From Streptomyces luteolus (GTDB taxonomy: Bacteria > Actinomycetota > Actinomycetes > Streptomycetales > Streptomycetaceae), in NCBI RefSeq assembly GCF_029968015.1, contig NZ_JASCIS010000001.1, positions 1 to 64,000 on the forward strand: a stretch of DNA of 64,000 bases, read 5' to 3'. The translations under genes and the position numbers were made by a program. The notes under the pieces were generated by a model. It made no database searches, was not told the DNA's origin, and saw nothing but the letters and a program-made list of their open reading frames with translations. This document shows positions 1 through 64,000 of this stretch, in pieces (positions within the stretch are counted from its first letter, which is position 1; every line of letters starts with the position of its first letter).

Positions 1-30
1 GGGGCGGAGCCCCGAAGCGCCGCAGGCTTT
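1..30. repeat. Fragment of Streptomyces-type intergenic repeat
   Basis: The first bases (GGGGCGGAGCCCCGAAGC) are the reverse complement of a motif near 22,060, inside a larger GC-rich composite repeat, and related text occurs near 34,680. It appears to be the edge of a dispersed intergenic palindromic family. The rest of it lies outside the window. Confidence 0.5.
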
Positions 31-86
31 CGGGAAGGGGCGGGTAGGGGACAGTCCCAGGCCCGCCACCTCGAGCGGACACAGAA

Positions 87-114
87 GGGGCCCGGGGACA
101 ACTCCCCGGGCCCC
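87..114 (-). terminator. Hairpin terminator of the secreted-protein gene
   Basis: Perfect 12-bp stem (GGGGCCCGGGGA / TCCCCGGGCCCC) with a 4-nt CAAC loop, lying 23 bp past the stop of the minus-strand gene that ends at 137. There is no T-tract, as is usual for GC-rich actinobacteria. Confidence 0.7.
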
Positions 115-136
115 TCGTCGTACGCGCACGCAGTGA

Positions 137-589
137 CTAGCCGAGCGACGGCAGCCCACCCGTGGGCAGCGTCTCGACCGGCAGCTCGTTCTGCGTGGCG
201 GAGCCCGCCGTCTCACCGAGCGTCTCGGTCGCGCCACCGACAAGGCCACCCGCGGCCTTCTTCGCGACCGGGGCCGTGCTCTTGCCGGTCTTGCCGACGG
301 TCTTGCTGGTCTTGCCGACGGTGCTGCCCGCCTTCTTGCCCGCCGCCGGCACGGTCTTCCCGGTGGCCTTGTCGCTCGCGTTGCCCGCGAGCCCGGAGAC
401 GTTGTCGGTGGCACCCTCGACGGTGCTGCCGAGGGCGCCGCTGTCCGGGGCGGTCACGCCACCGAGGCTGCCGGGCGCGCCCGGCAGGTCGACGGCGCTC
501 GCGGAGCCGGCCGCACCGACCACGGAAACTGCTCCCGCTGCGCTGAGCAGCGCGGCACGGGCGATCCGGCGGGTCAGGGGGAGGGACAT
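137..589 (-). CDS. Small secreted Ala/Gly/Lys-rich protein of unknown function
   Basis: The product has 150 residues. It begins with a clear signal peptide: two arginines near residues 7-8, a hydrophobic Ala/Val core, and an SASA-type cleavage site near residue 32. The mature part is low-complexity, rich in Gly, Ala, Thr and Lys, with repeated VGKT/SKT-like words around residues 90-105 and no cysteines. AAGGAG sits 5 nt before the ATG, so the start is secure. No enzymatic motif is visible. It is probably an exported, possibly wall-associated, disordered protein. It has its own terminator and a long upstream region, so it is likely monocistronic. Confidence 0.8.
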   Translation of the reverse strand: MSLPLTRRIARAALLSAAGAVSVVGAAGSASAVDLPGAPGSLGGVTAPDSGALGSTVEGATDNVSGLAGNASDKATGKTVPAAGKKAGSTVGKTSKTVGKTGKSTAPVAKKAAGGLVGGATETLGETAGSATQNELPVETLPTGGLPSLG

Positions 590-717
590 GGTGCTCCTTG
601 TGTGACGGAAGACAGTTGGTGTGTCCGCGTGGTGCCTCCGGCCTGGACCGGCGTACGGACGCCGTGACTACCGCTCGAAGCCGTCGAAGGTTGCGGGACG
701 GCAACGTAAAGAGTTGG

Positions 718-732
718 TAATGCGTCGCATTA
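718..732. promoter_or_regulatory. Perfect palindrome in the 590-923 intergenic region
   Basis: TAATGCG-T-CGCATTA is a perfect dyad with 7-bp arms, about 130 bp upstream of the start of the secreted-protein gene. It is AT-rich in a GC-rich background, as an operator would be. No other gene, RNA or recognisable element was found in 590-923. The regulator is unknown. Confidence 0.4.
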
Positions 733-923
733 TCGGCTGCGACTAAAACCGGACGAACAATGCGGAAAGGGTGTCCGCGCGGGACGCCCTGCAGAATCCT
801 CACTTCGCTTGGTGCGCAAGGGAATTGGCGATCTCGCGGAGGGGTGTCGGACGTACGTGCGCCGAGACCCGTGCGGCGTCGCCGCGAGCTGACCCCGCTC
901 CCTCGAACGGGTGAGGGTCCGCA

Positions 924-1913
924 CTACTGGGCGGTCGTGATCACTACCTCGTCCGCGGCACCGCTCGCGCCGCCCGAGGAGCCCGCCGCACCCGCGGCCT
1001 GCTCCGAAGTGTCGCCCGATGTCCCGTCCGAGGCCTTGCGCCAGGTGTGCCCGGAATCCGCGGCATTCCACTCGCGGCCCGCGTAGGAGACCCGTTCGAT
1101 GCGCAACACGGACGCGTGGGCCACCGCCCAGTGCGCCAGCTCCCAGCCGCGCTGACCGTCCCGGCCGCGCGCCGACACCGCCGCCCCGACCGGCACCCGC
1201 AGCGTGGGCGACGCGCCCTTCGCCTTGTCGTCCCCGGCGGGCTCGGCACCCTTCGGGCGCGGCAGCACGTCCTTGCCGAAGTCCCGGACCAGCGCCTCCC
1301 GCACCCGCTCCGGCTCGCCCGGCTCCCGGGACGGTTCGGTGCCGCAGGTCAGGGTCGCGGCGGCGCGGCCGGTCAGGGCGGCGGAGAGCAGCGCGGCGTC
1401 CGGCTCGTGCTTCGCGTACGCCTGCGGGAAGCCGCTGCGCTGCACGCGCTGCGCGGCCACCGTGAGCGGAAGGCGCGAGTAGCCGGGGACCTTGTCCAGG
1501 TGCTCGTAGAACTTCCCCGACGCGTACACCGGGTCCATGATCTGGTCGGTGTCCCCCCAGCCCTGCGAGGGCCGCTGCTGGAACAGGCCGAGCGAGTCAC
1601 GGTCGCCGTGGTCGATGTTGCGGAGCGCCGACTCCTGCAGGGCCGTCGCGAGCGCGATCGTCACGGCCCGCTCGGGCATGCCGCGCGAGGTGCCGACCGC
1701 CGAGATCGTCGCGGCGTTCACGGCCTGCTCGGTGCTCAACTCGTACGCGGCCCCGTCGCCGGCCGCCGAGACCACCCGGCAGCCGGGTGCGGGCCGGCCG
1801 CCGCCCTCGTACTGCAGGAGCAGGTAACCGGCGAGCGCGAGCAGCACGGCGAAGGCCGCGCCGGCACGCAGAAGGCGGCCGCGCCTGAAGCGGTTGGGGG
1901 GCTGCTCGGACAC
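924..1913 (-). CDS. Membrane-anchored lytic-transglycosylase-like protein
   Basis: The product has 329 residues from a GTG start. Earlier in-frame starts would run into the dapE start region and were rejected. Order: short basic N-terminus, one transmembrane segment (about residues 17-36), then an extracytoplasmic domain. That domain has an SLT-like core: an ALQES glutamate followed by DSLGLFQQRPSQGWG, resembling the E...GLFQ signature of lysozyme-like transglycosylases. The C-terminus is Ser/Gly/Ala-rich. Some Streptomyces homologues carry a 'heavy metal transporter' label, which nothing in this sequence supports. Peptidoglycan cleavage or binding is inferred from the fold signature only. 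It is transcribed divergently from dapE with a 74-bp gap. Confidence 0.7.
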   Translation of the reverse strand: MSEQPPNRFRRGRLLRAGAAFAVLLALAGYLLLQYEGGGRPAPGCRVVSAAGDGAAYELSTEQAVNAATISAVGTSRGMPERAVTIALATALQESALRNIDHGDRDSLGLFQQRPSQGWGDTDQIMDPVYASGKFYEHLDKVPGYSRLPLTVAAQRVQRSGFPQAYAKHEPDAALLSAALTGRAAATLTCGTEPSREPGEPERVREALVRDFGKDVLPRPKGAEPAGDDKAKGASPTLRVPVGAAVSARGRDGQRGWELAHWAVAHASVLRIERVSYAGREWNAADSGHTWRKASDGTSGDTSEQAAGAAGSSGGASGAADEVVITTAQ

Positions 1914-1987
1914 GCCGCCAACCGTACTGGAGTCCGGGATACGGCTCGCACAACGCCCTTGTGAACGGAGCACGTAGGGTCGATGGC

Positions 1988-3076
1988 ATGCCCGAAACCG
2001 CACTTGACCTCACCCTGGACGCCGCCCGGCTGACCGCCCGGCTCGTGGACTTCCCCTCGGAGAGCGGCACCGAGAAGCCGCTGGCCGACGCCATCGAGAC
2101 CGCGCTGCGCGGCCTGCCGCACCTCACGGTGGACAGGTACGGCAACAACGTCGTGGCCCGTACGAACCTCGGTCACGCCGAACGCGTCGTGCTCGCCGGG
2201 CACATCGACACCGTGCCGATCGCGGACAGCCCTCGCAACGTACCTTCCCGCCTCGACGACGACGGCGTCCTGTGGGGCTGCGGCACCTGCGACATGAAGT
2301 CCGGGGTCGCGGTCCAGCTGCGCATCGCGCAGACCGTGACGGCGCCCAACCGCGACCTGACCTTCGTCTTCTACGACAACGAAGAGGTCGCCGCCCACCT
2401 CAACGGCCTCGGACATGTGGCGGACGCACACCCGGACTGGCTGGAGGGCGACTTCGCGATCCTCCTGGAGCCGTCCGACGGTCAGGTCGAGGGCGGCTGC
2501 CAGGGCACGCTGCGGGTCCACCTGAAGCTGTCGGGGGAACGCGCCCACTCCGCGCGCGCCTGGATGGGCGACAACGCGATCCACAAGGCCGCCCCGATCC
2601 TGGCCCGGCTCGCGGAGTACGAGCCGCGCAGGCCGTTCGTCGACGGACTCCAGTACCACGAGGGCCTCAACGCCGTCCGGATCGAGGGCGGCGTCGCCAC
2701 CAACGTGATCCCCGACGCCTGCACCGTGGTGGTCAACTTCCGCTACGCGCCGGACCGGAGCATGGAAGAGGCCGAGAAGTTCGTACGGGAGTACTTCGCG
2801 GACTGCGGCGTCGAGGAGTTCGTCGTCGACGACCACACCGGCGGGGCCAGGCCCGGGCTCGACCACCCGGCCGCGGTCGCGTTCATGGCGGCCGTCGGCG
2901 GCGAGGCCCGGCCCAAGTACGGCTGGACCGACGTCTCCCGGTTCAGCGCGCTCGGCGTACCCGCGGTGAACTACGGGCCCGGCGCCCCGCTCCTCGCGCA
3001 CAAGGCGGACGAGCGCGTGCAGACCGCCGAGATCCTGCGCGCGGAGGAGCGGCTGCGGGCCTGGCTGGCCTCCTGA
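1988..3076 (+). CDS. dapE: Succinyl-diaminopimelate desuccinylase
   Basis: The product has 362 residues and is an M20-family binuclear zinc amidohydrolase. It hydrolyses N-succinyl-LL-diaminopimelate in the lysine and peptidoglycan (meso-DAP) pathway. Visible ligand motifs are GHIDTVP (H72), CDMKSG (D102) and DNEEVA (catalytic and ligand Glu near 132-133), with the dimerisation insert in the middle and a C-terminal His (LLAHKADE). Length is normal for actinobacterial DapE. ATG 1988 is chosen because the product then begins as expected for the family; ATG 1961 would add nine non-conserved residues. The short leader suggests a near-leaderless transcript. Confidence 0.93.
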   Translation: MPETALDLTLDAARLTARLVDFPSESGTEKPLADAIETALRGLPHLTVDRYGNNVVARTNLGHAERVVLAGHIDTVPIADSPRNVPSRLDDDGVLWGCGTCDMKSGVAVQLRIAQTVTAPNRDLTFVFYDNEEVAAHLNGLGHVADAHPDWLEGDFAILLEPSDGQVEGGCQGTLRVHLKLSGERAHSARAWMGDNAIHKAAPILARLAEYEPRRPFVDGLQYHEGLNAVRIEGGVATNVIPDACTVVVNFRYAPDRSMEEAEKFVREYFADCGVEEFVVDDHTGGARPGLDHPAAVAFMAAVGGEARPKYGWTDVSRFSALGVPAVNYGPGAPLLAHKADERVQTAEILRAEERLRAWLAS

Positions 3077-3107
3077 GCCGACCCGCGGCCAGAACCTGCG
3101 GCCTGAG

Positions 3108-3267
3108 CCCGAGGCCTGGACCCGAGGCCTGGACCCGAGGCCTGACCCGAGGCCTGGACCCGAGGCCTGGACCCGAGGCCTGGACCCGAGGCCTGACCCG
3201 AGGCCTGGACCCGAGGCCTGAGCCCGAGGCCTGACCCGAGGCCTGACCCGAGGCCTGACCCGAGGCC
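3108..3267. repeat. Tandem array of 12/13-bp units after dapE
   Basis: Thirteen head-to-tail copies of CCCGAGGCCTGGA or its 12-bp variant CCCGAGGCCTGA fill most of the 305-bp gap between dapE and the next gene. Each copy holds an AGGCCT palindrome. The mixture of 12 and 13 means no reading frame is kept. No gene is seen here; the remaining 3268-3381 holds the promoter and leader of the next gene. Confidence 0.9.
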
Positions 3268-3381
3268 GTGCCGGGGTCGCCCCGTCCGCCTGTTCACATC
3301 GATCTTGCTCGCAATGACGTTGTTCGTCACCCCTGTCCGCCTACGCTGAAACGGCAACAGTGTCAGCGGAAGGGGATGTTC

Positions 3382-4131
3382 ATGGGCAATCCGGAAGCAC
3401 AGGGCCCGCTGGAGGAACAGCACCTCGGCCCGGTCGTGCGGCGCCGTGAACAGGTCACGCCCGGCACCACGGACCAGCGCCTCCTCGACTCCGAGGGCGA
3501 CTCCGAGTGGGTGCACACCGACCCCTGGCGGGTCATGCGCATCCAGTCGGAGTTCGTCGAGGGCTTCGGCGCGCTCGCCGAACTCCCGCCCGCGATCAGC
3601 GTGTTCGGCTCCGCCCGTACGCCGGTGGGCTCGGCCGAGTACGAGGCCGGCGTGAGCCTCGGCCGCGCGCTCGTCGAGGCCGGCTTCGCCGTGATCACCG
3701 GCGGCGGGCCCGGCGCGATGGAGGCGGCGAACAAGGGCGCCCGCGACGCCAGGGGCATCTCCGTCGGCCTCGGCATCGAGCTCCCCTTCGAGCAGGGCCT
3801 CAACCCGCACGTCGACATCGGCGTGAACTTCCGCTACTTCTTCGTCCGCAAGACCATGTTCGTGAAGTACGCCCAGGGCTTCGTGGTCCTGCCCGGCGGA
3901 TTCGGCACCCTGGACGAGCTCTTCGAGGCGCTCACCCTCGTCCAGACCCGCAAGGTCACCCGCTTCCCGATCGTGCTGTTCGGCTCCGAGTACTGGAGCG
4001 GCCTCGTCGACTGGATCCGCAAGACCATGATCGCGGGCGGCAAGGCCTCGGAGCCCGACCTGCACCTCTTCCACGTCACGGACGACGTGGAGGAGGCGGT
4101 GTCCCTGGTGACGAAGGAGGTCGGGCGGTAG
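3382..4131 (+). CDS. LOG-family (TIGR00730) Rossmann nucleotide-binding protein
   Basis: The product has 249 residues. The LOG signatures are clear: GGGPGAMEAANKGA (about 107-120) and PGGFGTLDE (171-179), the two motifs shared by cytokinin-riboside-monophosphate phosphoribohydrolases and mislabelled 'lysine decarboxylases'. It probably acts on purine-nucleoside monophosphates or derivatives. About 65 extra residues precede the domain, as in other actinobacterial relatives next to dapE. The start at ATG 3382 is preceded by GGAAGGGG at good spacing; ATG 3376 is possible but lies too close to that site. A strong terminator follows at 4156. Confidence 0.85.
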   Translation: MGNPEAQGPLEEQHLGPVVRRREQVTPGTTDQRLLDSEGDSEWVHTDPWRVMRIQSEFVEGFGALAELPPAISVFGSARTPVGSAEYEAGVSLGRALVEAGFAVITGGGPGAMEAANKGARDARGISVGLGIELPFEQGLNPHVDIGVNFRYFFVRKTMFVKYAQGFVVLPGGFGTLDELFEALTLVQTRKVTRFPIVLFGSEYWSGLVDWIRKTMIAGGKASEPDLHLFHVTDDVEEAVSLVTKEVGR

Positions 4132-4155
4132 CTCCCGCCCCCGGCCCGTACAGGA

Positions 4156-4187
4156 AAAGCCCCCGCACGCGCGCGTGCGGGGGCTTT
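4156..4187 (+). terminator. Strong bidirectional hairpin terminator
   Basis: AAAGCCCCCGCACGC and GCGTGCGGGGGCTTT pair perfectly (15 bp) around a 2-nt loop, between the LOG gene and the convergent folP-like gene. A/T ends on both arms fit termination in either direction. Confidence 0.85.
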
Positions 4188-4271
4188 CGCGTGCTCGTGC
4201 GCTCGTGCGCTCGCGCGCCCGGGCGCCCGTGTGCCCCGGGCGCCCGTGTGCCCGGGGTCGGCCCCGCCCGC

Positions 4272-5141
4272 TCAGGCCAGCCCGCGCCTGGCCACCGCCG
4301 GGTCCCGGTGCCCGGCGATCGTGGCGACCATGTCCAGGACCTGCCTCGTCTCGGCGACTTCGTGCACCCGGTACACCTGCGCGCCCAGCCACGCCGAGAC
4401 CGCCGTCGTCGCCAGGGTGCCGATCACCCGCTCCTTCACCGGCCGGTCCAGGGTCTCGCCCACGAAGTCCTTGTTGGACAGCGAGACGAGCACCGGCCAG
4501 CCCGTGTCCACCATCTCCCCGAGCCGCCGCGTCGCCTCCAGGGAGTGCCGGGTGTTCTTGCCGAAGTCGTGCCCCGGGTCGATCAGCACGGACTCGCGCG
4601 GCACCCCCAACTCCACCGCCCGCTCGGCCAGTTGGACGGTCACCCGCAGGATGTCCGCCATCACGTCGGCGTACGCGATCCGGTGCGGGCGCGTGCGCGG
4701 TTCGGCGCCGCCCGCGTGCGTGCAGACCAGGCCCGCGCCGTACCGCCCGGCGACCTCGGCCAGCTTCGGGTCGACGCCGCCCCAGGCGTCGTTGAGCAGA
4801 TCGGCGCCCGCCTCGCAGACCGCCTCGCCGACCTCGTGGCGCCAGGTGTCGACGCTGATCACCACGTCCGGGAAGCGGCGGCGGACCTCGGCCACGAAGC
4901 CGACGGTGCGCCGGACCTCCTCGGCGGCCGTGACCTCCTCGCCCGGTCCGGCTTTGACCCCGCCGATGTCGATGATCGCGGCGCCCTCGGCGACGGCCTG
5001 CTCCACGCGCGCCAGGGCGGGCTCGTCGCGGAACGTGGCGCCCTGGTCGTAGAAGGAGTCCGGGGTCCTGTTGACGATCGCCATGATCACTGGCTCGTAC
5101 GCGCCGAACTCGCGTCGTCCGAGCCGCAGCGGGCTGCCCAT
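4272..5141 (-). CDS. Dihydropteroate synthase paralogue (FolP2-like)
   Basis: The product has 289 residues with the DHPS TIM-barrel. The first signature reads IMAIVNRTPDSFYDQG (about 19-34) instead of the usual IMGI-N-TPDSFSDGG. The pterin-loop motif reads DIGGVKAGPG (58-67) instead of DIGGESTRPG. These departures match the second, FolP2-type paralogue of mycobacteria, which has been reported not to act as a DHPS. Canonical folate synthesis should therefore not be assumed. Context (LOG protein, DivIVA protein, tag) is the same as in mycobacteria, which supports a conserved non-folate role. Confidence 0.8.
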   Translation of the reverse strand: MGSPLRLGRREFGAYEPVIMAIVNRTPDSFYDQGATFRDEPALARVEQAVAEGAAIIDIGGVKAGPGEEVTAAEEVRRTVGFVAEVRRRFPDVVISVDTWRHEVGEAVCEAGADLLNDAWGGVDPKLAEVAGRYGAGLVCTHAGGAEPRTRPHRIAYADVMADILRVTVQLAERAVELGVPRESVLIDPGHDFGKNTRHSLEATRRLGEMVDTGWPVLVSLSNKDFVGETLDRPVKERVIGTLATTAVSAWLGAQVYRVHEVAETRQVLDMVATIAGHRDPAVARRGLA

Positions 5142-5336
5142 CCCCTGATTCCTCCTCGCATCGGTCGCCTGCGACCCTAGCTGTCAGTGGCGCATGGCAC
5201 GATCGGACGTGGTGAGCCTCCCGGCGCCCGGCCGGGCGCGCGGGACGGCGCGCCCGACAGGAAGACTCTGTCAGTCCGCTTTCCTCGCGCGTCCGGCGGC
5301 CCGGACCGGCGCGCGGCCCGCACCCGGGAGTTGTTC

Positions 5337-5771
5337 GTGTTCTGGTTCCTGCTCATCGCGCTGGTCGTGGTGGTCGCCGCGGTCACCCTCGCCGTCGTGG
5401 GCGGCGGCGAGTCCACCGCGCTGCCCGACGCGGAGCCCGAGCGGCTCACCGACCCGCTGCCGGTGACGCGCCCGGTGCACCGAGCCGACGTCGAGGCACT
5501 CCGCCTCCCCCTGGCCCTGCGCGGGTACCGCATGCTGGACGTCGACGACGCGCTCAGCCGCCTCGGCGCCGAACTGGCCGAGCGGGACGCCCGGATCGCC
5601 GAGCTGGAGGCCGCCCTCGCGGGCGCGCAGGCGATAGCGGTGGGCGGGGGCCGCGGACTGGTCGAGGAGCCCGAGGACACCGCAGGTGCCCCGGACCTTC
5701 ACGACGCCCCGCCGGGCAGACCGGACCAGCCGGGCACACCCCCGGACGCCCCCGAGGAGCCGCGACGATGA
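5337..5771 (+). CDS. Membrane-anchored DivIVA-domain protein
   Basis: The product has 144 residues from GTG 5337, with GGAG just upstream. An N-terminal transmembrane helix (about residues 2-22) is followed by a short spacer. Then comes LPLALRGYRMLDVDDALSRL, a typical DivIVA N-terminal motif, and a coiled coil (LAERDARIAELEAALA). The tail is acidic and Pro-rich. DivIVA-type modules mark curved membranes and hyphal tips in Streptomyces; here the domain is short and membrane-tethered. An earlier ATG (5187) would add about 50 basic residues before the helix and is less likely. The stop overlaps the tag start (ATGA), indicating translational coupling. Confidence 0.75.
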   Translation: MFWFLLIALVVVVAAVTLAVVGGGESTALPDAEPERLTDPLPVTRPVHRADVEALRLPLALRGYRMLDVDDALSRLGAELAERDARIAELEAALAGAQAIAVGGGRGLVEEPEDTAGAPDLHDAPPGRPDQPGTPPDAPEEPRR

Positions 5772-6352
5772 CCGAAGGTGCCGCCCTGCCCGGCCCGGAC
5801 GGCGCGCTGCGCTGCCCCTGGGCCCTCTCCACTGCGGACTACGTCGCGTACCACGACGAGGAGTGGGGCCGCCCGGTCCACGGCGACGACGCGCTGTACG
5901 AACGCCTCTGCCTGGAGGCCTTCCAGTCCGGCCTGTCCTGGATCACGATCCTGCGCCGCCGCGAGGGGTTCCGGCGCGCCTTCGCCGCATTCAAGATCTC
6001 CGCGGTCGCCGAGTTCACGGACGCCGACGCCGAGCGCCTCCTCGCCGACCCCGGCATCATCCGCAACCGCGCGAAGATCGCAGCGACGCTCGCCAACGCC
6101 AAGGTGCTCGTCGACTGGGCGCCGGGTGAACTGGACGCGCTGATCTGGTCGTTCGCCCCCGACGCGGAGGGCAGACCGGTGCCGCGCACGATCTCCGACG
6201 TGGCGGCGATCACGCCCGAATCGACCGCGCTCTCCAAGGAGTTGAAGAAGCGCGGCCTCCGCTTCGTCGGCCCCACGACGGCCTACGCCCTGATGCAGGC
6301 CTGCGGCCTCGTCGACGACCACCTGAAGGACTGCGTGTCCCGGCGCGCGTAG
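5768..6352 (+). CDS. tag: DNA-3-methyladenine glycosylase I
   Basis: The product has 194 residues and belongs to the HhH-GPD-related Tag family, which excises 3-methyladenine in base-excision repair. Family landmarks are the N-terminal CPWAL zinc-site region, YHDEEWGRP, the substrate-pocket stretch LEAFQSGLSWITILRRRE, the helix-hairpin-helix-like RNRAKI segment, and the C-terminal H-x3-C zinc ligands in DDHLKDCVS. Length is normal. It is coupled by a 4-bp overlap to the DivIVA-domain gene upstream, and the mycobacterial region has the same pairing. The stop codon abuts the long inverted-repeat element that follows. Confidence 0.92.
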   Translation: MTEGAALPGPDGALRCPWALSTADYVAYHDEEWGRPVHGDDALYERLCLEAFQSGLSWITILRRREGFRRAFAAFKISAVAEFTDADAERLLADPGIIRNRAKIAATLANAKVLVDWAPGELDALIWSFAPDAEGRPVPRTISDVAAITPESTALSKELKKRGLRFVGPTTAYALMQACGLVDDHLKDCVSRRA

Positions 6353-6613
6353 GGGGCGTCTCCCCGATCTTTGCGGGTCCGCGTCCCCCAGCCTCCGGCC
6401 GGGAGGTGCCCCCAGGCACGCTCCCCCAGCCTCCGGCCGGGAGGTGCCCCCAGGCACGCTCCCACAGCCTTCGGCCGGGCCCCCACTCGCCGCCCGCCCG
6501 AATCCTCCAAGTACGTCCAGTACGAGGGCGATCCGGGCGCACTCCCCCAACCTCCGGCAGGCGGACCCCATGACGCCGAGGCCTGAACCGCGAAGATCGG
6601 GGAGACGCCCCCT
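6351..6613. repeat. MITE-like element: 26-bp terminal inverted repeats around internal tandem repeats
   Basis: Bases 6351-6376 and 6588-6613 are reverse complements with one mismatch in 26; the outer ends read AGGGGGCGTCTCCCC and GGGGAGACGCCCCCT. Between them lie two near-identical copies and a decayed third copy of a unit of about 38 bp containing CCTCCGGCCGGGAGG and CCCCCAGGCACGCTC. It fills the gap between the convergent tag and enoyl-CoA hydratase genes and begins inside the tag stop codon. No ORF and no obvious target-site duplication were found. A large stem of this kind could also act as a bidirectional terminator. Confidence 0.8.
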
Positions 6614-6641
6614 GGCCCCGCCGGACCACAAGCCTTGCGTC

Positions 6642-7442
6642 TCAGTGGCCCAGGTACTTCGGCTGCTCCTTGGCGATGAACGCCTCCACCGCGATGTGGT
6701 GGTCCGCGGACGAGCCCGCCCTGGACTGCAGCTCGTCCTCCTTCTCCAGCGTCTCGTCGAGCGAGTGCCCGGCCCCGTACGCCAGGGACTCCTTGAGCGC
6801 GGCGTACGCCAGGGTCGGTCCCGCGGCCAGGGCGCGGGCCGTGCGCTCCGCCTCGGCGGCGAGCTCGTCGGCGGGCACCAGCTTGTTGGCGATGCCCAGG
6901 TCGTACGCCTCCTGCGCCTTGATGCCGCGCGGGAAGAACAGCAGGTCGGCGGCGCGGCTCTGGCCGATCAGGCGGGGCAGTGTCCAGGAGACCCCGGAGT
7001 CGGCGGTCAGCGCGACACCCGCGAAGGACGTGTTGAACGAGGCGGTGTCCGCGACGACGCGGTAGTCCGCGGCGAGCGCGAAGCCGAAGCCCGCGCCCGC
7101 GGCCACGCCGTTCACGCCCGCGACGACCGGCTTCGGCATCCCGGTGAGGGCCCGCACGATCGGGTTGTAGTGCTCGCGGACCGTGCTCATCGTGCCGTTC
7201 GTGCCCGCGTCCCGGTCCTCGGCGAGCTTGCCGATGTGCTCCTTGAGGTCCTGGCCGACGCAGAAGGCCCGGCCGGTCGCGGTGAGCAGCACGGCCCGTA
7301 CGGCGGTGTCGGCGGCCGCCTCCTGGAGCGCGTCCCGGAGGGCGGCCTTCGCGTCGGTGTTCATGGCGTTCATCGCGTCGGGGCGGTTCAGCGTGATCGT
7401 CGCGAGTCCGTCGCTCACCTCGTAGAGCACGGTGTCGGCCAT
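6642..7442 (-). CDS. Enoyl-CoA hydratase/isomerase-family protein
   Basis: The product has 266 residues with the crotonase fold. It shows ITLNRPDAMNAMN near the N-terminus, the oxyanion-hole segment AFCVGQDLKEH (about 65-75), and the GVAAGAGFGFALAADYR segment around 110-130. The middle glutamate typical of hydratases is not evident (the site reads TADSGVSWTLPR), so an isomerase-type activity such as the PaaG group fits better than classic hydratase. ATG 7442 is preceded by GAGGGG at 6-nt spacing; longer in-frame starts lack a ribosome-binding site. It is transcribed divergently from the DUF3117 gene. Confidence 0.85.
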   Translation of the reverse strand: MADTVLYEVSDGLATITLNRPDAMNAMNTDAKAALRDALQEAAADTAVRAVLLTATGRAFCVGQDLKEHIGKLAEDRDAGTNGTMSTVREHYNPIVRALTGMPKPVVAGVNGVAAGAGFGFALAADYRVVADTASFNTSFAGVALTADSGVSWTLPRLIGQSRAADLLFFPRGIKAQEAYDLGIANKLVPADELAAEAERTARALAAGPTLAYAALKESLAYGAGHSLDETLEKEDELQSRAGSSADHHIAVEAFIAKEQPKYLGH

Positions 7443-7679
7443 GTCGGTCCCCTCCATCGGTGCGGCTCCCGGCCGTTCACGGCCGTGGGCGCGGGTCTGC
7501 TCGGCGTCGTTCACGCACAGCATGGCGGAGATCATCTCGGCCCGGCATGGGCCCCGGCATGTGACCTGCGTCAAACAATCGATGTGCGGCAGGGCGTGCG
7601 AGGTGGCGCAGTATCGCAGCCACATCGCCGAATTGAGTGGTTTTGGTCAAGCGCGTTGCGCAAGCGATGCCTACCGATG

Positions 7680-7710
7680 TTGGTCATCGGGTCCTGCGAT
7701 GCGGGATAAT
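7680..7710 (+). promoter_or_regulatory. Candidate vegetative promoter of the DUF3117 gene
   Basis: GATAAT at 7705-7710 resembles a -10 element, with TTGGTC/TGGTCA (7680-7686) 18-19 bp upstream as -35. It lies about 90 bp before the start at 7802 in the 359-bp divergent intergenic region 7443-7801, which otherwise holds no gene I can see. Confidence 0.4.
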
Positions 7711-7801
7711 GGCTGGGAAGCAATGTGTTCGATGCCGGTGACACAGCGCCTGTCATGGGGCCGCCGGCTGCGATGAGCTGGTTTCAGGAAGGGGAACGAG
7801 C

Positions 7802-7969
7802 ATGGCGGCCATGAAGCCGCGGACGGGCGACGGCCCGCTCGAGGTGACCAAGGAGGGGCGGGGCATCGTCATGCGCGTTCCGCTCGAAGGCGGCGGTCGG
7901 CTCGTGGTCGAGCTGACGCCGGACGAGGCCAAAGCGCTCGGCGACGAACTGATGAAGGTCGCCGGCTGA
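7802..7969 (+). CDS. DUF3117 small conserved protein
   Basis: The product has 55 residues, beginning MAAMKPRTGDGPLEVTKEGR and ending ELMKVAG, with a compact beta-rich centre (IVMRVPLEGGGRLVVELT). AGGAAGGGGA lies at good spacing before the ATG. This family (mycobacterial Rv1211 type) is near-universal in actinobacteria and has no assigned function. It has its own candidate promoter and a perfect terminator, so it is expressed as a single gene. Confidence 0.9.
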   Translation: MAAMKPRTGDGPLEVTKEGRGIVMRVPLEGGGRLVVELTPDEAKALGDELMKVAG

Positions 7970-7993
7970 GGCGGAAGCGCTCACCACTTTTCA

Positions 7994-8028
7994 ACTGCCC
8001 CGGCACACTAACAGCGTGCCGGGGCAGT
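7994..8028 (+). terminator. Hairpin terminator after the DUF3117 gene
   Basis: ACTGCCCCGGCAC and GTGCCGGGGCAGT pair perfectly over 13 bp with a 9-nt loop, starting 25 nt after the stop codon. Confidence 0.85.
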
Positions 8029-8079
8029 GTCGTATCGACCCCCGGGGGACTGTTTTCGGGGGCCCGGCCGATCTTGATC

Positions 8080-8175
8080 AGGGGCGCGGGGAACTGCGCA
8101 CCGAGCCCCGGAGAGGGGCGCCGGGAGCACGCCCCGAGCCCCGGACAACCTCGATAGGGGCGCGGGGAACTGCGC
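8080..8175. repeat. Two copies of the AGGGGCGCGGGGAACTGCGC intergenic repeat
   Basis: The identical 20-mer occurs at 8080-8099 and 8156-8175. A second duplicated word, CGAGCCCCGGA, lies between them. The same core occurs as a perfect hairpin at 34,766. This looks like a dispersed Streptomyces intergenic palindrome family. No gene is seen in 8040-8234. Confidence 0.75.
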
Positions 8176-8234
8176 GACCGAGCCGCGACCGAGCCGCGGG
8201 TGACCCGAGCTGACCGGACGACCGGCAGACCCGG

Positions 8235-8867
8235 CTAGCGCCGCACGGCACAGAGCAGCCCGTCGCCCATCGGCAGCACCGCCGGCACCAGATCACCGCT
8301 CTCCCGCACCGCGCGCAGCAGTTCGCGCAGCTTCACGACCTCCGCGGGCTGCGACCCCGAGTCGACCGTACGGCCGTCGGCGAAGACGCCTTCGAAGCAG
8401 ACGAGACCGCCGGGCCGCAACAGGCGCAACGATTCAGCTAGGTAGTCGAGGTACTCGGTGCGATCGCCGTCGCAGAACACCAGGTCGTATCCGCTGTCCG
8501 CGAGCCGCGGCAGTACGTCGAGGGCGCGGCCGGGGATGAAACGGGCGCGGTTGCTGGCGAAACCGGCGGCGCGGAAGGCCTGGCGCGCGAACTGCTGACG
8601 CTCGGGCTCCGGGTCGACCGTGGTCAGGACACCGTCGGGTCGCATGCCGTGCAGAAGGTGGATACCGGAGACTCCGGTTCCGGTGCCGATCTCGGCGATG
8701 GCCTTGGCGCCCGCGGTCGCGGCGAGCATCCGCAACGCGGTACCGGTGCCGGGCGACACCGGGCGAAGCCCCGTCTCCCGGGCCCGCTCACGGGCCCAGT
8801 GCAGGGCTTCGTCCTCGACGACAAAGGCGTCCACGAACGCCAAGGTCGGCTGACGGTTGCCGGTAAT
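8235..8867 (-). CDS. SAM-dependent O-methyltransferase, apparently with an ATT start
   Basis: The product has 210 residues from ATT 8867. It is a class I methyltransferase of the caffeoyl-CoA OMT-like group, with the SAM motif AEIGTGTGVSGIHLLHG, the acidic TTVDPEPE strand and YDLVFCDGDR. The substrate is unknown. Position next to the sigma/anti-sigma genes matches mycobacterial Rv1220c. Start choice: GGAGAGGG stands 6 nt before an ATT codon and no in-frame ATG or GTG exists in the region. The next candidate, TTG 8843, lacks any ribosome-binding site and would remove conserved-looking residues. It is divergent from the sigma factor gene. Confidence 0.75.
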   Translation of the reverse strand: MTGNRQPTLAFVDAFVVEDEALHWARERARETGLRPVSPGTGTALRMLAATAGAKAIAEIGTGTGVSGIHLLHGMRPDGVLTTVDPEPERQQFARQAFRAAGFASNRARFIPGRALDVLPRLADSGYDLVFCDGDRTEYLDYLAESLRLLRPGGLVCFEGVFADGRTVDSGSQPAEVVKLRELLRAVRESGDLVPAVLPMGDGLLCAVRR

Positions 8868-9057
8868 CGCCCTCTCCTGTCCCCGTTGTCGACGGCCTTC
8901 GGCCTGCCGGTGACTGTATCCGTTGGGGCCGGGAACCCGCAGATGGGACCGGGCGTTAAGAAGGGGTGGAAAGGAAAGCCGGGGAACGCGGGGAACCGCG
9001 GCCCGACTTCCAAATTCACGTAAAAACGCTTATCCGGAGCTAACGGGCGAGGTGGCT

Positions 9058-9837
9058 ATGGTAGGGGCTCCACTGGACACCACCAGAGCCGACAGGGGAG
9101 GTGCGGCTGCGGCCGAGGGCCGGGGAAGGATGCCGCGACTGCGGCGTCTCCTCAGGTCGGAGGTCGGGCCGAAATCCGTGACCAACACCGCTGACCGATC
9201 CCGCGCCGCCGACTCCGTGCAGACCGCGACCTTCGCCGCCGAAGCGGATTCGCAGGCGTGGACTCCGCCCACCTGGGAGGAGATCGTCAGCACCCACAGC
9301 GGCCGGGTGTACCGCCTGGCGTATCGTCTGACCGGCAATCAGCACGACGCCGAGGACCTCACGCAGGAGGTCTTCGTCCGCGTCTTCCGCTCGCTGTCGA
9401 CGTACACCCCGGGCACCTTCGAGGGCTGGCTGCACCGCATCACGACCAACCTCTTCCTCGACATGGTCCGCCGCCGCCAGCGCATCCGCTTCGACGCCCT
9501 CGGTGACGACGCGGCCGAGCGCCTGCCCAGCCGCGAGCCCTCGCCCCAGCAGGTCTTCAACGACACGCACTTCGACGCCGACGTCCAGCAGGCGCTCGAC
9601 ACCCTCGCACCCGAGTTCCGCGCCGCCGTCGTCCTGTGCGACATCGAGGGACTCTCGTACGAGGAGATCGCCGCGACCCTCGGCGTGAAGCTCGGCACGG
9701 TCCGCAGCCGGATCCACCGCGGCCGGTCCCAGCTCCGCAAGGCCCTGCAGCACCGGTCGCCCGAGGCCCGCGCGGAGCGCCGTTCGCTCGCGGTCACCGG
9801 TGTGCCCGTGCTGGGAGGAGGGGGCGCGACGGCGTGA
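9058..9837 (+). CDS. ECF RNA polymerase sigma factor (mycobacterial SigE type)
   Basis: The product has 259 residues. A variable N-terminal extension of about 75 residues precedes sigma region 2, which includes [31 protein letters not shown] with the DAEDLTQE core. Region 4 contains the helix-turn-helix [30 protein letters not shown]. Gene order (O-methyltransferase, sigma, zinc anti-sigma, HtrA, TatB) is that of mycobacterial sigE, an envelope-stress sigma factor. ATG 9058 follows GGGCGAGG. The stop overlaps the anti-sigma GTG start by 4 bp, giving stoichiometric co-translation. It is not the S. coelicolor gene named sigE, so no symbol is given. Confidence 0.9.
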
Positions 9838-10970
9838 GCGGATCACGGCGAAACCCGGCCGAGCGACACCTCGCCGAGCAGCATCTGGGAGACCGGCTCG
9901 CGGCCCTGGTGGACGGCGAGTTGGGCCACGACAGCCGCGAGCGCGTCCTCGCGCACCTCGCGACCTGCGCCAAGTGCAAGGCGGAGGCCGACGCCCAGCG
10001 CAGCCTCAAGTCGTACTTCGCGTCCACGGCACCCCCACCCCCCTCCGACTCCTTCCTGGCCCGCCTGCAGGGACTACCCGCGGGCGGTGACGACGACCGC
10101 GGCGACTTCAGCGGCCCCGTCACCGACCCGCTCTTCGGTATGCGCGCGGACGGCGTCTTCGGCAGAGGCGGAAACCTCTTCGGGTACGACCCCTCGGGCG
10201 CCCACGGCGGGATGCTGCCCGGCGACGCCCTGCCGGGCGGGCCGCTGTCCGGCGGGCTGCTGTCCGGCGGACCGCTTGCCGACGGGCCTCGCGCCGATGG
10301 CCCGCTGCCCGACGGGCCGCTCTCCGACGGGCCGCTGTCGGAGCGGGCGTTGCCCGATGCCTCCCCGGAGCGTGGCTTCCGGATCCATGACGTGGGGCGT
10401 TCCCTGCAGGAGCGGGCGGCCGCCTCGCGCGGGCGCCGGTTCGCCTTCGCGGCGGCGGGCGCCGTCTCGCTCGCGGCGATCGCGCTCGGCGGCGTCTCCG
10501 CGGGCGCGCCCGTCCCGGCCGACCCATCGGCCGACGCCCGCGGCTCCAAGGCCAGCCCGATGCGTACGCAGGGGGCGAACGGGAACGGTGCCCGGGACAC
10601 CCAGCGGCGGCGCGGCAGCCATCCCGCCGCGGCGCTACCGGGCAGCAGACCCGGGGCGCTCTCCGCACCGATGGCCGCCACCGGAGTGGCGGCGCCGGAA
10701 GTGCCGGGAGTGCCGCTCGCACCGCACCGGCCACGCGCCCTGCGGGACTGGATGGCATCACCGATGCTCACCGGCTCCTCGGTGCTCTCCCCGCTGATAC
10801 GCCGTCCGGCTTTCGGGTTCCCGCAGTACCCGGCACAGCCGAAGGCGAAGAAGCAGGGGGAGCGGTCCGGTTCGTCGTCCGACTCGGAGGAGCCCACCCA
10901 GTCCACGGCGTCGACGGCGCTGCCCTCGGCACCGCCCGGCTCCGGGACGGCGCTCTCCTCCGGCCGCTGA
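9834..10970 (+). CDS. Zinc-binding transmembrane anti-sigma factor (RseA-like)
   Basis: The product has 378 residues from a GTG overlapping the sigma stop. The zinc-anti-sigma signature H-x3-C-x2-C is present (H41, C45, C48 in HLATCAKC), within a helical ASD of about 60 residues. A low-complexity stretch follows (about 120-175), built of [16 protein letters not shown] words. A single transmembrane helix comes next (about 200-222, [18 protein letters not shown]), then a disordered extracytoplasmic Ser/Pro tail of about 150 residues. It should hold the sigma factor inactive at the membrane, responding to redox or envelope stress. The extracytoplasmic part has no recognisable sensor domain. Confidence 0.88.
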
Positions 10971-11035
10971 ACCGGGTCTCCGCACTGGCTCTCTGCACCG
11001 GCTCTCTGCACCGGCCGTTCGCAAACCTGGTTGAA

Positions 11036-11082
11036 TCCTCGGTGTCCGTGCCACCCGAGCGGGGGGGCGCGGACACCGAGGA
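11036..11082. promoter_or_regulatory. Inverted repeat between anti-sigma and htrA genes
   Basis: TCCTCGGTGTCCG (11036-11048) and CGGACACCGAGGA (11070-11082) are perfect 13-bp arms separated by 21 nt. The structure lies 65 bp after the anti-sigma stop and 69 bp before the htrA start. It could terminate or attenuate read-through, or be an operator. No T-run follows. The preceding 10,981-11,020 carries a direct duplication of CTCTCTGCACCGG. Confidence 0.6.
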
Positions 11083-11151
11083 CTCTGATGGAGCGGCGGA
11101 CCGCCGCGTGGCCGCCCGCGGGCCCTGCCGCGGACCAGGTGTGGGGAGAGC

Positions 11152-13515
11152 ATGGACGAGGGCAAGCCCACCGGACCGAAGGCGAAGTGGTGGAGCCGCC
11201 CGGCCGCACGCGCGTCCGACGACCGTGAGCGCGCCTCGGGCGGCGAGATATCCGAGGACCGGGGCGCGCAGGGGGAGGGCGTTGCCGCCGACTCCCCTGC
11301 TGCGGAAGGGAGTACGGCCGCCGCCGAGCCGACCGTGGAGCGGTCCCCGGAGCCGCCCACCGAGTCCGCTGCCCCCGCTGCCCCCGCTGCCCCCGCTGCT
11401 GCCGCGCCCAAGGCCAAGAGCGGCGTGACAATCGCCAAGGGGGCGGGCGCCCGCCGGGAGCAAGCCCAGGACCCGGCCGCTGCCGAGCAGGCCGCCGAAC
11501 CCTCGGCCGCGCGCCCCAAGCCGCTGCACGACCCCGACCCGTACGGCACACCGCCCTACGGGGAACCCGGCCCCTGGGCTCCCGCCCCGCCCGTACAGCG
11601 CCCGGTGCCGACTCCCGCCCAGGGAACGGCAGTTCAGCCCTCGCACGGCACGCCTGCTCAGGGAACGTCGATGCAGGGCACGCCTGCTCAGGGATCGCCG
11701 ATGCAGGGCGCGCCTGCTCAGGGAACGTCGATGCAGGGCGCGCCTGCTCAGGGATCGCCGATGCAGGGCGCGCCTGCTCAGGGATCGCCGATGCAGGGCG
11801 CGCCTGCTCAGGGATCGCCGATGCAGGGCGCGCCTGCTCAGGGAACGTCGATGCAGGGCGCGCCTGCTCAGGGATCGCCGATGCAGGGCGCGCCTGCTCA
11901 GGGATCGCCGATGCAGGGCACGCCTGCTCAGGGAACGTCGATGCAGGGCACGCCCTCGCACGGCACGCCCACGCAGGGCACCCCCGCCCAGGGCATGCCC
12001 GCCCAGGGCACCCCCGTACCGTCGTACGCCGTGCCGCCCACGCAGACCGCAGCCGCACCCGGCCAGGCCGCACCCGGTCAGGCCGAACCCGCGGCCGCAC
12101 CCGGCCAGGCGGCCCCCGCAGCCGCACCCGGCCCGGCCGCACCCGCCTCCGCGACCCCCGCCTCCGCGACCCCCGCCTCCGCGACCCCCGCGAACGGCAC
12201 CCCGCACCCGGCCGCCGCACCCCACCAGAGCGCCCAGCATGCCCCGCCCGGCCCGGCCGCCCAGGCCACCCCGCCGCACGGCGCACAGCCGCAGCCGCAG
12301 CCCCAAGCGCAGCCGCAGGCCGGAGGGCACTGGCAGCAGTACGACCCGTGGCGGGCGCCGCAGGCTCAGCGGCCGTTGCTGATGGCCGACGGGCCCGCGC
12401 CCGCGAAGGAGCCGCGGCGGGGCCGGCTGTTCGCGGCCGCGCTGGTGCTCGCGCTCGTCGCGGGCGGGGTCGGCGGCGGTGTCGGCGCCTACATGGAGCG
12501 GCACGGCGGCATCAGTACCGTCGAACTCCCGCAGGCGGACGCGGGGTCCCAGGAGCGGGCGCCGGAGAGCGTCGCCGGGATCGCCGCGAGCGCGCTGCCC
12601 AGCGTCGTCACGCTGCACGTCAGCGGCGACAGCGCGCAGGGCACCGGAACCGGCTTCGTGCTCGACGACAAGGGCCACATCCTCACCAACAACCACGTCG
12701 TGGAGCCCGCGGGCGACGGCGGCGAGGTGTCCGTGACGTTCAGCGGCGGTGAGGTGGCCAAGGGGCGGGTGGTCGGCCGGGACTCCGGTTACGACCTCGC
12801 GGTGGTCGAGGTGTCCGGGGTGAGCGGACTCAAGCCGCTGCCGCTCGGGAACTCCGACAACGTCCAGGTCGGCGATCCGGTGGTGGCGATCGGCGCTCCC
12901 TTCGACCTGTCCAACACGGTGACCTCCGGGATCATCAGCGCCAAGGAGCGGCCGATCACCGCGGGCGGCGAGGAGGGCGACGGCAGCGACGTGTCGTACG
13001 TGGACGCGCTGCAGACCGACGCCCCGATCAACCCGGGCAACTCCGGCGGCCCGCTCGTCGACCACAAGGCCCGCGTCATCGGCATCAACAGCGCGATCCG
13101 CTCGGCGGGCAACGGCTCGGAGCTCGACGGCGGGCAGTCCGGCTCGATCGGGCTCGGCTTCGCCATCCCCATCAACCAGGCCAAGCGGGTCGCCGAGGAG
13201 CTGATCAACACCGGCAAGGCCACGCACCCGGTGATCGAGGTGACCCTGGACACCCGGTACACGGGCGACGGCGCCCGCGTCGCCGAGGAGGGCGGCGACG
13301 GCGGTCCCGCGGTCACCCCGGGCGGCCCCGGCGACAAGGCGGGCATCGAGCCGGGCGACGTGATCACCGAGGTGGACGGCCAACGGGTGCACTCCGGTGA
13401 GGAGTTGATCGTGAAGATCCGCGCCCACCGCCCCGGCGACCGCCTGGAACTGACCCTGGAACGCGGCGGCGCCGAGCGCACGCTCTCCCTGGAGCTGGGC
13501 GCGGCGGGCGGCTGA
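11152..13515 (+). CDS. htrA: HtrA/DegP-like membrane-anchored serine protease with PDZ domain
   Basis: The product has 787 residues. Its first 420 are predicted cytoplasmic and disordered: an acidic Ala/Pro stretch, then a decapeptide repeat array (about 167-270), then Gln/Pro/Ala-rich sequence. One transmembrane helix lies at about 422-445. The exported trypsin-like domain has H515 (TNNHVV), D548 (GYDLAVV) and S631 (GNSGGPL), followed by a PDZ domain (about 700-780, GIEPGDVITEVDGQ). It degrades or senses misfolded envelope proteins and sits in the sigma/anti-sigma/TatB block, where the mycobacterial counterpart lies. The cytoplasmic part is far longer than in most HtrA proteins. Confidence 0.9.
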   Translation: MDEGKPTGPKAKWWSRPAARASDDRERASGGEISEDRGAQGEGVAADSPAAEGSTAAAEPTVERSPEPPTESAAPAAPAAPAAAAPKAKSGVTIAKGAGARREQAQDPAAAEQAAEPSAARPKPLHDPDPYGTPPYGEPGPWAPAPPVQRPVPTPAQGTAVQPSHGTPAQGTSMQGTPAQGSPMQGAPAQGTSMQGAPAQGSPMQGAPAQGSPMQGAPAQGSPMQGAPAQGTSMQGAPAQGSPMQGAPAQGSPMQGTPAQGTSMQGTPSHGTPTQGTPAQGMPAQGTPVPSYAVPPTQTAAAPGQAAPGQAEPAAAPGQAAPAAAPGPAAPASATPASATPASATPANGTPHPAAAPHQSAQHAPPGPAAQATPPHGAQPQPQPQAQPQAGGHWQQYDPWRAPQAQRPLLMADGPAPAKEPRRGRLFAAALVLALVAGGVGGGVGAYMERHGGISTVELPQADAGSQERAPESVAGIAASALPSVVTLHVSGDSAQGTGTGFVLDDKGHILTNNHVVEPAGDGGEVSVTFSGGEVAKGRVVGRDSGYDLAVVEVSGVSGLKPLPLGNSDNVQVGDPVVAIGAPFDLSNTVTSGIISAKERPITAGGEEGDGSDVSYVDALQTDAPINPGNSGGPLVDHKARVIGINSAIRSAGNGSELDGGQSGSIGLGFAIPINQAKRVAEELINTGKATHPVIEVTLDTRYTGDGARVAEEGGDGGPAVTPGGPGDKAGIEPGDVITEVDGQRVHSGEELIVKIRAHRPGDRLELTLERGGAERTLSLELGAAGG
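11650..11960 (+). repeat. In-gene 30-bp tandem repeats of htrA
   Basis: Nine exact-length 30-bp units from 11671 to 11940, with flanking partial copies, encode MQG(A/T)PAQG(S/T)(S/P). Third-position changes are very few, so the DNA itself has been homogenised recently. Because 30 is a multiple of 3, copy changes keep the frame. Confidence 0.95.
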
Positions 13516-13667
13516 GGGGGCCCTGTCATCCGCCGCTCGTCCGGACGCCACCGAACCGTCCCGGGACAGTACCGGCAGTACAGGATCGCCGGGTACCGTG
13601 GAACCGGCCCGTACCCCGGATTCCGTCCCTCCTGTCCCGGGCCGCGGACATCGCAAGGAGCTGCAAG

Positions 13668-14117
13668 GTGTTCAATGACATAGGCGCACTTGAGCTGGTG
13701 ACGCTCGTGGTCCTTGCCGTGCTCATCTTCGGCCCGGACAAGCTGCCCAAGGTCATTCAGGACGTCTCCGGCTTCATCCGTAAGATCCGCGCCTTCTCCG
13801 ACAGTGCCAAGAAGGACATCCGCGAGGAGCTCGGGCCGGAGTTCAAGGACTTCGAGTTCGAGGATCTCAACCCCAAGACGTTCATCCGCAAGCAGCTGGA
13901 CGGTGACGAGCTGGGGCTCAAGGAGATCCGTAACGGCTTCGACCTCCGCAAGGAGATGGCCGACGTCACGGACGCGGTGAACGGGCACGAGAGCGAGTCG
14001 GCGAGCGGCGCCGCGTCCGGCCCGAGCCTGACCAAGGGCGGCGGCACCGACCTGCAGAAGAAGCCGCAGCCACCGGCCAAGGACGAGCGCCCCCCGTTCG
14101 ACGCCGACGCCACCTGA
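13668..14117 (+). CDS. tatB: Sec-independent (twin-arginine) translocase protein TatB
   Basis: The product has 149 residues from GTG with AAGGAG upstream. The N-terminal amphipathic segment, transmembrane helix (LVTLVVLAVLIFGPDKLPK) and following APH (FIRKIRAFSDSAKKDIREELGPEF) are diagnostic: the FGP-LP hinge and the glutamate near residue 8 (GALELV) mark TatB rather than TatA. The tail is charged and disordered. It acts with TatA and TatC, encoded elsewhere, to export folded proteins. It lies 150 bp downstream of htrA and keeps the mycobacterial htrA-tatB order. Confidence 0.93.
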   Translation: MFNDIGALELVTLVVLAVLIFGPDKLPKVIQDVSGFIRKIRAFSDSAKKDIREELGPEFKDFEFEDLNPKTFIRKQLDGDELGLKEIRNGFDLRKEMADVTDAVNGHESESASGAASGPSLTKGGGTDLQKKPQPPAKDERPPFDADAT

Positions 14118-14318
14118 GCCGTACGAGCCCCGTACGGAACCCCGTACGAACCTCGTACGGAACACCCCGCGCAAGGGCCCCGTGCGACCCGCGCACCCCG
14201 CTGGAATCCGACGCGGCGAACCGGGGTGGCTATTCTCCTCTGTTGTTGTCCGGACTCAGGACGCCCGAGGGGGGCGGGCCGCTCCGGACCGGCAGAGAAC
14301 GAGGAGGCGGCCGGGTAC

Positions 14319-14936
14319 ATGGAGACGACGAGTCACACCGGGGCACGCGCGGTCGACGGCTACTTGCCGGCGGCGTTCCCCTGGTACGGCCTGGATGAGG
14401 CATTCACAGGTCCGCGCTGGCTGATGCAGGTCGGGACGGGCGCGGACGGGACGGTCGAGCACGGCTCCATCGGCCACGGTGACGAGCCCGCGCCGCGCGC
14501 CGACGAGTCCGGCGCCAAGGACCGGTTCGCGGTCGTGGTGACCGTGGCGTCCAACCCCGTCCGCCGCAGCGGCGACGGCACCGGCGTCCTGGAGGCCACG
14601 TCGGTCTCCTCGGCCGCCTGGCTCGCGGGCGTCGGCCTGCTCACCCGGACCTGGCCGCAGCAGATGGACCACGCGCTGCGCGACGACTGGCTGGACCAGC
14701 AGACCGAGACCGCCTGGGTGCTCGCGGACGACCTCGACAGCGAGCCCTGGACGACGCTGACCCTCCCGGTCGACGGCGTGCCCACGCCGTTCCACTACCG
14801 CGAGTCCGAGTTCGGCTGGGTCCTGGCCGGCTCCACGGAGAGCGGCGCCCACCTCGGTGCGTACGGCCGCGGCATGAGCGCGTACGGCCTGGGCTTCTCG
14901 GTGGTCAAGGACATCACCGCGTACGAGGGCCGCTGA
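14319..14936 (+). CDS. Conserved hypothetical protein
   Basis: The product has 205 residues with GAGGAGG upstream of ATG 14319; an ATG at 14226 would add a non-conserved Cys-rich leader and has no ribosome-binding site. The protein is soluble, Trp- and Asp-rich, with mixed alpha/beta character (FAVVVTVASNPV, LEATSVSSAAWLAGVGLLTRTWP, PTPFHYRESEFGWVLAGST). I recognise no domain or catalytic motif. It is conserved in position between tatB and mrp in related genomes, as far as I recall. A strong terminator separates it from convergent mrp. Confidence 0.75.
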   Translation: METTSHTGARAVDGYLPAAFPWYGLDEAFTGPRWLMQVGTGADGTVEHGSIGHGDEPAPRADESGAKDRFAVVVTVASNPVRRSGDGTGVLEATSVSSAAWLAGVGLLTRTWPQQMDHALRDDWLDQQTETAWVLADDLDSEPWTTLTLPVDGVPTPFHYRESEFGWVLAGSTESGAHLGAYGRGMSAYGLGFSVVKDITAYEGR

Positions 14937-14946
14937 GCGTCGATAC

Positions 14947-14990
14947 GCGAAGGGGGGCGCCGTCACCAGGTGACGGCGCCCCCCTTCGCG
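14947..14990. terminator. Bidirectional terminator between convergent genes
   Basis: CGCGAAGGGGGGCGCCGTCA pairs with TGACGGCGCCCCCCTTCGCG, a near-perfect stem of more than 20 bp. It lies between the hypothetical gene ending at 14936 and mrp ending at 15029. Confidence 0.88.
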
Positions 14991-15028
14991 TACGGGCTCG
15001 TGTACGGGCTTGTGCGGCGGTCAGAACG

Positions 15029-16177
15029 TCAGAACTTGTTCTTCGGCGTGAGGCCGAGCGTCATGCCCGACAGGCCGCGCTGACGACCGCCCAGCTTGCC
15101 CGCGATGGACCGCAGCGCGGAGCCCGCGGGGGAGTCCGGGTCGGTCAGGACGACGGGCTTGCCCTCGTCACCGCCCTCGCGCAGGCGGACGTCGATCGGG
15201 ATGGCGCCGAGCACCGGGACCTGCGTGCCGGTGGTCTTCGTGAGGCCCTCGGCGACCCTCTCGCCGCCGCCCGTGCCGAAGACGTCGACCATCTCGTCGC
15301 AGTGCGGGCAGGGCATGCCCGACATGTTCTCGACGACGCCGACGATCTTCTGGTGGGTCTGTACGGCGATGGAGCCGGCGCGCTCGGCGACCTCGGCCGC
15401 GGCCTGCTGCGGGGTGGTCACGACGAGGATCTCGGCGTTCGGCACCAGCTGGGCCACCGAGATCGCGATGTCACCGGTGCCGGGCGGCAGGTCGAGCAGG
15501 AGGACGTCCAGGTCGCCCCAGTACACGTCGGCGAGGAACTGCTGCAGGGCGCGGTGGAGCATCGGGCCGCGCCACACCACCGGGGTGTTGCCCGGCGTGA
15601 ACATCCCGATGGAGATGACCTTCACGCCGTTCGCCGACGGCGGCATGATCATGTTCTCGACCTGGGTGGGCTTGCCGTCGGCGCCGAGCATGCGGGGCAC
15701 GCTGTGGCCGTAGATGTCCGCGTCCACGACGCCGACCTTCAGGCCGTCCGCGGCCATCGCCGCCGCCAGGTTCACCGTCACCGAGGACTTGCCGACGCCG
15801 CCCTTGCCGGAGGCCACCGCGTACACCCGGGTCAGGGAGCCGGGCTTGGCGAAGGGGACCTCGCGCTCGGCGGTGCCGCCGCGCAGGGCCTCGGCCAGCT
15901 CGCGGCGCTGCTCGTCGCTCATCACGTCGAGCGTGACGGCCACGGAGGTGACGCCCTGGACGCCGGAGACCGCCTCGGTCACCCGGTTCGTGATGGTGTC
16001 GCGCATCGGGCAGCCGGAGACCGTGAGGTAGACGGTGACGGCCACCGCTCCGTCGGCCCCGATGTCGACCGATTTGACCATGCCGAGCTCGGTGATCGGC
16101 TTGTTGATCTCGGGGTCGTTGACCGTGGCGAGCGCTTCGCGGATCGCCTCGTCGGTCGGATACGTGTCGGTAGCCAT
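15029..16177 (-). CDS. mrp: Mrp/NBP35-type iron-sulfur cluster carrier ATPase
   Basis: The product has 382 residues. An N-terminal MIP18/DUF59 domain (about 5-95) precedes a P-loop ATPase with the deviant Walker A SGKGGVGKSS (123-132). The DVLLLDLPPGTGD motif lies near 224-236, and a CPHC pair (C290, C293) for a bridging Fe-S cluster is present. It is expected to assemble or deliver Fe-S clusters in the cytosol. ATG 16177 is chosen over an upstream in-frame ATG because DUF59 begins directly after it. In this window it could serve NarG, NarH and the radical SAM protein, but no direct link is visible. Confidence 0.92.
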   Translation of the reverse strand: MATDTYPTDEAIREALATVNDPEINKPITELGMVKSVDIGADGAVAVTVYLTVSGCPMRDTITNRVTEAVSGVQGVTSVAVTLDVMSDEQRRELAEALRGGTAEREVPFAKPGSLTRVYAVASGKGGVGKSSVTVNLAAAMAADGLKVGVVDADIYGHSVPRMLGADGKPTQVENMIMPPSANGVKVISIGMFTPGNTPVVWRGPMLHRALQQFLADVYWGDLDVLLLDLPPGTGDIAISVAQLVPNAEILVVTTPQQAAAEVAERAGSIAVQTHQKIVGVVENMSGMPCPHCDEMVDVFGTGGGERVAEGLTKTTGTQVPVLGAIPIDVRLREGGDEGKPVVLTDPDSPAGSALRSIAGKLGGRQRGLSGMTLGLTPKNKF

Positions 16178-16217
16178 ACGGGAATGGTACGGCGACGGGG
16201 TGACACCCGGGGAAGCC

Positions 16218-16802
16218 CTATCGGCGGTCGCCTTCGTCACGCGCGAGGGCCGGGCGGCCGGTCTGCTCCGGCGGGAACACGTCGAACCGTTCGTCCATGT
16301 CCTTCACCATGTCCTGGAGTTCCGAGCGGATCCAGTCCCGGGTCGCGACCTCGCCGAGGCCCATCCGCAGGGCGGCGATCTCCCGGGTCAGGTACTCGGT
16401 GTCCGACATGGAGCGTTCGTTCTGCTTGCGATCCTGCTCCAGGTTGACCCGGTCCCGGTCGTCCTGCCGGTTCTGGGCGAGCAGGATGAGCGGAGCCGCG
16501 TACGAGGCCTGCAGCGAGAGCGCCAGGGTGAGGAAGATGAACGGGTACTCGTCGAAGCGCAGCGATGCGGGCATCGACACGTTCCACACCACCCACAGGA
16601 TGATCACGACCGTCATCCAGACGATGAACCGCCCCGTGCCGAGGAAGCGGGCGATCTTCTCGGAGAGCCGGCCGAAGGCCTCCGGGTCGTACTCGGGCAC
16701 CAGCTTGCGGCGGGGCGGGCGCGGCAGGTCCAGACGGATCCGGGGGCGGCCCGCCTCGGCCCGTTCACGTTCGCGCTCGCGGTCACGGTCGCGCTCACTC
16801 AC
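16218..16802 (-). CDS. DUF1003 membrane protein
   Basis: The product has 194 residues from GTG. The N-terminus is highly charged (Arg/Glu/Asp alternation) and is followed by two transmembrane helices, about 60-80 (FIVWMTVVIILWVVWNVSM) and 88-108. The loop contains the conserved YPFIFLTLALSLQASYAAPLI stretch, with an AQNRQDDRDR motif just after it. The C-terminus is helical. Function is unknown. The GTG overlaps the end of the PRC/MgtE-N gene by 8 bp, so the two are co-translated and probably work together, perhaps in divalent-cation handling. Confidence 0.85.
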   Translation of the reverse strand: MSERDRDRERERERAEAGRPRIRLDLPRPPRRKLVPEYDPEAFGRLSEKIARFLGTGRFIVWMTVVIILWVVWNVSMPASLRFDEYPFIFLTLALSLQASYAAPLILLAQNRQDDRDRVNLEQDRKQNERSMSDTEYLTREIAALRMGLGEVATRDWIRSELQDMVKDMDERFDVFPPEQTGRPALARDEGDRR

Positions 16803-18066
16803 CGTGGTTCACCTCCTCGGCCAGATGGAACTCGGTCTCGCGCCAGTCGTCGGGCAGCAGATGGTCCAGTACGTCGTCGACGGTGACGGCGCCGAGCAGC
16901 GAGCCGCTCTCGTCCACGACGGGCGCCGCGACCATGTCGTACGTGGCGAAGAAGCTCGTGACCTCGGGCAGCGGCGTGTCCGGGCGCAGGCTCTGCAGAT
17001 CCTGGTCGATCACCGTGCCGACCAGGGTGAACGGCGGGTCGCGCAGGAGGCGTTGGAAGTGCACCAGGCCCAGGTACTTGCCGGTGGGCGTCTGGTCGGG
17101 CGGGCGGCAGACGTAGACCTGGGCGGCGAGGGCGGGGGAGAGGTCCTGCTGGCGGACGCGGGCGAGGGCGTCGGCGACCGTGGCGTCGGGCTGGAGCACG
17201 ATCGGCTCGGTCGTCATCATGCCGCCGGCCGTGCGCTCCTCGTACTGCATCAGGCGCCGCATGTCCGCCGCGTCGTCCGGCTCCATCAGGTCGAGGAGAC
17301 GCTCCTGGTCCTCCTCGGGCAGCTCGGACAGGAGGTCGGCGGCGTCGTCCGGGTCCATCGCCTCCAGGACGTCGGCGGCGCGCTCCTCCTTGAGTTTGCC
17401 GAGGATCTCGATCTGGTCGTCCTCCGGCAGCTCTTCGAGTACGTCGGCGAGCCGGTCGTCGTCGAGCGCCGCTGCGACCTCGGCCCGGCGCTTGGGGGTG
17501 AGGTGGTGCAGGACGTTGGCGAGGTCGGCGGGGCGCAGCTGCTCGAACGAGGCGAGCAGACTCTCGGCCCCCTGGCCGTGCTCCTCCAGGGAGAACCCGG
17601 TGACGGCCGACCACTCCACGGTCACCGCCTCCCCCTTGCGCCGCAGCGCCCCGCCCTTGCCCTTGCGTACGAAGACCCGGTCGATCTCCCAGTCGCGGCG
17701 GGCCGGGAGCTGCTGCACGGAGACGTCGAGGACGGTGACCTCCTCGCCGGTGTCGACCAGGGTGACGCGGCGGTCGAGGAGTTCGCCGAGGACGAGCCGC
17801 TCGGTGGGCCGCTGCTCGAAGCGCCGTACGTTGAGCACGCCGGTGGTGATGACCTGGCCGGACTCGATACCGGTGACCCGGGTCATGGGCAGGAAGATGC
17901 GGCGCCGGGTGGAGAGTTCGACGACCAGGCCGAGCAGTCGGGGCGGGCGGCGGCCGACGCGGAGCATGGCGACGAGGTCGCGGACACGGCCCACCTGGTC
18001 GCCGTTGGGGTCGAAGACGGCGATGCCGGACAGATGGGAGACGAAGATCCGGGAAGCAGCCGCCAT
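16795..18066 (-). CDS. PRC-barrel / MgtE N-domain / CBS-pair protein without a channel
   Basis: The product has 423 residues. Order: PRC-barrel-like N-terminal region (about 5-150), MgtE intracellular N-domain of superhelical repeats (about 165-280, ADLLSELPEEDQERLLDLMEPDDAADM), then two CBS domains (about 285-410). The MgtE transmembrane channel is absent. It therefore reads as a free-standing cytosolic Mg2+- or nucleotide-sensing module rather than a transporter, although automated labels often say 'magnesium transporter'. ATG 18066 has AAAGGAG upstream. Partner candidates are the overlapping DUF1003 protein and CorA. Confidence 0.87.
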   Translation of the reverse strand: MAAASRIFVSHLSGIAVFDPNGDQVGRVRDLVAMLRVGRRPPRLLGLVVELSTRRRIFLPMTRVTGIESGQVITTGVLNVRRFEQRPTERLVLGELLDRRVTLVDTGEEVTVLDVSVQQLPARRDWEIDRVFVRKGKGGALRRKGEAVTVEWSAVTGFSLEEHGQGAESLLASFEQLRPADLANVLHHLTPKRRAEVAAALDDDRLADVLEELPEDDQIEILGKLKEERAADVLEAMDPDDAADLLSELPEEDQERLLDLMEPDDAADMRRLMQYEERTAGGMMTTEPIVLQPDATVADALARVRQQDLSPALAAQVYVCRPPDQTPTGKYLGLVHFQRLLRDPPFTLVGTVIDQDLQSLRPDTPLPEVTSFFATYDMVAAPVVDESGSLLGAVTVDDVLDHLLPDDWRETEFHLAEEVNHGE

Positions 18067-18296
18067 GGTCCGTCTCCTTTCGGCCGTATGCTGCTATGTC
18101 TGAGTTATGTCTCGTATGTCTGGCTGATGTCTCGCTTCATGCGTACATCTGACGGTTTGCGGGCTTCAGGCTAGCCCGTCCCGGTCGGATACGCCCTGGT
18201 GGGCGGCGCAGAAGGCTCTCTGCCGGGTGGCGCTCGTGGCGCGGGTACGCTGCCGTACTGTCGCTCCGAACCCCCACACGAGAGGCAGCCCCGCAC

Positions 18297-19082
18297 GTGA
18301 CCACCAGCGCTCTGGGCCGAGCCCGCCGCACCGCACTCGCCGGCGCCCTGTGCGTCGGCCTGGTCGCGGGGATGACGGGGCTCGTGGGGTGTGGCGCCGA
18401 GGAGGACCCGGACGCCGGGACCAACGGCGTCGGCAAGCTCTCCGCCGCGAAGATCCAGCGCAAGGCGCAGAACGCGGCCAAGAGCGCGGACTCGCTGCGG
18501 CTCACCGGTTCGGTGGTCAGCAAGGGCGCCACGTACAAGCTCGACATGAAGCTGACCGAGGACGGCGGCAGCGGTGAAGTCCGGCTCAAGAACCGCACGT
18601 TCGAGCTGCTGCGGGTCGACGGCCAGCTCTATCTGAAGGCCGACGCCGACTTCTGGGCCTCGCAGGGCGACAGCTCCCAGGGCGGGCGCGGGCAGGGCAA
18701 GCCGGACTCGGCGGACGAGCTGGCGGCGGACAAGCTCGACGGCAAGTACGTGAAGGTCCCCGAGGGCGACCCCGCGTACAAGCAGCTCAGCGGCTTCACC
18801 GACAAGGGCCTGCTGCTCGACGGCCTGCTCACGCTGCACGGCACGCTGTCGGCGGGCGAGCGCGGCACCGCCGACGGCAAGCGCACCGTCGAGGTCAGCG
18901 GGGACAAGGGCGCGGGCGGCACCCTGCACGTGTCACTGGAGGGCACCGCGTACCCGCTGCGCCTGGAGCGCGCCGGCGGGGCCGGCACGCTCCTGCTGAC
19001 CGACTGGGACAAGGACTTCGTGTTCCGCAAGCCGGACGCGAGCCACACGGTGGACTACGGAAAGCAGCTGCCGACGTCCTGA
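18297..19082 (+). CDS. LppX/LprAFG-like exported lipoprotein
   Basis: The product has 261 residues from GTG. The signal peptide ends in the lipobox LVGC (Cys about 32), so the protein is lipid-anchored outside the membrane. The mature domain has the alternating strands and DGQLYLKADADFW-type motif seen in LppX/LprG-like half-barrels that bind lipids or act as periplasmic scaffolds. Ligand unknown. It is divergent from the PRC/CBS gene and converges on the double hydrolase with a 7-bp gap. Confidence 0.82.
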   Translation: MTTSALGRARRTALAGALCVGLVAGMTGLVGCGAEEDPDAGTNGVGKLSAAKIQRKAQNAAKSADSLRLTGSVVSKGATYKLDMKLTEDGGSGEVRLKNRTFELLRVDGQLYLKADADFWASQGDSSQGGRGQGKPDSADELAADKLDGKYVKVPEGDPAYKQLSGFTDKGLLLDGLLTLHGTLSAGERGTADGKRTVEVSGDKGAGGTLHVSLEGTAYPLRLERAGGAGTLLLTDWDKDFVFRKPDASHTVDYGKQLPTS

Positions 19083-19089
19083 GCGGGGC

Positions 19090-20997
19090 TCAGCCGCGGA
19101 GCTGCCCCAGCACCTGGCCGGCCGCCCGTCGCACCGCCTCCCGTGCCGCGTCCGTGTGGTCGATCGTCTCGAAGCCGTGGTGGGCCGCCGGCACCTCGAT
19201 CACCTCGACGCGGGCCTCGGCGTCCTCGGCGGCGGCCAGGAACGTGTCCTGGGTGGCCGCGATCTCCGGCAGGTCGAGTCCGGCCCTGGTCAGCACGAAC
19301 GGCAGCCCGCCCGCCGAGCGCACCGCCCGCGCCGGCTGGAACCGGGTCTCGCCGAGCCCCCAGCTCGGCAGCGGCGCGAGGATCGGATACGTCGCCGCCA
19401 CGCACCGCAGCCAGGCGGGCGGCTCCGCCAGCCAGTCCGCCGCGAGCAGCCCGCCACCGGAGAAGAACCACAGCGCGACCCGGTCGGCGTCCACGCGCGG
19501 ATCGGCCCGCACGAGCGCGACGGCGGCGGCGACGTCATCCGCGGCCCGCGGGTAGTCGGCCACGTCGTGCAGCCGATGGTCGACGGTCGCGGCGAGCACA
19601 CCCCGACCGGCCAGGTAGCGGGCGTACCCCACATAGCCAGGCCAGTCGCGGGGCGTCGGCGATACGCCTTCGGGCACGGGGCCGCCGTGCACGAGCAGGA
19701 CGGCGGGGCGGGGCACGGCTCGGGGCGCCGGGGTCGCAGGGTCCGCAGCGTGCGTCGGGGTCGTCGGGGTCGTCGGGGCCGCAGCGTCCCCAGCGTGCGC
19801 CGGGGCCGCAGCGTCCGCAGGGTCCGCCGGGGTCGCCGATTCCGCCGCGTCAGCAGCGTGCGCCGGGTCCGTCGGGGTCGCCGGGTCCGCAGCCTGAGCC
19901 GGGGTCGTCGGGGGGGTCGCCTGGGCCGCAGCGTCCGCCGGGGTCGCCGATTCCGCCGGGTCAGCAGCGTGCGCCGGGGTCGTCGGGGTCGCCGCGTCCG
20001 CCGGGTCCGCCGGGTCCGCCGGGTCCGCCGGGTCCGCCGGGTCCGTCGGGTCAGCAGTGTGCGCCGGGGCCGCCGGGGTCGCCGGGTCCGCAGCGTCCGC
20101 CGGGGCCGCGTCCGGCGGGTAGAGGTCCACGCGGCCCACCCGCTCGCGCGGGCGCTCCGGCAGGTCGAGCAGGAACGGCCGCAGGTGCGAGGGCGGCCCG
20201 CTCGGCGCTGTGAGCCGCTCGCCCTCGCCGGCCGCCGCGCGCAGCAGCAGCGCGGCCAGCTCGTCGGGCGCGGACAGCATCGGCCAGTGCCCGGAGGCCA
20301 GTTCGAGGAAGCGCACCCGCGGCTCGGTCAGCGCGAGCAGCCGCGGCTCGCCGAGGCCGACGACCTGCCCCAGTACGGCGAGGGTCGAGCCGTTCGCCGT
20401 GCACAGCACCCCGGTCGAGGGCAGCGCGGCCACCTCCGGCGGGATCCGCACGGGCCGGGTCAGCGTGCCGGAGGGCTGCGGCGCGGCACGGGCCACGAGC
20501 CGGTCGAGGGCCGCGCCGGGCACGTCGTCCAGATGCCCCCAGTGCGGCCAGCGCTCCCTGTCCGGCGGCGGGACGAGCGAGCCGGGACCGTCCGCCCCGG
20601 TCAGCGCCTTGCGTACGTCCGGGTCCGGGATCAGCGCGAGCGCCGGGTCGCCGTCCTGCGCCGGCGCGGTGTCGACGTACACGATCCGCGCCACCCGTCC
20701 CGTACGGCGGGCCGCGGCCTCCAAGACCGGGTGGATGCCGTAGCAGTGGCCGACCAGGACGACCTCCGCGGTGGCGGGCAGCCGGTCGATGCGGCGGACG
20801 ACGTCGTCGATGTGCGTGCCGAGGCCGACGTCCCCGAACTCCCCCTCCGCGTGGGCGGCTTGAGCCTCGTCCCGCATACCCGTAAGCGTCACCGGGTGCG
20901 CCTCGGCCCCGGCCGCGCGCAGCCGCTCGGCGACCTCCTGCCACACCCAGCCGCCGGTGTGCGCGCCCGGCACGAGCACGAATGCCGTCATCCTCAT
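19090..20997 (-). CDS. Fused double alpha/beta-hydrolase joined by a repeat linker
   Basis: The product has 635 residues. Domain 1 (about 1-270) resembles the plant-esterase/methylketone-type hydrolases: [14 protein letters not shown], nucleophile elbow GHCYG with Cys85 in place of Ser, and ASGHWPM giving His237. A low-complexity linker (about 296-425) of DPA, DPADPA and TPTTPAHA words follows. Domain 2 (about 428-635) is dienelactone-hydrolase/esterase-like, with [14 protein letters not shown] as a modified elbow, and [11 protein letters not shown]. Two adjacent ATGs (20997, 20991) share a GGAGGAGG site. A MerR-type promoter drives it, so it is probably induced by the product of the divergent merR gene. 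Substrates unknown. Confidence 0.82.
19735..20110 (-). repeat. Low-complexity repeat region encoding the hydrolase linker
   Basis: Degenerate 6- to 9-bp words such as GCCGGGTCC, GTCGGGGTC and GCAGCGTCC recur over about 375 bp, densest at 19,990-20,050, where GCCGGGTCC is repeated head-to-tail. All changes keep the frame. Confidence 0.85.
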
Positions 20998-21059
20998 CTC
21001 CTCCTCCAGCCGAAGCCGTACAAGCGGGCGGGCCTCCTCGGCCGTCCGCGCTCGCCGGT

Positions 21060-21090
21060 ACCGTAGGAACTCCCCCTGAGGGAGGTTCAA
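21060..21090 (-). promoter_or_regulatory. MerR-type operator/promoter with 19-bp spacer for the double hydrolase
   Basis: Read on the minus strand: -35 TTGAAC (21090-21085), a 19-bp spacer, and -10 TACGGT (21065-21060). The spacer carries the imperfect dyad GAAC-nn-CCC...GGG-nn-GTTC (21067-21088). An over-long 19-bp spacer filled by a dyad is the hallmark of promoters that MerR proteins activate by untwisting. A start near 21053 would leave a leader of about 55 nt. Confidence 0.8.
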
Positions 21091-21093
21091 GCC

Positions 21094-22224
21094 GTGCCGC
21101 AAGCCGTGTCGCAAGCCGTCTCGCCCGACGGTCTGTGGAGCATCGGGGAGCTCGCCGAGCAGGCGGGCGTCACCGTCAAGACCGTGCGCTTCTACTCCGA
21201 CCGCGGACTGCTGCCCGAGGCCGCGCGCAGCTCCGGCGGCCATCGGCGGTACGGCTCGGACGCGCTCGACCGGCTCCGTACGATCCGCGCGCTGCGCACC
21301 CTCGACCTGCCGGTGCCCGATGTGGGGCGGATCCTGGAGGGGGAGGGCGCTCTGGAGGACGTCGTCGCGGACCGGCTGCGCGGCATCGGCTCCCAACTGG
21401 CCGCGCTGCGCTGGCGGGAGGCGGCGCTGCGGCTGCTGCACGACTGCCCGCCCGGCGAGCACGCGGAGCGGCTACGGCTGGTCGGCGCGGTCACGGTCCC
21501 GCCGAGCACGGACGCGCTGGCCCGGTTCTGGCGCCGCTGGCTGCCGCCGCGCCTCCCGGCCGGGGTGCGGTCGGCGGTGGTCGAGCAGGCGGTGCCGCAG
21601 CTGCCCGACGATCCGGCGCCGCACCAGGTCCTCGCCTTCGCCCGGCTGCACGCCTTCGTGTCCGGCCCGTGCCCCGGTGACGCGGTCCGGGACGACTGCC
21701 AGCCGGCCGCCCACCGTGTGTCCGACGGCTACCGTCCCGCGGTGCTCTACACGGCCCTCGCGGAGGCTTTCGAGCTCGCGGCTCCGGCACTCCGGTCGGG
21801 CCAACCGCCGCACGCGGGCGAGGAGTTGGACGGTTTCGTGGGCGCGTACGCGGCGGCGCAGGGCGTACGGGACACTCCGGCGTTCCGCCGCGCGCTCAGC
21901 GCAGCCCTGGCCGGGGATCCTCGCATCGACCGCTACTGGCACCTGGTGACGGACCTGACGGGCCCGGGTGAGCCGAACCCTGGCACGGCTCATGACTGGC
22001 TGAGCAGGGCGCTGGCGCAGGAGGTGGGCGCTCTTTTCCCCACCCCGCCCCTTTTCGCAGCTTCGGGGCTCCGCCCCGGACCCCGTATCGCGCTGAGGCG
22101 CTCGTCCTCAAACGCCGGACGGGCTGTTTTTAAGGGGCGCGGGGCTGTGACATTTGCGGCTCCGCCGCGGGGCGCGACCGGCCACGACGGTGGGTCAGCC
22201 GAACGACAGCCCCGTAAGACCTAA
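21094..22224 (+). CDS. MerR-family transcriptional regulator with unusual C-terminal tail
   Basis: The product has 376 residues from GTG. The winged HTH is clear: WSIGELAEQAGVTVKTVRFYSDRGLLPEAARSSGGHRRY (about 14-52), then the dimerisation helix. A long effector-type domain (about 110-310) with conserved-looking Trp and His follows, resembling ligand-binding regions of antibiotic- or xenobiotic-sensing MerR proteins. The last 60-65 residues, from about LFPTPPLF on, are translated from a dispersed intergenic repeat and are unlikely to be ancestral. The stop overlaps that of the convergent gene. It should bind the dyad at 21,067-21,088 and activate the hydrolase. Confidence 0.85.
   Translation: MPQAVSQAVSPDGLWSIGELAEQAGVTVKTVRFYSDRGLLPEAARSSGGHRRYGSDALDRLRTIRALRTLDLPVPDVGRILEGEGALEDVVADRLRGIGSQLAALRWREAALRLLHDCPPGEHAERLRLVGAVTVPPSTDALARFWRRWLPPRLPAGVRSAVVEQAVPQLPDDPAPHQVLAFARLHAFVSGPCPGDAVRDDCQPAAHRVSDGYRPAVLYTALAEAFELAAPALRSGQPPHAGEELDGFVGAYAAAQGVRDTPAFRRALSAALAGDPRIDRYWHLVTDLTGPGEPNPGTAHDWLSRALAQEVGALFPTPPLFAASGLRPGPRIALRRSSSNAGRAVFKGRGAVTFAAPPRGATGHDGGSAERQPRKT
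22039..22200. repeat. Composite intergenic repeat inside the 3' end of the merR gene
   Basis: The stretch contains CTTCGGGGCTCCGCCCCGGA, AACGCCGGACGGGCTG, a T-run, GGGGCGCGGGGCTG and GCGGCTCCGCCGCGGGGCGC. These palindromic words are normally found between Streptomyces genes. Parts match bases 1-18 (reverse complement) and 34,680-34,710. Here it is read through as coding sequence. Confidence 0.7.
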
Positions 22225-22769
22225 CCCCTCCTCCGCCGCCGGAACAGAATCCGAGGCAACGCCCCCGGCAACGGGCCCCGAGTCGTCGCGGACGTAGGCA
22301 GCGGTGCCTCCGCCAGCGACCCGTCCGGCTGCACCGTGTCCACCCCCGTCGGCTCAAGCCGCAGAACCCGGCACTCGCGCGCCCACCGCTCGACCATTTC
22401 CTCGCTGTCCGGCGCGTTCAGACGCTTGCCCTTGAGCTCGGCGACCGCCGCCTCCCACTCGGTCGAGCGCGGCGCGAGCTCGACGACCCGCGCCGTCCAG
22501 ACGACGAGCCGGCCGCCCTTGTCCTTGCTGCGGACGGTGACCTCCGCGGTCGCGCCGTCCGCGAGGTCCGGCAGCGGCTGCTCGCCGGGGCCGTCGCCGA
22601 CGAGGTGCGCGGCGCCCTCGTGCCATACGTGCCACAGGGCGCGCACGGGCCCGGAGCCGCGCACCCAGATCAGGGCCGACTTCTTCGTGGCCTCCTCGAC
22701 GAGGGCGCGGTCGAGCGGCGAACCGGCGGACGGACCGGCAGGCGAATCGGCGGACGGATCGGCAGACAT
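22221..22769 (-). CDS. Conserved hypothetical protein, possible split-barrel fold
   Basis: The product has 182 residues. A disordered Ser/Pro/Ala N-terminus (about 20 residues) precedes a compact beta-rich domain (ALIWVRGSGPVRALWHVWHEGAAHLVGDGP, then EVTVRSKDKGGRLVVWTARVVEL). This resembles the flavin-binding pyridoxamine-oxidase-like split barrels, but no diagnostic residues are evident. The C-terminus is basic (FRRRRRG). The gene lies 13 bp downstream of corA on the same strand, so the two are probably co-transcribed. Confidence 0.7.
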   Translation of the reverse strand: MSADPSADSPAGPSAGSPLDRALVEEATKKSALIWVRGSGPVRALWHVWHEGAAHLVGDGPGEQPLPDLADGATAEVTVRSKDKGGRLVVWTARVVELAPRSTEWEAAVAELKGKRLNAPDSEEMVERWARECRVLRLEPTGVDTVQPDGSLAEAPLPTSATTRGPLPGALPRILFRRRRRG

Positions 22770-22782
22770 GGCTGCAGCTTAA

Positions 22783-23898
22783 CTACAGCCAGCCGTTGCG
22801 CTTGAGGGTGCGGTGGATGGCGAAGCAGACCGCGGCGATGCCGACCATCACCGTCGGATAGCCGTACTCCCACTTCGTCTCCGGCATGTGCTCGAAGTTC
22901 ATGCCGTACACCCCGCAGATCATCGTGGGTACGGCGACGATGGCCGCCCACGAGGTGATCTTGCGCATGTCCTCGTTCTGCGCGACGGTCGCCTGCGCGA
23001 GGTTGGCCTGCAGGATCGAGTTGAGCAGCTCGTCGAAGCCGATGACCTGCTCCTGCACGCGCGCGAGGTGGTCGGCGACGTCCCGGAAGTACTTCTGGAT
23101 GTCGGGGTCGACCAGGCGCATGGGCCGCTCGCTCAGCAGCTGCATGGGGCGGAGCAGCGGGGAGACGGCGCGCTTGAACTCCAGTACCTCGCGCTTGAGT
23201 TGGTAGATCCGGCCGGCGTCGGTGCCGCGCGGGCTGCCCTTGCCGGGCTGCGAGAAGACGTCGATCTCGACCTCGTCGATGTCGTCCTGCACGGCGTCCG
23301 CGACCGCGATGTACCCGTCCACGACGTGGTCGGCGATGGCGTGCAGGACGGCCGAGGGGCCCTTGGCGAGCAGCTCCGGGTCGTCCTGGAGCCGGTGCCG
23401 CAGCGCCCGGAGCGAGCCGTGGCCGCCGTGCCGCACGGTGATGAAGAAGTCCCGCCCGGTGAAGCACATCACCTCGCCGGTCTCGACGACCTCGCTGGTC
23501 GCGGTGAGCTCGGTGTGCTCGACGTAGTGGATGGTCTTGAAGACGGTGAACAGGGTGTCGTCGTACCGCTCCAGCTTGGGGCGCTGGTGGGCGTGCACCG
23601 CGTCCTCGACGGCCAGCGGGTGCAGCCCGAACTCCCGGGCGATACCGGAGAATTCGTCCTCGGTGGGCTCGTGCAGCCCGATCCAGGCGAAGCCGCCGTC
23701 ACGGCGGACGTCGAGCATCGCCTCGTGCGGCGTGAGCGGCTTCTCGCTCGGCACGCGCCGCCCGTCGCGGTAGACGGCGCAGTCCACGACGGCACTGGCG
23801 GCCGTCGCGTCCCGGGTGCTCTCGTACGGGCTGCCGGACGCGGCGTCCTTGCGGAGCTGGGGGCGGACGGCGGCACGCAGGTCACGGATCATCGACAT
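22783..23898 (-). CDS. corA: CorA-family magnesium/cobalt transporter
   Basis: The product has 371 residues. A large cytoplasmic alpha/beta N-domain and long helices (about 1-305) lead into two transmembrane helices. TM1 ends in the signature YGMNFEHMPE (GMN at about 332-334), and a basic KRNGWL tail follows TM2. It forms a pentameric Mg2+ channel. AAGGAG stands 6 nt before ATG 23898; an upstream in-frame ATG has no such site. The 479-bp region upstream could hold a Mg2+-responsive leader, but I do not recognise one. Confidence 0.93.
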   Translation of the reverse strand: MSMIRDLRAAVRPQLRKDAASGSPYESTRDATAASAVVDCAVYRDGRRVPSEKPLTPHEAMLDVRRDGGFAWIGLHEPTEDEFSGIAREFGLHPLAVEDAVHAHQRPKLERYDDTLFTVFKTIHYVEHTELTATSEVVETGEVMCFTGRDFFITVRHGGHGSLRALRHRLQDDPELLAKGPSAVLHAIADHVVDGYIAVADAVQDDIDEVEIDVFSQPGKGSPRGTDAGRIYQLKREVLEFKRAVSPLLRPMQLLSERPMRLVDPDIQKYFRDVADHLARVQEQVIGFDELLNSILQANLAQATVAQNEDMRKITSWAAIVAVPTMICGVYGMNFEHMPETKWEYGYPTVMVGIAAVCFAIHRTLKRNGWL

Positions 23899-24377
23899 GG
23901 CAGGCTCCTTCGCGGCGCGGCCGACGCGCGCGCGGGGTGGAACTGCCCGGAATGGGGACGTAGGGCTCAAAGGTCACGTCCGCAAAGCGGGCGGCACCGG
24001 TCCGACGCGGTGGCGGCCTTCGCTCTGACTCAGATCAAGCGGGGACGAAATGCCCTTCCGGGAAGCGTCCGCCGAGCGCGAGATGAGGTTGCCGTGAACT
24101 TCGCGGTTTACCCGGCGTATGCACGGGTACGGAAAGCCTCGGTCGCTGGGCGCCGCTAACTGGCGGAAGAGCGGGTAGTACTGCACGGTCGACTTCGATC
24201 CATGTCAGCCCCACCTCCTCCGGCCGGTCCCCCGTGGGGGATGTCCCAACGCCGGGCCCCGGAACGCCGCTTGAGCGGTCGGTCCACGTGCTGCCCTGGC
24301 CAGCGGCCAAGACTATCAGCCGACTGAAGTGTCAAGCCGCGGCTTTGCCGGTTCTCTACGAGTTCTATGCTCGCGGC
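23899..24377. other. 479-bp divergent intergenic region, no gene seen
   Basis: The region lies between corA (minus) and the SUFU-domain gene (plus). Short reading frames here have no ribosome-binding site or family resemblance. GGTCCCCCGTGGGGGA-like GC palindromes and slightly AT-richer text near 24,310-24,375 suggest promoters. No riboswitch class could be recognised by eye. Confidence 0.4.
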
Positions 24378-24971
24378 ATGGCTGATGTTCTCGCTCTCGT
24401 CGAAGCCCGGCTGCGCAGCGCCCTGGGGGATCCGGACGCCCGCGCGGCCGTGACGTTCCTCGGTGCGGACCGCATCGAGGTGCTCCGCTTCAGCGACGAG
24501 CACGACGGCGGCACCGTGCGGTACGCCACGCTCGGCATGTCGGCCGCCCCGATGGCCGACCCCACGGCTCCCCTGGCCGATCAGGTGCGCGGGCCGCGCG
24601 CCGAGCTGATCCTCTCCGTGCGCGCGGGCGTCGCCGACACCGACAAGGCGCTGCGGCCCCTCGCCGTACTCGCCGCATCGCCCCAGGTCGAGGGCCTGGT
24701 CGTGGCCCCGGGTGCCTCGCTCGACGTGGGTGAACCGCTGTGGCCCGGCGCCCAGTTCACCTCGGTCCTGGTCGCCGAGCCGGGCGGCCTGGTGGAGGAC
24801 CTGGACCTGGACGAGCCGATGGAGCCGGTCCGCTTCCTGCCGCTCCTGCCGATGACGCCCAACGAGGCGGCGTGGAAGCGGGTGCACGGCGCGGCCGCCC
24901 TGCAGGAGAAGTGGCTGGCACACGGAACGGACCTGCGCGATCCGCTGCGCAGGTCCGTCTCCCTGGACTGA
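24378..24971 (+). CDS. Suppressor-of-fused (SUFU) domain protein
   Basis: The product has 197 residues from ATG 24378 (an upstream ATG adds a non-conserved leader). The SUFU-like fold is suggested by VRYATLGMSAAPM, ELILSVRAGVADTDKALRPLAVLAASP, the central LWPGAQFTSVLVAEPGG and the end LLPMTPNEAAWKRVHGAAAL. Bacterial SUFU proteins are linked to toxin-immunity loci in some genomes, but here the gene stands alone in a housekeeping setting and its role is unknown. Its stop lies in the first unit of a 17-bp repeat array. Confidence 0.8.
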   Translation: MADVLALVEARLRSALGDPDARAAVTFLGADRIEVLRFSDEHDGGTVRYATLGMSAAPMADPTAPLADQVRGPRAELILSVRAGVADTDKALRPLAVLAASPQVEGLVVAPGASLDVGEPLWPGAQFTSVLVAEPGGLVEDLDLDEPMEPVRFLPLLPMTPNEAAWKRVHGAAALQEKWLAHGTDLRDPLRRSVSLD

Positions 24972-25035
24972 CTTCCCGTACGGACTGAGTTCTCGTACGG
25001 ACTGACTTCCCGTACGGACTGACTTCCCTTACGGA
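24968..25035. repeat. Four 17-bp tandem repeats spanning a stop codon
   Basis: Units CTGACTTCCCGTACGGA, CTGAGTTCTCGTACGGA, CTGACTTCCCGTACGGA and CTGACTTCCCTTACGGA are directly abutting. The TGA of the SUFU gene is in unit 1, and each unit repeats it. They fill the gap to the convergent MFS gene. Confidence 0.93.
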
Positions 25036-25040
25036 GAGGG

Positions 25041-26300
25041 TCAGTTGGCGAAGACCGCCACCCCGTCCTCCGTGCGGTGCCTGGGTTCGAGCTCCTCGGC
25101 CTCGTGCCGCAGCGAGGCGCGCCGCACCCCGACGATCCCGGCGCCCACGACGGCCGCCACGGCCGCGACCACGAACGGGATGTGGATGTTCGTCCACTCC
25201 TCGATCTTCGGCGCGAGGAACGGCGCGGCAGCCGCGGCGAACCAGCGCACGAAGTTGTACCCGGCGCTGGCCACCGGGCGCGGCGCGTCCGAGACGCCCA
25301 GGGCGAGCTCCGTGTAGACGGTGTTGTTGAGGCCGATGAACGCGCCCGAGACGATCGTGCCGACGACGGCCGCCGTGTGGTTCCCGTAACCGAGCACCAC
25401 CAGGTCGACGGCGAGCAGCAGCAGCGAGCCGCCGAGCACCTTCAGCGAGCCGAACCGCTTCTGCAGCCGCGGCGCGACGAGTACCGAGAACACCGCGAGC
25501 AGCACGCCCCAGGCGAAGAAGACGGCACCCGAGCGGTACGGCGACATGTTCAGGACGAACGGCGTGAACGCCAGGATCGTGAAGAACGCGTAGTTGTAGA
25601 AGAACGCGGAGGCCGCGGCCGAGGCGAGGCCGCCGTGGCCGAGGGCCTTCACCGGGTCGAGCAGTGAGGTCTTCCGCGCGGGCCTGGGCTGCTCCTTCAG
25701 GAACGCGGTGATGGCGAGGAAGCCGATGGCCATCAGGGCGGCGGTGCCGAAGAACGGGTAGCGCCAGCTGGCGTCGCCGAGCACCGCGCCGAGCAGCGGG
25801 CCGCAGGCCATGCCGAGGCCGAGCGCCGACTCGTAGAGCAGGATCGCCGCGGCGCTGCCTCCGGCCGCGGCGCCGACGATCACGGCGAGCGAGGTCGAGA
25901 CGAAGAGCGCGTTGCCGAGCCCCCAGCCCGCCCTGAATCCGACGAGTTCGCCGACCGAGCCCGACGTACCGGACAGCGCGGCGAAGACCACGACGAGCGC
26001 GAGCCCGGCGAGCAGGGTCTTCTTGCCGCCGATCCGGCTGGACACGAAGCCCGTCACCAGCATCGCGACGGCGGTGATCAGGAAGTACGAGGTGAACAGG
26101 AGCGAGACCTGGCTCGGTGTGGCCTCCAGCCCCTTGGCGATCGACGGCAGGATCGGGTCGACCAGGCCGATGCCCATGAAGGCGACGACGGAGGCGCCGG
26201 CCGTGGCCCAGACCGCGCCGGGCTGGCGCAGGATGCTCACCGGGCCCGAGCCCTGGTTCAACGGATCGTCCCCTGTCGGGCCGCTGTTGCTGCTTCGCAT
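25041..26300 (-). CDS. Major facilitator superfamily drug-exporter-like transporter
   Basis: The product has 419 residues with 12 predicted transmembrane helices. The opening stretch AFMGIGLVDPILPSIAKGL and the motif-A-like loop between TM2 and TM3 (GFVSSRIGGKKTLLAG) place it in the DHA1-type multidrug efflux group. A hydrophilic loop after TM6 carries EQPRPARK. GGGAGAGG precedes ATG 26300. The upstream 26,340-26,400 is the most AT-rich stretch of the window and carries a dyad, implying regulation. Substrate unknown. Confidence 0.88.
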   Translation of the reverse strand: MRSSNSGPTGDDPLNQGSGPVSILRQPGAVWATAGASVVAFMGIGLVDPILPSIAKGLEATPSQVSLLFTSYFLITAVAMLVTGFVSSRIGGKKTLLAGLALVVVFAALSGTSGSVGELVGFRAGWGLGNALFVSTSLAVIVGAAAGGSAAAILLYESALGLGMACGPLLGAVLGDASWRYPFFGTAALMAIGFLAITAFLKEQPRPARKTSLLDPVKALGHGGLASAAASAFFYNYAFFTILAFTPFVLNMSPYRSGAVFFAWGVLLAVFSVLVAPRLQKRFGSLKVLGGSLLLLAVDLVVLGYGNHTAAVVGTIVSGAFIGLNNTVYTELALGVSDAPRPVASAGYNFVRWFAAAAAPFLAPKIEEWTNIHIPFVVAAVAAVVGAGIVGVRRASLRHEAEELEPRHRTEDGVAVFAN

Positions 26301-26355
26301 GCCCTCTCCCTCACTGCTTCGCTGTGTGTCGGATGGTTGATGTCTACACATAGTA

Positions 26356-26372
26356 AGTTAGGCAAGCTAACT
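26356..26372. promoter_or_regulatory. Candidate operator dyad upstream of the MFS gene
   Basis: AGTTAG-GCAAG-CTAACT, perfect 6-bp arms in AT-rich sequence 56 bp before the MFS start. It resembles a degenerate DtxR/IdeR iron box (TTAGG...CCTAA type), but the spacing differs by one base. GCAAGCTA is repeated 14 bp further on. Confidence 0.5.
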
Positions 26373-26482
26373 AATGCAAGCTACATCTAATGCTAGATAC
26401 ATCTACATTTCCCGGTTCCTCCGCACTCCGACGGGTGATCGCTCCTTGACGCGGCGACGGCTCCGGAGGACCGTTGAACGCT

Positions 26483-27124
26483 ATGAGGGGCGAACCCAGT
26501 TGCCCGAAGTGCGGTGGCCGGGTCAGGGCTCCCGGTCTCTTCGCCGACACGTGGCAGTGCGACGCGCACGGTGCCGTGCATCCGCTGCAGCCCGTGGTCC
26601 CGCCGAGCGTCGAGGCGCTCGGCGTCGTGGTGCACCGCACACAGGTGCCCGTCTGGATGCCGTGGCCGCTGCCCCTCGGCTGGCTCTTCACCGGAGTCGC
26701 CTGCGCAGGGGACGACCGCAGCGGCGGCCGCGCCACCGCCGTCGCGTGCTCAGGGCCCGGACCGCTGGGCGGGGTGGGCGAGTTGGTGCTCGTCGCCGAG
26801 GAGCTGGGCGTCGGACTCGGCGCGCGGTACGCGGGCATCGACGGCCCCGACCCCGGCCCGTACCTGAGCGTCGAGAAGCCCCCGCAGGCCAAGGTCCTCG
26901 CCGCGGGGCGGCCCACCCCGCTCTGGCATGTCTCCGGCACCCCGGAGGACCGCGCGGTCTTCGCCGGAGAGGCCTTCGGCCTGTGGCTCTGGGCCGTCGT
27001 CTGGCCCGAGCAGTCCGGCCTCCTGATGTACGACGAGCTGGTCCTGACCGATCTGCGGGAGGCGGGCGCCGAGATGGAGATGCTGCCGTGCGGGGCGCTG
27101 TCGCCGCGCCTGCTCGACAGCTGA
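26483..27124 (+). CDS. Zinc-ribbon conserved protein (DUF6758-like)
   Basis: The product has 213 residues from ATG 26483, with CGGAGGA 12 nt upstream (a TTG at 26474 sits nearer that site). The N-terminus holds a treble-cysteine ribbon: CPKCGG at about 7-12, then QCDAHG. The rest is a soluble alpha/beta domain with invariant-looking motifs VWMPWPLPLGWLFTGVA, ATAVACSGPGPLGG and ARYAGIDGPDPGPYL. I know no function; the family seems restricted to streptomycetes and relatives. Three 17-bp repeats begin at its stop codon. Confidence 0.8.
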   Translation: MRGEPSCPKCGGRVRAPGLFADTWQCDAHGAVHPLQPVVPPSVEALGVVVHRTQVPVWMPWPLPLGWLFTGVACAGDDRSGGRATAVACSGPGPLGGVGELVLVAEELGVGLGARYAGIDGPDPGPYLSVEKPPQAKVLAAGRPTPLWHVSGTPEDRAVFAGEAFGLWLWAVVWPEQSGLLMYDELVLTDLREAGAEMEMLPCGALSPRLLDS

Positions 27125-27171
27125 GCCGGGGTGCTGGCTGAGCCGGAGCGCTGGCTGAGCCGGGGTACTAG
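27121..27171. repeat. Three 17-bp tandem repeats spanning a stop codon
   Basis: CTGAGCCGGGGTGCTGG, CTGAGCCGGAGCGCTGG and CTGAGCCGGGGTACTAG abut directly, with a partial fourth. The TGA of the zinc-ribbon gene is in the first unit, the same arrangement as at 24,968. Confidence 0.88.
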
Positions 27172-27261
27172 CTGACCGGGGCCCTGTGGTCCGGGGATGT
27201 CGGCGCGCCCCGTTATCCTTGAGCGTCCCCTTCCGTCCCGTCAGAGCCTGGAGTACGCGTC

Positions 27262-28134
27262 GTGCGCATCGACCTGCACACCCACTCCACCGCCTCCGAC
27301 GGCACGGACACCCCGGCCGAGCTGGTCCGCAACGCGGCCGCCGCCGGGCTCGACGTCGTCGCGCTGACGGACCACGACACCACCCGAGGCCACGCCGCGG
27401 CGGCCGCCGCGCTGTCCGAGCTGTCGACGGGGCTGACGCTGGTCACCGGCGCCGAGCTCTCCTGCCGCCTCGACGGCACCCCGCTGCACATGCTCGCGTA
27501 CCTCTTCGACCCCGAGGAGCCGGAGCTGCTGCGCGAGCGGGAGCTGGTCCGGGACGACCGCGTGCCGCGCGCCCGCGGCATGGTCGGCAAGCTCCAGGAG
27601 CTGGGTGTCCCGGTCGCCTGGGAGCAGGTCGCCCGGATCGCCGGGGACGGCTCGGTCGGCCGGCCGCACATCGCGGAGGCGCTCGTCGAGCTGGGCGTCG
27701 TGCGTACGGTCTCGGACGCGTTCACGCCCGAGTGGATCGCGAACGACGGCCGGGCGTACGTGGAGAAGCACGAGCTGGACCCCTTCGAGGCGATCCGGCT
27801 CGTCAAGGCCGCGGGCGGCGTCACCGTCTTCGCGCATCCGCTGGCCGTCAAGCGCGGCGCGTGTGTGCCGGAGTCCGCCGTCGCGGAGCTGGCCGCCGCG
27901 GGTCTTGACGGCATCGAGGCCGACCATATGGACCATGACCAGGCCACCCGCACCCGGCTGCACGGCCTCGCCGCGGACCTCGGCCTGCTCGTCACCGGCT
28001 CCAGCGACTACCACGGCAGCCGCAAGACCTGTGTGCTCGGCGAGTTCACCACGGACCCCGAGATCTACGGCGAGATCACCCGCCGCGCCACCGGCGCCTT
28101 CCCCGTGCCGGGCGCCGGGGGAACGCGCTCCTGA
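27262..28134 (+). CDS. PHP-domain metal-dependent phosphoesterase
   Basis: The product has 290 residues from GTG. All four PHP motifs are visible: H-x-H (H6, H8 in DLHTHS), ALTDHDT (about 34-40), VTGAELSC (Glu near 67) and, at the C-terminus, GSSDYHG. The internal FAHPLAV supplies another ligand His. The family includes nucleoside 3',5'-bisphosphate phosphatases and 5'-3' RNases such as RnaAM (YciV), which is the best guess for activity. It is cytosolic. Confidence 0.88.
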   Translation: MRIDLHTHSTASDGTDTPAELVRNAAAAGLDVVALTDHDTTRGHAAAAAALSELSTGLTLVTGAELSCRLDGTPLHMLAYLFDPEEPELLRERELVRDDRVPRARGMVGKLQELGVPVAWEQVARIAGDGSVGRPHIAEALVELGVVRTVSDAFTPEWIANDGRAYVEKHELDPFEAIRLVKAAGGVTVFAHPLAVKRGACVPESAVAELAAAGLDGIEADHMDHDQATRTRLHGLAADLGLLVTGSSDYHGSRKTCVLGEFTTDPEIYGEITRRATGAFPVPGAGGTRS

Positions 28135-28255
28135 CGTCCGTATCTCTGTTGTCGGTTCGGGGCCGAACGGTCCCGGACCTCTCCCGGCGTGGGCGGCGGT
28201 AGACCTCCGCCCCGCTCTCACCGGTTCCCTTTTCTCCGCAAGTGCAAGGCTCACT

Positions 28256-28861
28256 GTGTTCGACGTCGCCGTCTTCGGATCCCTTTTTCTCACCCTATTT
28301 GTGATCATGGACCCGCCCGGGATCACCCCGATCTTCCTCGGGCTCACCGCGGGCCGCCCCGCCAAGATGCAGCGGCGGATGGCCTTCCAGGCCGTGTGCG
28401 TGGCCTTCGGTGTGATCGCGCTCTTCGGCGTGGTCGGCCACCAGATCCTCGACTACCTGCATGTCTCCGTGCCCGCCCTGATGATCGCGGGCGGACTGCT
28501 GCTCCTCCTTGTCGCGCTCGACCTGCTCACCGGCAAGACCGACGAGCCGAAGCAGACCAAGGACGTGAACGTCGCCCTCGTACCGCTCGGGATGCCGCTG
28601 CTCGCCGGGCCCGGCGCGATCGTCGCGGTGATCCTCGCCGTGCAGGACGCGGACGGGTTCGGCGGACAGCTGTCGGTGTGGAGCGCGATCGTCGCCATGC
28701 ATGTGGTGCTGTGGCTGGTCATGCGGTACTCGCTGGTGATCATCCGCGTGATCAAGGACGGCGGCGTGGTCCTCGTGACCCGGCTCGCGGGCATGATGCT
28801 CTCCGCGATCGCCGTGCAGCAGATCATCAACGGCGTCAGGCAGGTCGTCCAGGGCGCCTGA
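28256..28861 (+). CDS. MarC-family integral membrane protein
   Basis: The product has 201 residues from GTG, with six predicted transmembrane helices. The family motif LFVIMDPPGITPIFLGLT lies near the N-terminus, and PLGMPLLAGPGAIVAVIL lies in the fourth helix. MarC proteins were once linked to multiple antibiotic resistance, a role since questioned; actual function is unknown. The gene follows the PHP gene by 121 bp and ends before a strong terminator. Confidence 0.87.
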   Translation: MFDVAVFGSLFLTLFVIMDPPGITPIFLGLTAGRPAKMQRRMAFQAVCVAFGVIALFGVVGHQILDYLHVSVPALMIAGGLLLLLVALDLLTGKTDEPKQTKDVNVALVPLGMPLLAGPGAIVAVILAVQDADGFGGQLSVWSAIVAMHVVLWLVMRYSLVIIRVIKDGGVVLVTRLAGMMLSAIAVQQIINGVRQVVQGA

Positions 28862-28911
28862 GGCGTCGTGTTCTTCCGATGTCCCGCGGTGTCATCACCG
28901 CTCCGGGCACG

Positions 28912-28948
28912 CGAAGGCCCCCGCGCGAAGCTCGCGCGGGGGCCTTCG
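28912..28948. terminator. Bidirectional terminator
   Basis: CGAAGGCCCCCGCGCGA pairs perfectly with TCGCGCGGGGGCCTTCG across a 3-nt AGC loop, between the MarC gene and the convergent 50-aa gene. Confidence 0.9.
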
Positions 28949-28986
28949 AAGCTGTGCGGCGCTACGGAGCCGCGGGTACTGCGGCG

Positions 28987-29139
28987 TTACGAAGCCGCGG
29001 ATTCGGCCGGGCGGATATAGATGCGCTGGCCGATCGAGGCGGCCTGCTGCACGATCCGGTTGACGGAGGCGGCGTCCACGACGGTGCTGTCCACGGCGGT
29101 GCCGTCGACGTCGTCAAGGCGCATGATCTCGAAGCGCAT
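28987..29139 (-). CDS. 50-residue conserved Streptomyces protein
   Basis: The short product begins MRFEIMRLDDVDG and ends IRPAESAAS. GGGAGAAG lies 5-6 nt before the ATG. Codon third positions are G/C-rich and the stop is TAA. The middle (TVVDAASVNRIVQQAASIGQRIYIRP) suggests a beta-alpha-beta mini-domain. I recall close relatives annotated across Streptomyces without function. It is followed by the shared terminator. Confidence 0.8.
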   Translation of the reverse strand: MRFEIMRLDDVDGTAVDSTVVDAASVNRIVQQAASIGQRIYIRPAESAAS

Positions 29140-29411
29140 AGGGCTTCTCCCTTCGTCTGGTCATCCTCCTGCAGGAGAACTACTTGTGCGAGACGATCAC
29201 TGTTCGCCAGTTATGTCCCGCTTTACGGCCGGGCGGTTGCCCGGCCGTCAAGAGCAGGTCGCACGGTGTCCTCACCGCGCTTCCACAGGGTCCAACGACT
29301 TGCTCCCTGCAAACATTCCCTACGCTAAAGAAAATTTTCGACGAGCTAAGTAATCGCAGGTCGTGCAACCGTTTGTACTCGCTGCGTGACCGGCTGGACA
29401 ATGGATCCCCT

Positions 29412-30347
29412 ATGAATGGGTCACGTTTGAACAAGGGTCCGGTGAGTGAAGGTCCGGCGTACGACACCGTGGATCTCGGCGCCCGGATCGACCGCACCAA
29501 CGAGCTCCTCCAGCGCATGCTCGCCGAAGTGGCCAAGACCCCGTCGACGCACGCGATCTTCGTCGACGCGGGCTATCTCTACGCCGCCGCGGGCCGACTC
29601 GCCACCGGGACCGAGGACCGCCGCGCCTTCGACCTCGACGCCGAGGGGCTGATCGACGCCCTGATCGACAAGGCCCGTACGGTCTTCGCCGACAGCAGGC
29701 TGCTGCGCGTCTACTGGTACGACGGCGCCCGCCGCCGTATCCACACCGCCGAGCAGCAGTCCATCGCCGAGCTCCCGGACGTCAAGGTCCGCCTCGGCAA
29801 CCTCAACGCCAACAACCAGCAGAAGGGCGTCGACTCCCTGATCCGCTCGGACCTGGAGTCCCTCGCCCGGCACCGGGCCATCAGCGACGCGGCCCTGATC
29901 GGCGGCGACGAGGACCTGGTCTCCGCGGTCGAGGCCGCCCAGGGGTACGGCGCCCGCGTCCACCTCTGGGGCATCGAAGCGCCCGATGGCCGCAACCAGG
30001 CCGACCCGCTCCTCTGGGAGGTCGACAGCCAGCGCACGCTTGAGCTGGACTTCTTCAAGCCGTACGTCACACGCCGCGCCGGACTCCCGTACGACCCGGC
30101 GAGGCCGCGTCCCGCGCGCGAGGACGTGCGCTTCGTCGGTGCCCGGATCGCCGCCGAGTGGCTCGCCTCCCGGGGGCGCGAGCCGCTCGCGGAGCTGCTT
30201 CCCGGCCACCCCTACCTGCCGGGCTCGGTCGACCAGGACCTGCTCGTCGAGGCCGAGCGCCTCCTGGAGTACTCCCTGCGCGGCCAGGCCGACCTGCGCC
30301 GCGCGCTGCGGGACGGGTTCTGGGAGCACCTGCGCGCGCAGTACTAG
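29412..30347 (+). CDS. NYN-domain (PIN-like) RNase candidate
   Basis: The product has 311 residues from ATG 29412; longer in-frame starts run through non-conserved leader. The NYN fold carries its acidic catalytic set: IFVDAGYLY (about 53-61), KGVDSLIRSDLESL (about 138-151) and ALIGGDEDLVSAVE (about 160-173). The C-terminal 110 residues are a helical extension with LPGSVDQDLLVEAERLLEYSLRGQADLRRALRDGFW. Relatives are Mg2+-dependent RNases; the RNA target is unknown. The AT-rich stretch 29,315-29,360 upstream probably holds the promoter. Confidence 0.85.
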   Translation: MNGSRLNKGPVSEGPAYDTVDLGARIDRTNELLQRMLAEVAKTPSTHAIFVDAGYLYAAAGRLATGTEDRRAFDLDAEGLIDALIDKARTVFADSRLLRVYWYDGARRRIHTAEQQSIAELPDVKVRLGNLNANNQQKGVDSLIRSDLESLARHRAISDAALIGGDEDLVSAVEAAQGYGARVHLWGIEAPDGRNQADPLLWEVDSQRTLELDFFKPYVTRRAGLPYDPARPRPAREDVRFVGARIAAEWLASRGREPLAELLPGHPYLPGSVDQDLLVEAERLLEYSLRGQADLRRALRDGFWEHLRAQY

Positions 30348-30377
30348 GCCTGTCCGGTGGGCGTTGTCAGGCGGCCG

Positions 30378-31223
30378 TCACAGCTCGTCCCAGAACGCGA
30401 TCAGGGCGGTGGCCGTCGGCTCCGGGCGGTCCGTGTTGGGGGAGTGGCCGGCGCCCTCGATGATCGTGCGGCGGGCGGAGAGGCGCTCGGCCATCGCGTC
30501 GAGCAGCGGGACCGGCCAGGTGTCGTCGCTGCCGCCCGACAGGACGTGCACGGGCAGGTGCAGCGCCGCCAGCTCGTCCACACGGTCCGGCTCGACCCTC
30601 AACTGCTGCCCTGTGGCGGCGAGTTGGGCCGGGCTGTGGCGCAGCCAGCGGTCCCGCAGGGCGCCGTCGCCGTCGCCGGTCTCGGCCTCCTCCGGTGGTT
30701 CGAGCGACTGCATCGCCTGCCAGACCTGCGCCATGTCGAGCACGGCGAGCCCGTCCTGCAGCAGCTTCACCCGCTCCTGCTGCGAGGCGGAGATCTGCGC
30801 GGGGCCCGAGGACATCAGCGTGAGGGACGCGAAGGGTGCGGGGTCCAGGAGTACGGCCGCACGCGAGATCTGCCCCCCGAGCGAGTGCCCGAGCAGATGC
30901 ACCCGCCCACCGAGCGCCTCCACCTGCGCCAGTACGTCCCGCGCCAACTCGCCCTGCTGGTAAGGGGATGGGTCATCGGAGGGCCCCTCCGACTCGTACT
31001 GCCCGCGGCCGTCGACGGCCACCGCGCGATACCCCGCGGCGGCGATCGGTGCGAGCAGCGCGACGAAGTCCTCCTTGCTGCCGGTGAATCCGGGCAGCAG
31101 CACGACGGTGCCTCGCGGTACGCCCTCCGGCGCGAGATCGTGCACGGCGAACTCGCCGCGCTCGGTGCCCAGTCGGTACGCCCTGGTCCCGGGCGGCGGC
31201 GTGAACGTGGGAGGCCTGCTCAT
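30378..31223 (-). CDS. Alpha/beta-hydrolase
   Basis: The product has 281 residues with a canonical fold: VVLLPGFTGSKEDF (oxyanion region), VDGRGQYES, nucleophile elbow LLGHSLGGQI (Ser near 112), LSGGSDDTWPV for the acid, and IEGAGHSPNTDRPE for the His. No signal peptide, so it is cytosolic. Substrate unknown. It converges with the NYN gene and lies downstream of the helicase gene, separated from it by a terminator. Confidence 0.88.
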   Translation of the reverse strand: MSRPPTFTPPPGTRAYRLGTERGEFAVHDLAPEGVPRGTVVLLPGFTGSKEDFVALLAPIAAAGYRAVAVDGRGQYESEGPSDDPSPYQQGELARDVLAQVEALGGRVHLLGHSLGGQISRAAVLLDPAPFASLTLMSSGPAQISASQQERVKLLQDGLAVLDMAQVWQAMQSLEPPEEAETGDGDGALRDRWLRHSPAQLAATGQQLRVEPDRVDELAALHLPVHVLSGGSDDTWPVPLLDAMAERLSARRTIIEGAGHSPNTDRPEPTATALIAFWDEL

Positions 31224-31290
31224 GCGACGAGGCTAGCGGCACGGGCGGCAGGCGGCTTCGGCGGGCGTGCCCGCGACGGGCGGACGCACG

Positions 31291-31323
31291 CCGGCCCGGC
31301 TCCCACGAGGGGAACCGGGCCGG
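31291..31323 (-). terminator. Terminator of the DEAD-box helicase gene
   Basis: CCGGCCCGGCTCCC pairs with GGGGAACCGGGCCGG with minor mismatches, just after the helicase stop on the minus strand. Confidence 0.75.
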
Positions 31324-31339
31324 TCGGTGTGCGGGGAGG

Positions 31340-33436
31340 TCAGTCCTCGGTGGACTCCACCGCGGGCTTCGCGGCCCGCGTACGGCGGCGACGCGGCTTG
31401 GCCTCGGCGTCCGCCGTCTCCGTGGCGACGGGCGTCTCCGCGGCCTTGCGGGTGCGGCGGCGCGGCTTGGCCTCGGTGTCCGCCGTCTCGGTGGCGAGGG
31501 GTGCCTCCGCGGCCTTGCGGGTGCGGCGACGCGGCTTGGCCTCGGTGTCCGCCGTCTCGGTGGCGAGGGGTGCCTCCGCGGCCTTGCGGGTGCGGCGACG
31601 CGGCTTGGCCTCCGGGTCGGCCTGCTCGGCAACAGCCTCCGTGGCTACCGCGACCTCAGCCGTCTTGCGGGTGCGGCGGCGGGGCTTGGCTTCGGCGGCC
31701 TCCGTGCCTTCGGCCGTGTCGAGCGCGGCTTCGGCGGCCTCGGCGGTCTTGCGGGTGCGGCGGCGCGGCTTGGCCTCGGTGGTCTCCGTGCCCTCGGCCG
31801 TGTCCACCGCGACCTCAGCCGTCTTGCGGGTGCGGCGGCGCGGCTTGGCTTCGGCGGCGTCCGTGCCTTCGGCCGTGTCCACCGCCGACACCGCGGGCGC
31901 CTCGGTCACCGCAGCGGCCTCGGCCTCCGCGGTCGCGCCCGCGCGGGTGCGGCGACGGCGGCGCGGGGTGCGCGGCTTGTCCTCCGCCGGGGCTTCCGCG
32001 GCGTCCGTGGCGGGAGCCCCGGTGGACGTGGCCTCGGCGTCCAGCGGCGTACCGCCACGGGTGCGGCGGCGCTGGCGCGGCGTACGGGTGCGCTTGGGGC
32101 GCTCCTCCTCCGCCTCGCGGCGGCCGCCACGACCACCGCGGCCACCACGGCCGCCGGTCTCGCCCAGGTCCTCGATCTCCTCGGCACCGAGGCCCGCGCG
32201 CGTGCGCTCGGCACGCGGCAGGACACCCTTGGTGCCCTCGGGGATGCCCAGCTCCTCGTAGAGGTGCGGGGACGTGGAGTACGTCTCGACCGGGTCGTTG
32301 AAGCCCAGGTCGAGGGCCTTGTTGATCAGCTGCCAGCGCGGGATGTCGTCCCAGTCGACCAGCGTGATCGCCGTACCCGAGGCGCCCGCGCGGCCGGTGC
32401 GGCCGATGCGGTGCAGATACGTCTTCTCGTCCTCGGGGGACTGGTAGTTGATGACGTGCGTGACGCCCTCGACGTCGATGCCGCGCGCCGCGACGTCGGT
32501 GCAGACGAGCACGTCCACCTTGCCGTTGCGGAACGCGCGCAGCGCCTGCTCACGGGCGCCCTGGCCGAGGTCGCCGTGGACCGCGCCGGAGGCGAAGCCG
32601 CGCCGCTCCAGCTGCTCGGCGATGTCGGCCGCCGTGCGCTTCGTACGGCAGAAGATCATCGCGAGCCCGCGGCCGTCGGCCTGCAGGATGCGGGAGACCA
32701 TCTCCGGCTTGTCCATGGAGTGCGCGCGGTACACGCGCTGCGTGATGTTCGCGACGGTCGCGCCCTCGTCGTCCGGGGCCGTGGCCCGGATGTGCGTGGG
32801 CTGCGACATGTAGCGACGGGCCAGGCCGATGACGGCGCCCGGCATCGTCGCGGAGAAGAGCATGGTCTGGCGCTTCACCGGAAGCATGTTGATGATCTTC
32901 TCGACGTCGGGCAGGAAGCCCAGGTCGAGCATCTCGTCGGCCTCGTCGAGGACGAGGGCGCGCACGTGCTTGAGGTTCAGCTTCTTCTGGCCCGCGAGGT
33001 CGAGGAGGCGGCCGGGGGTGCCGACGACGACGTCGACGCCCTTCTTCAGGGCCTCGACCTGCGGCTCGTAGGCACGGCCGCCGTATATGGCGAGGACGCG
33101 GACGTTGCGCACCTTGCCGGCGGTCTGCAGGTCGTTGGTGACCTGCTGGCACAGCTCGCGGGTGGGGACGACGACCAGGGCCTGCGGAGCGTCGGTGAGC
33201 TTCTCGGGCTCGGCGCGGCCCGCCTCGACGTCGGCGGGGACGGTCACGCGCTCGAGGAGCGGAAGACCGAAGCCGAGCGTCTTGCCGGTGCCGGTCTTGG
33301 CCTGGCCGATGACGTCGGAGCCGGAGAGCGCTACGGGAAGCGTCTGCTCCTGGATGGGAAAGGGGGTCGTGATGCCGACGGCCTCAAGGGCTTCGGCCGT
33401 CTCGGGAAGGATCCCGAGCTCTCGGAACGTAGTCAG
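31340..33436 (-). CDS. DEAD-box RNA helicase with a long basic repeat tail; probable CTG start
   Basis: The product has 698 residues from CTG 33436. All motifs are present: Q motif (FPIQEQT), Walker A AKTGTGKT (46-53), PTREL, GG, TPGR, DEAD (164-167), SAT, then ARGID and HRIGRTGR in the second RecA domain. After about residue 430 comes a Gly/Arg hinge, then about eight repeats of AKPRRRTRKxAE alternating with acidic Ala/Thr/Glu spacers, likely an RNA-binding tail. The core starts LTTFRELGIL. The codon for that L is CTG with AAGAGG upstream; a longer reading from GTG 33547 or earlier adds unrelated sequence. It probably unwinds rRNA or mRNA. Confidence 0.87.
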   Translation of the reverse strand: MTTFRELGILPETAEALEAVGITTPFPIQEQTLPVALSGSDVIGQAKTGTGKTLGFGLPLLERVTVPADVEAGRAEPEKLTDAPQALVVVPTRELCQQVTNDLQTAGKVRNVRVLAIYGGRAYEPQVEALKKGVDVVVGTPGRLLDLAGQKKLNLKHVRALVLDEADEMLDLGFLPDVEKIINMLPVKRQTMLFSATMPGAVIGLARRYMSQPTHIRATAPDDEGATVANITQRVYRAHSMDKPEMVSRILQADGRGLAMIFCRTKRTAADIAEQLERRGFASGAVHGDLGQGAREQALRAFRNGKVDVLVCTDVAARGIDVEGVTHVINYQSPEDEKTYLHRIGRTGRAGASGTAITLVDWDDIPRWQLINKALDLGFNDPVETYSTSPHLYEELGIPEGTKGVLPRAERTRAGLGAEEIEDLGETGGRGGRGGRGGRREAEEERPKRTRTPRQRRRTRGGTPLDAEATSTGAPATDAAEAPAEDKPRTPRRRRRTRAGATAEAEAAAVTEAPAVSAVDTAEGTDAAEAKPRRRTRKTAEVAVDTAEGTETTEAKPRRRTRKTAEAAEAALDTAEGTEAAEAKPRRRTRKTAEVAVATEAVAEQADPEAKPRRRTRKAAEAPLATETADTEAKPRRRTRKAAEAPLATETADTEAKPRRRTRKAAETPVATETADAEAKPRRRRTRAAKPAVESTED

Positions 33437-33874
33437 GGTGCTGCCTCTTCTGTGAGACGCGGCGCGAGGCGAACGCTGGGGGTCGTGACCGAGCCGGGGT
33501 TTGCATCCGGCCGCTGAATCGCGAGGCCGGGTGGCATACGGGACCACTGCCGTCGCTCGAGCGTCACGCCGCTGAGGGCCCCTCCTGCGCACGCACTGAT
33601 GCATACGGCCCGGAGGGCTGTCGGGTCGGAGCCGATCGGGCCACCGACCGGGCATCCTCATACGGATGTCCCGCCGATTTGACATGCATACTCGGCGGGC
33701 GCATTACCACTGTACCCCGGATCGGCGCAGGCGTGTCGGCCGAATTGCCCCGCACGGCGCCCACAGGCCCCCGCAACAGCGGCCTGTGCGGGGCCGGGAA
33801 ATATTTTCGTAGCCGTCGTCACAGTGACTGACCAGGGACTTCCGGGCGTGGGCCGGCGGGCTATTGTGCGCTCC

Positions 33875-34636
33875 ATGGAGACGCCTGACAACGCCAAGGA
33901 CGCTGCCGCCGAAGCGACCCCCGAAGCCACCGCCGCACCCACTGGAATCGCCGCCCAGGACTGGGCCACGGCCTCCGCGGACCCGACCTACCGCGCCGCC
34001 GTCGTCGACCTGCTCGGTGCTCTCGCGTACGGCGAGCTCGCGGCGTTCGAGCGGCTCGCTGAGGACGCGAAGCTCGCCCCGACCCTGGCCGACAAGGCGG
34101 AGCTGGCGAAGATGGCGTCGGCCGAGTTCCACCACTTCGACCAGCTGACGGGCCGGCTCGCGGAGATCGGCGCCGAGCCGACCGAGGCCATGGAGCCGTT
34201 CGTCGCCGCCCTCGACGGCTTCCACCGCCAGACCGCGCCGTCGGACTGGCTGGAGGGCCTGGTCAAGGCGTACGTCGGTGACTCCATCGCGAGCGACTTC
34301 TACCGTGAGGTCGCCGCCCGCCTCGACTCCGACAGCCGCAAGCTGGTGCTCGCCGTCCTCGACGACACCGGGCACGCGAGCTTCGCGGTGGAGAAGGTGC
34401 GCGCCGCGATCGAGTCCGACCCGCGCGTGGGCGGGCGGCTCGCGCTGTGGGCGCGGCGGCTGATGGGCGAGGCCCTGTCGCAGTCGCAGCGCGTGGTCGC
34501 GGACCGGGACGCCCTGTCGACGATGCTGGTCGGCGGCGTCGCCGACGGCTTCGACCTCGCCGAGGTCGGCCGGATGTTCTCCCGCATCACCGAGGCCCAC
34601 ACGAAGCGGATGGCTGCGCTGGGCTTGGCGGCGTAA
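33875..34636 (+). CDS. Ferritin-like fold protein
   Basis: The product has 253 residues from ATG 33875. A disordered Ala/Thr/Pro N-terminus precedes a four-helix bundle. Potential di-iron ligands sit in LAYGELAAFERLAEDA, MASAEFHHFDQL and LDDTGHASFAVEKV, the pattern of E, ExxH-like and final H seen in ferritin-like and MiaE-type proteins. A hydroxylase or iron-handling role is possible but unproven. It is divergent from the helicase gene across a 438-bp region in which I see no other gene. Confidence 0.8.
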   Translation: METPDNAKDAAAEATPEATAAPTGIAAQDWATASADPTYRAAVVDLLGALAYGELAAFERLAEDAKLAPTLADKAELAKMASAEFHHFDQLTGRLAEIGAEPTEAMEPFVAALDGFHRQTAPSDWLEGLVKAYVGDSIASDFYREVAARLDSDSRKLVLAVLDDTGHASFAVEKVRAAIESDPRVGGRLALWARRLMGEALSQSQRVVADRDALSTMLVGGVADGFDLAEVGRMFSRITEAHTKRMAALGLAA

Positions 34637-34765
34637 GTGTTCTTACGGGGGTGTCCGGCGCCGTCGACTCGGGCACCGTCTCGGGGGCTCCGCCCCCGGA
34701 CCCCCGTATCCCCGTTTCTCTGCCCAGGCCGAGATCCGGTGCCGCGCCGTCGTGGCTGGGCGCGC

Positions 34766-34799
34766 AGTTCCCCGCGCCCCTGTAGGGGCGCGGGGAACT
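34766..34799. repeat. Perfect intergenic palindrome (possible terminator)
   Basis: AGTTCCCCGCGCCCC and GGGGCGCGGGGAACT form a perfect 15-bp stem with a TGTA loop between convergent genes. The same core is seen at 8080 and 8156. Upstream, 34,680-34,712 (GGGGGCTCCGCCCCCGGA) is another member of the composite repeat family found at 22,039. Confidence 0.85.
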
Positions 34800-34801
34800 C
34801 G

Positions 34802-35074
34802 CTACGCCGCCGAAGTGGGCCGGGCCGTCCGCCTCGGCTGCGGGCGGAGCAGCAGGGACAGCAAGGCTGTCGCCAGGGTCGCCGCGCCGAACAGCGTCGC
34901 CAGGACGTATCCGGAACCCAGCGCCGAGTGCGTGATGAACGCGCCGAGCAGGGCGCTCGCCACGCCGGTGGCGAAGACGAGGTTGCGGGCCGGGAGCCGG
35001 TGGGCGAGCCGGTGGTCGGCGGCCCAGGCCAGAGCCAGACCGAGCAGTACGGAGCCGAGCGTCTCCCAGATCAT
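34802..35074 (-). CDS. Small three-helix membrane protein
   Basis: The product has 90 residues from ATG 35074, with GGAGGAC upstream. Three hydrophobic helices (about 3-20, 32-55, 58-78) are followed by a basic Arg/Pro tail. The GSVLLGLALAWAADHRL opening loosely recalls GlsB/YeaQ-type 'transglycosylase-associated' membrane proteins, but the signature is weak. Function unknown. Confidence 0.75.
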   Translation of the reverse strand: MIWETLGSVLLGLALAWAADHRLAHRLPARNLVFATGVASALLGAFITHSALGSGYVLATLFGAATLATALLSLLLRPQPRRTARPTSAA

Positions 35075-35220
35075 GTGTCCTCCCACGCCGGCCGGGTGCA
35101 ATCGGTCCTAGCCCGTCCTACCCGAGGTGGCCGGAATGCAATCCTCCGTCTCACCGCTCCGGCGGACCGGCGACGGCGTACGAGCACACCAGGTCAGGGG
35201 GATGTTTCCGCCCGACACAC

Positions 35221-35262
35221 AAGGGCGCGGCCCGGTGGGTTGTCCCACCGGGCCGCGCCCTT
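35221..35262 (-). terminator. Terminator of the DUF3107 gene
   Basis: AAGGGCGCGGCCCGGTGGG pairs perfectly with CCCACCGGGCCGCGCCCTT around a TTGT loop (19-bp stem), 25 nt after the DUF3107 stop. Confidence 0.9.
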
Positions 35263-35287
35263 CGTGCTGTGCTGCTCGCTCGCGTGC

Positions 35288-35515
35288 TCAGAGAGCGCTG
35301 AAGCCCACCTTGCGCGCGGTCGGCTCGCCGAGCTCGACATACGCGAGCTTGCCGGCCGGAACCAGGACCTTGCGGCCGTGGTCGTCCACGAGAGTGAGCA
35401 GCTCGGTCTTGCCGCTCAGCGCCTCGGCCACCGCCTTCTCGACTTCCTCGGCGGTCTGGGCGCTCTCCAGAACGATCTCGCGGGGCGCGTACTGCACGCC
35501 GATCTTGACCTCCAC
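35288..35515 (-). CDS. DUF3107 small conserved protein
   Basis: The product has 75 residues from GTG 35515, with GGAGGGAC at ideal spacing. The whole protein is one small alpha/beta domain (VEVKIGVQYAPREIVLES, EEVEKAVAEAL, KVLVPAGKLAYVELG). DUF3107 is widespread in actinobacteria, usually next to the TetR gene and helicase seen here. Function unknown. It lies 193 bp downstream of the TetR gene. Confidence 0.88.
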   Translation of the reverse strand: MEVKIGVQYAPREIVLESAQTAEEVEKAVAEALSGKTELLTLVDDHGRKVLVPAGKLAYVELGEPTARKVGFSAL

Positions 35516-35708
35516 GGCTTTGTCCCTCCGACGGTCAGTGATGTGCGCGGCCGTCCGCGCCGTACTCCGCACACATTAGCCCGGTGAGGGGACTGGTAAG
35601 CCGTGCTGCTGCACGCTCGCAGCGAACACGCCCCGGCGACCGGCGCCGCGTCGACCGGCGCTGCCTGTGCGGCCCTCAGTGCGGTCGCAGTGCGGCCTCA
35701 GTACGGCA

Positions 35709-36356
35709 TCAGTGCTGCGACTGCTCCGAGCCGTGCAGCGGGAAGCCCGCGATGCCGCGCCAGGCGAGCGAGGTGAGCAGCTCCACCGCCTTGTCGCGGT
35801 CGACCTTGCTGTCGCTGGAGAGCCAGTAGCGCGCGACCACCTGCGAGAGGCCGCCGAGCCCGACGCCGAGGAGCATCGCCTCGTCCTTGGGCAGTCCGGT
35901 GTCCTCGGCGATCACCTCGCCGAACGCCTCCGCGCACTCCAGGGTGACCTTCTCGACGCGCTCGCGGACCGCGGGCTCGTTCGTCAGGTCGGACTCGAAG
36001 ACGAGGCGGAAGGCTCCGCCCTCGTCCTGGACGTAGCTGAAGTACGCGTCCATCGTCGCGGCGACCCGGAGCTTGTTGTCCGTCGTGGACGCCAGTGCCG
36101 TACGGATGGACTGCAGCAGGGCGTCGCAGTGCTGGTCGAGGAGCGCCAGGTAGAGGTCGAGCTTGCCCGGGAAGTGCTGGTAGAGCACGGGCTTGCTGAC
36201 GCCGGCCCGCTCCGCGATGTCGTCCATCGCCGCCGCGTGGTACCCCTGCGCGACGAAGACCTCCTGAGCCGCGCCGAGGAGCTGGTTGCGGCGGGCCCGG
36301 CGCGGCAGGCGCGTGCCCCGCGGGCGCGCCGCATCTGTCTGCTCGATGGCTGTCAC
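35709..36356 (-). CDS. TetR-family transcriptional regulator
   Basis: The product has 215 residues from GTG 36356, preceded by GGGAGG; an upstream ATG (36368) lacks a site. The HTH is RRNQLLGAAQEVFVAQGYHAAAMDDIAERAGVSKPVLYQHFPGKLDLYLALL (about 18-70), with the canonical GVSKPVLYQHF recognition helix. The C-terminal domain has the shape of general TetR regulators, including FRLVFESDLTNEP. Its gene order with DUF3107 and a divergent hydrolase is conserved in streptomycetes. Ligand unknown. Confidence 0.87.
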   Translation of the reverse strand: MTAIEQTDAARPRGTRLPRRARRNQLLGAAQEVFVAQGYHAAAMDDIAERAGVSKPVLYQHFPGKLDLYLALLDQHCDALLQSIRTALASTTDNKLRVAATMDAYFSYVQDEGGAFRLVFESDLTNEPAVRERVEKVTLECAEAFGEVIAEDTGLPKDEAMLLGVGLGGLSQVVARYWLSSDSKVDRDKAVELLTSLAWRGIAGFPLHGSEQSQH

Positions 36357-36623
36357 GCCGCCTCCCATGTCATTGAGCACGGCCTTGACGCATTCGCTTG
36401 ATACATCCAAGGGCCGTTCCGTGTGCGGTGTGCTGCCGCGCCGCCATCGTACTTTTCGGTAACCGTCGTGTGCGCGGTGCGGACCGAGAATTTCACGGAG
36501 CGGACGGGGGACAAGGCTCCTGTTAGGGCGAGAAAAGCTGATATCGCGGGCTGTCGGGCAAGCCACGGATCCGCTCGCGCGAGGACGGCCACGCGTGCGT
36601 GCGGGTGCCGTGGTCGGCGCAGG

Positions 36624-36842
36624 TCAGCGGTAGTCGTCCTCGTCCAGGTCGACGACGCGGGCCTGCTCGGCGGCGTCCGCCGGGTTCGCGGTGGAGGGGT
36701 CGTAGTGGGGGAGGGGTTCGTCGCGCTCCTGGCGCAGATCGGTGTGCTGCTCGGCGGCGTCGGCTTCCGGCGTCTCCTCGTCGAGGTCAGCCTCGGGCTC
36801 TTCCGGATCGAAGGTCTCGGGGTCGCTCGGGTCGACAGTCAT
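36624..36842 (-). CDS. Small highly acidic protein
   Basis: The product has 72 residues, about one third Asp/Glu, with no hydrophobic core (MTVDPSDPETFDPEEPEAD...). AAAGGGGAGC precedes the ATG. It ends in RVVDLDEDDYR, which looks like a conserved C-terminal peptide. It is likely an intrinsically disordered protein. Function unknown. Confidence 0.75.
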   Translation of the reverse strand: MTVDPSDPETFDPEEPEADLDEETPEADAAEQHTDLRQERDEPLPHYDPSTANPADAAEQARVVDLDEDDYR

Positions 36843-37020
36843 GCTGGCTCCCCTTTCCGGTGCGGGCGCCCTACACGAGGAAGTGTCCCGCTCTCTCTAT
36901 GAGCCTAGGAGAGTCCCTTTCATGGCGCTATGTCATCCGGTGGCCGACATGACGTGGCCGATCGGGCCTGTGACGGCGAACACGTGATCCAACGCGTGAT
37001 CGTCTCGTAACATTGCCACC

Positions 37021-38085
37021 ATGTCGTCGACCGAGCTGCCGGGAGCCCTCGCCGCCGCGGTGACCCCCAGAACGCTGCCTGTCCGGGTCGCCGAGGGGGA
37101 GCGCATGCGTGCGGTGACCCTGCCGGGGCTCACGCTGTCCGTGCGCTCCAGGCCGGGGACTGCGGAAGGGCTGCCGCCCGCGCTGTACGTCCACGGGCTC
37201 GGCGGCTCCTCGCAGAACTGGTCGGACCTGATGCCGCTGCTCGCGGACGCCGTGGACGGGGAGGCCCTCGACCTGCCGGGTTTCGGTGACTCCCCGCCGC
37301 CCGACGACGGCAACTACTCCGTGACCGGGCACGCGCGCGCGGTGATCCGGCTCCTCGACGCCGCCGGGCGCGGGCCCGTGCATCTCTTCGGGAACTCGAT
37401 GGGCGGGGCCGTCGCCACCCGCGTAGCGGCCGTACGACCCGATCTGGTGCGGACGCTGACGCTGGTCTCGCCCGCCCTGCCCGAGCTGCGGGTGCAGCGC
37501 ACGGCGGTGCCCACCGCGCTGCTCGCGGTGCCCGGCATCGCCCAGCTCTTCGCGCGCCTCACCAGGGACTGGACGCCCGAGCAGCGCACCCGCGGCGTGC
37601 TCGGGCTCTGCTACGGCGACCCCGGGCGCGTCACCCCCGAGGGCCTCGCCAACGCGGTGCACGAGATGGAGCGCAGGCTTCAACTCCCCTATTTCTGGGA
37701 CGCCATGGCGCGCTCGGCCCGTGGCATCGTGGACGCGTACACGCTCGGCGGGCAGCACGGGCTGTGGCGGCAGGCCGAGCGGGTGCTCGCACCGACCCTG
37801 CTCGTCTACGGTGGACGGGACCTGCTGGTGTCGTCCCGCATGGCGCAGAAGGCGGCGCGGTCCTTCCGGGACTCCCGGCTGCTGACCCTGCCGGACGCGG
37901 GGCACGTGGCGATGATGGAGTATCCGGACACGGTGGCCGCGGCCTTCCGCGACCTGCTCGCGGAACACGACGCGACGCACGGCGCGACGCACGACGCGGA
38001 ACACAGCGCGACGCATGAAGCGGCGCACGACGCGGCGCACGATGTGACGCACGATGTGACGCACGACTCGACTTCGGGGAGCTGA
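37021..38085 (+). CDS. Alpha/beta-hydrolase with a periodic histidine tail
   Basis: The product has 354 residues. The hydrolase core is complete: YVHGLGGSSQNW, nucleophile elbow GNSMGG (Ser126), GGRDLLVSS for the acid and DAGHVAMME for the His. A lid region lies at about 150-240. After residue 314 comes a tail in which His recurs every fourth residue (316 to 348, nine histidines), written as HDAT, HGAT, HDAE and similar words. On a helix these would form one metal-binding face. It is followed after 8 bp by the DUF3152 gene, so an operon is likely. Confidence 0.87.
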   Translation: MSSTELPGALAAAVTPRTLPVRVAEGERMRAVTLPGLTLSVRSRPGTAEGLPPALYVHGLGGSSQNWSDLMPLLADAVDGEALDLPGFGDSPPPDDGNYSVTGHARAVIRLLDAAGRGPVHLFGNSMGGAVATRVAAVRPDLVRTLTLVSPALPELRVQRTAVPTALLAVPGIAQLFARLTRDWTPEQRTRGVLGLCYGDPGRVTPEGLANAVHEMERRLQLPYFWDAMARSARGIVDAYTLGGQHGLWRQAERVLAPTLLVYGGRDLLVSSRMAQKAARSFRDSRLLTLPDAGHVAMMEYPDTVAAAFRDLLAEHDATHGATHDAEHSATHEAAHDAAHDVTHDVTHDSTSGS

Positions 38086-38093
38086 GGGGGCGC

Positions 38094-39392
38094 GTGGGAC
38101 GGCACTCACGGCGGGGGGCCGCCGAGAAGTCCGACACCGGGGCCGTGCCGGTCGCGCAGCCCGCGCAGCCCGCGCAGGGTCCCGGCTCCGGGCGCCGTAG
38201 GCGCGGCGCACCGGGCCGGGCTCCTCGCGAGGAGGGCTCGCGCCCCGCGCCGCCCGAAGGGCCGCGCCCGCACCCCGAGCACCGTGAACAGGGCGGCGCC
38301 TGGGGCGAGTTGGGCACCGGGGCGTATGTGACGCCGAACCCTTCCCAGCCCCTTGGGCAGTCCCGTATACCTGGCCCGCGGCACGAGTACGTCGCGGCCT
38401 TCGACGGACTCGACCCGCACGGCCCGGACCGCGACCCGGACGACGTGTTCGCCGCCGGCGCCCCGCCCAGGCGGCCCACGGACGCGGACGACCCGTACGA
38501 CGGCCTCGCCGACCGGGATCCCGATGGCGAGGCCGAGGACTTTCCGGCCGAACAGCCCGATGCCGTACGGGAGAAGAGCGGCCGGGGCCGCGCCTTCGCC
38601 GGGATCGCCGCGGCCGCGGTGACGACCGTGCTCGCGGGCGTCGTCGCCGTGCAGGTCGCCGGCAGTGACGGCGACGCCCGCGCCGGAGCCGTCGACGCCG
38701 GTGAGGTGCGCGAGCAGGCCGAGGCGGCGTCCGACGCGTCCCGTGACGCCGAGCGCCCGCCGCCGTCCGAACCGGCCGCCGAGCCGAAGCCGGAGACGTA
38801 CGAGCAGAAGATGGGCAAGAAGGTCCCGCTCGACCCGGACCTGAAGGGCGGCGGGAAGTTCGAGGCCATCGGCGGCTTCGACAAGGCGCCCGGCACCGGC
38901 GAGAGGTTCCGGTACCGCGTGGACGTCGAGAAGGGGCTCGGCCTCGACGGGAAGATGTTCGCGCAGGCCGTGCAGAAGACCCTGAACGACGAACGGAGTT
39001 GGGCGCACGGCGGCGCCAGGACCTTCGAGCGGGTCTCCAGCGGCGAGACCGACTTCGTGATCACGCTCGCCAGTCCGGGCACGACCGACGTGTGGTGCGC
39101 CAAGTCAGGGCTCGACACCAGCGTCGACAACGTCTCCTGCGACTCCGCCGCCACGGAGCGCATCATGATCAACGCCTACCGCTGGGCGCAGGGTGCGAAG
39201 CCGTACGGCGACGCCATCCACGCGTACCGCCAGATGCTCATCAACCACGAGGTGGGCCACCGGCTCGGCTACAACCACGTGATGTGCAGCAACGACGGGG
39301 CGCTCGCGCCGGTCATGCAGCAGCAGACCAAGTTCCTGGAGCACGACGGCATCAAGTGCCGCCCCAACCCCTGGGCCTTCCCCGGAAATTGA
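38094..39392 (+). CDS. DUF3152 membrane-anchored zincin-like protein
   Basis: The product has 432 residues from GTG. A long disordered cytoplasmic part (1-160) is followed by one transmembrane helix (about 165-187, AGIAAAAVTTVLAGVVAVQVAG) and an extracytoplasmic domain. The latter ends with HEVGHRLGYNH (His385, Glu386, His389, His395), an exact HExxHxxGxxH metzincin zinc signature, and Cys pairs nearby that may form disulfides. DUF3152 is usually annotated as unknown; zinc-peptidase activity at the cell surface is a sound inference. Confidence 0.85.
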   Translation: MGRHSRRGAAEKSDTGAVPVAQPAQPAQGPGSGRRRRGAPGRAPREEGSRPAPPEGPRPHPEHREQGGAWGELGTGAYVTPNPSQPLGQSRIPGPRHEYVAAFDGLDPHGPDRDPDDVFAAGAPPRRPTDADDPYDGLADRDPDGEAEDFPAEQPDAVREKSGRGRAFAGIAAAAVTTVLAGVVAVQVAGSDGDARAGAVDAGEVREQAEAASDASRDAERPPPSEPAAEPKPETYEQKMGKKVPLDPDLKGGGKFEAIGGFDKAPGTGERFRYRVDVEKGLGLDGKMFAQAVQKTLNDERSWAHGGARTFERVSSGETDFVITLASPGTTDVWCAKSGLDTSVDNVSCDSAATERIMINAYRWAQGAKPYGDAIHAYRQMLINHEVGHRLGYNHVMCSNDGALAPVMQQQTKFLEHDGIKCRPNPWAFPGN

Positions 39393-39582
39393 CGCTCCGT
39401 AGCCGGATCCGCGCTTAGCGCAACAGAACGCCACCCGCGCGCGAAAGTTACGACCGTTCACCCCTTTTGGTGGCGCGGCGGACGACTGTCCATCGTGTCA
39501 CCGCCGTCCCCGCGTACGTTCGTCCCGCTGCGGGCCGACCGAGCAACGGCGGCCCCCCACAAGGGAGATCGGGGGTGTACTC

Positions 39583-41412
39583 GTGCGCATCGGACTGCTC
39601 ACGGAGGGTGGCTACCCGTATGTGACCGGTGAGGCCAGGCTCTGGTGCGACCGGCTCGTGCGCGGCCTTGAGCAGCACGCCTTCGACGTGTTCGCCCTGA
39701 CCCGCAGCGCCCACCAGGAGCAGCAGGGGTGGATCGAACTGCCGCCCCAGGTACACCGGGTGCGCACCGCGCCGCTGTGGAGCGCCGACGACGGCTCCGG
39801 CCGCGGCGGCCGGCTCGGTGACGGCACGGGCTACCGCCGCCGGCAGCGGCGCCGCTTCGCCGAGCACTACGGCGAGCTGGCCGCCGCGATCTGCGCGGGC
39901 GCTGCGGGCGCTGCGGGCTCGTCGGGCGCTGCGGGCTCGGCGGGTGACGGCTCCGCCGAAGTGGCGGACCGTTTCGCCAGCGCTCTCTACGGGCTCGCCG
40001 AACTCGCCCGTGACGAGGGCGGACTCGCCGTCGCGCTGCGCTCCGAGACCGCCGTGCGCGCCCTGGAACGCGCCTGCCGCGCCCCCGGCGCCGCCCGCGC
40101 CGCGCACGAGGCCCGCGTCCCCGATCTCCTGGTCGTCGCGGCGCAGTTGGAGCAGGCGCTGCGGCCCCTCTCCCTCGACTGGTACGAGGACGAGGAGGGC
40201 GGGCTCGGCTCCGTCGACCTCTGCCACGCCGCCTCCGGCGGCTGCGCCGCACTGCCCGGACTGCTCGCCCAGCACTTCTTCGGGGTGCCGCTGCTCGTCA
40301 CGGAGTACGGCGTGCAGCTGCGCGCGCACTACCTCGCGGGCGCCGGTGAGCAGGCGGGTGCTCCGGCGCGTGCGCTGGTCGCCGCCTTCCACGGCCGGCT
40401 CGCCGCGGAGGTGTACCGGCAGGCCGCGCTGATCACCCCGGGCAACACGCACGCCCGCCGCTGGCAGGAGAAGTGCGGTGCCGATCGGGCCAAGCTGCGC
40501 ACCGTCTACCCGGGCATGGCCGCCGGCCGGTTCGCCGAGGTCGGGGAGGCCGGGGCGGACCAGGCGGACCCGGACACCCTGCTGTGGGTGGGCCGGATCG
40601 AGCCCGCCAAGGACCTGGTCGGACTCCTGCACGCCTTCGCCGAGGTGCGCAAGGAGGAGCCGAAGGCGCGGCTGCGGATCGTCGGCGCACTGGCGCACGG
40701 CGAGGAGTGCGAGACCTATCTCGCGCACTGCCGCGCGCTGGCCGCGCAGCTCTTCCCGGACGAGGCGGACGGTGTGCACGCGGTGGGCGACAACCCGGTC
40801 TCCTTCGAGGAGTTGGGTGGCCCCGAGGTGCCCGAGCTCCCGGACGCGTACGGGGCGGGCAGCGTCGTCGTCCTCTCCAGCGTCGTGGAGGGCTTCCCGA
40901 TCAGCCTCGTCGAGGCGATGTTCTGCGGGCGGGCCACCGTGTCCACCGACACCGGCGCGGTCGTCGAGGTCATCGGCGGTACGGGGCTCGTCGTCCCGCC
41001 GCGCAACCCCAAGGCGCTCGCCGACGCGTGCGTGGCGCTGCTGCGCGACCCCGAGCGCCGTGAGCGCCTGGGCGCGGCCGCCCGCGCGCGGGCCCTCGAA
41101 CTCTTCACCGTGGAGCAGAACATCGCCGCCTTCCACGGCATCTACCTGGAGATCGTCTCGCACTGCCCCGTACGCAGGGATGTCCTGGACGAGGACGGCG
41201 ATCCGCTGCCCTTCGCCAATCCCGCGGAGACGCACGTGGCGGGCCGCTGGTCCACCGCACCCGGCACGGACGGCGAAGCCGGGCCGCGATTCGGCCAGTG
41301 GCTCGCCGCGCGCAAGGGGACGCGGAGCGGGCCGAGTTGGGCCGCGAGCGGGACCACCGCGCCTGAGGGCGAGCCGGTGGCCGCCGCCGCGGCCGGCGAG
41401 GGGGAGGCATGA
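39583..41412 (+). CDS. PelF-like GT4 glycosyltransferase (DUF3492)
   Basis: The product has 609 residues from GTG. The N-terminal DUF3492 domain begins RIGLLTEGGYPYVTGEARLWCDRLVRGL and has TEYGVQLRAHYL. The C-terminal GT-B half has LLWVGRIEPAKDLVGLLHAF and the donor-site ExxE region SSVVEGFPISLVEAMFCGRATV. PelF polymerises the partially acetylated GalNAc/GlcN Pel exopolysaccharide in Pseudomonas and some Gram-positives. An Ala/Gly/Ser insert near residue 107 is low complexity. The stop overlaps the next start (ATGA). It is the first gene of a five-gene overlapping cluster. Confidence 0.85.
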   Translation: MRIGLLTEGGYPYVTGEARLWCDRLVRGLEQHAFDVFALTRSAHQEQQGWIELPPQVHRVRTAPLWSADDGSGRGGRLGDGTGYRRRQRRRFAEHYGELAAAICAGAAGAAGSSGAAGSAGDGSAEVADRFASALYGLAELARDEGGLAVALRSETAVRALERACRAPGAARAAHEARVPDLLVVAAQLEQALRPLSLDWYEDEEGGLGSVDLCHAASGGCAALPGLLAQHFFGVPLLVTEYGVQLRAHYLAGAGEQAGAPARALVAAFHGRLAAEVYRQAALITPGNTHARRWQEKCGADRAKLRTVYPGMAAGRFAEVGEAGADQADPDTLLWVGRIEPAKDLVGLLHAFAEVRKEEPKARLRIVGALAHGEECETYLAHCRALAAQLFPDEADGVHAVGDNPVSFEELGGPEVPELPDAYGAGSVVVLSSVVEGFPISLVEAMFCGRATVSTDTGAVVEVIGGTGLVVPPRNPKALADACVALLRDPERRERLGAAARARALELFTVEQNIAAFHGIYLEIVSHCPVRRDVLDEDGDPLPFANPAETHVAGRWSTAPGTDGEAGPRFGQWLAARKGTRSGPSWAASGTTAPEGEPVAAAAAGEGEA

Positions 41413-41828
41413 ACAAGTTGCTTGCGGCCGTGCGGGACTGGCCGGTGACGCCGAGGAGCCCGGGAAGCTGGGACGCCCGCTCGGCGGCGGCGCTCGCCGC
41501 ACCTGCTCCGGCGCCCGCACCCGCCCTCGCGCCCACCCCTGCGCCGGTCCCCGCTTCCGCGCTCGCGTCCGCCCCGGTTCCCGCCGCCGCGCCCGCGCCT
41601 GCGCCCGTCTCCGCTTCCGCGCCGGCGTCCGCCCCGGTTCCCGCCGCCGCGCCCGCGCCTGCATCCGTCTCCGCTTCCGCGCTGGCGTCCGCCCCGGTTC
41701 CCGCCGCCGCGCCCGCGCCTGCATCCGTCTCCGCTTCCGCGCCCGCGTCCGCCCCGGTTCCCGCCACCGCGCCCGCGTCCCGTTCCGCGTGGTGTGCCGC
41801 TTCGGCGGGCGGTGAGGGGGAGGGATGA
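41409..41828 (+). CDS. Ala/Pro/Ser repeat protein in the Pel-like cluster
   Basis: The product has 139 residues, starting and ending in 4-bp overlaps with its neighbours, which argues it is translated. The first 21 residues (MNKLLAAVRDWPVTPRSPGS) look like the only non-repetitive part; the rest is PAP/VPA/SAS sequence from 60-bp DNA repeats. There is no signal peptide or domain. It may be a disordered linker-like protein, or the remnant of a larger gene whose centre collapsed into repeats. Confidence 0.6.
   Translation: MNKLLAAVRDWPVTPRSPGSWDARSAAALAAPAPAPAPALAPTPAPVPASALASAPVPAAAPAPAPVSASAPASAPVPAAAPAPASVSASALASAPVPAAAPAPASVSASAPASAPVPATAPASRSAWCAASAGGEGEG
41530..41785 (+). repeat. 60-bp tandem repeats (about four copies)
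   Basis: The period is exactly 60 bp with only a few substitutions per copy. Each unit includes GTCTCCGCTTCCGCG and CGTCCGCCCCGGTTCCCGCC. 60 is a multiple of 3, so the Ala/Pro/Ser reading frame is kept. Confidence 0.93.
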
Positions 41829-42988
41829 GTGACTCTCGTACGGCGCGTACGGGCATGGCGTCTGACAACGCCCCCGTCGGCGACGCCGAATCCGGTGCCG
41901 GGGTGACGCAGCGCAGGACCGGTCGGCGCGGTGCCGTCGATCCCGTCAAGGCGCTGATCCACCGTCACCGCGGGCTCTGCGAACGCGCCGTCGACCCGCT
42001 GGAGATCGCCGCCGGGCTTGAGGCGCACGGCGTCACCGACCGGACCGCCGCGCGCTACCGGCACCGGGACGTGTTCTCGCTCGCCGAGGAGATGTACGCG
42101 CGCGTGCCCCGTGACGAGCGCCCCTCCGCCATGCGCCCCGCACCCACTGCCGATCCCGCCGCAGGCAGGCCGCCCCGCGCCCACGCCCTGCTGGCGCTGC
42201 TGCCTCCGGCCGTGGGCGTCGGCACCGTGGTCGCGTACGAACTCACGGGCGGGCGCGGCCGGTTGGCCGCACTGGGCGTCGGGATGTTCGCGCTCGCCGT
42301 CGCGCTGCGGATCGCCCTGCGCCGCGGCCCGCTGCGCGCCCGCGGCGGGACCCTGCCCGGCACGCGCGCGTGGACCGTGTTTCTGCTCCTGTACGCACTG
42401 TTCGGCGACGGGCTGCTCCGTGCCGCCCTCGCCGGTGGGCCCGACGCGCCCTGGCCGCCGGACACCGCCACGCTCCTCGGCCTGGCCCTCGCGTACGCGC
42501 CCGCCGTCTGGTGCGCCCGGCTCTTCGCCACGGGCGCGCGGCGGCGGCTCGGCCAGAGCCGGGGCCTGGAGGAGTTCGCGGCCGGGACGCGCCCGCTGCT
42601 GCTCGCCCTGGTCGCGCTGTACGCGGCGGCCGCCGGCGGGCTGCTCGTGCTCGCCGGGCAGGTCCTCGGCCAGGCCGGACCGCCGCTCGGGGCCGTGCTG
42701 CTCTGCGTCCTGCTGCTGCTCGCCCGGATGCTCACCGCGTACGGCTTCCGCGTCGCGCCGGGCTTCGTGCTCGGCGGGGTGTGCGCCCTCGAAGGGCTCG
42801 CCGTCGCCGCGGTGTTCGGGGCGCGGCTGCCCGGCTGCGAGCTGCTCGCCGTACCCGTCGAGACCGTGGGTGCCGGGGCCGTCCCGGCGCTCGCCTGCGG
42901 GGCCGGGGTCCTCGTCCTGCTCGTCGCCGCGACCCGACGCCTCACCCGCGCCTCCGCCCATGCCGCCGGACCGGGGGACTCCCCGTGA
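41825..42988 (+). CDS. Polytopic membrane protein of the Pel-like cluster
   Basis: The product has 387 residues. A cytoplasmic N-domain (1-115) contains DPVKALIHRHRGLCERAVDPLEIAAGLEAHGVTD, which looks like a conserved folded module. It is followed by about eight to ten transmembrane helices of Leu/Ala/Gly. I do not recognise a family. By position between a PelF-like transferase and an epimerase it could supply the membrane export or scaffold role that PelD/E/G play elsewhere, but no sequence evidence shows that. The start overlaps the previous stop (ATGA). Confidence 0.7.
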   Translation: MSDSRTARTGMASDNAPVGDAESGAGVTQRRTGRRGAVDPVKALIHRHRGLCERAVDPLEIAAGLEAHGVTDRTAARYRHRDVFSLAEEMYARVPRDERPSAMRPAPTADPAAGRPPRAHALLALLPPAVGVGTVVAYELTGGRGRLAALGVGMFALAVALRIALRRGPLRARGGTLPGTRAWTVFLLLYALFGDGLLRAALAGGPDAPWPPDTATLLGLALAYAPAVWCARLFATGARRRLGQSRGLEEFAAGTRPLLLALVALYAAAAGGLLVLAGQVLGQAGPPLGAVLLCVLLLLARMLTAYGFRVAPGFVLGGVCALEGLAVAAVFGARLPGCELLAVPVETVGAGAVPALACGAGVLVLLVAATRRLTRASAHAAGPGDSP

Positions 42989-43115
42989 CCCCCCGGCCCG
43001 CCTTGCCCACCGCCCCGTACCACCCCGAACGCTCCCGCGTGGCCGACCCCGCGGGCCTCCACCCCGTGCACCACCCGTGCACCACCCCGTGCAACACCCC
43101 GAAGGAGAACGCCAG

Positions 43116-43163
43116 ATGACCACCCTCGCTCACCGAGCATCCGTCCCTGGGGGCGCCCGATGA
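43116..43163 (+). CDS. 15-codon leader ORF coupled to the epimerase
   Basis: The tiny ORF (MTTLAHRASVPGGAR) has a strong AAGGAG site 8 nt upstream, while the epimerase start has no site of its own. Its TGA overlaps the epimerase ATG (ATGA). It probably serves to load ribosomes by translational coupling; it may also be the remnant of a longer gene. The rest of 42,989-43,115 has direct repeats of CCGTGCACCACC. Confidence 0.5.
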   Translation: MTTLAHRASVPGGAR

Positions 43164-44116
43164 GGGTGCTGCTCCTCGGAGCCAACGGATTCCTCGGCCG
43201 CTACGTAGCCGACCGGCTGCTCGCCGACCCCGCCGTCCAGCTCACCGCGCTCGGCCGCGGCGACGACGCGGACGTACGCTTCGACCTCGCCAGCGGCAGC
43301 CCGGGCGCCCTCGCCCGGTTCCTGGACGCGGTGCACCCCGGCGTCGTCGTCAACTGCGCGGGTGCCACCCGCGGCGGCGCCCGCGAGCTCACCCGGCACA
43401 ACACCGTTGCCGTCGCCACCGTCTGCGAGGCGCTGCGCCGCAGCGGCTGCGGGGCGCGGCTCGTCCAGCTGGGCTGCGCCGCCGAGTACGGGCCCAGCCA
43501 GCCGGGATCGTCCACCGCCGAGGACGCCGCGCCCCGGCCCGGCGGCCCGTACGGCGTGAGCAAGCTCGCCGCGACCGAACTGGTCCTCGGCTCCGGGCTC
43601 GACGCCGTCGTCCTGCGGGTCTTCTCGCCCGTCGGGCCCGGCACCCCGCCCGCCACCCCGCTCGGCCGGCTCGCCGAGGCCATGCGCCGGGCCATGCAGT
43701 CCGGCGACGGCGAGCTGAAGCTGGCCGGACTCGGCGTGCAGCGGGACTTCGTCGACGTACGGGATGTCGCGCGGGCCGTGCACGCCGCCTCCCTCTCCGC
43801 CGCGCAGGGCGTCGTCAACATCGGCTCGGGCCGCGCGGTCCGGCTGCGGGACGCGGCCGCCGTGCTCGCCCGGGTCGCCGGATACGGCGGCGCCCTGCAC
43901 GAGCTGGACGCCGGGCCCACCGGCCGCCCCGCCATCGGACACCCGCGGCCCGACCCGGACCACGCGATGCCGGCCGTGTACCCGTACCCGGACGGCTGCG
44001 GCAGCTGGCAGCAGGCCGATGTGCGCACCGCGCGCGACCGGCTCGGCTGGCGGCCCCGGATCAACCTCGAAGAGTCACTCGCCGACATCTGGATGGAGGC
44101 GGCATGCCGCATCTGA
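43160..44116 (+). CDS. NAD-dependent sugar-nucleotide epimerase/dehydratase
   Basis: The product has 318 residues and is an extended SDR: nucleotide motif GANGFLGRYV (about 7-16), NCAGATRGG, the active-site region LGCAAEYGPS and YGVSK (Tyr/Lys of YxxxK). RDFVDVRDVARAV and VVNIGSGRAVRLRD are typical of UDP-hexose 4-epimerase/dehydratase relatives. It most likely makes the amino-sugar donor for the PelF-like transferase, as PelX does in some pel loci. The end overlaps the next gene by 13 bp. Confidence 0.85.
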   Translation: MRVLLLGANGFLGRYVADRLLADPAVQLTALGRGDDADVRFDLASGSPGALARFLDAVHPGVVVNCAGATRGGARELTRHNTVAVATVCEALRRSGCGARLVQLGCAAEYGPSQPGSSTAEDAAPRPGGPYGVSKLAATELVLGSGLDAVVLRVFSPVGPGTPPATPLGRLAEAMRRAMQSGDGELKLAGLGVQRDFVDVRDVARAVHAASLSAAQGVVNIGSGRAVRLRDAAAVLARVAGYGGALHELDAGPTGRPAIGHPRPDPDHAMPAVYPYPDGCGSWQQADVRTARDRLGWRPRINLEESLADIWMEAACRI

Positions 44117-44856
44117 TCGACCGGACGGGTCCCGCGCACGCCCTCGCCGGCGCCACCATGGGCCTGGGCGTGCCCGGCTACGCCCACCCGCTGCTCGCGC
44201 CCGTCGAGTGGGCGGAGCTGAGCCGCCCCGACACCCCGCTGCACTGGGTCGTCCTGAATGTCGCGAACGGCCCGGGCGCCCGCCCCGACCCGCACTGCCT
44301 GGAGGCAGCAGGCCGTCTCAGTAACGCCGACGTACGGGTCCTCGGCCACCTCGACCTGCGCCACGGCACCCGCGACTTCGGCGAGCTGGTCTCGGACGCG
44401 CACCGCTACCTCGACTGGTACCGGATCGACGGCTTCCTGCTGCACCACGCGCCCGCCGAGCGCGCCGCACTGCCCGAGACCCGGCGCGTCGCGAGCACAC
44501 TACGGGCGCTGCTGCCCGAGGCGCACCTGGTGTTCGGGCACGGCACCCACCCGTATCCGGGGTACGCGGAGGAGGCCGACCAGCTGGTCACGTTCTCCGG
44601 CACCTGGGCGGACTACCGCTGGTCACAGGTGGCCGAGTGGACCGCCGACTATCCGCCCGAGCGGTTCTGCCACCTGGTGCACGGCGTCCCCGGCGGCCAC
44701 CTGGAGGAGGCGCTGCGGGTGGCCCGCTGGCAGGGCGCGGGCACGATCTGGTTCACGGACCGCACGGACCGGCGCGGCACCGTCGACCCCTTCGGAGCGC
44801 TGCCCGGGTACTGGGACGAAATCGTCTCGCGTATCGGACGCGGTGTCTCGGAATGA
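44104..44856 (+). CDS. Spherulin-4-like (GH135-type) protein with altered catalytic dyad
   Basis: The product has 250 residues. The fold landmarks of spherulation-specific family 4 are seen: GVPGYAHPL near the start, LNVANGPG, GHLDLRHGTRD and the YLDWYRIDGF segment. In characterised GH135 enzymes the segment after DG carries acidic catalytic residues (FFDE-like); here it reads LLHH (112-115). There is no signal peptide, so the protein should stay in the cytoplasm. Hydrolysis of galactosaminogalactan-like polymers is therefore doubtful; a binding or scaffold role is possible. Last gene of the cluster. Confidence 0.8.
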   Translation: MPHLIDRTGPAHALAGATMGLGVPGYAHPLLAPVEWAELSRPDTPLHWVVLNVANGPGARPDPHCLEAAGRLSNADVRVLGHLDLRHGTRDFGELVSDAHRYLDWYRIDGFLLHHAPAERAALPETRRVASTLRALLPEAHLVFGHGTHPYPGYAEEADQLVTFSGTWADYRWSQVAEWTADYPPERFCHLVHGVPGGHLEEALRVARWQGAGTIWFTDRTDRRGTVDPFGALPGYWDEIVSRIGRGVSE

Positions 44857-44882
44857 AGAAGGGTGTGGCAGCGTTACGGAGA

Positions 44883-44894
44883 GAACAACTGTTC
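44883..44894. promoter_or_regulatory. GAAC-N4-GTTC dyad before the moeZ-like gene
   Basis: GAACAACTGTTC matches the core of the actinobacterial LexA box (GAAC-N4-GTTC), but the outer TC/GA bases are missing. It lies 26 bp upstream of the start. A weak candidate only. Confidence 0.25.
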
Positions 44895-44919
44895 CGCATT
44901 ACCGATCTACGGAGTTCCC

Positions 44920-46098
44920 GTGTCGCTGCCACCCCTGGTCGAGCCAGCTGCTGAGCTCACCGTCGACGAGGTCCGCAGGTACTCCCGCCACCTGATCATC
45001 CCGGACGTCGGGATGGACGGGCAGAAGCGGCTGAAGAACGCCAAGGTGCTCTGTGTGGGCGCCGGCGGCCTGGGTTCGCCCGCGCTGATGTACCTGGCCG
45101 CGGCCGGCGTCGGCACGCTCGGCATCGTGGAGTTCGACGAGGTCGACGAGTCGAACCTGCAGCGCCAGATCATCCACAGCCAGGCGGACATCGGCCGCTC
45201 CAAGGCCGCGTCCGCGAAGGACACGGTCCTCGGCATCAACCCGTACGTCACGGTGAACCTCCACGAGGAGCGGCTCGAGGCCGACAACGTGATGGAGCTG
45301 TTCGCCCAGTACGACCTGATCGTCGACGGCACCGACAACTTCGCCACGCGCTACCTCGTCAACGACGCCTGCGTGCTCCTGAACAAGCCGTACGTCTGGG
45401 GCTCGATCTACCGCTTCGACGGCCAGGCCTCCGTGTTCTGGTCCGAGCACGGCCCCTGCTACCGCTGCCTCTACCCGGAGCCCCCGCCGCCCGGCATGGT
45501 TCCGTCCTGCGCCGAGGGCGGCGTGCTCGGTGTGCTCTGCGCGTCGATCGGCTCCATCCAGGTCAACGAGGCCATCAAGCTGCTCGCCGGCATCGGCGAC
45601 CCGCTGGTCGGCCGCCTGATGATCTACGACGCCCTGGAGATGCAGTACCGCCAGGTGAAGGTCCGCAAGGACCCCGACTGCGCGGTGTGCGGCGAGAACC
45701 CCACGGTCACCGAGCTCATCGACTACGAGGCGTTCTGCGGCGTCGTCTCCGAGGAGGCCCAGGAGGCCGCGCTCGGCTCCACGATCACTCCGAAGCAGCT
45801 CAAGGAGTGGATCGACGCGGACGAGAAGATCGAGATCATCGACGTCCGTGAGCAGAACGAGTACGAGATCGTCTCGATCCCCGGCGCCAAGCTGATCCCC
45901 AAGAACGAGTTCCTCATGGGCAACGCCCTCCAGGACCTGCCGCAGGACAAGAAGATCGTCTTGCATTGCAAGACGGGTGTCCGCAGTGCGGAAGTCCTCG
46001 CGGTCTTGAAGTCCGCGGGCTTCGCCGACGCCGTCCACGTGGGCGGCGGCGTGATCGGCTGGGTCCACCAGATCGAGCCGAGCAAGCCGGTGTACTGA
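44920..46098 (+). CDS. moeZ: MoeZ-type sulfur-carrier adenylyltransferase/sulfurtransferase
   Basis: The product has 392 residues from GTG, with GGAG at 5-nt spacing. The ThiF/E1-like domain (about 20-260) has the nucleotide loop GAGGLGSPALMYLAAAGVG, DESNLQRQ, and zinc Cys pairs CYRC and CAVC. A C-terminal rhodanese domain (about 290-392) has active Cys350 in HCKTGVRS. It adenylates and thiolates sulfur-carrier proteins for molybdopterin, thiamine, cysteine or thio-metabolite pathways. Molybdopterin supply links it functionally to NarG in this window, though they are 9 kb apart. Confidence 0.9.
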   Translation: MSLPPLVEPAAELTVDEVRRYSRHLIIPDVGMDGQKRLKNAKVLCVGAGGLGSPALMYLAAAGVGTLGIVEFDEVDESNLQRQIIHSQADIGRSKAASAKDTVLGINPYVTVNLHEERLEADNVMELFAQYDLIVDGTDNFATRYLVNDACVLLNKPYVWGSIYRFDGQASVFWSEHGPCYRCLYPEPPPPGMVPSCAEGGVLGVLCASIGSIQVNEAIKLLAGIGDPLVGRLMIYDALEMQYRQVKVRKDPDCAVCGENPTVTELIDYEAFCGVVSEEAQEAALGSTITPKQLKEWIDADEKIEIIDVREQNEYEIVSIPGAKLIPKNEFLMGNALQDLPQDKKIVLHCKTGVRSAEVLAVLKSAGFADAVHVGGGVIGWVHQIEPSKPVY

Positions 46099-46118
46099 GG
46101 GTTCGTACGGACTGAATA

Positions 46119-46151
46119 TGGGCCCGACTCCCAACGAGGGAGTCGGGCCCA
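46119..46151. terminator. Bidirectional terminator
   Basis: TGGGCCCGACTCCC pairs perfectly with GGGAGTCGGGCCCA over a 5-nt loop, between the convergent moeZ-like and peptidase genes. Confidence 0.9.
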
Positions 46152-46155
46152 TTCC

Positions 46156-47790
46156 CTATGCGCACGTCTTCCCGTGCTCCGGCACCGTCCCGTCCAGCAG
46201 GTACGCGTCGACCGTCGACGTCACGCACGCGTTGCCCGCGCCGTACGCCGTGTGCCGTTCGCCCTCGTAGGTGAGCTGGACGCCGACGCCGGGGCCGAGT
46301 TCTTCGACCATCCGCTCGGCGCCCTCGATCGGCGTGGCCGAGTCGCCGGTCGTGCCGACGACCAGGATGGGGTCGGCGCCCGGCGCGCTCACCTCGGGGG
46401 TGTCGTGCGCGCCCGGCACCGGCCAGGCGTGGCACCAGCCCGCGACGTCCCAGCCGAGGAACGCGCCGAAGACCGGCGAGATCCGGCGGAACTCCGGGAG
46501 TACGGCCCTGGCCTGCGCCGCCGTGGGCCGCCTCTTGGCGTCGGCGCAGGAGATCGCCCGCTGGGCGTGGCTCTGGGTGCCGTAACTCCCGGACGCGTCA
46601 CGGTCGTTGTACTGGTCCGCGAGGGCAAGGAGCTTTCCGCCGCGGCCTGCGCGCGCGTCGTCCAGGGCGGCGGTGAGCGAGGACCAGGACTGCTCGCTGT
46701 AGAGGGAGGCGAGGATTCCGGTCAGGGCGAGGCTCTCCGTCAGCTCGCGGCCGTCGCCGGCGGGCAGCGGCTCCGCGTCGATGCGCTTCAGCAGGCCGAC
46801 CAGGGAACGGGTGCCCTGCTTCGGGTCGGCGCCGGTGGACCTCAGGTAGTTCTCCAGGGCGCGCTGGAAGCCGGTGGTCTGGTTCCTGGCGTGGCCGACG
46901 CTGTCGGCGCTCGGGTCGACGACCCCGTCGAGGACGACCCGGCCCACGTTCTCGGGGAACAAGTGGGCGTACGTACCGCCCAGTTCGGTGCCGTACGAGA
47001 ATCCGAAGTAGTGCAGCTTGTCGTCGCCGAGCACCTGCCGCATCAGGTCCAGGTCGCGGGCCGCGTCGGACGTGCCGATGTGCGGCAGGACCTTGCCCGA
47101 GCGGCGCTCGCAGCCCGCGCCGAAGTCCGCGGCGTCCGCGAAGTACGCCTTCTCCTCGGCGGCCGTGTCCGGCGTCAGGTCGACCTCGGCGCCCGCGGCT
47201 TCGAGCTCCTGGTCCGAACGGCACCGCACACCGGAGCTGGCGGCGACCCCGCGCGGGTCAAAACTCACCAGGTCGTACCGGGAGTTGAGGTTCGTGAAAA
47301 GGGAGGCCATGGCGGGCAGCCCGGACACGCCCGAGCCGCCGGGCCCGCCGAAGTTGAAGAGGAGCGAGCCGATCCGCCCGTCCCGGTCGGTGGCCTGCCT
47401 GCGGATCAGCGCGAGGTCGATGGTCTCGCCGTCCGGCTTCGCGTGGTCGAGGGGCGCCTTCATCGTGGCGCACTCCCAGCCCTCGCCGGGCGCGCCGGTC
47501 TCGCACGTACCCCAGTCGAGCCGCTGGCCGGTGAGCGAGGCGGGCAGACCGCCGGCCGCGCCACTGTCGGCGGGTCCGGGCTCCTTCTCCGCGGCGCCCC
47601 GACCGGGGCCGCCGCAGCCGGTGATCAGCAGAGCCCCGGCGAGCACGGCCGAAGCGAGGCGCCGTACGGCCGTACGCGATATGCCACCGGCGGAATCAGC
47701 GGAATCAGCGGAATCAGCGGAATCAGCGGAATCAGCGGAATCAGCGGAATCAGCGGAATCAGCGGAATCAGCGGAACCAGATGCGGGCAT
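46156..47790 (-). CDS. SlpD/TAP-type exported peptidase with (Ser-Ala-Asp)n leader
   Basis: The product has 544 residues from ATG 47790. Residues 1-36 are almost wholly SAD tripeptides. Then comes a lipoprotein signal (RTAVRRLASAVLAGALLITGC). The hydrolase domain has FNFGGPGGSGVSGLP, SFDPRGVAASS, nucleophile elbow FGFSYGTELGG, a TAP-like C-terminal region with VVGTTGDSATPIEG (Asp) and EGERHTAYG (His). Streptomyces SlpD/SlpE and tripeptidyl aminopeptidase are relatives. It is paralogous to the neighbour at 47,879. The repeat leader ahead of the signal is odd. Confidence 0.85.
   Translation of the reverse strand: MPASGSADSADSADSADSADSADSADSADSADSAGGISRTAVRRLASAVLAGALLITGCGGPGRGAAEKEPGPADSGAAGGLPASLTGQRLDWGTCETGAPGEGWECATMKAPLDHAKPDGETIDLALIRRQATDRDGRIGSLLFNFGGPGGSGVSGLPAMASLFTNLNSRYDLVSFDPRGVAASSGVRCRSDQELEAAGAEVDLTPDTAAEEKAYFADAADFGAGCERRSGKVLPHIGTSDAARDLDLMRQVLGDDKLHYFGFSYGTELGGTYAHLFPENVGRVVLDGVVDPSADSVGHARNQTTGFQRALENYLRSTGADPKQGTRSLVGLLKRIDAEPLPAGDGRELTESLALTGILASLYSEQSWSSLTAALDDARAGRGGKLLALADQYNDRDASGSYGTQSHAQRAISCADAKRRPTAAQARAVLPEFRRISPVFGAFLGWDVAGWCHAWPVPGAHDTPEVSAPGADPILVVGTTGDSATPIEGAERMVEELGPGVGVQLTYEGERHTAYGAGNACVTSTVDAYLLDGTVPEHGKTCA
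47690..47779 (-). repeat. 9-bp tandem repeats encoding (Ser-Ala-Asp)n
   Basis: Nine perfect GCGGAATCA units (plus strand) and one variant GCGGAACCA. A multiple of 3, so copy changes preserve frame but alter the length of the N-terminal leader. Confidence 0.95.
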
Positions 47791-47861
47791 GAACGGCTTC
47801 CCCTCGAAAACGCCCTCCCCCCTGGGAAAACGTCCCGCAATAGTAGAGGCGGTTTTCCGGC

Positions 47862-47900
47862 GCCCGGCACGGTCCCTCTCAGGGGCAGACCGTGCCGGGC
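47862..47900 (-). terminator. Hairpin at the end of the upstream peptidase gene
   Basis: GCCCGGCACGGTC (47862-47874) pairs perfectly with GACCGTGCCGGGC (47888-47900). The stop codon of the peptidase gene ending at 47879 lies in the loop, so the stem spans coding and non-coding sequence. Confidence 0.65.
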
Positions 47901-49423
47901 TTCGGGGTCTTGCCGTCGAGCAGATAGCCGTCGACCGCCCGTCGCACGCATCGGTCACCGCTGTCGTACGCGCCGTGCCCCTGCCCCTTGTACGTGACCT
48001 CGACGCCGACGCCCTTGCCGAGCGCGTCGACCATCTTGCGGGTGCCCTCGTACGGCGTCGCCGGGTCGCCGGTGTTGCCGACGACCACGATCGGGGCCGA
48101 GCCCGCGGCGCTCACGTCCGGGTGGTCGGCGGCGCCCGGAACCGCCCAGTCCGTGCAGCCGACCATGCCCCAGGCCAGGAAGTCGCCGAAGAGCGGGGAG
48201 GCCTTGCGGAACTCGGGGAGCTTCGCCTTCACGGCGGCCATGGAGTAACGCGGCTTGTCGTCCGCGCAGTTGATGGCGATGTTGGCGGCGCCGATATTGC
48301 TGTACGTGCCGTCGGGGCTGCGGCCGTTCATCGAGTCGGAGAGCGCCATCAGGATCTTCCCGTCCCCGTCGTACGCCTGCTCCAGGCCCTCCGTCAGGTA
48401 CTCCCAGAAGTCCTGCGAGTACAGCGACTGCGCGATGCCGTTGGTCGCCGCGGTCTGGGTCAGCTCGCGCGGGCCGATGCCGGGCAGCGGGTTCGCGTCG
48501 AGGTCCTTGAGGAGCTTCGCGATCCGCGCCTGCACGTCCTCGGGGGTGTCGCCGACGGGGCAGTCCTCCACCTTCGACGTGCAGTCCTTGGCGTAGTTCT
48601 CCAGGGCCAGCTGGAAGCCCTTGGCCTGGCCGAGGGAGCCCTGCTCCGCGTTCTGCGTCGGGTCGACCACCGCGTCGAACACGGCCCTGCCGACGTTCTT
48701 CGGGAACAAGTGGGCGTAGACACCGCCGAGTTCGGTGCCGTACGAGATGCCGAAGTAGTGCAGCTTGTCGTCGCCGAGTACCTGCCGCATCAGGTCCAGG
48801 TCGCGGGCGGCGTCCGTGGTCGCCACATGCGGCAGCACCTCGCCGGACTTCTCCTCGCAGTCGCCGTTGAAGCCCTTCACCTCGTTCACGTACGACTTCT
48901 CCTCGGCGGCGTCGTCCGGCGTCGCGTCCTGCTGGTAGTACGCGTCGAGCTGCTTGTCCGTACGGCAGGTCACGGGGGCGCTGCGGCCGACGCCGCGCGG
49001 GTCGAAGCTGACCAGGTCGTAGCGGGTACGGAGCTTCGCGTACTCCTCGCCGAAGGCGGGCAGCGTCGTGACGCCCGAGCCGCCGGGGCCGCCGAAGTTG
49101 AAGATGAGGGAGCCGATCCGGTTCTCCGCCTTGCCGGAGGCCTGGGCGCGGATCAGCGCGATGTCGATGGTGTCGCCCTTCGGCTTGTCCCAGTCGAGCG
49201 GCGCCTTCATCGTGGCGCACTGCCATTCCGCGCCGCCGGGCAGCGGGGAGGGGGAGTCGCCGCCGCCCTGCTCGGCCGAGGGCGCCGGGCAGTCCTTCCA
49301 GGACAGCTTCTGCGACGGGAGGTCGGCCTCGTCCCCGCCGTCCCCGCAGCCCGCGGCGAGCGCGGCGGTCAACAGGGTCACGGAGAGGACAGCGGCACGC
49401 GCGCGTGCGGGACGTTTCGGCAT
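47879..49423 (-). CDS. SlpD/TAP-type exported peptidase (lipoprotein)
   Basis: The product has 514 residues. The signal peptide (RARAAVLSVTLLTAALAAGC) ends in a lipobox with Cys about 26. The domain has FNFGGPGGSGVTTLP, SFDPRGVGRSAP, elbow FGISYGTELGG, VVGNTGDPATPYEG (Asp) and KGQGHGAYDSG (His). It is a clear tandem duplicate of the next gene, sharing DAARDLDLMRQVLGDDKL. It likely removes N-terminal di- or tripeptides from extracellular proteins. Disulfide-type Cys pairs are abundant. Confidence 0.88.
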   Translation of the reverse strand: MPKRPARARAAVLSVTLLTAALAAGCGDGGDEADLPSQKLSWKDCPAPSAEQGGGDSPSPLPGGAEWQCATMKAPLDWDKPKGDTIDIALIRAQASGKAENRIGSLIFNFGGPGGSGVTTLPAFGEEYAKLRTRYDLVSFDPRGVGRSAPVTCRTDKQLDAYYQQDATPDDAAEEKSYVNEVKGFNGDCEEKSGEVLPHVATTDAARDLDLMRQVLGDDKLHYFGISYGTELGGVYAHLFPKNVGRAVFDAVVDPTQNAEQGSLGQAKGFQLALENYAKDCTSKVEDCPVGDTPEDVQARIAKLLKDLDANPLPGIGPRELTQTAATNGIAQSLYSQDFWEYLTEGLEQAYDGDGKILMALSDSMNGRSPDGTYSNIGAANIAINCADDKPRYSMAAVKAKLPEFRKASPLFGDFLAWGMVGCTDWAVPGAADHPDVSAAGSAPIVVVGNTGDPATPYEGTRKMVDALGKGVGVEVTYKGQGHGAYDSGDRCVRRAVDGYLLDGKTPKPGTVCP

Positions 49424-49529
49424 GCCTCCATCCTGCGCCGGGGCCTTGGGGGGCGCTCTTGGCGGGGTCCGTACGGGTGGGGGTGCCCAGGGCTCGGCCC
49501 TGCGAGGCCGCCGCCTCCGGGCCCCGCCG

Positions 49530-50897
49530 CTACAGCTCCTGCGCCGCCCGGCGGCCCGAGGCCACGCAGGCCGCCACGCCCACTCCGTCGTAGGCCGCGC
49601 CGCACACGGTCAGGCCCGGAAGCTTCCCGACCGCCTCCCGGATCCGCGCCACCCGGTCGACGTGTCCGACGCCGTACTGCGGAAGGCCCCGCTCCCAGCG
49701 CGTGACCAGGGACGCGACCGGCGTGCCCGTGAGGCCCGTCGCGAGCCGCAGTTCGGACAGGGCCGTGCGCGCCAACTCCCGGTCCGGTACGGCCAGTCGG
49801 TGCCGCTCGCCGTACCGGCCGAGGGAGACCCGGACGACCCGCAGGTCCGGGTGGCGCTCCGTGCGCCACGGCCACTTCGCGGAGAGGAACGTGGCCGCCT
49901 TCACGGCCCGGCCCTCGACGGCCGGCACGAGGAAGCCGTTGCCCCGCGGCAGGTCCGGCGTACGGGACGGGTCGAAGGCCAGGGTCACCACGGCCGAGTC
50001 GGCGTGCTCCACGGCGCCGAGGTCCTCCGCCGCCGCCGGGGAGTGCGCGCGCAGCAGCCCGGCGGCGGCGTACGCGGGCAGCGCGAGGACCACCGCGTCC
50101 GCCTCCAGGAGCAGTGGGCCGTCGGCCGTGTCCGCCGCGACCTGCCAGCGTCCCGCCGGGGTGCGGCGCAGGGCGCGGGCGCGCGCGGAGGTGCGGACGC
50201 GGGCGCCGCTCGCCGCCGCGACGGCCCCGGGGAGGCGGACCGTGCCGCCGCAGATGCCCTGCACCGCGGCGGCACCGGGCGCCCGCCCCGTCCGCCCCGC
50301 GCGCAGGGCGGCGAGGAGCGAGCCGCCCTGCGCGGCGAGGGCCGCGAGGCGGGGCAGGGCGGCGCGCAGCGAGAGGTGCTCGGGGCGGCCCGCGTACACC
50401 CCGCCGAGCAGCGGCTCGACCAGCCGGTCCACGGCCTCCGCGCCGAGCCGGTCGGTGAGGTACCCGGCCACGGAGAGGTCGGCGCCCGGTGCGAGCGGCG
50501 GCGCCGGGAGCTCCTCCTCGCGGGCGAGGCGCGCCAGGCCCTCCGGGCTGAGCAGACCGGTGCCGGTGAGGGCTCGCGGATCGGCGGGGATGCCCATGAC
50601 GTGGCCCGGCGGGAGCGGGCGCAGCGCCCCGTGGGACCACAGGGTGGTCGGCGCGGGTGCCGGGTCGCACAGGTCCGCCCCCAGGCCGACCGCCCGCGCC
50701 AGCTCCACGGCTTCCGGGCGCAGGGCCATGACGGACTCGGCGCCGGTGTCGACGTGGACTCCGGCGAGGGAGGCGGAGCTGAGCTTGCCGCCGACGGTCC
50801 CGGCGGCCTCCAGGACGGTGACGCTCGCGCGTCCGCGCAGCTGCCAGGCGGCGGTCAGTCCGGCGATTCCGCCGCCGAGGACGAGCACTTCGGGCAT
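49530..50897 (-). CDS. hemY: Protoporphyrinogen/coproporphyrinogen III oxidase (HemG/HemY type)
   Basis: The product has 455 residues from ATG 50897, with CCGGAGG upstream. The FAD-binding Rossmann motif GGGIAGLTAAWQL lies at about 8-20. Substrate-domain landmarks are VDTGAESVMALRPE, EPLLGGVYAGRPEHLSLRAALP and, at the C-terminus, GLTVCGAAYDGVGVAACVASGR, the second FAD motif. It oxidises the porphyrinogen in haem synthesis. It lies immediately downstream of a radical SAM gene and narGHJI on the same strand, probably one operon, which is an unusual place for it. Confidence 0.9.
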   Translation of the reverse strand: MPEVLVLGGGIAGLTAAWQLRGRASVTVLEAAGTVGGKLSSASLAGVHVDTGAESVMALRPEAVELARAVGLGADLCDPAPAPTTLWSHGALRPLPPGHVMGIPADPRALTGTGLLSPEGLARLAREEELPAPPLAPGADLSVAGYLTDRLGAEAVDRLVEPLLGGVYAGRPEHLSLRAALPRLAALAAQGGSLLAALRAGRTGRAPGAAAVQGICGGTVRLPGAVAAASGARVRTSARARALRRTPAGRWQVAADTADGPLLLEADAVVLALPAYAAAGLLRAHSPAAAEDLGAVEHADSAVVTLAFDPSRTPDLPRGNGFLVPAVEGRAVKAATFLSAKWPWRTERHPDLRVVRVSLGRYGERHRLAVPDRELARTALSELRLATGLTGTPVASLVTRWERGLPQYGVGHVDRVARIREAVGKLPGLTVCGAAYDGVGVAACVASGRRAAQEL

Positions 50898-50914
50898 GGG
50901 TGGAGCCTCCGGGT

Positions 50915-50966
50915 AGATGTTTCGCGCAGATGTTTCGCGCAGATGTTTCGCGTAGGTGTTCATTCG
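50915..50966. repeat. Three 13-bp direct repeats before hemY
   Basis: AGATGTTTCGCGC, AGATGTTTCGCGC and AGATGTTTCGCGT lie head to tail (50915-50953), with a degraded fourth. They fill most of the 86-bp gap between the radical SAM and hemY genes and could be iterated regulator sites or a simple expansion. Confidence 0.85.
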
Positions 50967-50983
50967 CCCCGGGTCGTTCTCGG

Positions 50984-52171
50984 TCACTGCTGCGGCAGCA
51001 GGTGCTTGAGCTCCTCCCCGTACGGGAACGACCCCGGCTCGTACGCGCACCAGGGGTCGGGGGCGAGGACGCGGCCCGTGAGGCCGTACGCACGTGAGCG
51101 CGAGCCCCCGCAGACCGTGCGGAACTCGCAGGCGCCGCACCTGCCCTCCAGGAGCGAGGGGTCGCGCAGCGTCGTGAAGAGGGCCGAGGTGCGGTAGATG
51201 TCGGGCAGCGAATGGTTGCGGACGTTGCCCGCGGACAGCGGCAGGAAACCGCTCGGGTGCACGTCCCCGGTGTGCGAGACGAAGACGAACCCGCGCCCCG
51301 AGCTCACGTCCAGGGGCGGGCGCCGCACCGCCCGGCGGGCGCCGTCGAACAGGCCGAGCTCCGCCGCCCGCCCCCGCAGCGCCGCGTACAGGGGTCCGGT
51401 CGCGGGGCGTTCCCCGTGCCGTTCCAGGACCGTGCGCTGGAGCACGATCCGGCGGAAGTGGTGGCCCTCGGTGGTCTTCGTGGCGAGCACGGCGCCCGTG
51501 TCGTACAGGAAGTGCAGGGCGTCCTCGACCTCCGTCGCGCTCAGCGAGCGGAGTTGCCCGCCGCGTCCGGTGGGCACGAGCACGAAACCGCTCCACAGCA
51601 TCGCGCCCTCGCGCCGCACGACGGCCGCCAGGTCGGCGAGGTCGTGCAGGCTGTGCCGGGTGACGGTGGTGTTGATCTGCACTTTGAGGCCGAGTTCACG
51701 GGCCGCGCGCCAGGCGTTGAGCGTCAGGTCGTACACGCCGGGCACACCCCGGAACGCGTCGTGGCGCTCGGCGGTCGAGCCGTCGAGGGAGAGCGACAGG
51801 GCGACGGCGCCCGCGTCCCGCACGCGCGCCAGGCTGTCCCGGGTCAGCGTCGGCGTGCCCGAGGGCGAGACCGCGACGCGCAGGCCGAGCGCCGTGCCGT
51901 ACGCGATCAGGTCGTCCAGGTCGGGGCGCTGGAACGGGTCGCCGCCGGTGATCACGAACAAGGGGTGCGGTGTGCCGAACGCCGCGATCTGGTCCATCAG
52001 CCGGCGGGCCTCCGCGCCGTTCAGCTCGTCCGGGTGGCGGCGCGGCTGTGCCTCGGCCCGGCAGTGCAGGCAGGCGAGGGGGCAGGCGCGCGTGGACTCC
52101 CAGATGACGAGGAACGGGCGCTCCCCGACGGCGTGCCGGGGCCGCCGCACCACCACGCGCGGGGCGTTCAC
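50984..52171 (-). CDS. Radical SAM/SPASM protein (TIGR04053-like) in the nar operon
   Basis: The product has 395 residues from GTG overlapping the narI stop. The radical SAM cluster motif CPLACLHC gives Cys30, Cys34, Cys37. FVITGGDPFQRPDL and LSLSLDGSTAERHD are the usual SAM-site strands. A C-terminal SPASM/twitch region has CGACEFRTVCGGSRSRAYG and a later Cys for extra clusters. Relatives include haem-pathway enzymes (NirJ, AhbC/D) and peptide-modifying enzymes. Location beside hemY and narGHJI favours a haem or cofactor role, but no peptide precursor or specific reaction can be read from sequence. Confidence 0.88.
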   Translation of the reverse strand: MNAPRVVVRRPRHAVGERPFLVIWESTRACPLACLHCRAEAQPRRHPDELNGAEARRLMDQIAAFGTPHPLFVITGGDPFQRPDLDDLIAYGTALGLRVAVSPSGTPTLTRDSLARVRDAGAVALSLSLDGSTAERHDAFRGVPGVYDLTLNAWRAARELGLKVQINTTVTRHSLHDLADLAAVVRREGAMLWSGFVLVPTGRGGQLRSLSATEVEDALHFLYDTGAVLATKTTEGHHFRRIVLQRTVLERHGERPATGPLYAALRGRAAELGLFDGARRAVRRPPLDVSSGRGFVFVSHTGDVHPSGFLPLSAGNVRNHSLPDIYRTSALFTTLRDPSLLEGRCGACEFRTVCGGSRSRAYGLTGRVLAPDPWCAYEPGSFPYGEELKHLLPQQ

Positions 52172-52893
52172 GACGCCCGCTCCCAGCCCCGCCGGGCCTT
52201 CCGCTGCTCCAGCTGGCCCGTGTCCCGTCCGCGGTACACCACGTACGGGCGGAACAGGTACGTCAGCGGGGCGCTGACCATGTGAACCAGGCGGGAGTAC
52301 GGGATCAGCGTGAACAGGGCCAGGCCGAACAGGACGTGCAGCTGGAAGGCGAGCGGGGCCCGGCCCATCAGGGCGTAGTCCGGCTGGAGTGTGAACAGGG
52401 AGCGGAACCAGAGGGAGACGCCGTCGCGGTAGTTGTAGTCGCCCATGGCGCCCGCGCTGTTGAGGACGGTGGCGAGGATGCCGAGGGCCATCGCGCCGAG
52501 CAGCACCGTGTACATCAGGTGGTCGCTGCGCAGCGTCGCCCGGCGCACCGCGCGGACCGTGAGGCGGCGGTGGACGAGGATGCCGATGCCGACGGCCGCG
52601 GCGACCCCCGCGACCGCGCCGGTGGAGACGGCGAGCAGGTGGTAGGTGTGGTCGTCGACACCCACCGCGTCCGTCCAGCTCTTCGGGATCAGCAGGCCCA
52701 CGACGTGCCCGAGCACCACGAAGGCCATGCCGAAGTGGAACAGCGGCGAGCCGATGCGCAGCAGCCGGGACTCGTGCACCTGCGAGGAGTGCGTGGTCCA
52801 GCCGAACCGGTCGTGCCGGGCCCGCCACACGAGCCCCGCGACGAGCAGGACGACGCTCGCGTACGGCAGGACGCCCCAGAGGATGAGGTCCAT
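52168..52893 (-). CDS. narI: Respiratory nitrate reductase gamma (cytochrome b) subunit
   Basis: The product has 241 residues with five transmembrane helices. Haem-ligand histidines are seen in FHFGMAFVVLGHVVGLLIP, DHTYHLLAV and QLHVLFGLALFTLIPYSRLVHM. It takes electrons from menaquinol and anchors NarGH on the inner face of the membrane. The start overlaps the narJ stop and the end overlaps the radical SAM start, each by 4 bp. Confidence 0.95.
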   Translation of the reverse strand: MDLILWGVLPYASVVLLVAGLVWRARHDRFGWTTHSSQVHESRLLRIGSPLFHFGMAFVVLGHVVGLLIPKSWTDAVGVDDHTYHLLAVSTGAVAGVAAAVGIGILVHRRLTVRAVRRATLRSDHLMYTVLLGAMALGILATVLNSAGAMGDYNYRDGVSLWFRSLFTLQPDYALMGRAPLAFQLHVLFGLALFTLIPYSRLVHMVSAPLTYLFRPYVVYRGRDTGQLEQRKARRGWERAS

Positions 52894-53528
52894 CAGGCGG
52901 CCGCCCTCGCGGGAGCCTTGGGCCAGGGCAGGTCGACGCCGGGGCCGAGCGGCTCCATGCCGACCGCCTCGCTCGGCGGGCCCGAGCGGGCGAGTGCCTT
53001 CGCCTCGGCCTTCGTCTGCGGCGAGGGGCCCGGCAGCGTGGCACAGACCGCCCGCAGCACGCGCGCGTACGGGGTGCCCGCCTCGGTCACGGCGAGCCGC
53101 AGCAGTTCGAGCCCGGCCCGGTGCTCCTGGAGGAGGCGGGTTCCGGCCTCCGGGTGCAGGGCGGCGAACTCCAGGGCCACGGGCAGGAAGTCGGGCAGTT
53201 CCTCGGAGCTGAACTCCAGGCCGAAGTCCCGGTAGATCCGCTTCAGCCGGACCAGGGACAGGCCCCGGTTGCGGGTGTCGCCGTCCGTCCACCAAGTCAG
53301 GTACAGGCAGCGGCGGTTACGGGTGTCGAAGGTGTCCGTGTAGTGCGCGGCCAGGTCGATTTCCGGCACCACGCGCGCGTGCCCGAGGAACTCCCGCAGC
53401 AGCGCGGCAGGCCGGGCCGCCGCACCGTCCAGGGCCTCGTCGAGTGCGTCGAGGTCCGCGTACAGGCGGGCGTCCGGGTACTGCAGGCAGCGGCCCGCGA
53501 CCAGCTGAACGACGGCGTCCGGGTTCAT
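52893..53528 (-). CDS. narJ: Nitrate reductase molybdenum cofactor assembly chaperone
   Basis: The product has 211 residues, helical, with the TorD/NarJ-type core: RCLQYPDARLYADL near the start and HYTDTFDTRNRRCLYLTWWTDGDTRNRG in the centre. A disordered Pro/Ala tail ends the protein. It binds apo-NarG and gates cofactor insertion; it is not part of the final enzyme. It overlaps narH and narI by 4 bp (ATGA). Confidence 0.95.
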   Translation of the reverse strand: MNPDAVVQLVAGRCLQYPDARLYADLDALDEALDGAAARPAALLREFLGHARVVPEIDLAAHYTDTFDTRNRRCLYLTWWTDGDTRNRGLSLVRLKRIYRDFGLEFSSEELPDFLPVALEFAALHPEAGTRLLQEHRAGLELLRLAVTEAGTPYARVLRAVCATLPGPSPQTKAEAKALARSGPPSEAVGMEPLGPGVDLPWPKAPARAAA

Positions 53529-55084
53529 GAACTCCTCCGGGTGGGGCTGAGGTTGAGCAGGACCGGGCTCTCGCCGAACGCCTCGGCGGAGACCGGGCAC
53601 GCGGCGGCGTCCGGGTCAAGCGGGTGCGCGTCGGCGAGGGCCTCGGCGTCCGCGCGCGCCGACGTCGGCACGACGTAGCGGTCCTCGTACTTGGCGATCG
53701 CGAGCAGCCGGAACAGGTCCTCCATCTCCGTGCCGGACAGGCCCACCGCGCGTGCGGCGGACTCGTCCCGCTCCTGGCCGAGGTTGACGCGCCGCATGTA
53801 GGCGCGCATCGCGGCCATCCGGCGCAGGACCGCGTCCACGGGGTACGTGTCCCCGGCGGTGAGCAGCTCCGCGAGGTACTCGACGGGGATGCGCAGCGCG
53901 TCGATCGCGCCGAACAGGTTGCCCGCGTCCTCCCCGTCCCGCCCGGCCGCGGCGACCGCGTCGACGACGGGGGAGAGCGGCGGCACGTACCAGACCATCG
54001 GCATCGTGCGGTACTCCGGATGCAGCGGGAGCGCCACCTGGTAGGTGCGGATCAGGTCGAAGACGGGGGAGCGGCGGGCCGCGTCCAGCCACTCGTCGGT
54101 GATGCCCGCGGCGCGCGCGGCGGCGGCCACGGCCGGGTCGTGCGGGTCGAGGAAGGCCTCCAACTGGGCCGGATACAGGTCGTGTTCGTCCTCGACGGCC
54201 GCCGCCTCGCCGACCTTGTCGGCGTCGTACAGCATCACCCCGAGGTAGCGCATCCGCCCCACGCAGGTCTCCGAGCACACCGTGGGCAGGCCCACCTCCA
54301 CGCGCGGGAAGCAGAACGTGCACTTCTCTGCCTTGCCGGTGGCGTGGTTGAAGTACACCTTCTTGTACGGGCAGCTGCTGACGCACATCCGCCAGCCGCG
54401 GCACTGCTCCTGGTCGACCAGGACGATGCCGTCCTCGGCGCGCTTGTACATGGCCCCGGAGGGACAGGCCGCGACGCACGCCGGGTTGAGGCAGTGCTCG
54501 CAGACCCGCGGCAGATAGAACAGGAAGCTCTGCTCGAACTCCATCCGGATCCGCTCGCCGACCTCGTCGCGGATCTTCTCCACGAGCGGGTCCTTGACGG
54601 CGTGCTCGGGCGCACCGCCCAGGTTGTCGTCCCAGTTGGGGCCCCACTCGATCGTGTCGATCGCCTCACCGGTGATCTGGTTCACCGGCCGCGCGACCGG
54701 CAGGTCGTCACCGGCCGGGGCGTCGGTGAGGTTCCGGTACTCGTACGTCCAGGGCTGGTAGTAGTCGTCGATCCCGGGCAGTTCGGGGTTGGCGAAGAGG
54801 TGGCCGAGGCGCTTGAGACGGCTGCCGGCGCGCAGCCGGAGCCGGCCGGAGCGGGTGCGCTCCCAGCCGCCCTTCCACTTCTCCTGGTCCTCCCAGCGGC
54901 GCGGATAGCCCTGGCCCGGGAGGGTCTCGACGTTGTTGAACCAGACGTACTCGGTGCCCTTGCGGTTGGTCCACGCCTGCTTGCAGGTGACGGAGCAGGT
55001 GTGGCAGCCGATGCACTTGTCGAGGTTCATGACCATGGCGACCTGTGCCATGACGCGTCCGATTCTGGCTTCGCCTGGGGGCAT
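53525..55084 (-). CDS. narH: Respiratory nitrate reductase beta (iron-sulfur) subunit
   Basis: The product has 519 residues. Four cysteine groups bind three [4Fe-4S] and one [3Fe-4S] cluster: CIGCHTCSVTC, CEHCLNPACVAAC, CRGWRMCVSSC and CTFC...CSETC. The Trp in CRGWRMC, replacing a Cys, creates the [3Fe-4S] site as in other NarH. Start 55084 lies 1 bp after the narG stop; an internal ATG 55051 (MAQVAMVMNLDKC) is equally plausible. It passes electrons from NarI to NarG. Confidence 0.96.
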   Translation of the reverse strand: MPPGEARIGRVMAQVAMVMNLDKCIGCHTCSVTCKQAWTNRKGTEYVWFNNVETLPGQGYPRRWEDQEKWKGGWERTRSGRLRLRAGSRLKRLGHLFANPELPGIDDYYQPWTYEYRNLTDAPAGDDLPVARPVNQITGEAIDTIEWGPNWDDNLGGAPEHAVKDPLVEKIRDEVGERIRMEFEQSFLFYLPRVCEHCLNPACVAACPSGAMYKRAEDGIVLVDQEQCRGWRMCVSSCPYKKVYFNHATGKAEKCTFCFPRVEVGLPTVCSETCVGRMRYLGVMLYDADKVGEAAAVEDEHDLYPAQLEAFLDPHDPAVAAAARAAGITDEWLDAARRSPVFDLIRTYQVALPLHPEYRTMPMVWYVPPLSPVVDAVAAAGRDGEDAGNLFGAIDALRIPVEYLAELLTAGDTYPVDAVLRRMAAMRAYMRRVNLGQERDESAARAVGLSGTEMEDLFRLLAIAKYEDRYVVPTSARADAEALADAHPLDPDAAACPVSAEAFGESPVLLNLSPTRRSS

Positions 55085-55085
55085 G

Positions 55086-58000
55086 TCAGTACCGCACTTC
55101 CTGGTCGCGGCGGCGGATGACCGTGACCTCGTCGCGCTGGTTGCCCGTCGGGCCCAGATAGTTGAAGGCCCAGGTCAACTGGGCGTATCCGCCGATGAGA
55201 TGGGTGGGTTTGAGCATCACGCGGGTCAGCGAGTTGTGGATGCCGCCGCGGCGCCCGGTCCGCTGCGTCTTCGGGACGCCGACGGTGCGCTCCTGCGCGT
55301 GGTTCATGTAGACGGTGCCGGGCGGCATCTTGTGGGAGACGATCGCGCGGGCCGTGACGACGCCGTTGCGGTTGACGGCCTCGATCCAGTCGTTGTCCCG
55401 GACCCCGATGGCCTCGGCGTCCTGCGGTGACATCCACACGGTCTGCCCGCCCCGGCCGAGCGTCATCATGTACAGGTTGTCCTGGTACTGGGAGTGGATC
55501 GCCCACTTGTTGTGCGGGGTGAGGTAGCGCACGGCGACGGTCTTCTCGTCCACCCGCCCCAACTGGGGCTCCCCGTACAGCCGGTGCATGTCAAGGGGCG
55601 GCTTGTAGACCGGCAGGGCCTCGCCGACCTCGTGGATCCAGTCGTGGTCGAGGAAGAAGTGCTGGCGTCCGGTGAGCGTGTGCCAGGGCTTCAGGTGCTC
55701 GGTGTTGACCGTGAACGCGGTGTAGCGGCGGCCTCCGGCCTCGCTGCCGGACCACTCCGGCGACGTGATCACCGGTGCGGGCCTGGCCTGCGTGTCAGCG
55801 AACGAGATCCGCCTGCCCTCCGCCTCGGCGGCCAGATGCGCCATCTCCGTGCCGACCTGCCGCTCAAGAGTGTGGAAACCCTGCGTCGCGAGGCGCCCGT
55901 TGGAGGTGCCGGAGAGCCGCAGGATCGTCTCGCAGGCGCGCTGCGCGGTGTCCAGGCGGGGCCGTCCGGCCGCCACTCCCTCCCGTACCGTCCCGTTCTT
56001 CGCCTTCAGATAGGCGACCTCCTCGCCGACCTCGTAGGTGATCGCCTTCGTGGTCACGCCGAGGGTGTCGACGAGCGGGCCGAGCGCGGCGAACTTCTCG
56101 CCCACGGCGCCGTAGTCCCGCTCCACGACCGCGAGGTTGTACATGGTCCGGCCGGGCACCGGCGCGCACTCGCCCTTCGACCAGTCGAGCGCGACCCCGC
56201 CGGGCTGGGCCATCTCGCCACCCGGGGTGTCGTGCTGCAGCGCGGTCGCGACGAGGTCGCGGCGTACGCCCAGGTGCTCCGCGGCGAGCTCGCCGAAGCG
56301 CCGGGCTATCGCGTGGAACGCGTCGTAGTCGGAGCGGGCCTGCCAGGGCGGGTCGACGGCCGGTGTGAAGGCGTGCAGGAACGGGTGCATGTCGGTGGAC
56401 GACAGGTCGTGCTTCTCGTACCAGGTCGCCGCGGGCAGCACGACATCGCTGAGCAGCGTCGTCGAGGTCATCCGGAAGTCCAGGGCGAGCAGCAGGTCGA
56501 GCTTGCCCTCCACGTCCTCGGCGCGCCATGTCACATCGCGCGGCGTGCAGCGCGGCCCGTCCTCGGGCAGGTTGGAGTGCGTGCCGAGCAGGTGCTTCAG
56601 GAAGTACTCGTTGCCCTTGGAGCTGGATCCGAGGAGGTTGGCCCGCCAGACGTTGAGCACGCGCGGCCAGTTCTCCGGCGCGTCCGGGTCCTCGCCCGCG
56701 AAGCCGAGTTCGCCGTCCTTGAGCATCTGGACGGTGTGCGCGACCGGGTCCTCGTGCGCGCCGAGCTCCAGCGGATTGCGGTCGAACGTCGGGTACGAGG
56801 GCATCCACCCCATGCGCGCGGCCGCGGCCAGGCAGTCGGCGCCGGTCATGCCGGTGAAGCGGCCCTCGGCGAGCGGGGAGGCGAGCGCGTCGGCGGGCAG
56901 CGTGTCGTAGCGCCACTGGCCGGTGTGCAGGTAGAACCAGCCCGCGCCGATCATGTGCCGGGGCGGGCGCGACCAGTCGCTCGCGCTCGCCAGGGTGGCC
57001 CAGCCGGTCACCGGGCGGCACTTCTCCTGGCCGACGTAGTGGCCCCAGCCGCCGCCGTTGCGGCCCTGGCAGCCGGTGAGGGTGAGCAGGGCGAGGAACG
57101 CGCGGTAGGTGGTCTCGGAGTGGAACCAGTGGTTGGTCCCGGCGCCCATCAGGATCATGCAGCGGCCCTGTGACTCCTCGGCGGTCCGGGCGAACTCCTG
57201 TGCCACACGGGTCACTTGGGCCGTGGGAACGGAGGTGAGGGCCTCCTGCCAGGCCGGGGTGCCGGGCGTCGAGGCGTCCTCGTACGAGGACGGCCAGTCG
57301 CCGGGCAGGCCGTCGCGGGCCACGCCGTACTGGGCGAGCAGCAGGTCGAAGACCGTGGTGACGAGCCGGTCGCCGACCCGGCGGACGGGCACTCCCCGGC
57401 GTACGACGCCCTCCTCGTCGAAGCGGGGCAGAGCGACCGTCACCGTGTCGTCGGCGTGGTCGAGGAGGCTGAGCCGGGGCACGGTGCCGCCGAGGTCGAG
57501 GTTCCACTCGGGGGTCTCGTTCTTGCCCCAGCGGTGGCCGAGGGTGCCGTTCGGGACGGTGAGTTCACCGCTCTCGTCGTCCACGAGCACGGTCTTCCAC
57601 GCGGCGTTCTCGGTCTGCTGCCCGAGGTCCTCGGCGGTGAGGAACTTGCCGGGCACGAGGCCCTGTTCGCTTTCGGCGAGGCCGACCAGGAAAGGCAGAT
57701 CCGTGTACTGCCGTACGTAATTCTCGAAGAACTCCGTCTTCTTCTCGACGAAGAACTCCTTGAGGATCACGTGCCCCATCGAGAGGGCGAGCGCGCCGTC
57801 CGTGCCGGGGTGCGGATGCATCCACTCGTCGGCGAACTTCGTGTTGTCCGCGAAGTCCGGTGAAACGGTGACGACTTTCTGGCCGCGATACCGTGCCTCC
57901 GTCATCCAGTGCGCGTCCGGCGTGCGCGTGACGGGCACGTTGGAGCCCCACATCATCAGATACGCGGCGTCCCACCAGTCCCCGGACTCCGGTACGTCGG

Positions 58001-58745
58001 TCTGGTCGCCGAAGACCTGCGGCGAGGCCACGGGGAGGTCCGCGTACCAGTCGTAGAACGACAGCATCGGCGCGCCGATCAGCGAGTGGAAGCGGGCGCC
58101 CGCCGCGTGCGAGGCCATCGACATCGCGGGGATCGGCGAGAACCCGGCGACGCGGTCCGGGCCGTGCTCCTTGATGGTGTGCACATGCGCCGCGGCGGCG
58201 ATCTCCACGGCCTCGTCCCAGCTCGCCCTGACCAACCCGCCCTTGCCGCGCGCCCGTTGGTAGCGGCGCCGCCGCTCGGGGTCCCGCTGGATGTCCGCCC
58301 AGGCGAGCACCGGGTCCTTCAGGCGGCGCTTCGCCTCCCGGTACATCTCCAGGAGCACGCCGCGCACGTGCGGATGGCGCACACGCGTCGGCGAGTACGT
58401 GTACCAGGAGAACGCGGCGCCGCGCGGGCAGCCGCGCGGCTCGTACTCGGGACGGTCAGGACCCACCGACGGATAGTCCGTGGCCTGCGTCTCCCAGGTG
58501 ATGACGCCGTCCTTGACGTACACCTTCCAACGGCAGGAACCCGTGCAGTTCACGCCGTGCGTGGAGTGCACGACCTTGTCGTGGCTCCACCGGTCCCGGT
58601 AGAAGGCCTCGCCCGCGCGCCCGCCGGTGTGGTGCACCGTGCGCAGGTCCCCGGAGACCTCGGCCCGCCGGAAGAAGCTGCCCGCCCTGACCAGCCGTTC
58701 CGCAGCGCCCTGCTCCTGCTCCGGCGGCGACTTCTGCTGCTGCAA
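55086..58745 (-). CDS. narG: Respiratory nitrate reductase alpha (catalytic) subunit
   Basis: The product has 1219 residues, normal for membrane-bound NarG. The FS0 cluster ligands are His63, Cys67, Cys71 and Cys106 (H-x3-C-x3-C-x34-C). The molybdenum ligand Asp232 stands in LSFYDWYADLP, followed by FGDQTDVPESGDWW and WGSNVPVTRTPDAHW. It uses bis-MGD to reduce nitrate to nitrite on the cytoplasmic side. No twin-arginine export signal is seen. No nitrate transporter gene is nearby, so nitrate must enter by a carrier encoded elsewhere. Confidence 0.97.
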   Translation of the reverse strand: MQQQKSPPEQEQGAAERLVRAGSFFRRAEVSGDLRTVHHTGGRAGEAFYRDRWSHDKVVHSTHGVNCTGSCRWKVYVKDGVITWETQATDYPSVGPDRPEYEPRGCPRGAAFSWYTYSPTRVRHPHVRGVLLEMYREAKRRLKDPVLAWADIQRDPERRRRYQRARGKGGLVRASWDEAVEIAAAAHVHTIKEHGPDRVAGFSPIPAMSMASHAAGARFHSLIGAPMLSFYDWYADLPVASPQVFGDQTDVPESGDWWDAAYLMMWGSNVPVTRTPDAHWMTEARYRGQKVVTVSPDFADNTKFADEWMHPHPGTDGALALSMGHVILKEFFVEKKTEFFENYVRQYTDLPFLVGLAESEQGLVPGKFLTAEDLGQQTENAAWKTVLVDDESGELTVPNGTLGHRWGKNETPEWNLDLGGTVPRLSLLDHADDTVTVALPRFDEEGVVRRGVPVRRVGDRLVTTVFDLLLAQYGVARDGLPGDWPSSYEDASTPGTPAWQEALTSVPTAQVTRVAQEFARTAEESQGRCMILMGAGTNHWFHSETTYRAFLALLTLTGCQGRNGGGWGHYVGQEKCRPVTGWATLASASDWSRPPRHMIGAGWFYLHTGQWRYDTLPADALASPLAEGRFTGMTGADCLAAAARMGWMPSYPTFDRNPLELGAHEDPVAHTVQMLKDGELGFAGEDPDAPENWPRVLNVWRANLLGSSSKGNEYFLKHLLGTHSNLPEDGPRCTPRDVTWRAEDVEGKLDLLLALDFRMTSTTLLSDVVLPAATWYEKHDLSSTDMHPFLHAFTPAVDPPWQARSDYDAFHAIARRFGELAAEHLGVRRDLVATALQHDTPGGEMAQPGGVALDWSKGECAPVPGRTMYNLAVVERDYGAVGEKFAALGPLVDTLGVTTKAITYEVGEEVAYLKAKNGTVREGVAAGRPRLDTAQRACETILRLSGTSNGRLATQGFHTLERQVGTEMAHLAAEAEGRRISFADTQARPAPVITSPEWSGSEAGGRRYTAFTVNTEHLKPWHTLTGRQHFFLDHDWIHEVGEALPVYKPPLDMHRLYGEPQLGRVDEKTVAVRYLTPHNKWAIHSQYQDNLYMMTLGRGGQTVWMSPQDAEAIGVRDNDWIEAVNRNGVVTARAIVSHKMPPGTVYMNHAQERTVGVPKTQRTGRRGGIHNSLTRVMLKPTHLIGGYAQLTWAFNYLGPTGNQRDEVTVIRRRDQEVRY

Positions 58746-58767
58746 CGCGACCTCCCGGCCGTACGGA

Positions 58768-58809
58768 ATTCGTCCTGTTCCCGACCCTAGGGGCGCCCAC
58801 AGGACGAAT
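58768..58809. promoter_or_regulatory. Inverted repeat in the narG / ywiC-like divergent promoter
   Basis: ATTCGTCCTGT (58768-58778) and ACAGGACGAAT (58799-58809) are perfect 11-bp arms, 20 bp apart (about two helical turns on centres), starting 22 bp upstream of narG. This is a good candidate operator. Confidence 0.55.
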
Positions 58810-58831
58810 CCGACGACAATGGTCCCGGTCG

Positions 58832-58851
58832 TACGGGACCTCGTTCCCGAA
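58832..58851. promoter_or_regulatory. DevR/OsdR-like box upstream of narG
   Basis: TACGGGACCTCGTTCCCGAA resembles the DevR/OsdR consensus (GGGAC-N4-GTCCC with flanking SAA): the right spacing, full left half, right half with one change and GAA flank. The overlapping GGTCCCG...CGGGACC dyad at 58821-58840 adds symmetry. These regulators control dormancy and nitrate-reductase genes in actinobacteria. Confidence 0.4.
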
Positions 58852-58983
58852 TTTCGGGGGCTCGCTGATGCGATGCTTGAAGGCGGGTCAAGTGGCGGTA
58901 AAGGGAAGGGAATTCCGGGAGTGGCAGAAAGGGGGAGTGCCGCCGGGAGGAGTGACCGAAAGGGCAGCGGGAAGGGCGGCGGA

Positions 58984-59733
58984 ATGGGCCGCGGGAAGGG
59001 CAGGCGGAAGAGTGTCTGGCTGCCTGATCAGCACGGCGCCTGGGCGATGCTCGCCGTCCCCTTCCTCGCGGGCACCTTCCTGGGCACTCCGCGCCCGGCC
59101 CACCTGCCGCTGTTCGCGGCCTGGCTGCTCGGCTACGCCGCGGTGCACCACGCCCAGCAGTGGCTGCGTCTGCGCCGCGCGTCCCGCAACCCGCGGGCGC
59201 CGCGCCGCCACGTCCGCCCCGCCCTCGTCTTCGGTACGGCCTGCGCCGTGCTCGGTGTGCCGCTGGCCCTCGCCTACCCGTGGCTGCTGCTCGCGGCGGC
59301 CTGCGCGGCCCCGATCGTCGCCGTCAACACCCTCTACGCCCGGCGTAACCGGGAACGCGCCCTCCTCAACGGCCTGGCCGCCGTGGTCCCGGCCTGCGGC
59401 ATGCTCCTCGTCGCCCACCGCCTTGGGGAGGGCGGTTGGGGTGCCGCCGGGCCGGCGCTCGCGTGCCTGCTCTACTTCGCCGGGACCGTGCCGTACGTGA
59501 AGACGATGATCAGGGAGCGCAACTCGCGGGCGTACTACCGGGGTTCGGTCGCGTACCACGCCGTGGCGGTGGGCGCCGCGGCGCTGCTGAGCCCCTGGCT
59601 CGCCGTCCCCTTCGCGGGCTACCTCGCGCGGGCCGTGCTGCTGCCGGGACGCGGGCTGAAGCCGGCGGTCGTGGGGGCCGTGGAGGTGGTGGGGTCGCTG
59701 ATGCTCCTCACCGCGCTGCTGCTGGTGTACTGA
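58984..59733 (+). CDS. ywiC: YwiC-like membrane protein
   Basis: The product has 249 residues from ATG 58984; starts further upstream would add a Gly/Lys/Arg-rich leader. The family opening WLPDQHGAWAMLAVPFLAG is clear, followed by seven or so transmembrane helices and the loop FAGTVPYVKTMIRERNSRAYYRGSVAYH. ywiC lies beside fnr and narGHJI in Bacillus subtilis; finding it divergent from narG here supports a conserved link with nitrate respiration. Biochemical role unknown. Its 3' end is duplicated (see repeat at 59,721). Confidence 0.85.
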   Translation: MGRGKGRRKSVWLPDQHGAWAMLAVPFLAGTFLGTPRPAHLPLFAAWLLGYAAVHHAQQWLRLRRASRNPRAPRRHVRPALVFGTACAVLGVPLALAYPWLLLAAACAAPIVAVNTLYARRNRERALLNGLAAVVPACGMLLVAHRLGEGGWGAAGPALACLLYFAGTVPYVKTMIRERNSRAYYRGSVAYHAVAVGAAALLSPWLAVPFAGYLARAVLLPGRGLKPAVVGAVEVVGSLMLLTALLLVY

Positions 59734-59757
59734 ACCGCACTGCCGCTGGTGTACTGA
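59721..59757. repeat. Duplicated 3' end of the ywiC-like gene
   Basis: GCTGGTGTACTGA occurs at 59721-59733, ending in the real stop codon, and again at 59745-59757, period 24 bp. Confidence 0.85.
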
Positions 59758-59775
59758 GCGGCCACTGAGACGGCC

Positions 59776-62583
59776 TCAGAGCGCGCCCTTGCGCGTCAGA
59801 TGGTTGAAGCACAACCAGCCCGGCAGAACCGGCAGCCACAGAGTGAGCAGCCGGTACAGCAGCACCGCGGGCGCCGCGACCTCCTTCGGCAGGCCGATCG
59901 CCACCAGACCGAACGTCAGCGTCGCCTCGACCGCACCCACACCGCCGGGCGTCGGTGCCGCCGAGCCGAGCGCGTTGCCCGCGAGGAAGACCACGGCGAC
60001 ACCGGCCAAGCTCAGCGAGACGGTCTCGTCGGTGGAGAAGGCCCGTACCGACGCGTCCAGGCAGAGCACGAACATCGCGGTGAGCAGCAGCATGCCGCCG
60101 ATGCCGGTGATCAGCTTCTGCGGCCGCTGCAGCACGTCCAGCATGCGCGGCACGACCCCCGCGAACAGCGACCGCAGCCGCGTCGCCACGAACTGCCGCA
60201 GGAACGGGATCGCCGTCACCACGAGCACGAGCACCGCGACGGTCAGCAGGCCCGCGATGACCGTACGGGACGGGGTCAGCTCCGGAGTCTTCTCCGTACC
60301 CGTCAGATAACCCATCGTCAGCAGCAGCAGGATGTGCGAGCCGAGGCCGAAGAGCTGGGACGCGCCCACCGACGCCACCGCGAGCCCCGAGCGGACCCCG
60401 GCCCGCTGCAGGAACCGGGTGTTGAGCGCCACTCCGCCGACCGCCGCGGGCGCCACGATCTTCACGAACGACCCGGCGACCTGCGCCGCCACCGTCCGTA
60501 CGAACGGCACCCGCTCCGGCACGAAGCCGAGCAGCGCCATCGCCGCCGCCACGTAGCTGAGCGCGGAGAACCCCACCGCGGCGAGCACCCAGCCCCACTT
60601 GGCCTCTTCGAAGAGCTTCACGAAGTCGACGCCGGTGAGCTGCGAGAGCAGGAAGTACGCGCCGATCGCCCCGGCGAGGAAGCTGATCAGGGTGCGCGGC
60701 TTGATCCGCTCCAGCTGCGCGGGCTCGACCGGCGCCTGCGGCCTGATCTTCAGCACCTCGTGCCGGATCTGGGTGAGCAGATCCTCCTCGCGGGCCACGT
60801 CGAGCGCCTCGTCAAGGGCCCGCTTCTCGGCCTGCTTGTGGCCCTTCGCCGCCTTGCGTTCCGATGCGGCGGACTCGGTTCCGCTCTCCTCGCGCGCCTG
60901 CTTGGACTTACGGGACGCCTCCAGGACCGCCTCGCGCTCGCGCTGGGACCGCTCCCGGCCGAGCTTGCGCAGCGTCGACCGGGTCGACCGGGTCAGCGCG
61001 ATCGGCTGCAGCAGCGGCAGACAGTCCGCGACCGCGTCGGGACCGAGCACGCCGACCGCCGCGTCCACCGCGCGCTCGGCACCGGTGCGCAGGCCGAACG
61101 TGGTGAGCAGCTGCGCGATGTCCATCCGCAGGACCAGGTCACCGGCGGCGATCTCGCCGCCCCGCAGATCCGTGATGATCACCTTGCCGGAACGATCCAC
61201 CAGAATCGAGTCGCCCGCGAGGCGCCGGTGCGCGATCCGCCGCGACTGCAGCGCCTGCACCTGCAGCCAGGTGTCCCGCATCAGGCCGTCGGTGATCTCC
61301 TCGTCGGACAGCGCGTCCAGGGAGCGCCCGCCCAGGTGCTCGTAGACGAGCATCACCGCGTCGGGCCCGAGCTCGGACGTGGCGATCAGCTTCGGCGCGT
61401 TGGCCCCGGCCGCGATCGCCGCGTACGAGAGGAGCGCCTCCTGCTCCAGGGCCTGGCGCAGCGACTGCAGGCTGCGGCGGGTGGTGATGCCGCGCAGCGT
61501 GAGCCGGCGCCACACGCGGTAAAAGAAGCCCTGCGCCTGCTGCTCCCGGTCGACGACCGTGACGTCCAGCGGCGGGCCGTCCTCCAGGGTGACGAAGTAG
61601 CGGCGGCCGCGGTCGCCCGCTTCGGTGGACTCCGCCGCGTCCTCCGCGCGCGCGGCGCTGACCGGCCGGAACCCGACGTGCCGCAGCCCGGCGAGCAGCG
61701 TCTGCCCGGTGGGCCGGACGTTGGGGGAGCCGACCGCGTAGAGCGTTCCGTACGCGACGGTCCAGCCGATCAGGACCGTCAGGATGATCGAGAACGGGGT
61801 GGTGAACCCGGCGACGAGCATCGAGAGCGCGTCGAGCAGCAGCACCGTCCACAGCACCACGCGCCAGCGCGGTCTTCGGGACATCCCGACGGCCGTCATG
61901 TACGCGATGACCGGCGCGAGGTAGCCGTGCACCGGGTCGGTCAGCGCGCCCGGGTCCTCCACGAGCGGCCGGGTCAGCGCGTCCTGGATCGAGTCGGGCG
62001 CGGCCTTCGCCACCCACAGGTCGGTGGCGAGCGTCACACCGTGGGCGAGCACGGCGGCGAGCACGCCGTCGGCGATGCGCAGCCCGTCGCGCTTGATGAG
62101 CCGCTCGATCGCGAAGGCCACCGGTACGAGCAGCACCGCGATGGAGGCGCTCAGTCCGGCGAACTTGATCAGCAGGTCGGGCGCCTGGTCGGTGCCCTTG
62201 TTGATGTCCTGTTCGAGGCCGGACGTGGTGCCGTGCGCGAACGCCGCGATCGACAGCACGAGCACGACGGCCAGGATCCCGACCAGCATGCGCATGAGGT
62301 CGGACGGCCGGTGCACCCGCGCGGGCAGGAGCGGTTCGTCCCCCTCGACCTCGTCGCCGGCGCCGGCGCCGGTGGCCGTGGAGGCGGTGGCGCCGTGCGG
62401 TACGGGGGCTTCGGGGTGCGCGGCCGGGCTCCGCCCGCGTGCTGCGTCGTCCGTCTCGCGTGCTGCGTCGTCCGTCTCGCGCGGGCCGTCGGTGTCCGGG
62501 CGCGACGGCGTGTCAGGGGTGCGCTCGTCCTTGGGGGGCTGCACTCCCTGATCCTTCTCCGTCCCGTTTTCCTCGCGTATCAC
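59776..62583 (-). CDS. Flippase-like (LPG-synthase TM domain) protein with kinase-like middle
   Basis: The product has 935 residues. An acidic disordered N-terminus (1-90, with a duplicated RETDDAA word) leads to a first set of transmembrane helices (about 95-290). A cytoplasmic middle follows, with a protein-kinase-like segment: IAHRRLAGDSILVDRSGKVIITDLRGGE, recalling HRD and DFG loops of ABC1/RIO-like kinases. A Lys/Glu-rich coiled stretch comes next, then a C-terminal TIGR00374-type integral membrane domain (about 610-935) related to lysylphosphatidylglycerol synthase flippases. It probably moves or modifies a polyprenyl-linked or lipid substrate. Confidence 0.82.
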   Translation of the reverse strand: MIREENGTEKDQGVQPPKDERTPDTPSRPDTDGPRETDDAARETDDAARGRSPAAHPEAPVPHGATASTATGAGAGDEVEGDEPLLPARVHRPSDLMRMLVGILAVVLVLSIAAFAHGTTSGLEQDINKGTDQAPDLLIKFAGLSASIAVLLVPVAFAIERLIKRDGLRIADGVLAAVLAHGVTLATDLWVAKAAPDSIQDALTRPLVEDPGALTDPVHGYLAPVIAYMTAVGMSRRPRWRVVLWTVLLLDALSMLVAGFTTPFSIILTVLIGWTVAYGTLYAVGSPNVRPTGQTLLAGLRHVGFRPVSAARAEDAAESTEAGDRGRRYFVTLEDGPPLDVTVVDREQQAQGFFYRVWRRLTLRGITTRRSLQSLRQALEQEALLSYAAIAAGANAPKLIATSELGPDAVMLVYEHLGGRSLDALSDEEITDGLMRDTWLQVQALQSRRIAHRRLAGDSILVDRSGKVIITDLRGGEIAAGDLVLRMDIAQLLTTFGLRTGAERAVDAAVGVLGPDAVADCLPLLQPIALTRSTRSTLRKLGRERSQREREAVLEASRKSKQAREESGTESAASERKAAKGHKQAEKRALDEALDVAREEDLLTQIRHEVLKIRPQAPVEPAQLERIKPRTLISFLAGAIGAYFLLSQLTGVDFVKLFEEAKWGWVLAAVGFSALSYVAAAMALLGFVPERVPFVRTVAAQVAGSFVKIVAPAAVGGVALNTRFLQRAGVRSGLAVASVGASQLFGLGSHILLLLTMGYLTGTEKTPELTPSRTVIAGLLTVAVLVLVVTAIPFLRQFVATRLRSLFAGVVPRMLDVLQRPQKLITGIGGMLLLTAMFVLCLDASVRAFSTDETVSLSLAGVAVVFLAGNALGSAAPTPGGVGAVEATLTFGLVAIGLPKEVAAPAVLLYRLLTLWLPVLPGWLCFNHLTRKGAL

Positions 62584-62744
62584 CAGTCACCGTCCGGATG
62601 ATGGTGGCACGACCCGCTGACAACAGGGGGCATCAGGGTGCATTCAGCCGTCGGACTGTGTCCCTGATACGCACACCCGGGGTTCACAGAACCATGCTCC
62701 CTCGCCCGCCCGGATTGTCGGTGGGGTGCGGCAATATGGGCCGG

Positions 62745-63113
62745 ATGAGCGAGGAGAGCCTGCCGGAACTTCCGGACTACGCGGAGCGGGTGCTCCAGGT
62801 CGCGGAGCGCATCCCGCCCGGCCGCGTGCTGACGTACGGGGACATCGCGGAGTGGCTGGGCGAGGGCGGCCCGCGCCAGGTCGGCCGCGTGATGGCGCTG
62901 TACGGCGGGGCGGTGCCCTGGTGGCGCGTGGTCCGGGCCGACGGCCTCCTGCTGCCGGGGCACGAGCGGCGCGCCCTGGAGCGCTACCGCGTCGAGGCCA
63001 CCCCGCTGCGCAGCACGGGCGCCGGTGAACAGCGCCTCGACATGAGGCGGGCGCGCTGGGACGGCGGGGATGGAGGGGATGGAGGTGATGGAGGGGGCGG
63101 AGGGGGCGGCTGA
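62745..63113 (+). CDS. Alkyltransferase-like protein (MGMT family, no catalytic Cys)
   Basis: The product has 122 residues from ATG 62745 (ATG 62736 is also possible). The DNA-binding HTH region of MGMT is present (RVLTYGDIAEWLGEGGPRQVGRVM). The catalytic PCHR motif reads PWWR (58-61), so the alkyl-accepting Cys is replaced by Trp, as in alkyltransferase-like (ATL) proteins, which flag O6-alkylguanine for nucleotide-excision repair. The last 15 residues are a (Gly-Gly-Asp)n/poly-Gly tail from a small repeat. It is placed just upstream of a UvrD-type helicase gene. Confidence 0.87.
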   Translation: MSEESLPELPDYAERVLQVAERIPPGRVLTYGDIAEWLGEGGPRQVGRVMALYGGAVPWWRVVRADGLLLPGHERRALERYRVEATPLRSTGAGEQRLDMRRARWDGGDGGDGGDGGGGGGG

Positions 63114-63202
63114 GACGGCGGGGACGGCTGAGCGGGGCGTCACAAGGGACAGCTTCCGGTATGCGGCGCCACCGCGGGTGCCTGCTGGACCGTACGGGCG
63201 AC

Positions 63203-63475
63203 ACGCCTCCGGCCTGTGGCGACGCGCCTCCGGCCTGTGGCGACGCGCCTCCGGCCTGTGGCGACGCGCCTCCGGCCTGTGGCGACGCGCCTCCGGCCTG
63301 TGGCGACGCGCCTCCGGCCTGTGGCGACGCGCCTCCGGCCGGAGGCGAGAGGCTCCCGGCTTGCGGCGAGAGGCTTCCGGCCTGTGGCGACGGGCTTCCG
63401 GTCGGGGGTGAGAGGCTTCCGGCCTGTGGCGACGGGCTTCCGGTCGGGGGCGAGAGGCTTCCGGCCTGCGGCGGG
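63203..63475. repeat. 21-bp tandem repeat array
   Basis: About 13 units of 21 bp; the first six are near-identical and contain GCCTCCGGCCTGTGGCGAC, later ones vary (CCGGTCGGGGGCGAGAGG type). The array fills the centre of the 546-bp gap 63,114-63,659. All six frames read as heptapeptide repeats, but none has a start or ribosome-binding site, so no gene is called here. Confidence 0.92.
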
Positions 63476-63659
63476 GCGGACGAAGCCGGGGAAGCGGCGC
63501 GTTCCGGTCGGCGACTGGCGTAGCGTCGAGCGCGGCAGTCACCGGACCGCCGCCGCGAACCGCCGCCACCGCTCGCGCGGCACGCGGCGGCCGTCCGACG
63601 ACCACCGGGGCCCACGGCCCCTTCTCCACCCAGCACACCCACCAGGACCGGCGATCCAC

Positions 63660-64000
63660 GTGAGCTCCTCTACTTCCGAACGGCGCGCTCCCGACGCATC
63701 CGTGCGTCAGGGGGGCACCCGTGCGTACCGACTGGTGCGTACTCCGCCGGTCAGAGTGGATCCCCCTCGTCTTGACGCACCACAGCGCGCGGTGGTTGAC
63801 CATGCGGGCGGACCGCTGCTCGTGCTCGCCGGTCCGGGCACCGGAAAATCCACCACTCTTGTGGAGGCGGTCGCCGCCCGGATCGCCAAGGGCACCGATC
63901 CCGAGCGGATCCTGGTGCTCACGTTCAGCCGCAAGGCGGCGGTGGAGCTGCGCGATCGTATGGCGATGCGCATCGGCGGCGTCTCCGCCCCGCGGGCCAC
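63660..64000 (+). CDS. UvrD/AddA-type ATP-dependent DNA helicase (5' part only)
   Basis: The reading frame opens at GTG 63660 and runs off the window end (113 codons seen). After about 40 variable residues come the Q motif (LDAPQRAVV), Walker A in AGPGTGKSTTLVEAVA, and motif Ia ILVLTFSRKAAVELRDRM, the typical opening of superfamily 1A helicases. It should act in DNA repair or recombination. Whether it carries a RecB-type nuclease domain lies outside the window. Confidence 0.9.
   Translation, partial: MSSSTSERRAPDASVRQGGTRAYRLVRTPPVRVDPPRLDAPQRAVVDHAGGPLLVLAGPGTGKSTTLVEAVAARIAKGTDPERILVLTFSRKAAVELRDRMAMRIGGVSAPRA

Follow-up and report, generated by a model that had tools for sequence, protein, structure and literature searches.

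A candidate repurposed paralogue of galactosaminogalactan-type loci beside moeZ in Streptomycetaceae

The locus and its neighbors

The window that we analyzed is a 64,000-nucleotide stretch of Streptomyces luteolus DNA. All five ORFs that an earlier note had placed at 39583–44856, and had read as a compact Pel-like polysaccharide locus, are present there. Together with their flanking features, they are as follows:

38094–39392, + strand: DUF3152 protein (Pfam PF11350, E 4.7e-61); the gene caller puts the start at 38328
39416–39582, + strand: conserved upstream region, presumed promoter/operator (alignment of 18 Streptomyces upstream regions)
39583–41412, + strand: PelF-like DUF3492/GT4 glycosyltransferase, core type (Pfam, motif alignment, two trees)
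41409–41828, + strand: Ala/Pro repeat ORF, a disordered N-terminal tail that has been split from the membrane protein (overlaps each neighboring ORF by ATGA)
41825–42988, + strand: 8-TM membrane protein, related to but shorter than that of galactosaminogalactan (GAG)-type loci (AF2 model, pLDDT 83.6)
43160–44116, + strand: extended SDR of the sugar-nucleotide epimerase/reductase type (Pfam Epimerase domain, E 2.1e-37)
44104–44856, + strand: Spherulin-4 (GH135-type) protein, predicted pseudo-glycosidase (Pfam Spherulin4, E 2.5e-20)
44920–46098, + strand: moeZ, the usual downstream neighbor, by its translation a ThiF/rhodanese sulfurylase

The five genes had been described as overlapping or nearly so, which holds at both ends of 41409–41828 and fails between the membrane protein and SDR genes, which lie 171 bp apart (42989–43159; ∼100–1060 bp in relatives). 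Their conserved co-occurrence, the absence of which the earlier note had named as a reason to abandon its reading, is strong. Specifically, among 80 Streptomyces loci retrieved with the PelF protein, so that presence of PelF is given by construction, 76 show the order PelF–Mem–SDR–Spherulin4–MoeZ, and the remaining four (L062, L102, L105 and L110) are at contig ends by their ranges. In a search independent of PelF, 58 of 61 genomes of the genus gave a match to the membrane protein, a few of them over just a short stretch. The order also holds in 12 other Streptomycetaceae genera, where 13 of the 19 non-Streptomyces loci of this type (hereafter core loci) that we fetched lack Spherulin-4. Downstream moeZ is found in 76/80 Streptomyces loci and in all 19 of the others. 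The arrangement is far beyond chance, and the operon is retained at one chromosomal spot across most of the Streptomyces family.

The DUF3152 gene precedes PelF in 77/80 Streptomyces loci, at least two loci (L040 and L109) beginning <200 bases from PelF; it is the usual upstream neighbor in Streptomyces, and we do not think that it takes part in the function of the operon. Alignment of the 18 upstream regions revealed a near-invariant core, GAAAGTTACGaCCGTTCACCCCTT, at about 39443–39466. The region is presumably a promoter/operator, and it matched no RNA element in Rfam. Our literature search, which left supplementary files and subscription journals outside its scope, found no paper on the locus; single gene tags are named in four papers, PMC7560446 among them.

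Enzyme families and their catalytic residues

The protein encoded at 39583–41412 contains a full-length DUF3492 domain (Pfam E 2.8e-26) plus GT4 domains, in agreement with its earlier assignment to the DUF3492/PelF family, and at 99.7 bits it just misses the NCBIfam PelF cut-off of 100. A glycogen or trehalose role was considered and rejected, as matches to those enzymes fall far under their cut-offs and DUF3492 is present in full. In two trees, of 40 and 53 proteins, the core GT4s form a single clade (100/100 and 100/99) that adjoins the canonical Streptomyces and L157 copies and is nested in the transferases of Agd3/GH114/GH135 (galactosaminogalactan-type) loci. A 100/100 branch parts them from eight PelF proteins, which were drawn from plasmids and genomes (five of them next to an annotated pelG and three from arthrobacteria; P. 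aeruginosa and the fungal Gtb3 were left out). The locus is thus not a reduced Pel locus proper, as had been proposed, and the trees point to descent from a galactosaminogalactan-type locus.

The window GT4 retains E436-x7-E444, R338 and K343, the E-x7-E and Arg/Lys motif of retaining GT4 enzymes, and has Tyr242 in place of the TEHG His. Among Streptomyces core GT4s, both Glu residues are kept in 76/76, the Arg in 74/76 and the Lys in 75/76; Tyr replaces the TEHG His in 75/76, a residue that 26/26 canonical and Pel transferases keep. Outside Streptomyces, the first Glu is absent in 8 of 16 aligned transferases, and motif loss spans one whole sub-clade of the family (7 tree rows) plus L159. At one core locus, L151, no transferase was recognized by profile; the membrane protein, SDR and moeZ are still there.

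The SDR had been taken for a PelX-type epimerase. Its nearest solved relative is the GDP-6-deoxy-hexulose reductase 2pk3 (E 4e-20), with weaker matches (E about 1e-15) to 6wj9/6wjb; we take 6wj9/6wja/6wjb to be the PelX UDP-GlcNAc C4-epimerase. What the protein shares with PelX is the extended SDR family. The catalytic triad reads Cys106-Tyr131-Lys135, with Tyr and Lys kept and Ser replaced by Cys, as in 82/82 copies, and the PelX-type label does not fit. Because of this substitution and that of the TEHG His, the SDR and GT4 may be altered or inactive. The SDR Tyr/Lys are kept in 19/19 copies alongside the GT4 motif loss outside Streptomyces.

The Spherulin-4 translation has no hydrophobic N terminus and aligns with Sph3 (5d6t, E 4e-8), its H114, G145 and S165 occupying the positions of Sph3 Asp166, Asn202 and Glu222. 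We take Asp166 and Asn202 to be catalytic positions of GH135. Glu222 is the acid/base Glu (PMC12054363). The Asp is found in 66/81 Streptomyces core copies and the Asn and Glu in 0/81, against 13/13 for each in canonical copies. The galactosaminidase-type domain of the earlier reading thus belongs to a protein without its catalytic residues. At class level, PF12138 was detected in at least 26/345 genomes, 24 of those 26 also with DUF3492; this is an undercount because not every core Spherulin-4 gene is picked up by the model, as in genome G147, where locus L128 has one.

The loss of the first Glu in half of the non-Streptomyces transferases, together with L151, argues for a shared function that needs no transfer. 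The whole operon would then be a non-catalytic, membrane-bound complex for sugar-nucleotide sensing or scaffolding, in which GT4 and SDR bind nucleotide sugar and Spherulin-4 binds glycan, and which regulates envelope assembly or development rather than making a glycan. The SDR Tyr/Lys that stay intact where the GT4 motif is gone, the lost Spherulin-4 residues in Streptomyces and purifying selection on the transferase in three pairs of the motif-less sub-clade (dN 0.14–0.18 vs. dS 0.47–0.52) are consistent with such a complex. However, the near-complete retention of E-x7-E and Arg/Lys in Streptomyces suggests selection for transfer there, and we consider the sensor or scaffold somewhat unlikely. 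The same doubt attaches to a family-wide conversion of an exopolysaccharide-synthase operon into a pseudoenzyme complex controlling envelope assembly during sporulation. The pseudoenzyme set that it would comprise is a dead GH135, a truncated exporter, an altered SDR and, in one branch of the family, a dead GT4.

The membrane protein and comparison with known systems

In 73 of 76 complete loci, a single ORF opens at the PelF stop codon, overlapping it by ATGA, and continues through the tail into the membrane protein without a break. The split seen in the window recurs only in its two nearest relatives, L032 and L033, in both with an overlap at ATGA; in L103, no start was found. Because the Ala/Pro ORF is the tail of the membrane protein in relatives, we rejected it as a separate protein or family, which the earlier note had counted among the five genes. 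The window tail consists of a 60-bp tandem repeat in 4.3 copies (41520–41777). Neither 41409–41828 nor 41825–42988 matches a Pfam family, and the membrane protein matches no NCBIfam family either, which upholds its description as a new membrane component.

At its N terminus, the membrane protein has a domain of 60 residues that is highly conserved (about 41930–42121). Modeled alone (pLDDT 93), this domain gave a best Foldseek E of 7.2 and no row with Z ≥ 2 in a structural comparison among 5 chains. The core protein is homologous to its canonical GAG-type relatives (hhalign 99.7%, 331 columns), and its profile is ∼110 columns shorter (358 vs. 470), or roughly four helices; simple hydropathy TM counts were noisy, and profile lengths and the AF2 model were relied on instead. 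As had been proposed, PelD, PelE and PelG are missing from the operon: Pfam found no PelD or PelE family among the operon and two flanking proteins, and no PelG was found by profile. Against 5 PelG proteins, hhalign gave 0.1% for the core protein and 0.0–1.1% across the core, canonical and arthrobacterial sets, a test of low power because arthrobacterial proteins beside true-Pel-clade transferases also reach only 1.1%.

Eight canonical Streptomyces loci (L112–L119, with Pfam names taken from L119 only) contain an Agd3-like gene in 8, Spherulin-4 in 7, two SDRs and a nucleotidyltransferase in 5 and a GH114 cluster in 4. The GH114 protein matches 6ojb (E 1.5e-59), and the naming of the canonical deacetylases rests on the match of the Agd3-like profile to 6nwz_A (E 6e-16). 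The Pfam Agd3 models did not match the Agd3-like proteins of L119 and L157; Kocuria gave only a below-cut-off CBM87 match, and Thermus scored above cut-off in the CE domain only. The window genome has one DUF3492 and one Spherulin4, 0 Agd3-type CE18 deacetylases by a profile that is positive in 19/39 DUF3492 genomes, and 0 GH114 by PF03537 (control positive in 2/14 genomes). There is no deacetylase in the operon, and the missing exported deacetylase of the earlier note is thus borne out. GAG-type loci (transferase, CE18-type deacetylase, GH135 and often GH114) occur in 15/33 sampled Streptomyces genomes beside the fixed, stripped paralogue.

Among known systems, the actinobacterial agd3-type operons (PMC7229062) are likewise single loci with a GT4, Spherulin-4, SDRs and a multi-spanning membrane protein, and the Agd3-bearing loci that we fetched have a GT4 and membrane protein homologous to the core copies. 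Unlike those operons, the core locus has no Agd3-type deacetylase or GH114, a shorter membrane protein and a Spherulin-4 minus its catalytic residues, and it is fixed beside moeZ. The Aspergillus/Neurospora galactosaminogalactan cluster (uge3, gtb3, agd3, ega3, sph3) has the same enzyme families as the parent bacterial loci, whereas the core keeps only the SDR, the transferase and an inactive-looking Spherulin-4; the fungal transferase sequence was outside this comparison. With Pel loci (P. aeruginosa pelABCDEFG and the Gram-positive pelDEADAFG, the latter from PMC7112168) the core locus shares a DUF3492 GT4, but this falls in a different clade.

The intact Streptomyces GT4 motif would also suit a small but functional exopolysaccharide system of the Pel/GAG kind, with the 8-TM protein in the place of PelG and no deacetylation step. 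The AF2 model aligned best with MOP-superfamily exporters, which made up all ten of its best structural rows (Z 9.1–11.3, next 7.1). Chance similarity between helical bundles can give Z values in this range, and a Foldseek search returned nothing below E 0.1. Expression in sporulating mycelium (see below) would fit such a system as well. However, the shortened membrane protein, the lost hydrolase residues, the absence of GH114 and Agd3-type genes from the genome and the GT4 motif loss elsewhere in the clade argue against it, and we regard it as quite improbable.

Selection, expression and possible role

Estimated dN/dS was 0.00–0.11 for the SDR, 0.19–0.26 for PelF, 0.15–0.40 for Spherulin4 and 0.36–0.58 for the membrane protein, indicating purifying selection on the operon genes that is weakest in the membrane protein. 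The membrane protein values are moderately low at most, which counts against the explanation that we favor below. SCO5174–SCO5177 are likely the S. coelicolor counterparts of the locus, a mapping inferred from the names of SCO5174 ("Transferase") and SCO5178 (moeB). PMC3610822 reports higher expression of SCO5174, SCO5175 and SCO5177, by log2 2.2–3.8, in second-mycelium stages (sporulating mycelium), and PMC6585502 reports reduced actinorhodin in a SCO5174 mutant. Lost catalytic residues and the absence of Spherulin-4 from many non-Streptomyces loci could suggest decaying ballast that hitch-hikes beside moeZ. This is very improbable given the induced expression, the dN/dS values, which already disfavor it, and an SDR 80–100% identical to the window's across 76 Streptomyces loci.

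Our best guess is that the locus is a repurposed paralogue of the bacterial galactosaminogalactan-type locus, retained in most sampled Streptomycetaceae genera. Sequence comparison shows descent from that type of locus, which is like the biofilm-polysaccharide locus of the mould Aspergillus, and also the loss of GH135 catalytic residues, the absence of Agd3-type and GH114 genes, the shortened membrane protein, conserved synteny and purifying selection. The polymer-processing parts and key catalytic residues are lost, and the locus therefore probably has another function now in hyphae that are developing; the core would best be seen as an envelope-glycan or sugar-nucleotide-binding membrane complex rather than a Pel exporter. 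In the repurposed locus, the Streptomyces GT4, its E-x7-E and Arg/Lys pair intact, would rest, on the cytoplasmic side, on the truncated membrane protein's conserved N-terminal domain. The co-encoded SDR would handle a sugar nucleotide and pass it to the GT4, and during aerial growth and sporulation the GT4 would transfer one or a few sugars onto an acceptor in the envelope. The dead Spherulin-4, taken as cytosolic, may serve as a glycan-binding or scaffold subunit that is dispensable in other genera, and the product would be something other than a secreted, deacetylated Pel/GAG polymer. We tentatively give this reading a probability of about 45%.

The labels "PelF" and "spherulation-specific family 4" in Streptomyces genomes are no proof of Pel production or hydrolase activity. 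A stripped paralogue beside GAG-type loci would offer a natural experiment on what a polymer synthase can do without, and the Streptomycetaceae would gain a core developmental operon whose origin is clear and which makes predictions that can be tested.

Operon layout and conservation in the family

All five ORFs that the earlier note had assigned to a compact Pel-like locus, among them an Ala/Pro repeat protein, are present in the window as it described:

39583-41412, PelF-like DUF3492/GT4 glycosyltransferase (GT)
41409-41828, Ala/Pro ORF
41825-42988, membrane protein
43160-44116, SDR
44104-44856, Spherulin-4 protein

Pfam confirmed the DUF3492 and GT4, SDR Epimerase and Spherulin4 domains and gave no match for the membrane protein or the Ala/Pro ORF. 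An ATGA overlap joins the PelF gene to the next ORF, the SDR gene overlaps the Spherulin-4 gene, and 171 bp separate the membrane protein and SDR genes. The Ala/Pro ORF is a 60-bp tandem repeat of 4.3 copies. Where all four genes are present (76 Streptomyces loci), the ORF begun at the PelF stop runs into the membrane protein in 73, ruling out a separate Ala/Pro repeat protein. It is split, with ATGA overlaps, as in the window, in its nearest relatives (L032 and L033; L103 was undecidable). Joined in 73/76 and split only in the window's closest kin, the ORF is a disordered tail split off by lineage-specific fission.

Among 80 Streptomyces loci chosen by PelF similarity, 66 showed the order DUF3152-PelF-membrane protein-SDR-Spherulin-4-MoeZ followed by a TAP-like protein on the opposite strand; 10 had the identical order minus one end gene, and the remaining 4 lay at contig ends. 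The membrane protein was matched in 58/61 genomes of the genus and in 106/121 genomes and 14/17 genera of the family, although some of these matches cover no more than a short N-terminal domain encoded at other loci. Of 20 non-Streptomyces family loci, 19 (12 genera) carried membrane protein-SDR-moeZ, as does the window ("core" loci), and L157 was the sole "canonical", galactosaminogalactan (GAG)-type locus. The GT4 gene preceded this set in 18/19 core loci; in L151 (G407) GT4 was not recognized, with ∼1.1 kb devoid of called genes where it was expected and the other core genes still there. Spherulin-4 was found in 6/19 and not found in 13/19; its gene was also not seen in one Streptomyces locus, L131. 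In several species (L120, L143, L144, L146-L151 and L158) the core genes are immediately preceded by genes for an ABC transporter of oligopeptide type (SBP_bac_5, OppB/C-like permeases, double ATPase), named from Pfam on one L120 and three L144 genes only, or by genes of similar size. At window 47690-47780, 10 copies of a 9-bp tandem repeat give the minus-strand TAP-like protein an Ala-Asp-Ser run close to its start.

Upstream of PelF is a strongly conserved stretch with a near-invariant GAAAGTTACGaCCGTTCACCCCTT (39443-39466), whose GTTAC/GTTCACC resembles MtrA/PhoP-type sites. Against five relatives, window dN/dS was 0.00-0.11 for the SDR, 0.19-0.26 for PelF, 0.15-0.40 for Spherulin-4 and 0.36-0.58 for the membrane protein. 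Judging by the genes that precede SCO5178 moeB (PMC4340878), SCO5174, SCO5175 and SCO5177 are probably the counterparts of the window locus. Log2 values of 2.2 to 3.8 are reported for these genes in second-mycelium stages (PMC3610822), as is reduced actinorhodin in an SCO5174 mutant (PMC6585502).

Relationship to GAG-type loci

In GT trees of 40 and 53 proteins, eight PelG-associated or arthrobacterial PelF proteins formed one side of a 100/100 branch, and the core GTs formed one clade within the GAG-type side, adjoining the canonical Streptomyces and L157 proteins. The Pel and core groups were each intact in 100% of bootstrap trees of the 40-protein set; the deeper branching order is unsure, as long branches and uneven letter make-up triggered program warnings.

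DUF3492 occurred in 39/345 class genomes (7/126 genera). Within the genus, its matches were of two kinds, core (∼90-123 bits, sometimes broken into fragments of 37-55 bits) and canonical (∼190-214 bits). By our reading of the match table, a canonical copy, or two of them, is present in 15/33 genomes of the genus; none was found in the window genome, nor was an Agd3-type gene or GH114. All eight canonical Streptomyces loci fetched (L112-L119) encode a ∼700-residue protein, a GT and a longer membrane protein, accompanied by Spherulin-4 in 7/8, two SDRs and a nucleotidyltransferase in 5/8 and a GH114 cluster in 4/8 (Pfam/NCBIfam names from L119 only). An annotated S. californicus plasmid copy has the same gene set. 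The GH114 protein matches the galactosaminidase Ega3 (E 1.5e-59). The 700-residue protein is Agd3-like (a deacetylase type) by the match of its 11-sequence profile to 6nwz_A (E 6e-16); counting against this naming, the proteins of L119 and L157 went unmatched by the Pfam Agd3 models, for which only a CE domain in Thermus reached the cut-off. Actinobacterial agd3 operons that combine a GT and a membrane protein with GH114, some of them also with Spherulin-4, were already reported (PMC7229062). Of 27 full Agd3 matches, 26 lay ∼10 kb or less from a canonical-type PelF by our reading of the match tables, the exception being a second copy in genome G301, and none adjoined a core PelF. Agd3 was found in 10/20 further family genomes; G416, with the canonical L157, was the only one to have it at the locus fetched.

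Canonical Streptomyces loci (L112-L115, L119, L138) also encode a LegB-like SDR (L119: TIGR04180, 458.9 bits, cut-off 475), accompanied by a nucleotidyltransferase and a reductase-like SDR; 6/10 compared SDRs of this kind carry the dehydratase-type TSTSETYG motif. Together these suggest that the canonical donor is an NDP-6-deoxy-hexosamine rather than plain UDP-GalNAc.

By profile comparison, core and canonical membrane proteins are homologous (331 columns, 99.7%), the canonical profile being 112 columns longer; the alignment opens two large gaps beyond the first helices. Modelled by AF2 (pLDDT 83.6), the core protein shows 8 long helices in its membrane portion. In a second-look structural alignment, its ten best rows were all MOP superfamily (MATE, MurJ, WzxE; Z 9.1-11.3, next row 7.1). 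A possible MOP-like origin is only a lead, because helical bundles can reach such Z by chance and Foldseek gave no match below E 0.1.

Altered catalytic residues in the core proteins

PMC12054363 prints Glu222 of the GH135 protein Sph3 as acid/base and Asp196 as nucleophile. Window Spherulin-4 residues H114, G145 and S165 aligned by phmmer with Sph3 chain D134, N170 and E190, which, with an offset of 32, are Asp166, Asn202 and Glu222. We take Asp166 and Asn202 to be Sph3 catalytic positions and believe the printed Asp196 to be a misprint. All three residues were kept in 13/13 canonical Spherulin-4 copies; Streptomyces core copies kept D in 66/81, N in 0/81 and E in 0/81, and of the six non-Streptomyces core copies all kept D, none kept N and one kept E. 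The actinobacterial locus L122 encodes two Spherulin-4 proteins (6704-7528 and 1051-1725), one with an N-terminal hydrophobic segment and the other lacking it. Class genomes G069 and G248 had a strong Spherulin4 match and no DUF3492 match was found in them, so Spherulin-4 also occurs apart from a PelF-like GT.

Both GT4 Glu residues were kept in 76/76 Streptomyces core rows. Of 16 core rows of other genera, 8 kept the first Glu, 10 the second, 9 the Arg and 8 the Lys; rows lacking the first Glu were one sub-clade of 7 plus L159. The TEHG His, which we presume from other GT4 enzymes to contact the donor, was kept in 17/17 canonical and 9/9 Pel rows and was Tyr in 75/76 Streptomyces core and 8/16 other-genera rows. 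The SDR Tyr and Lys were kept throughout (82/82 Streptomyces, 19/19 others), with the triad Ser replaced by Cys in 82/82 and 9/19, respectively. For three pairs within the sub-clade with dead-looking GTs, dN was 0.14-0.18 vs. dS 0.47-0.52 for the GT and 0.30-0.36 vs. 0.57-0.65 for the membrane protein; in the close pair L149/L150, with an intact motif, the GT ratio was weaker (0.08 vs. 0.14).

Descent from a GAG-type locus with loss of parts is well supported, and we infer the function of the complex. The window operon is a stripped, repurposed paralogue of a GAG-type locus, core to Streptomyces and retained in most sampled genera of the Streptomycetaceae.
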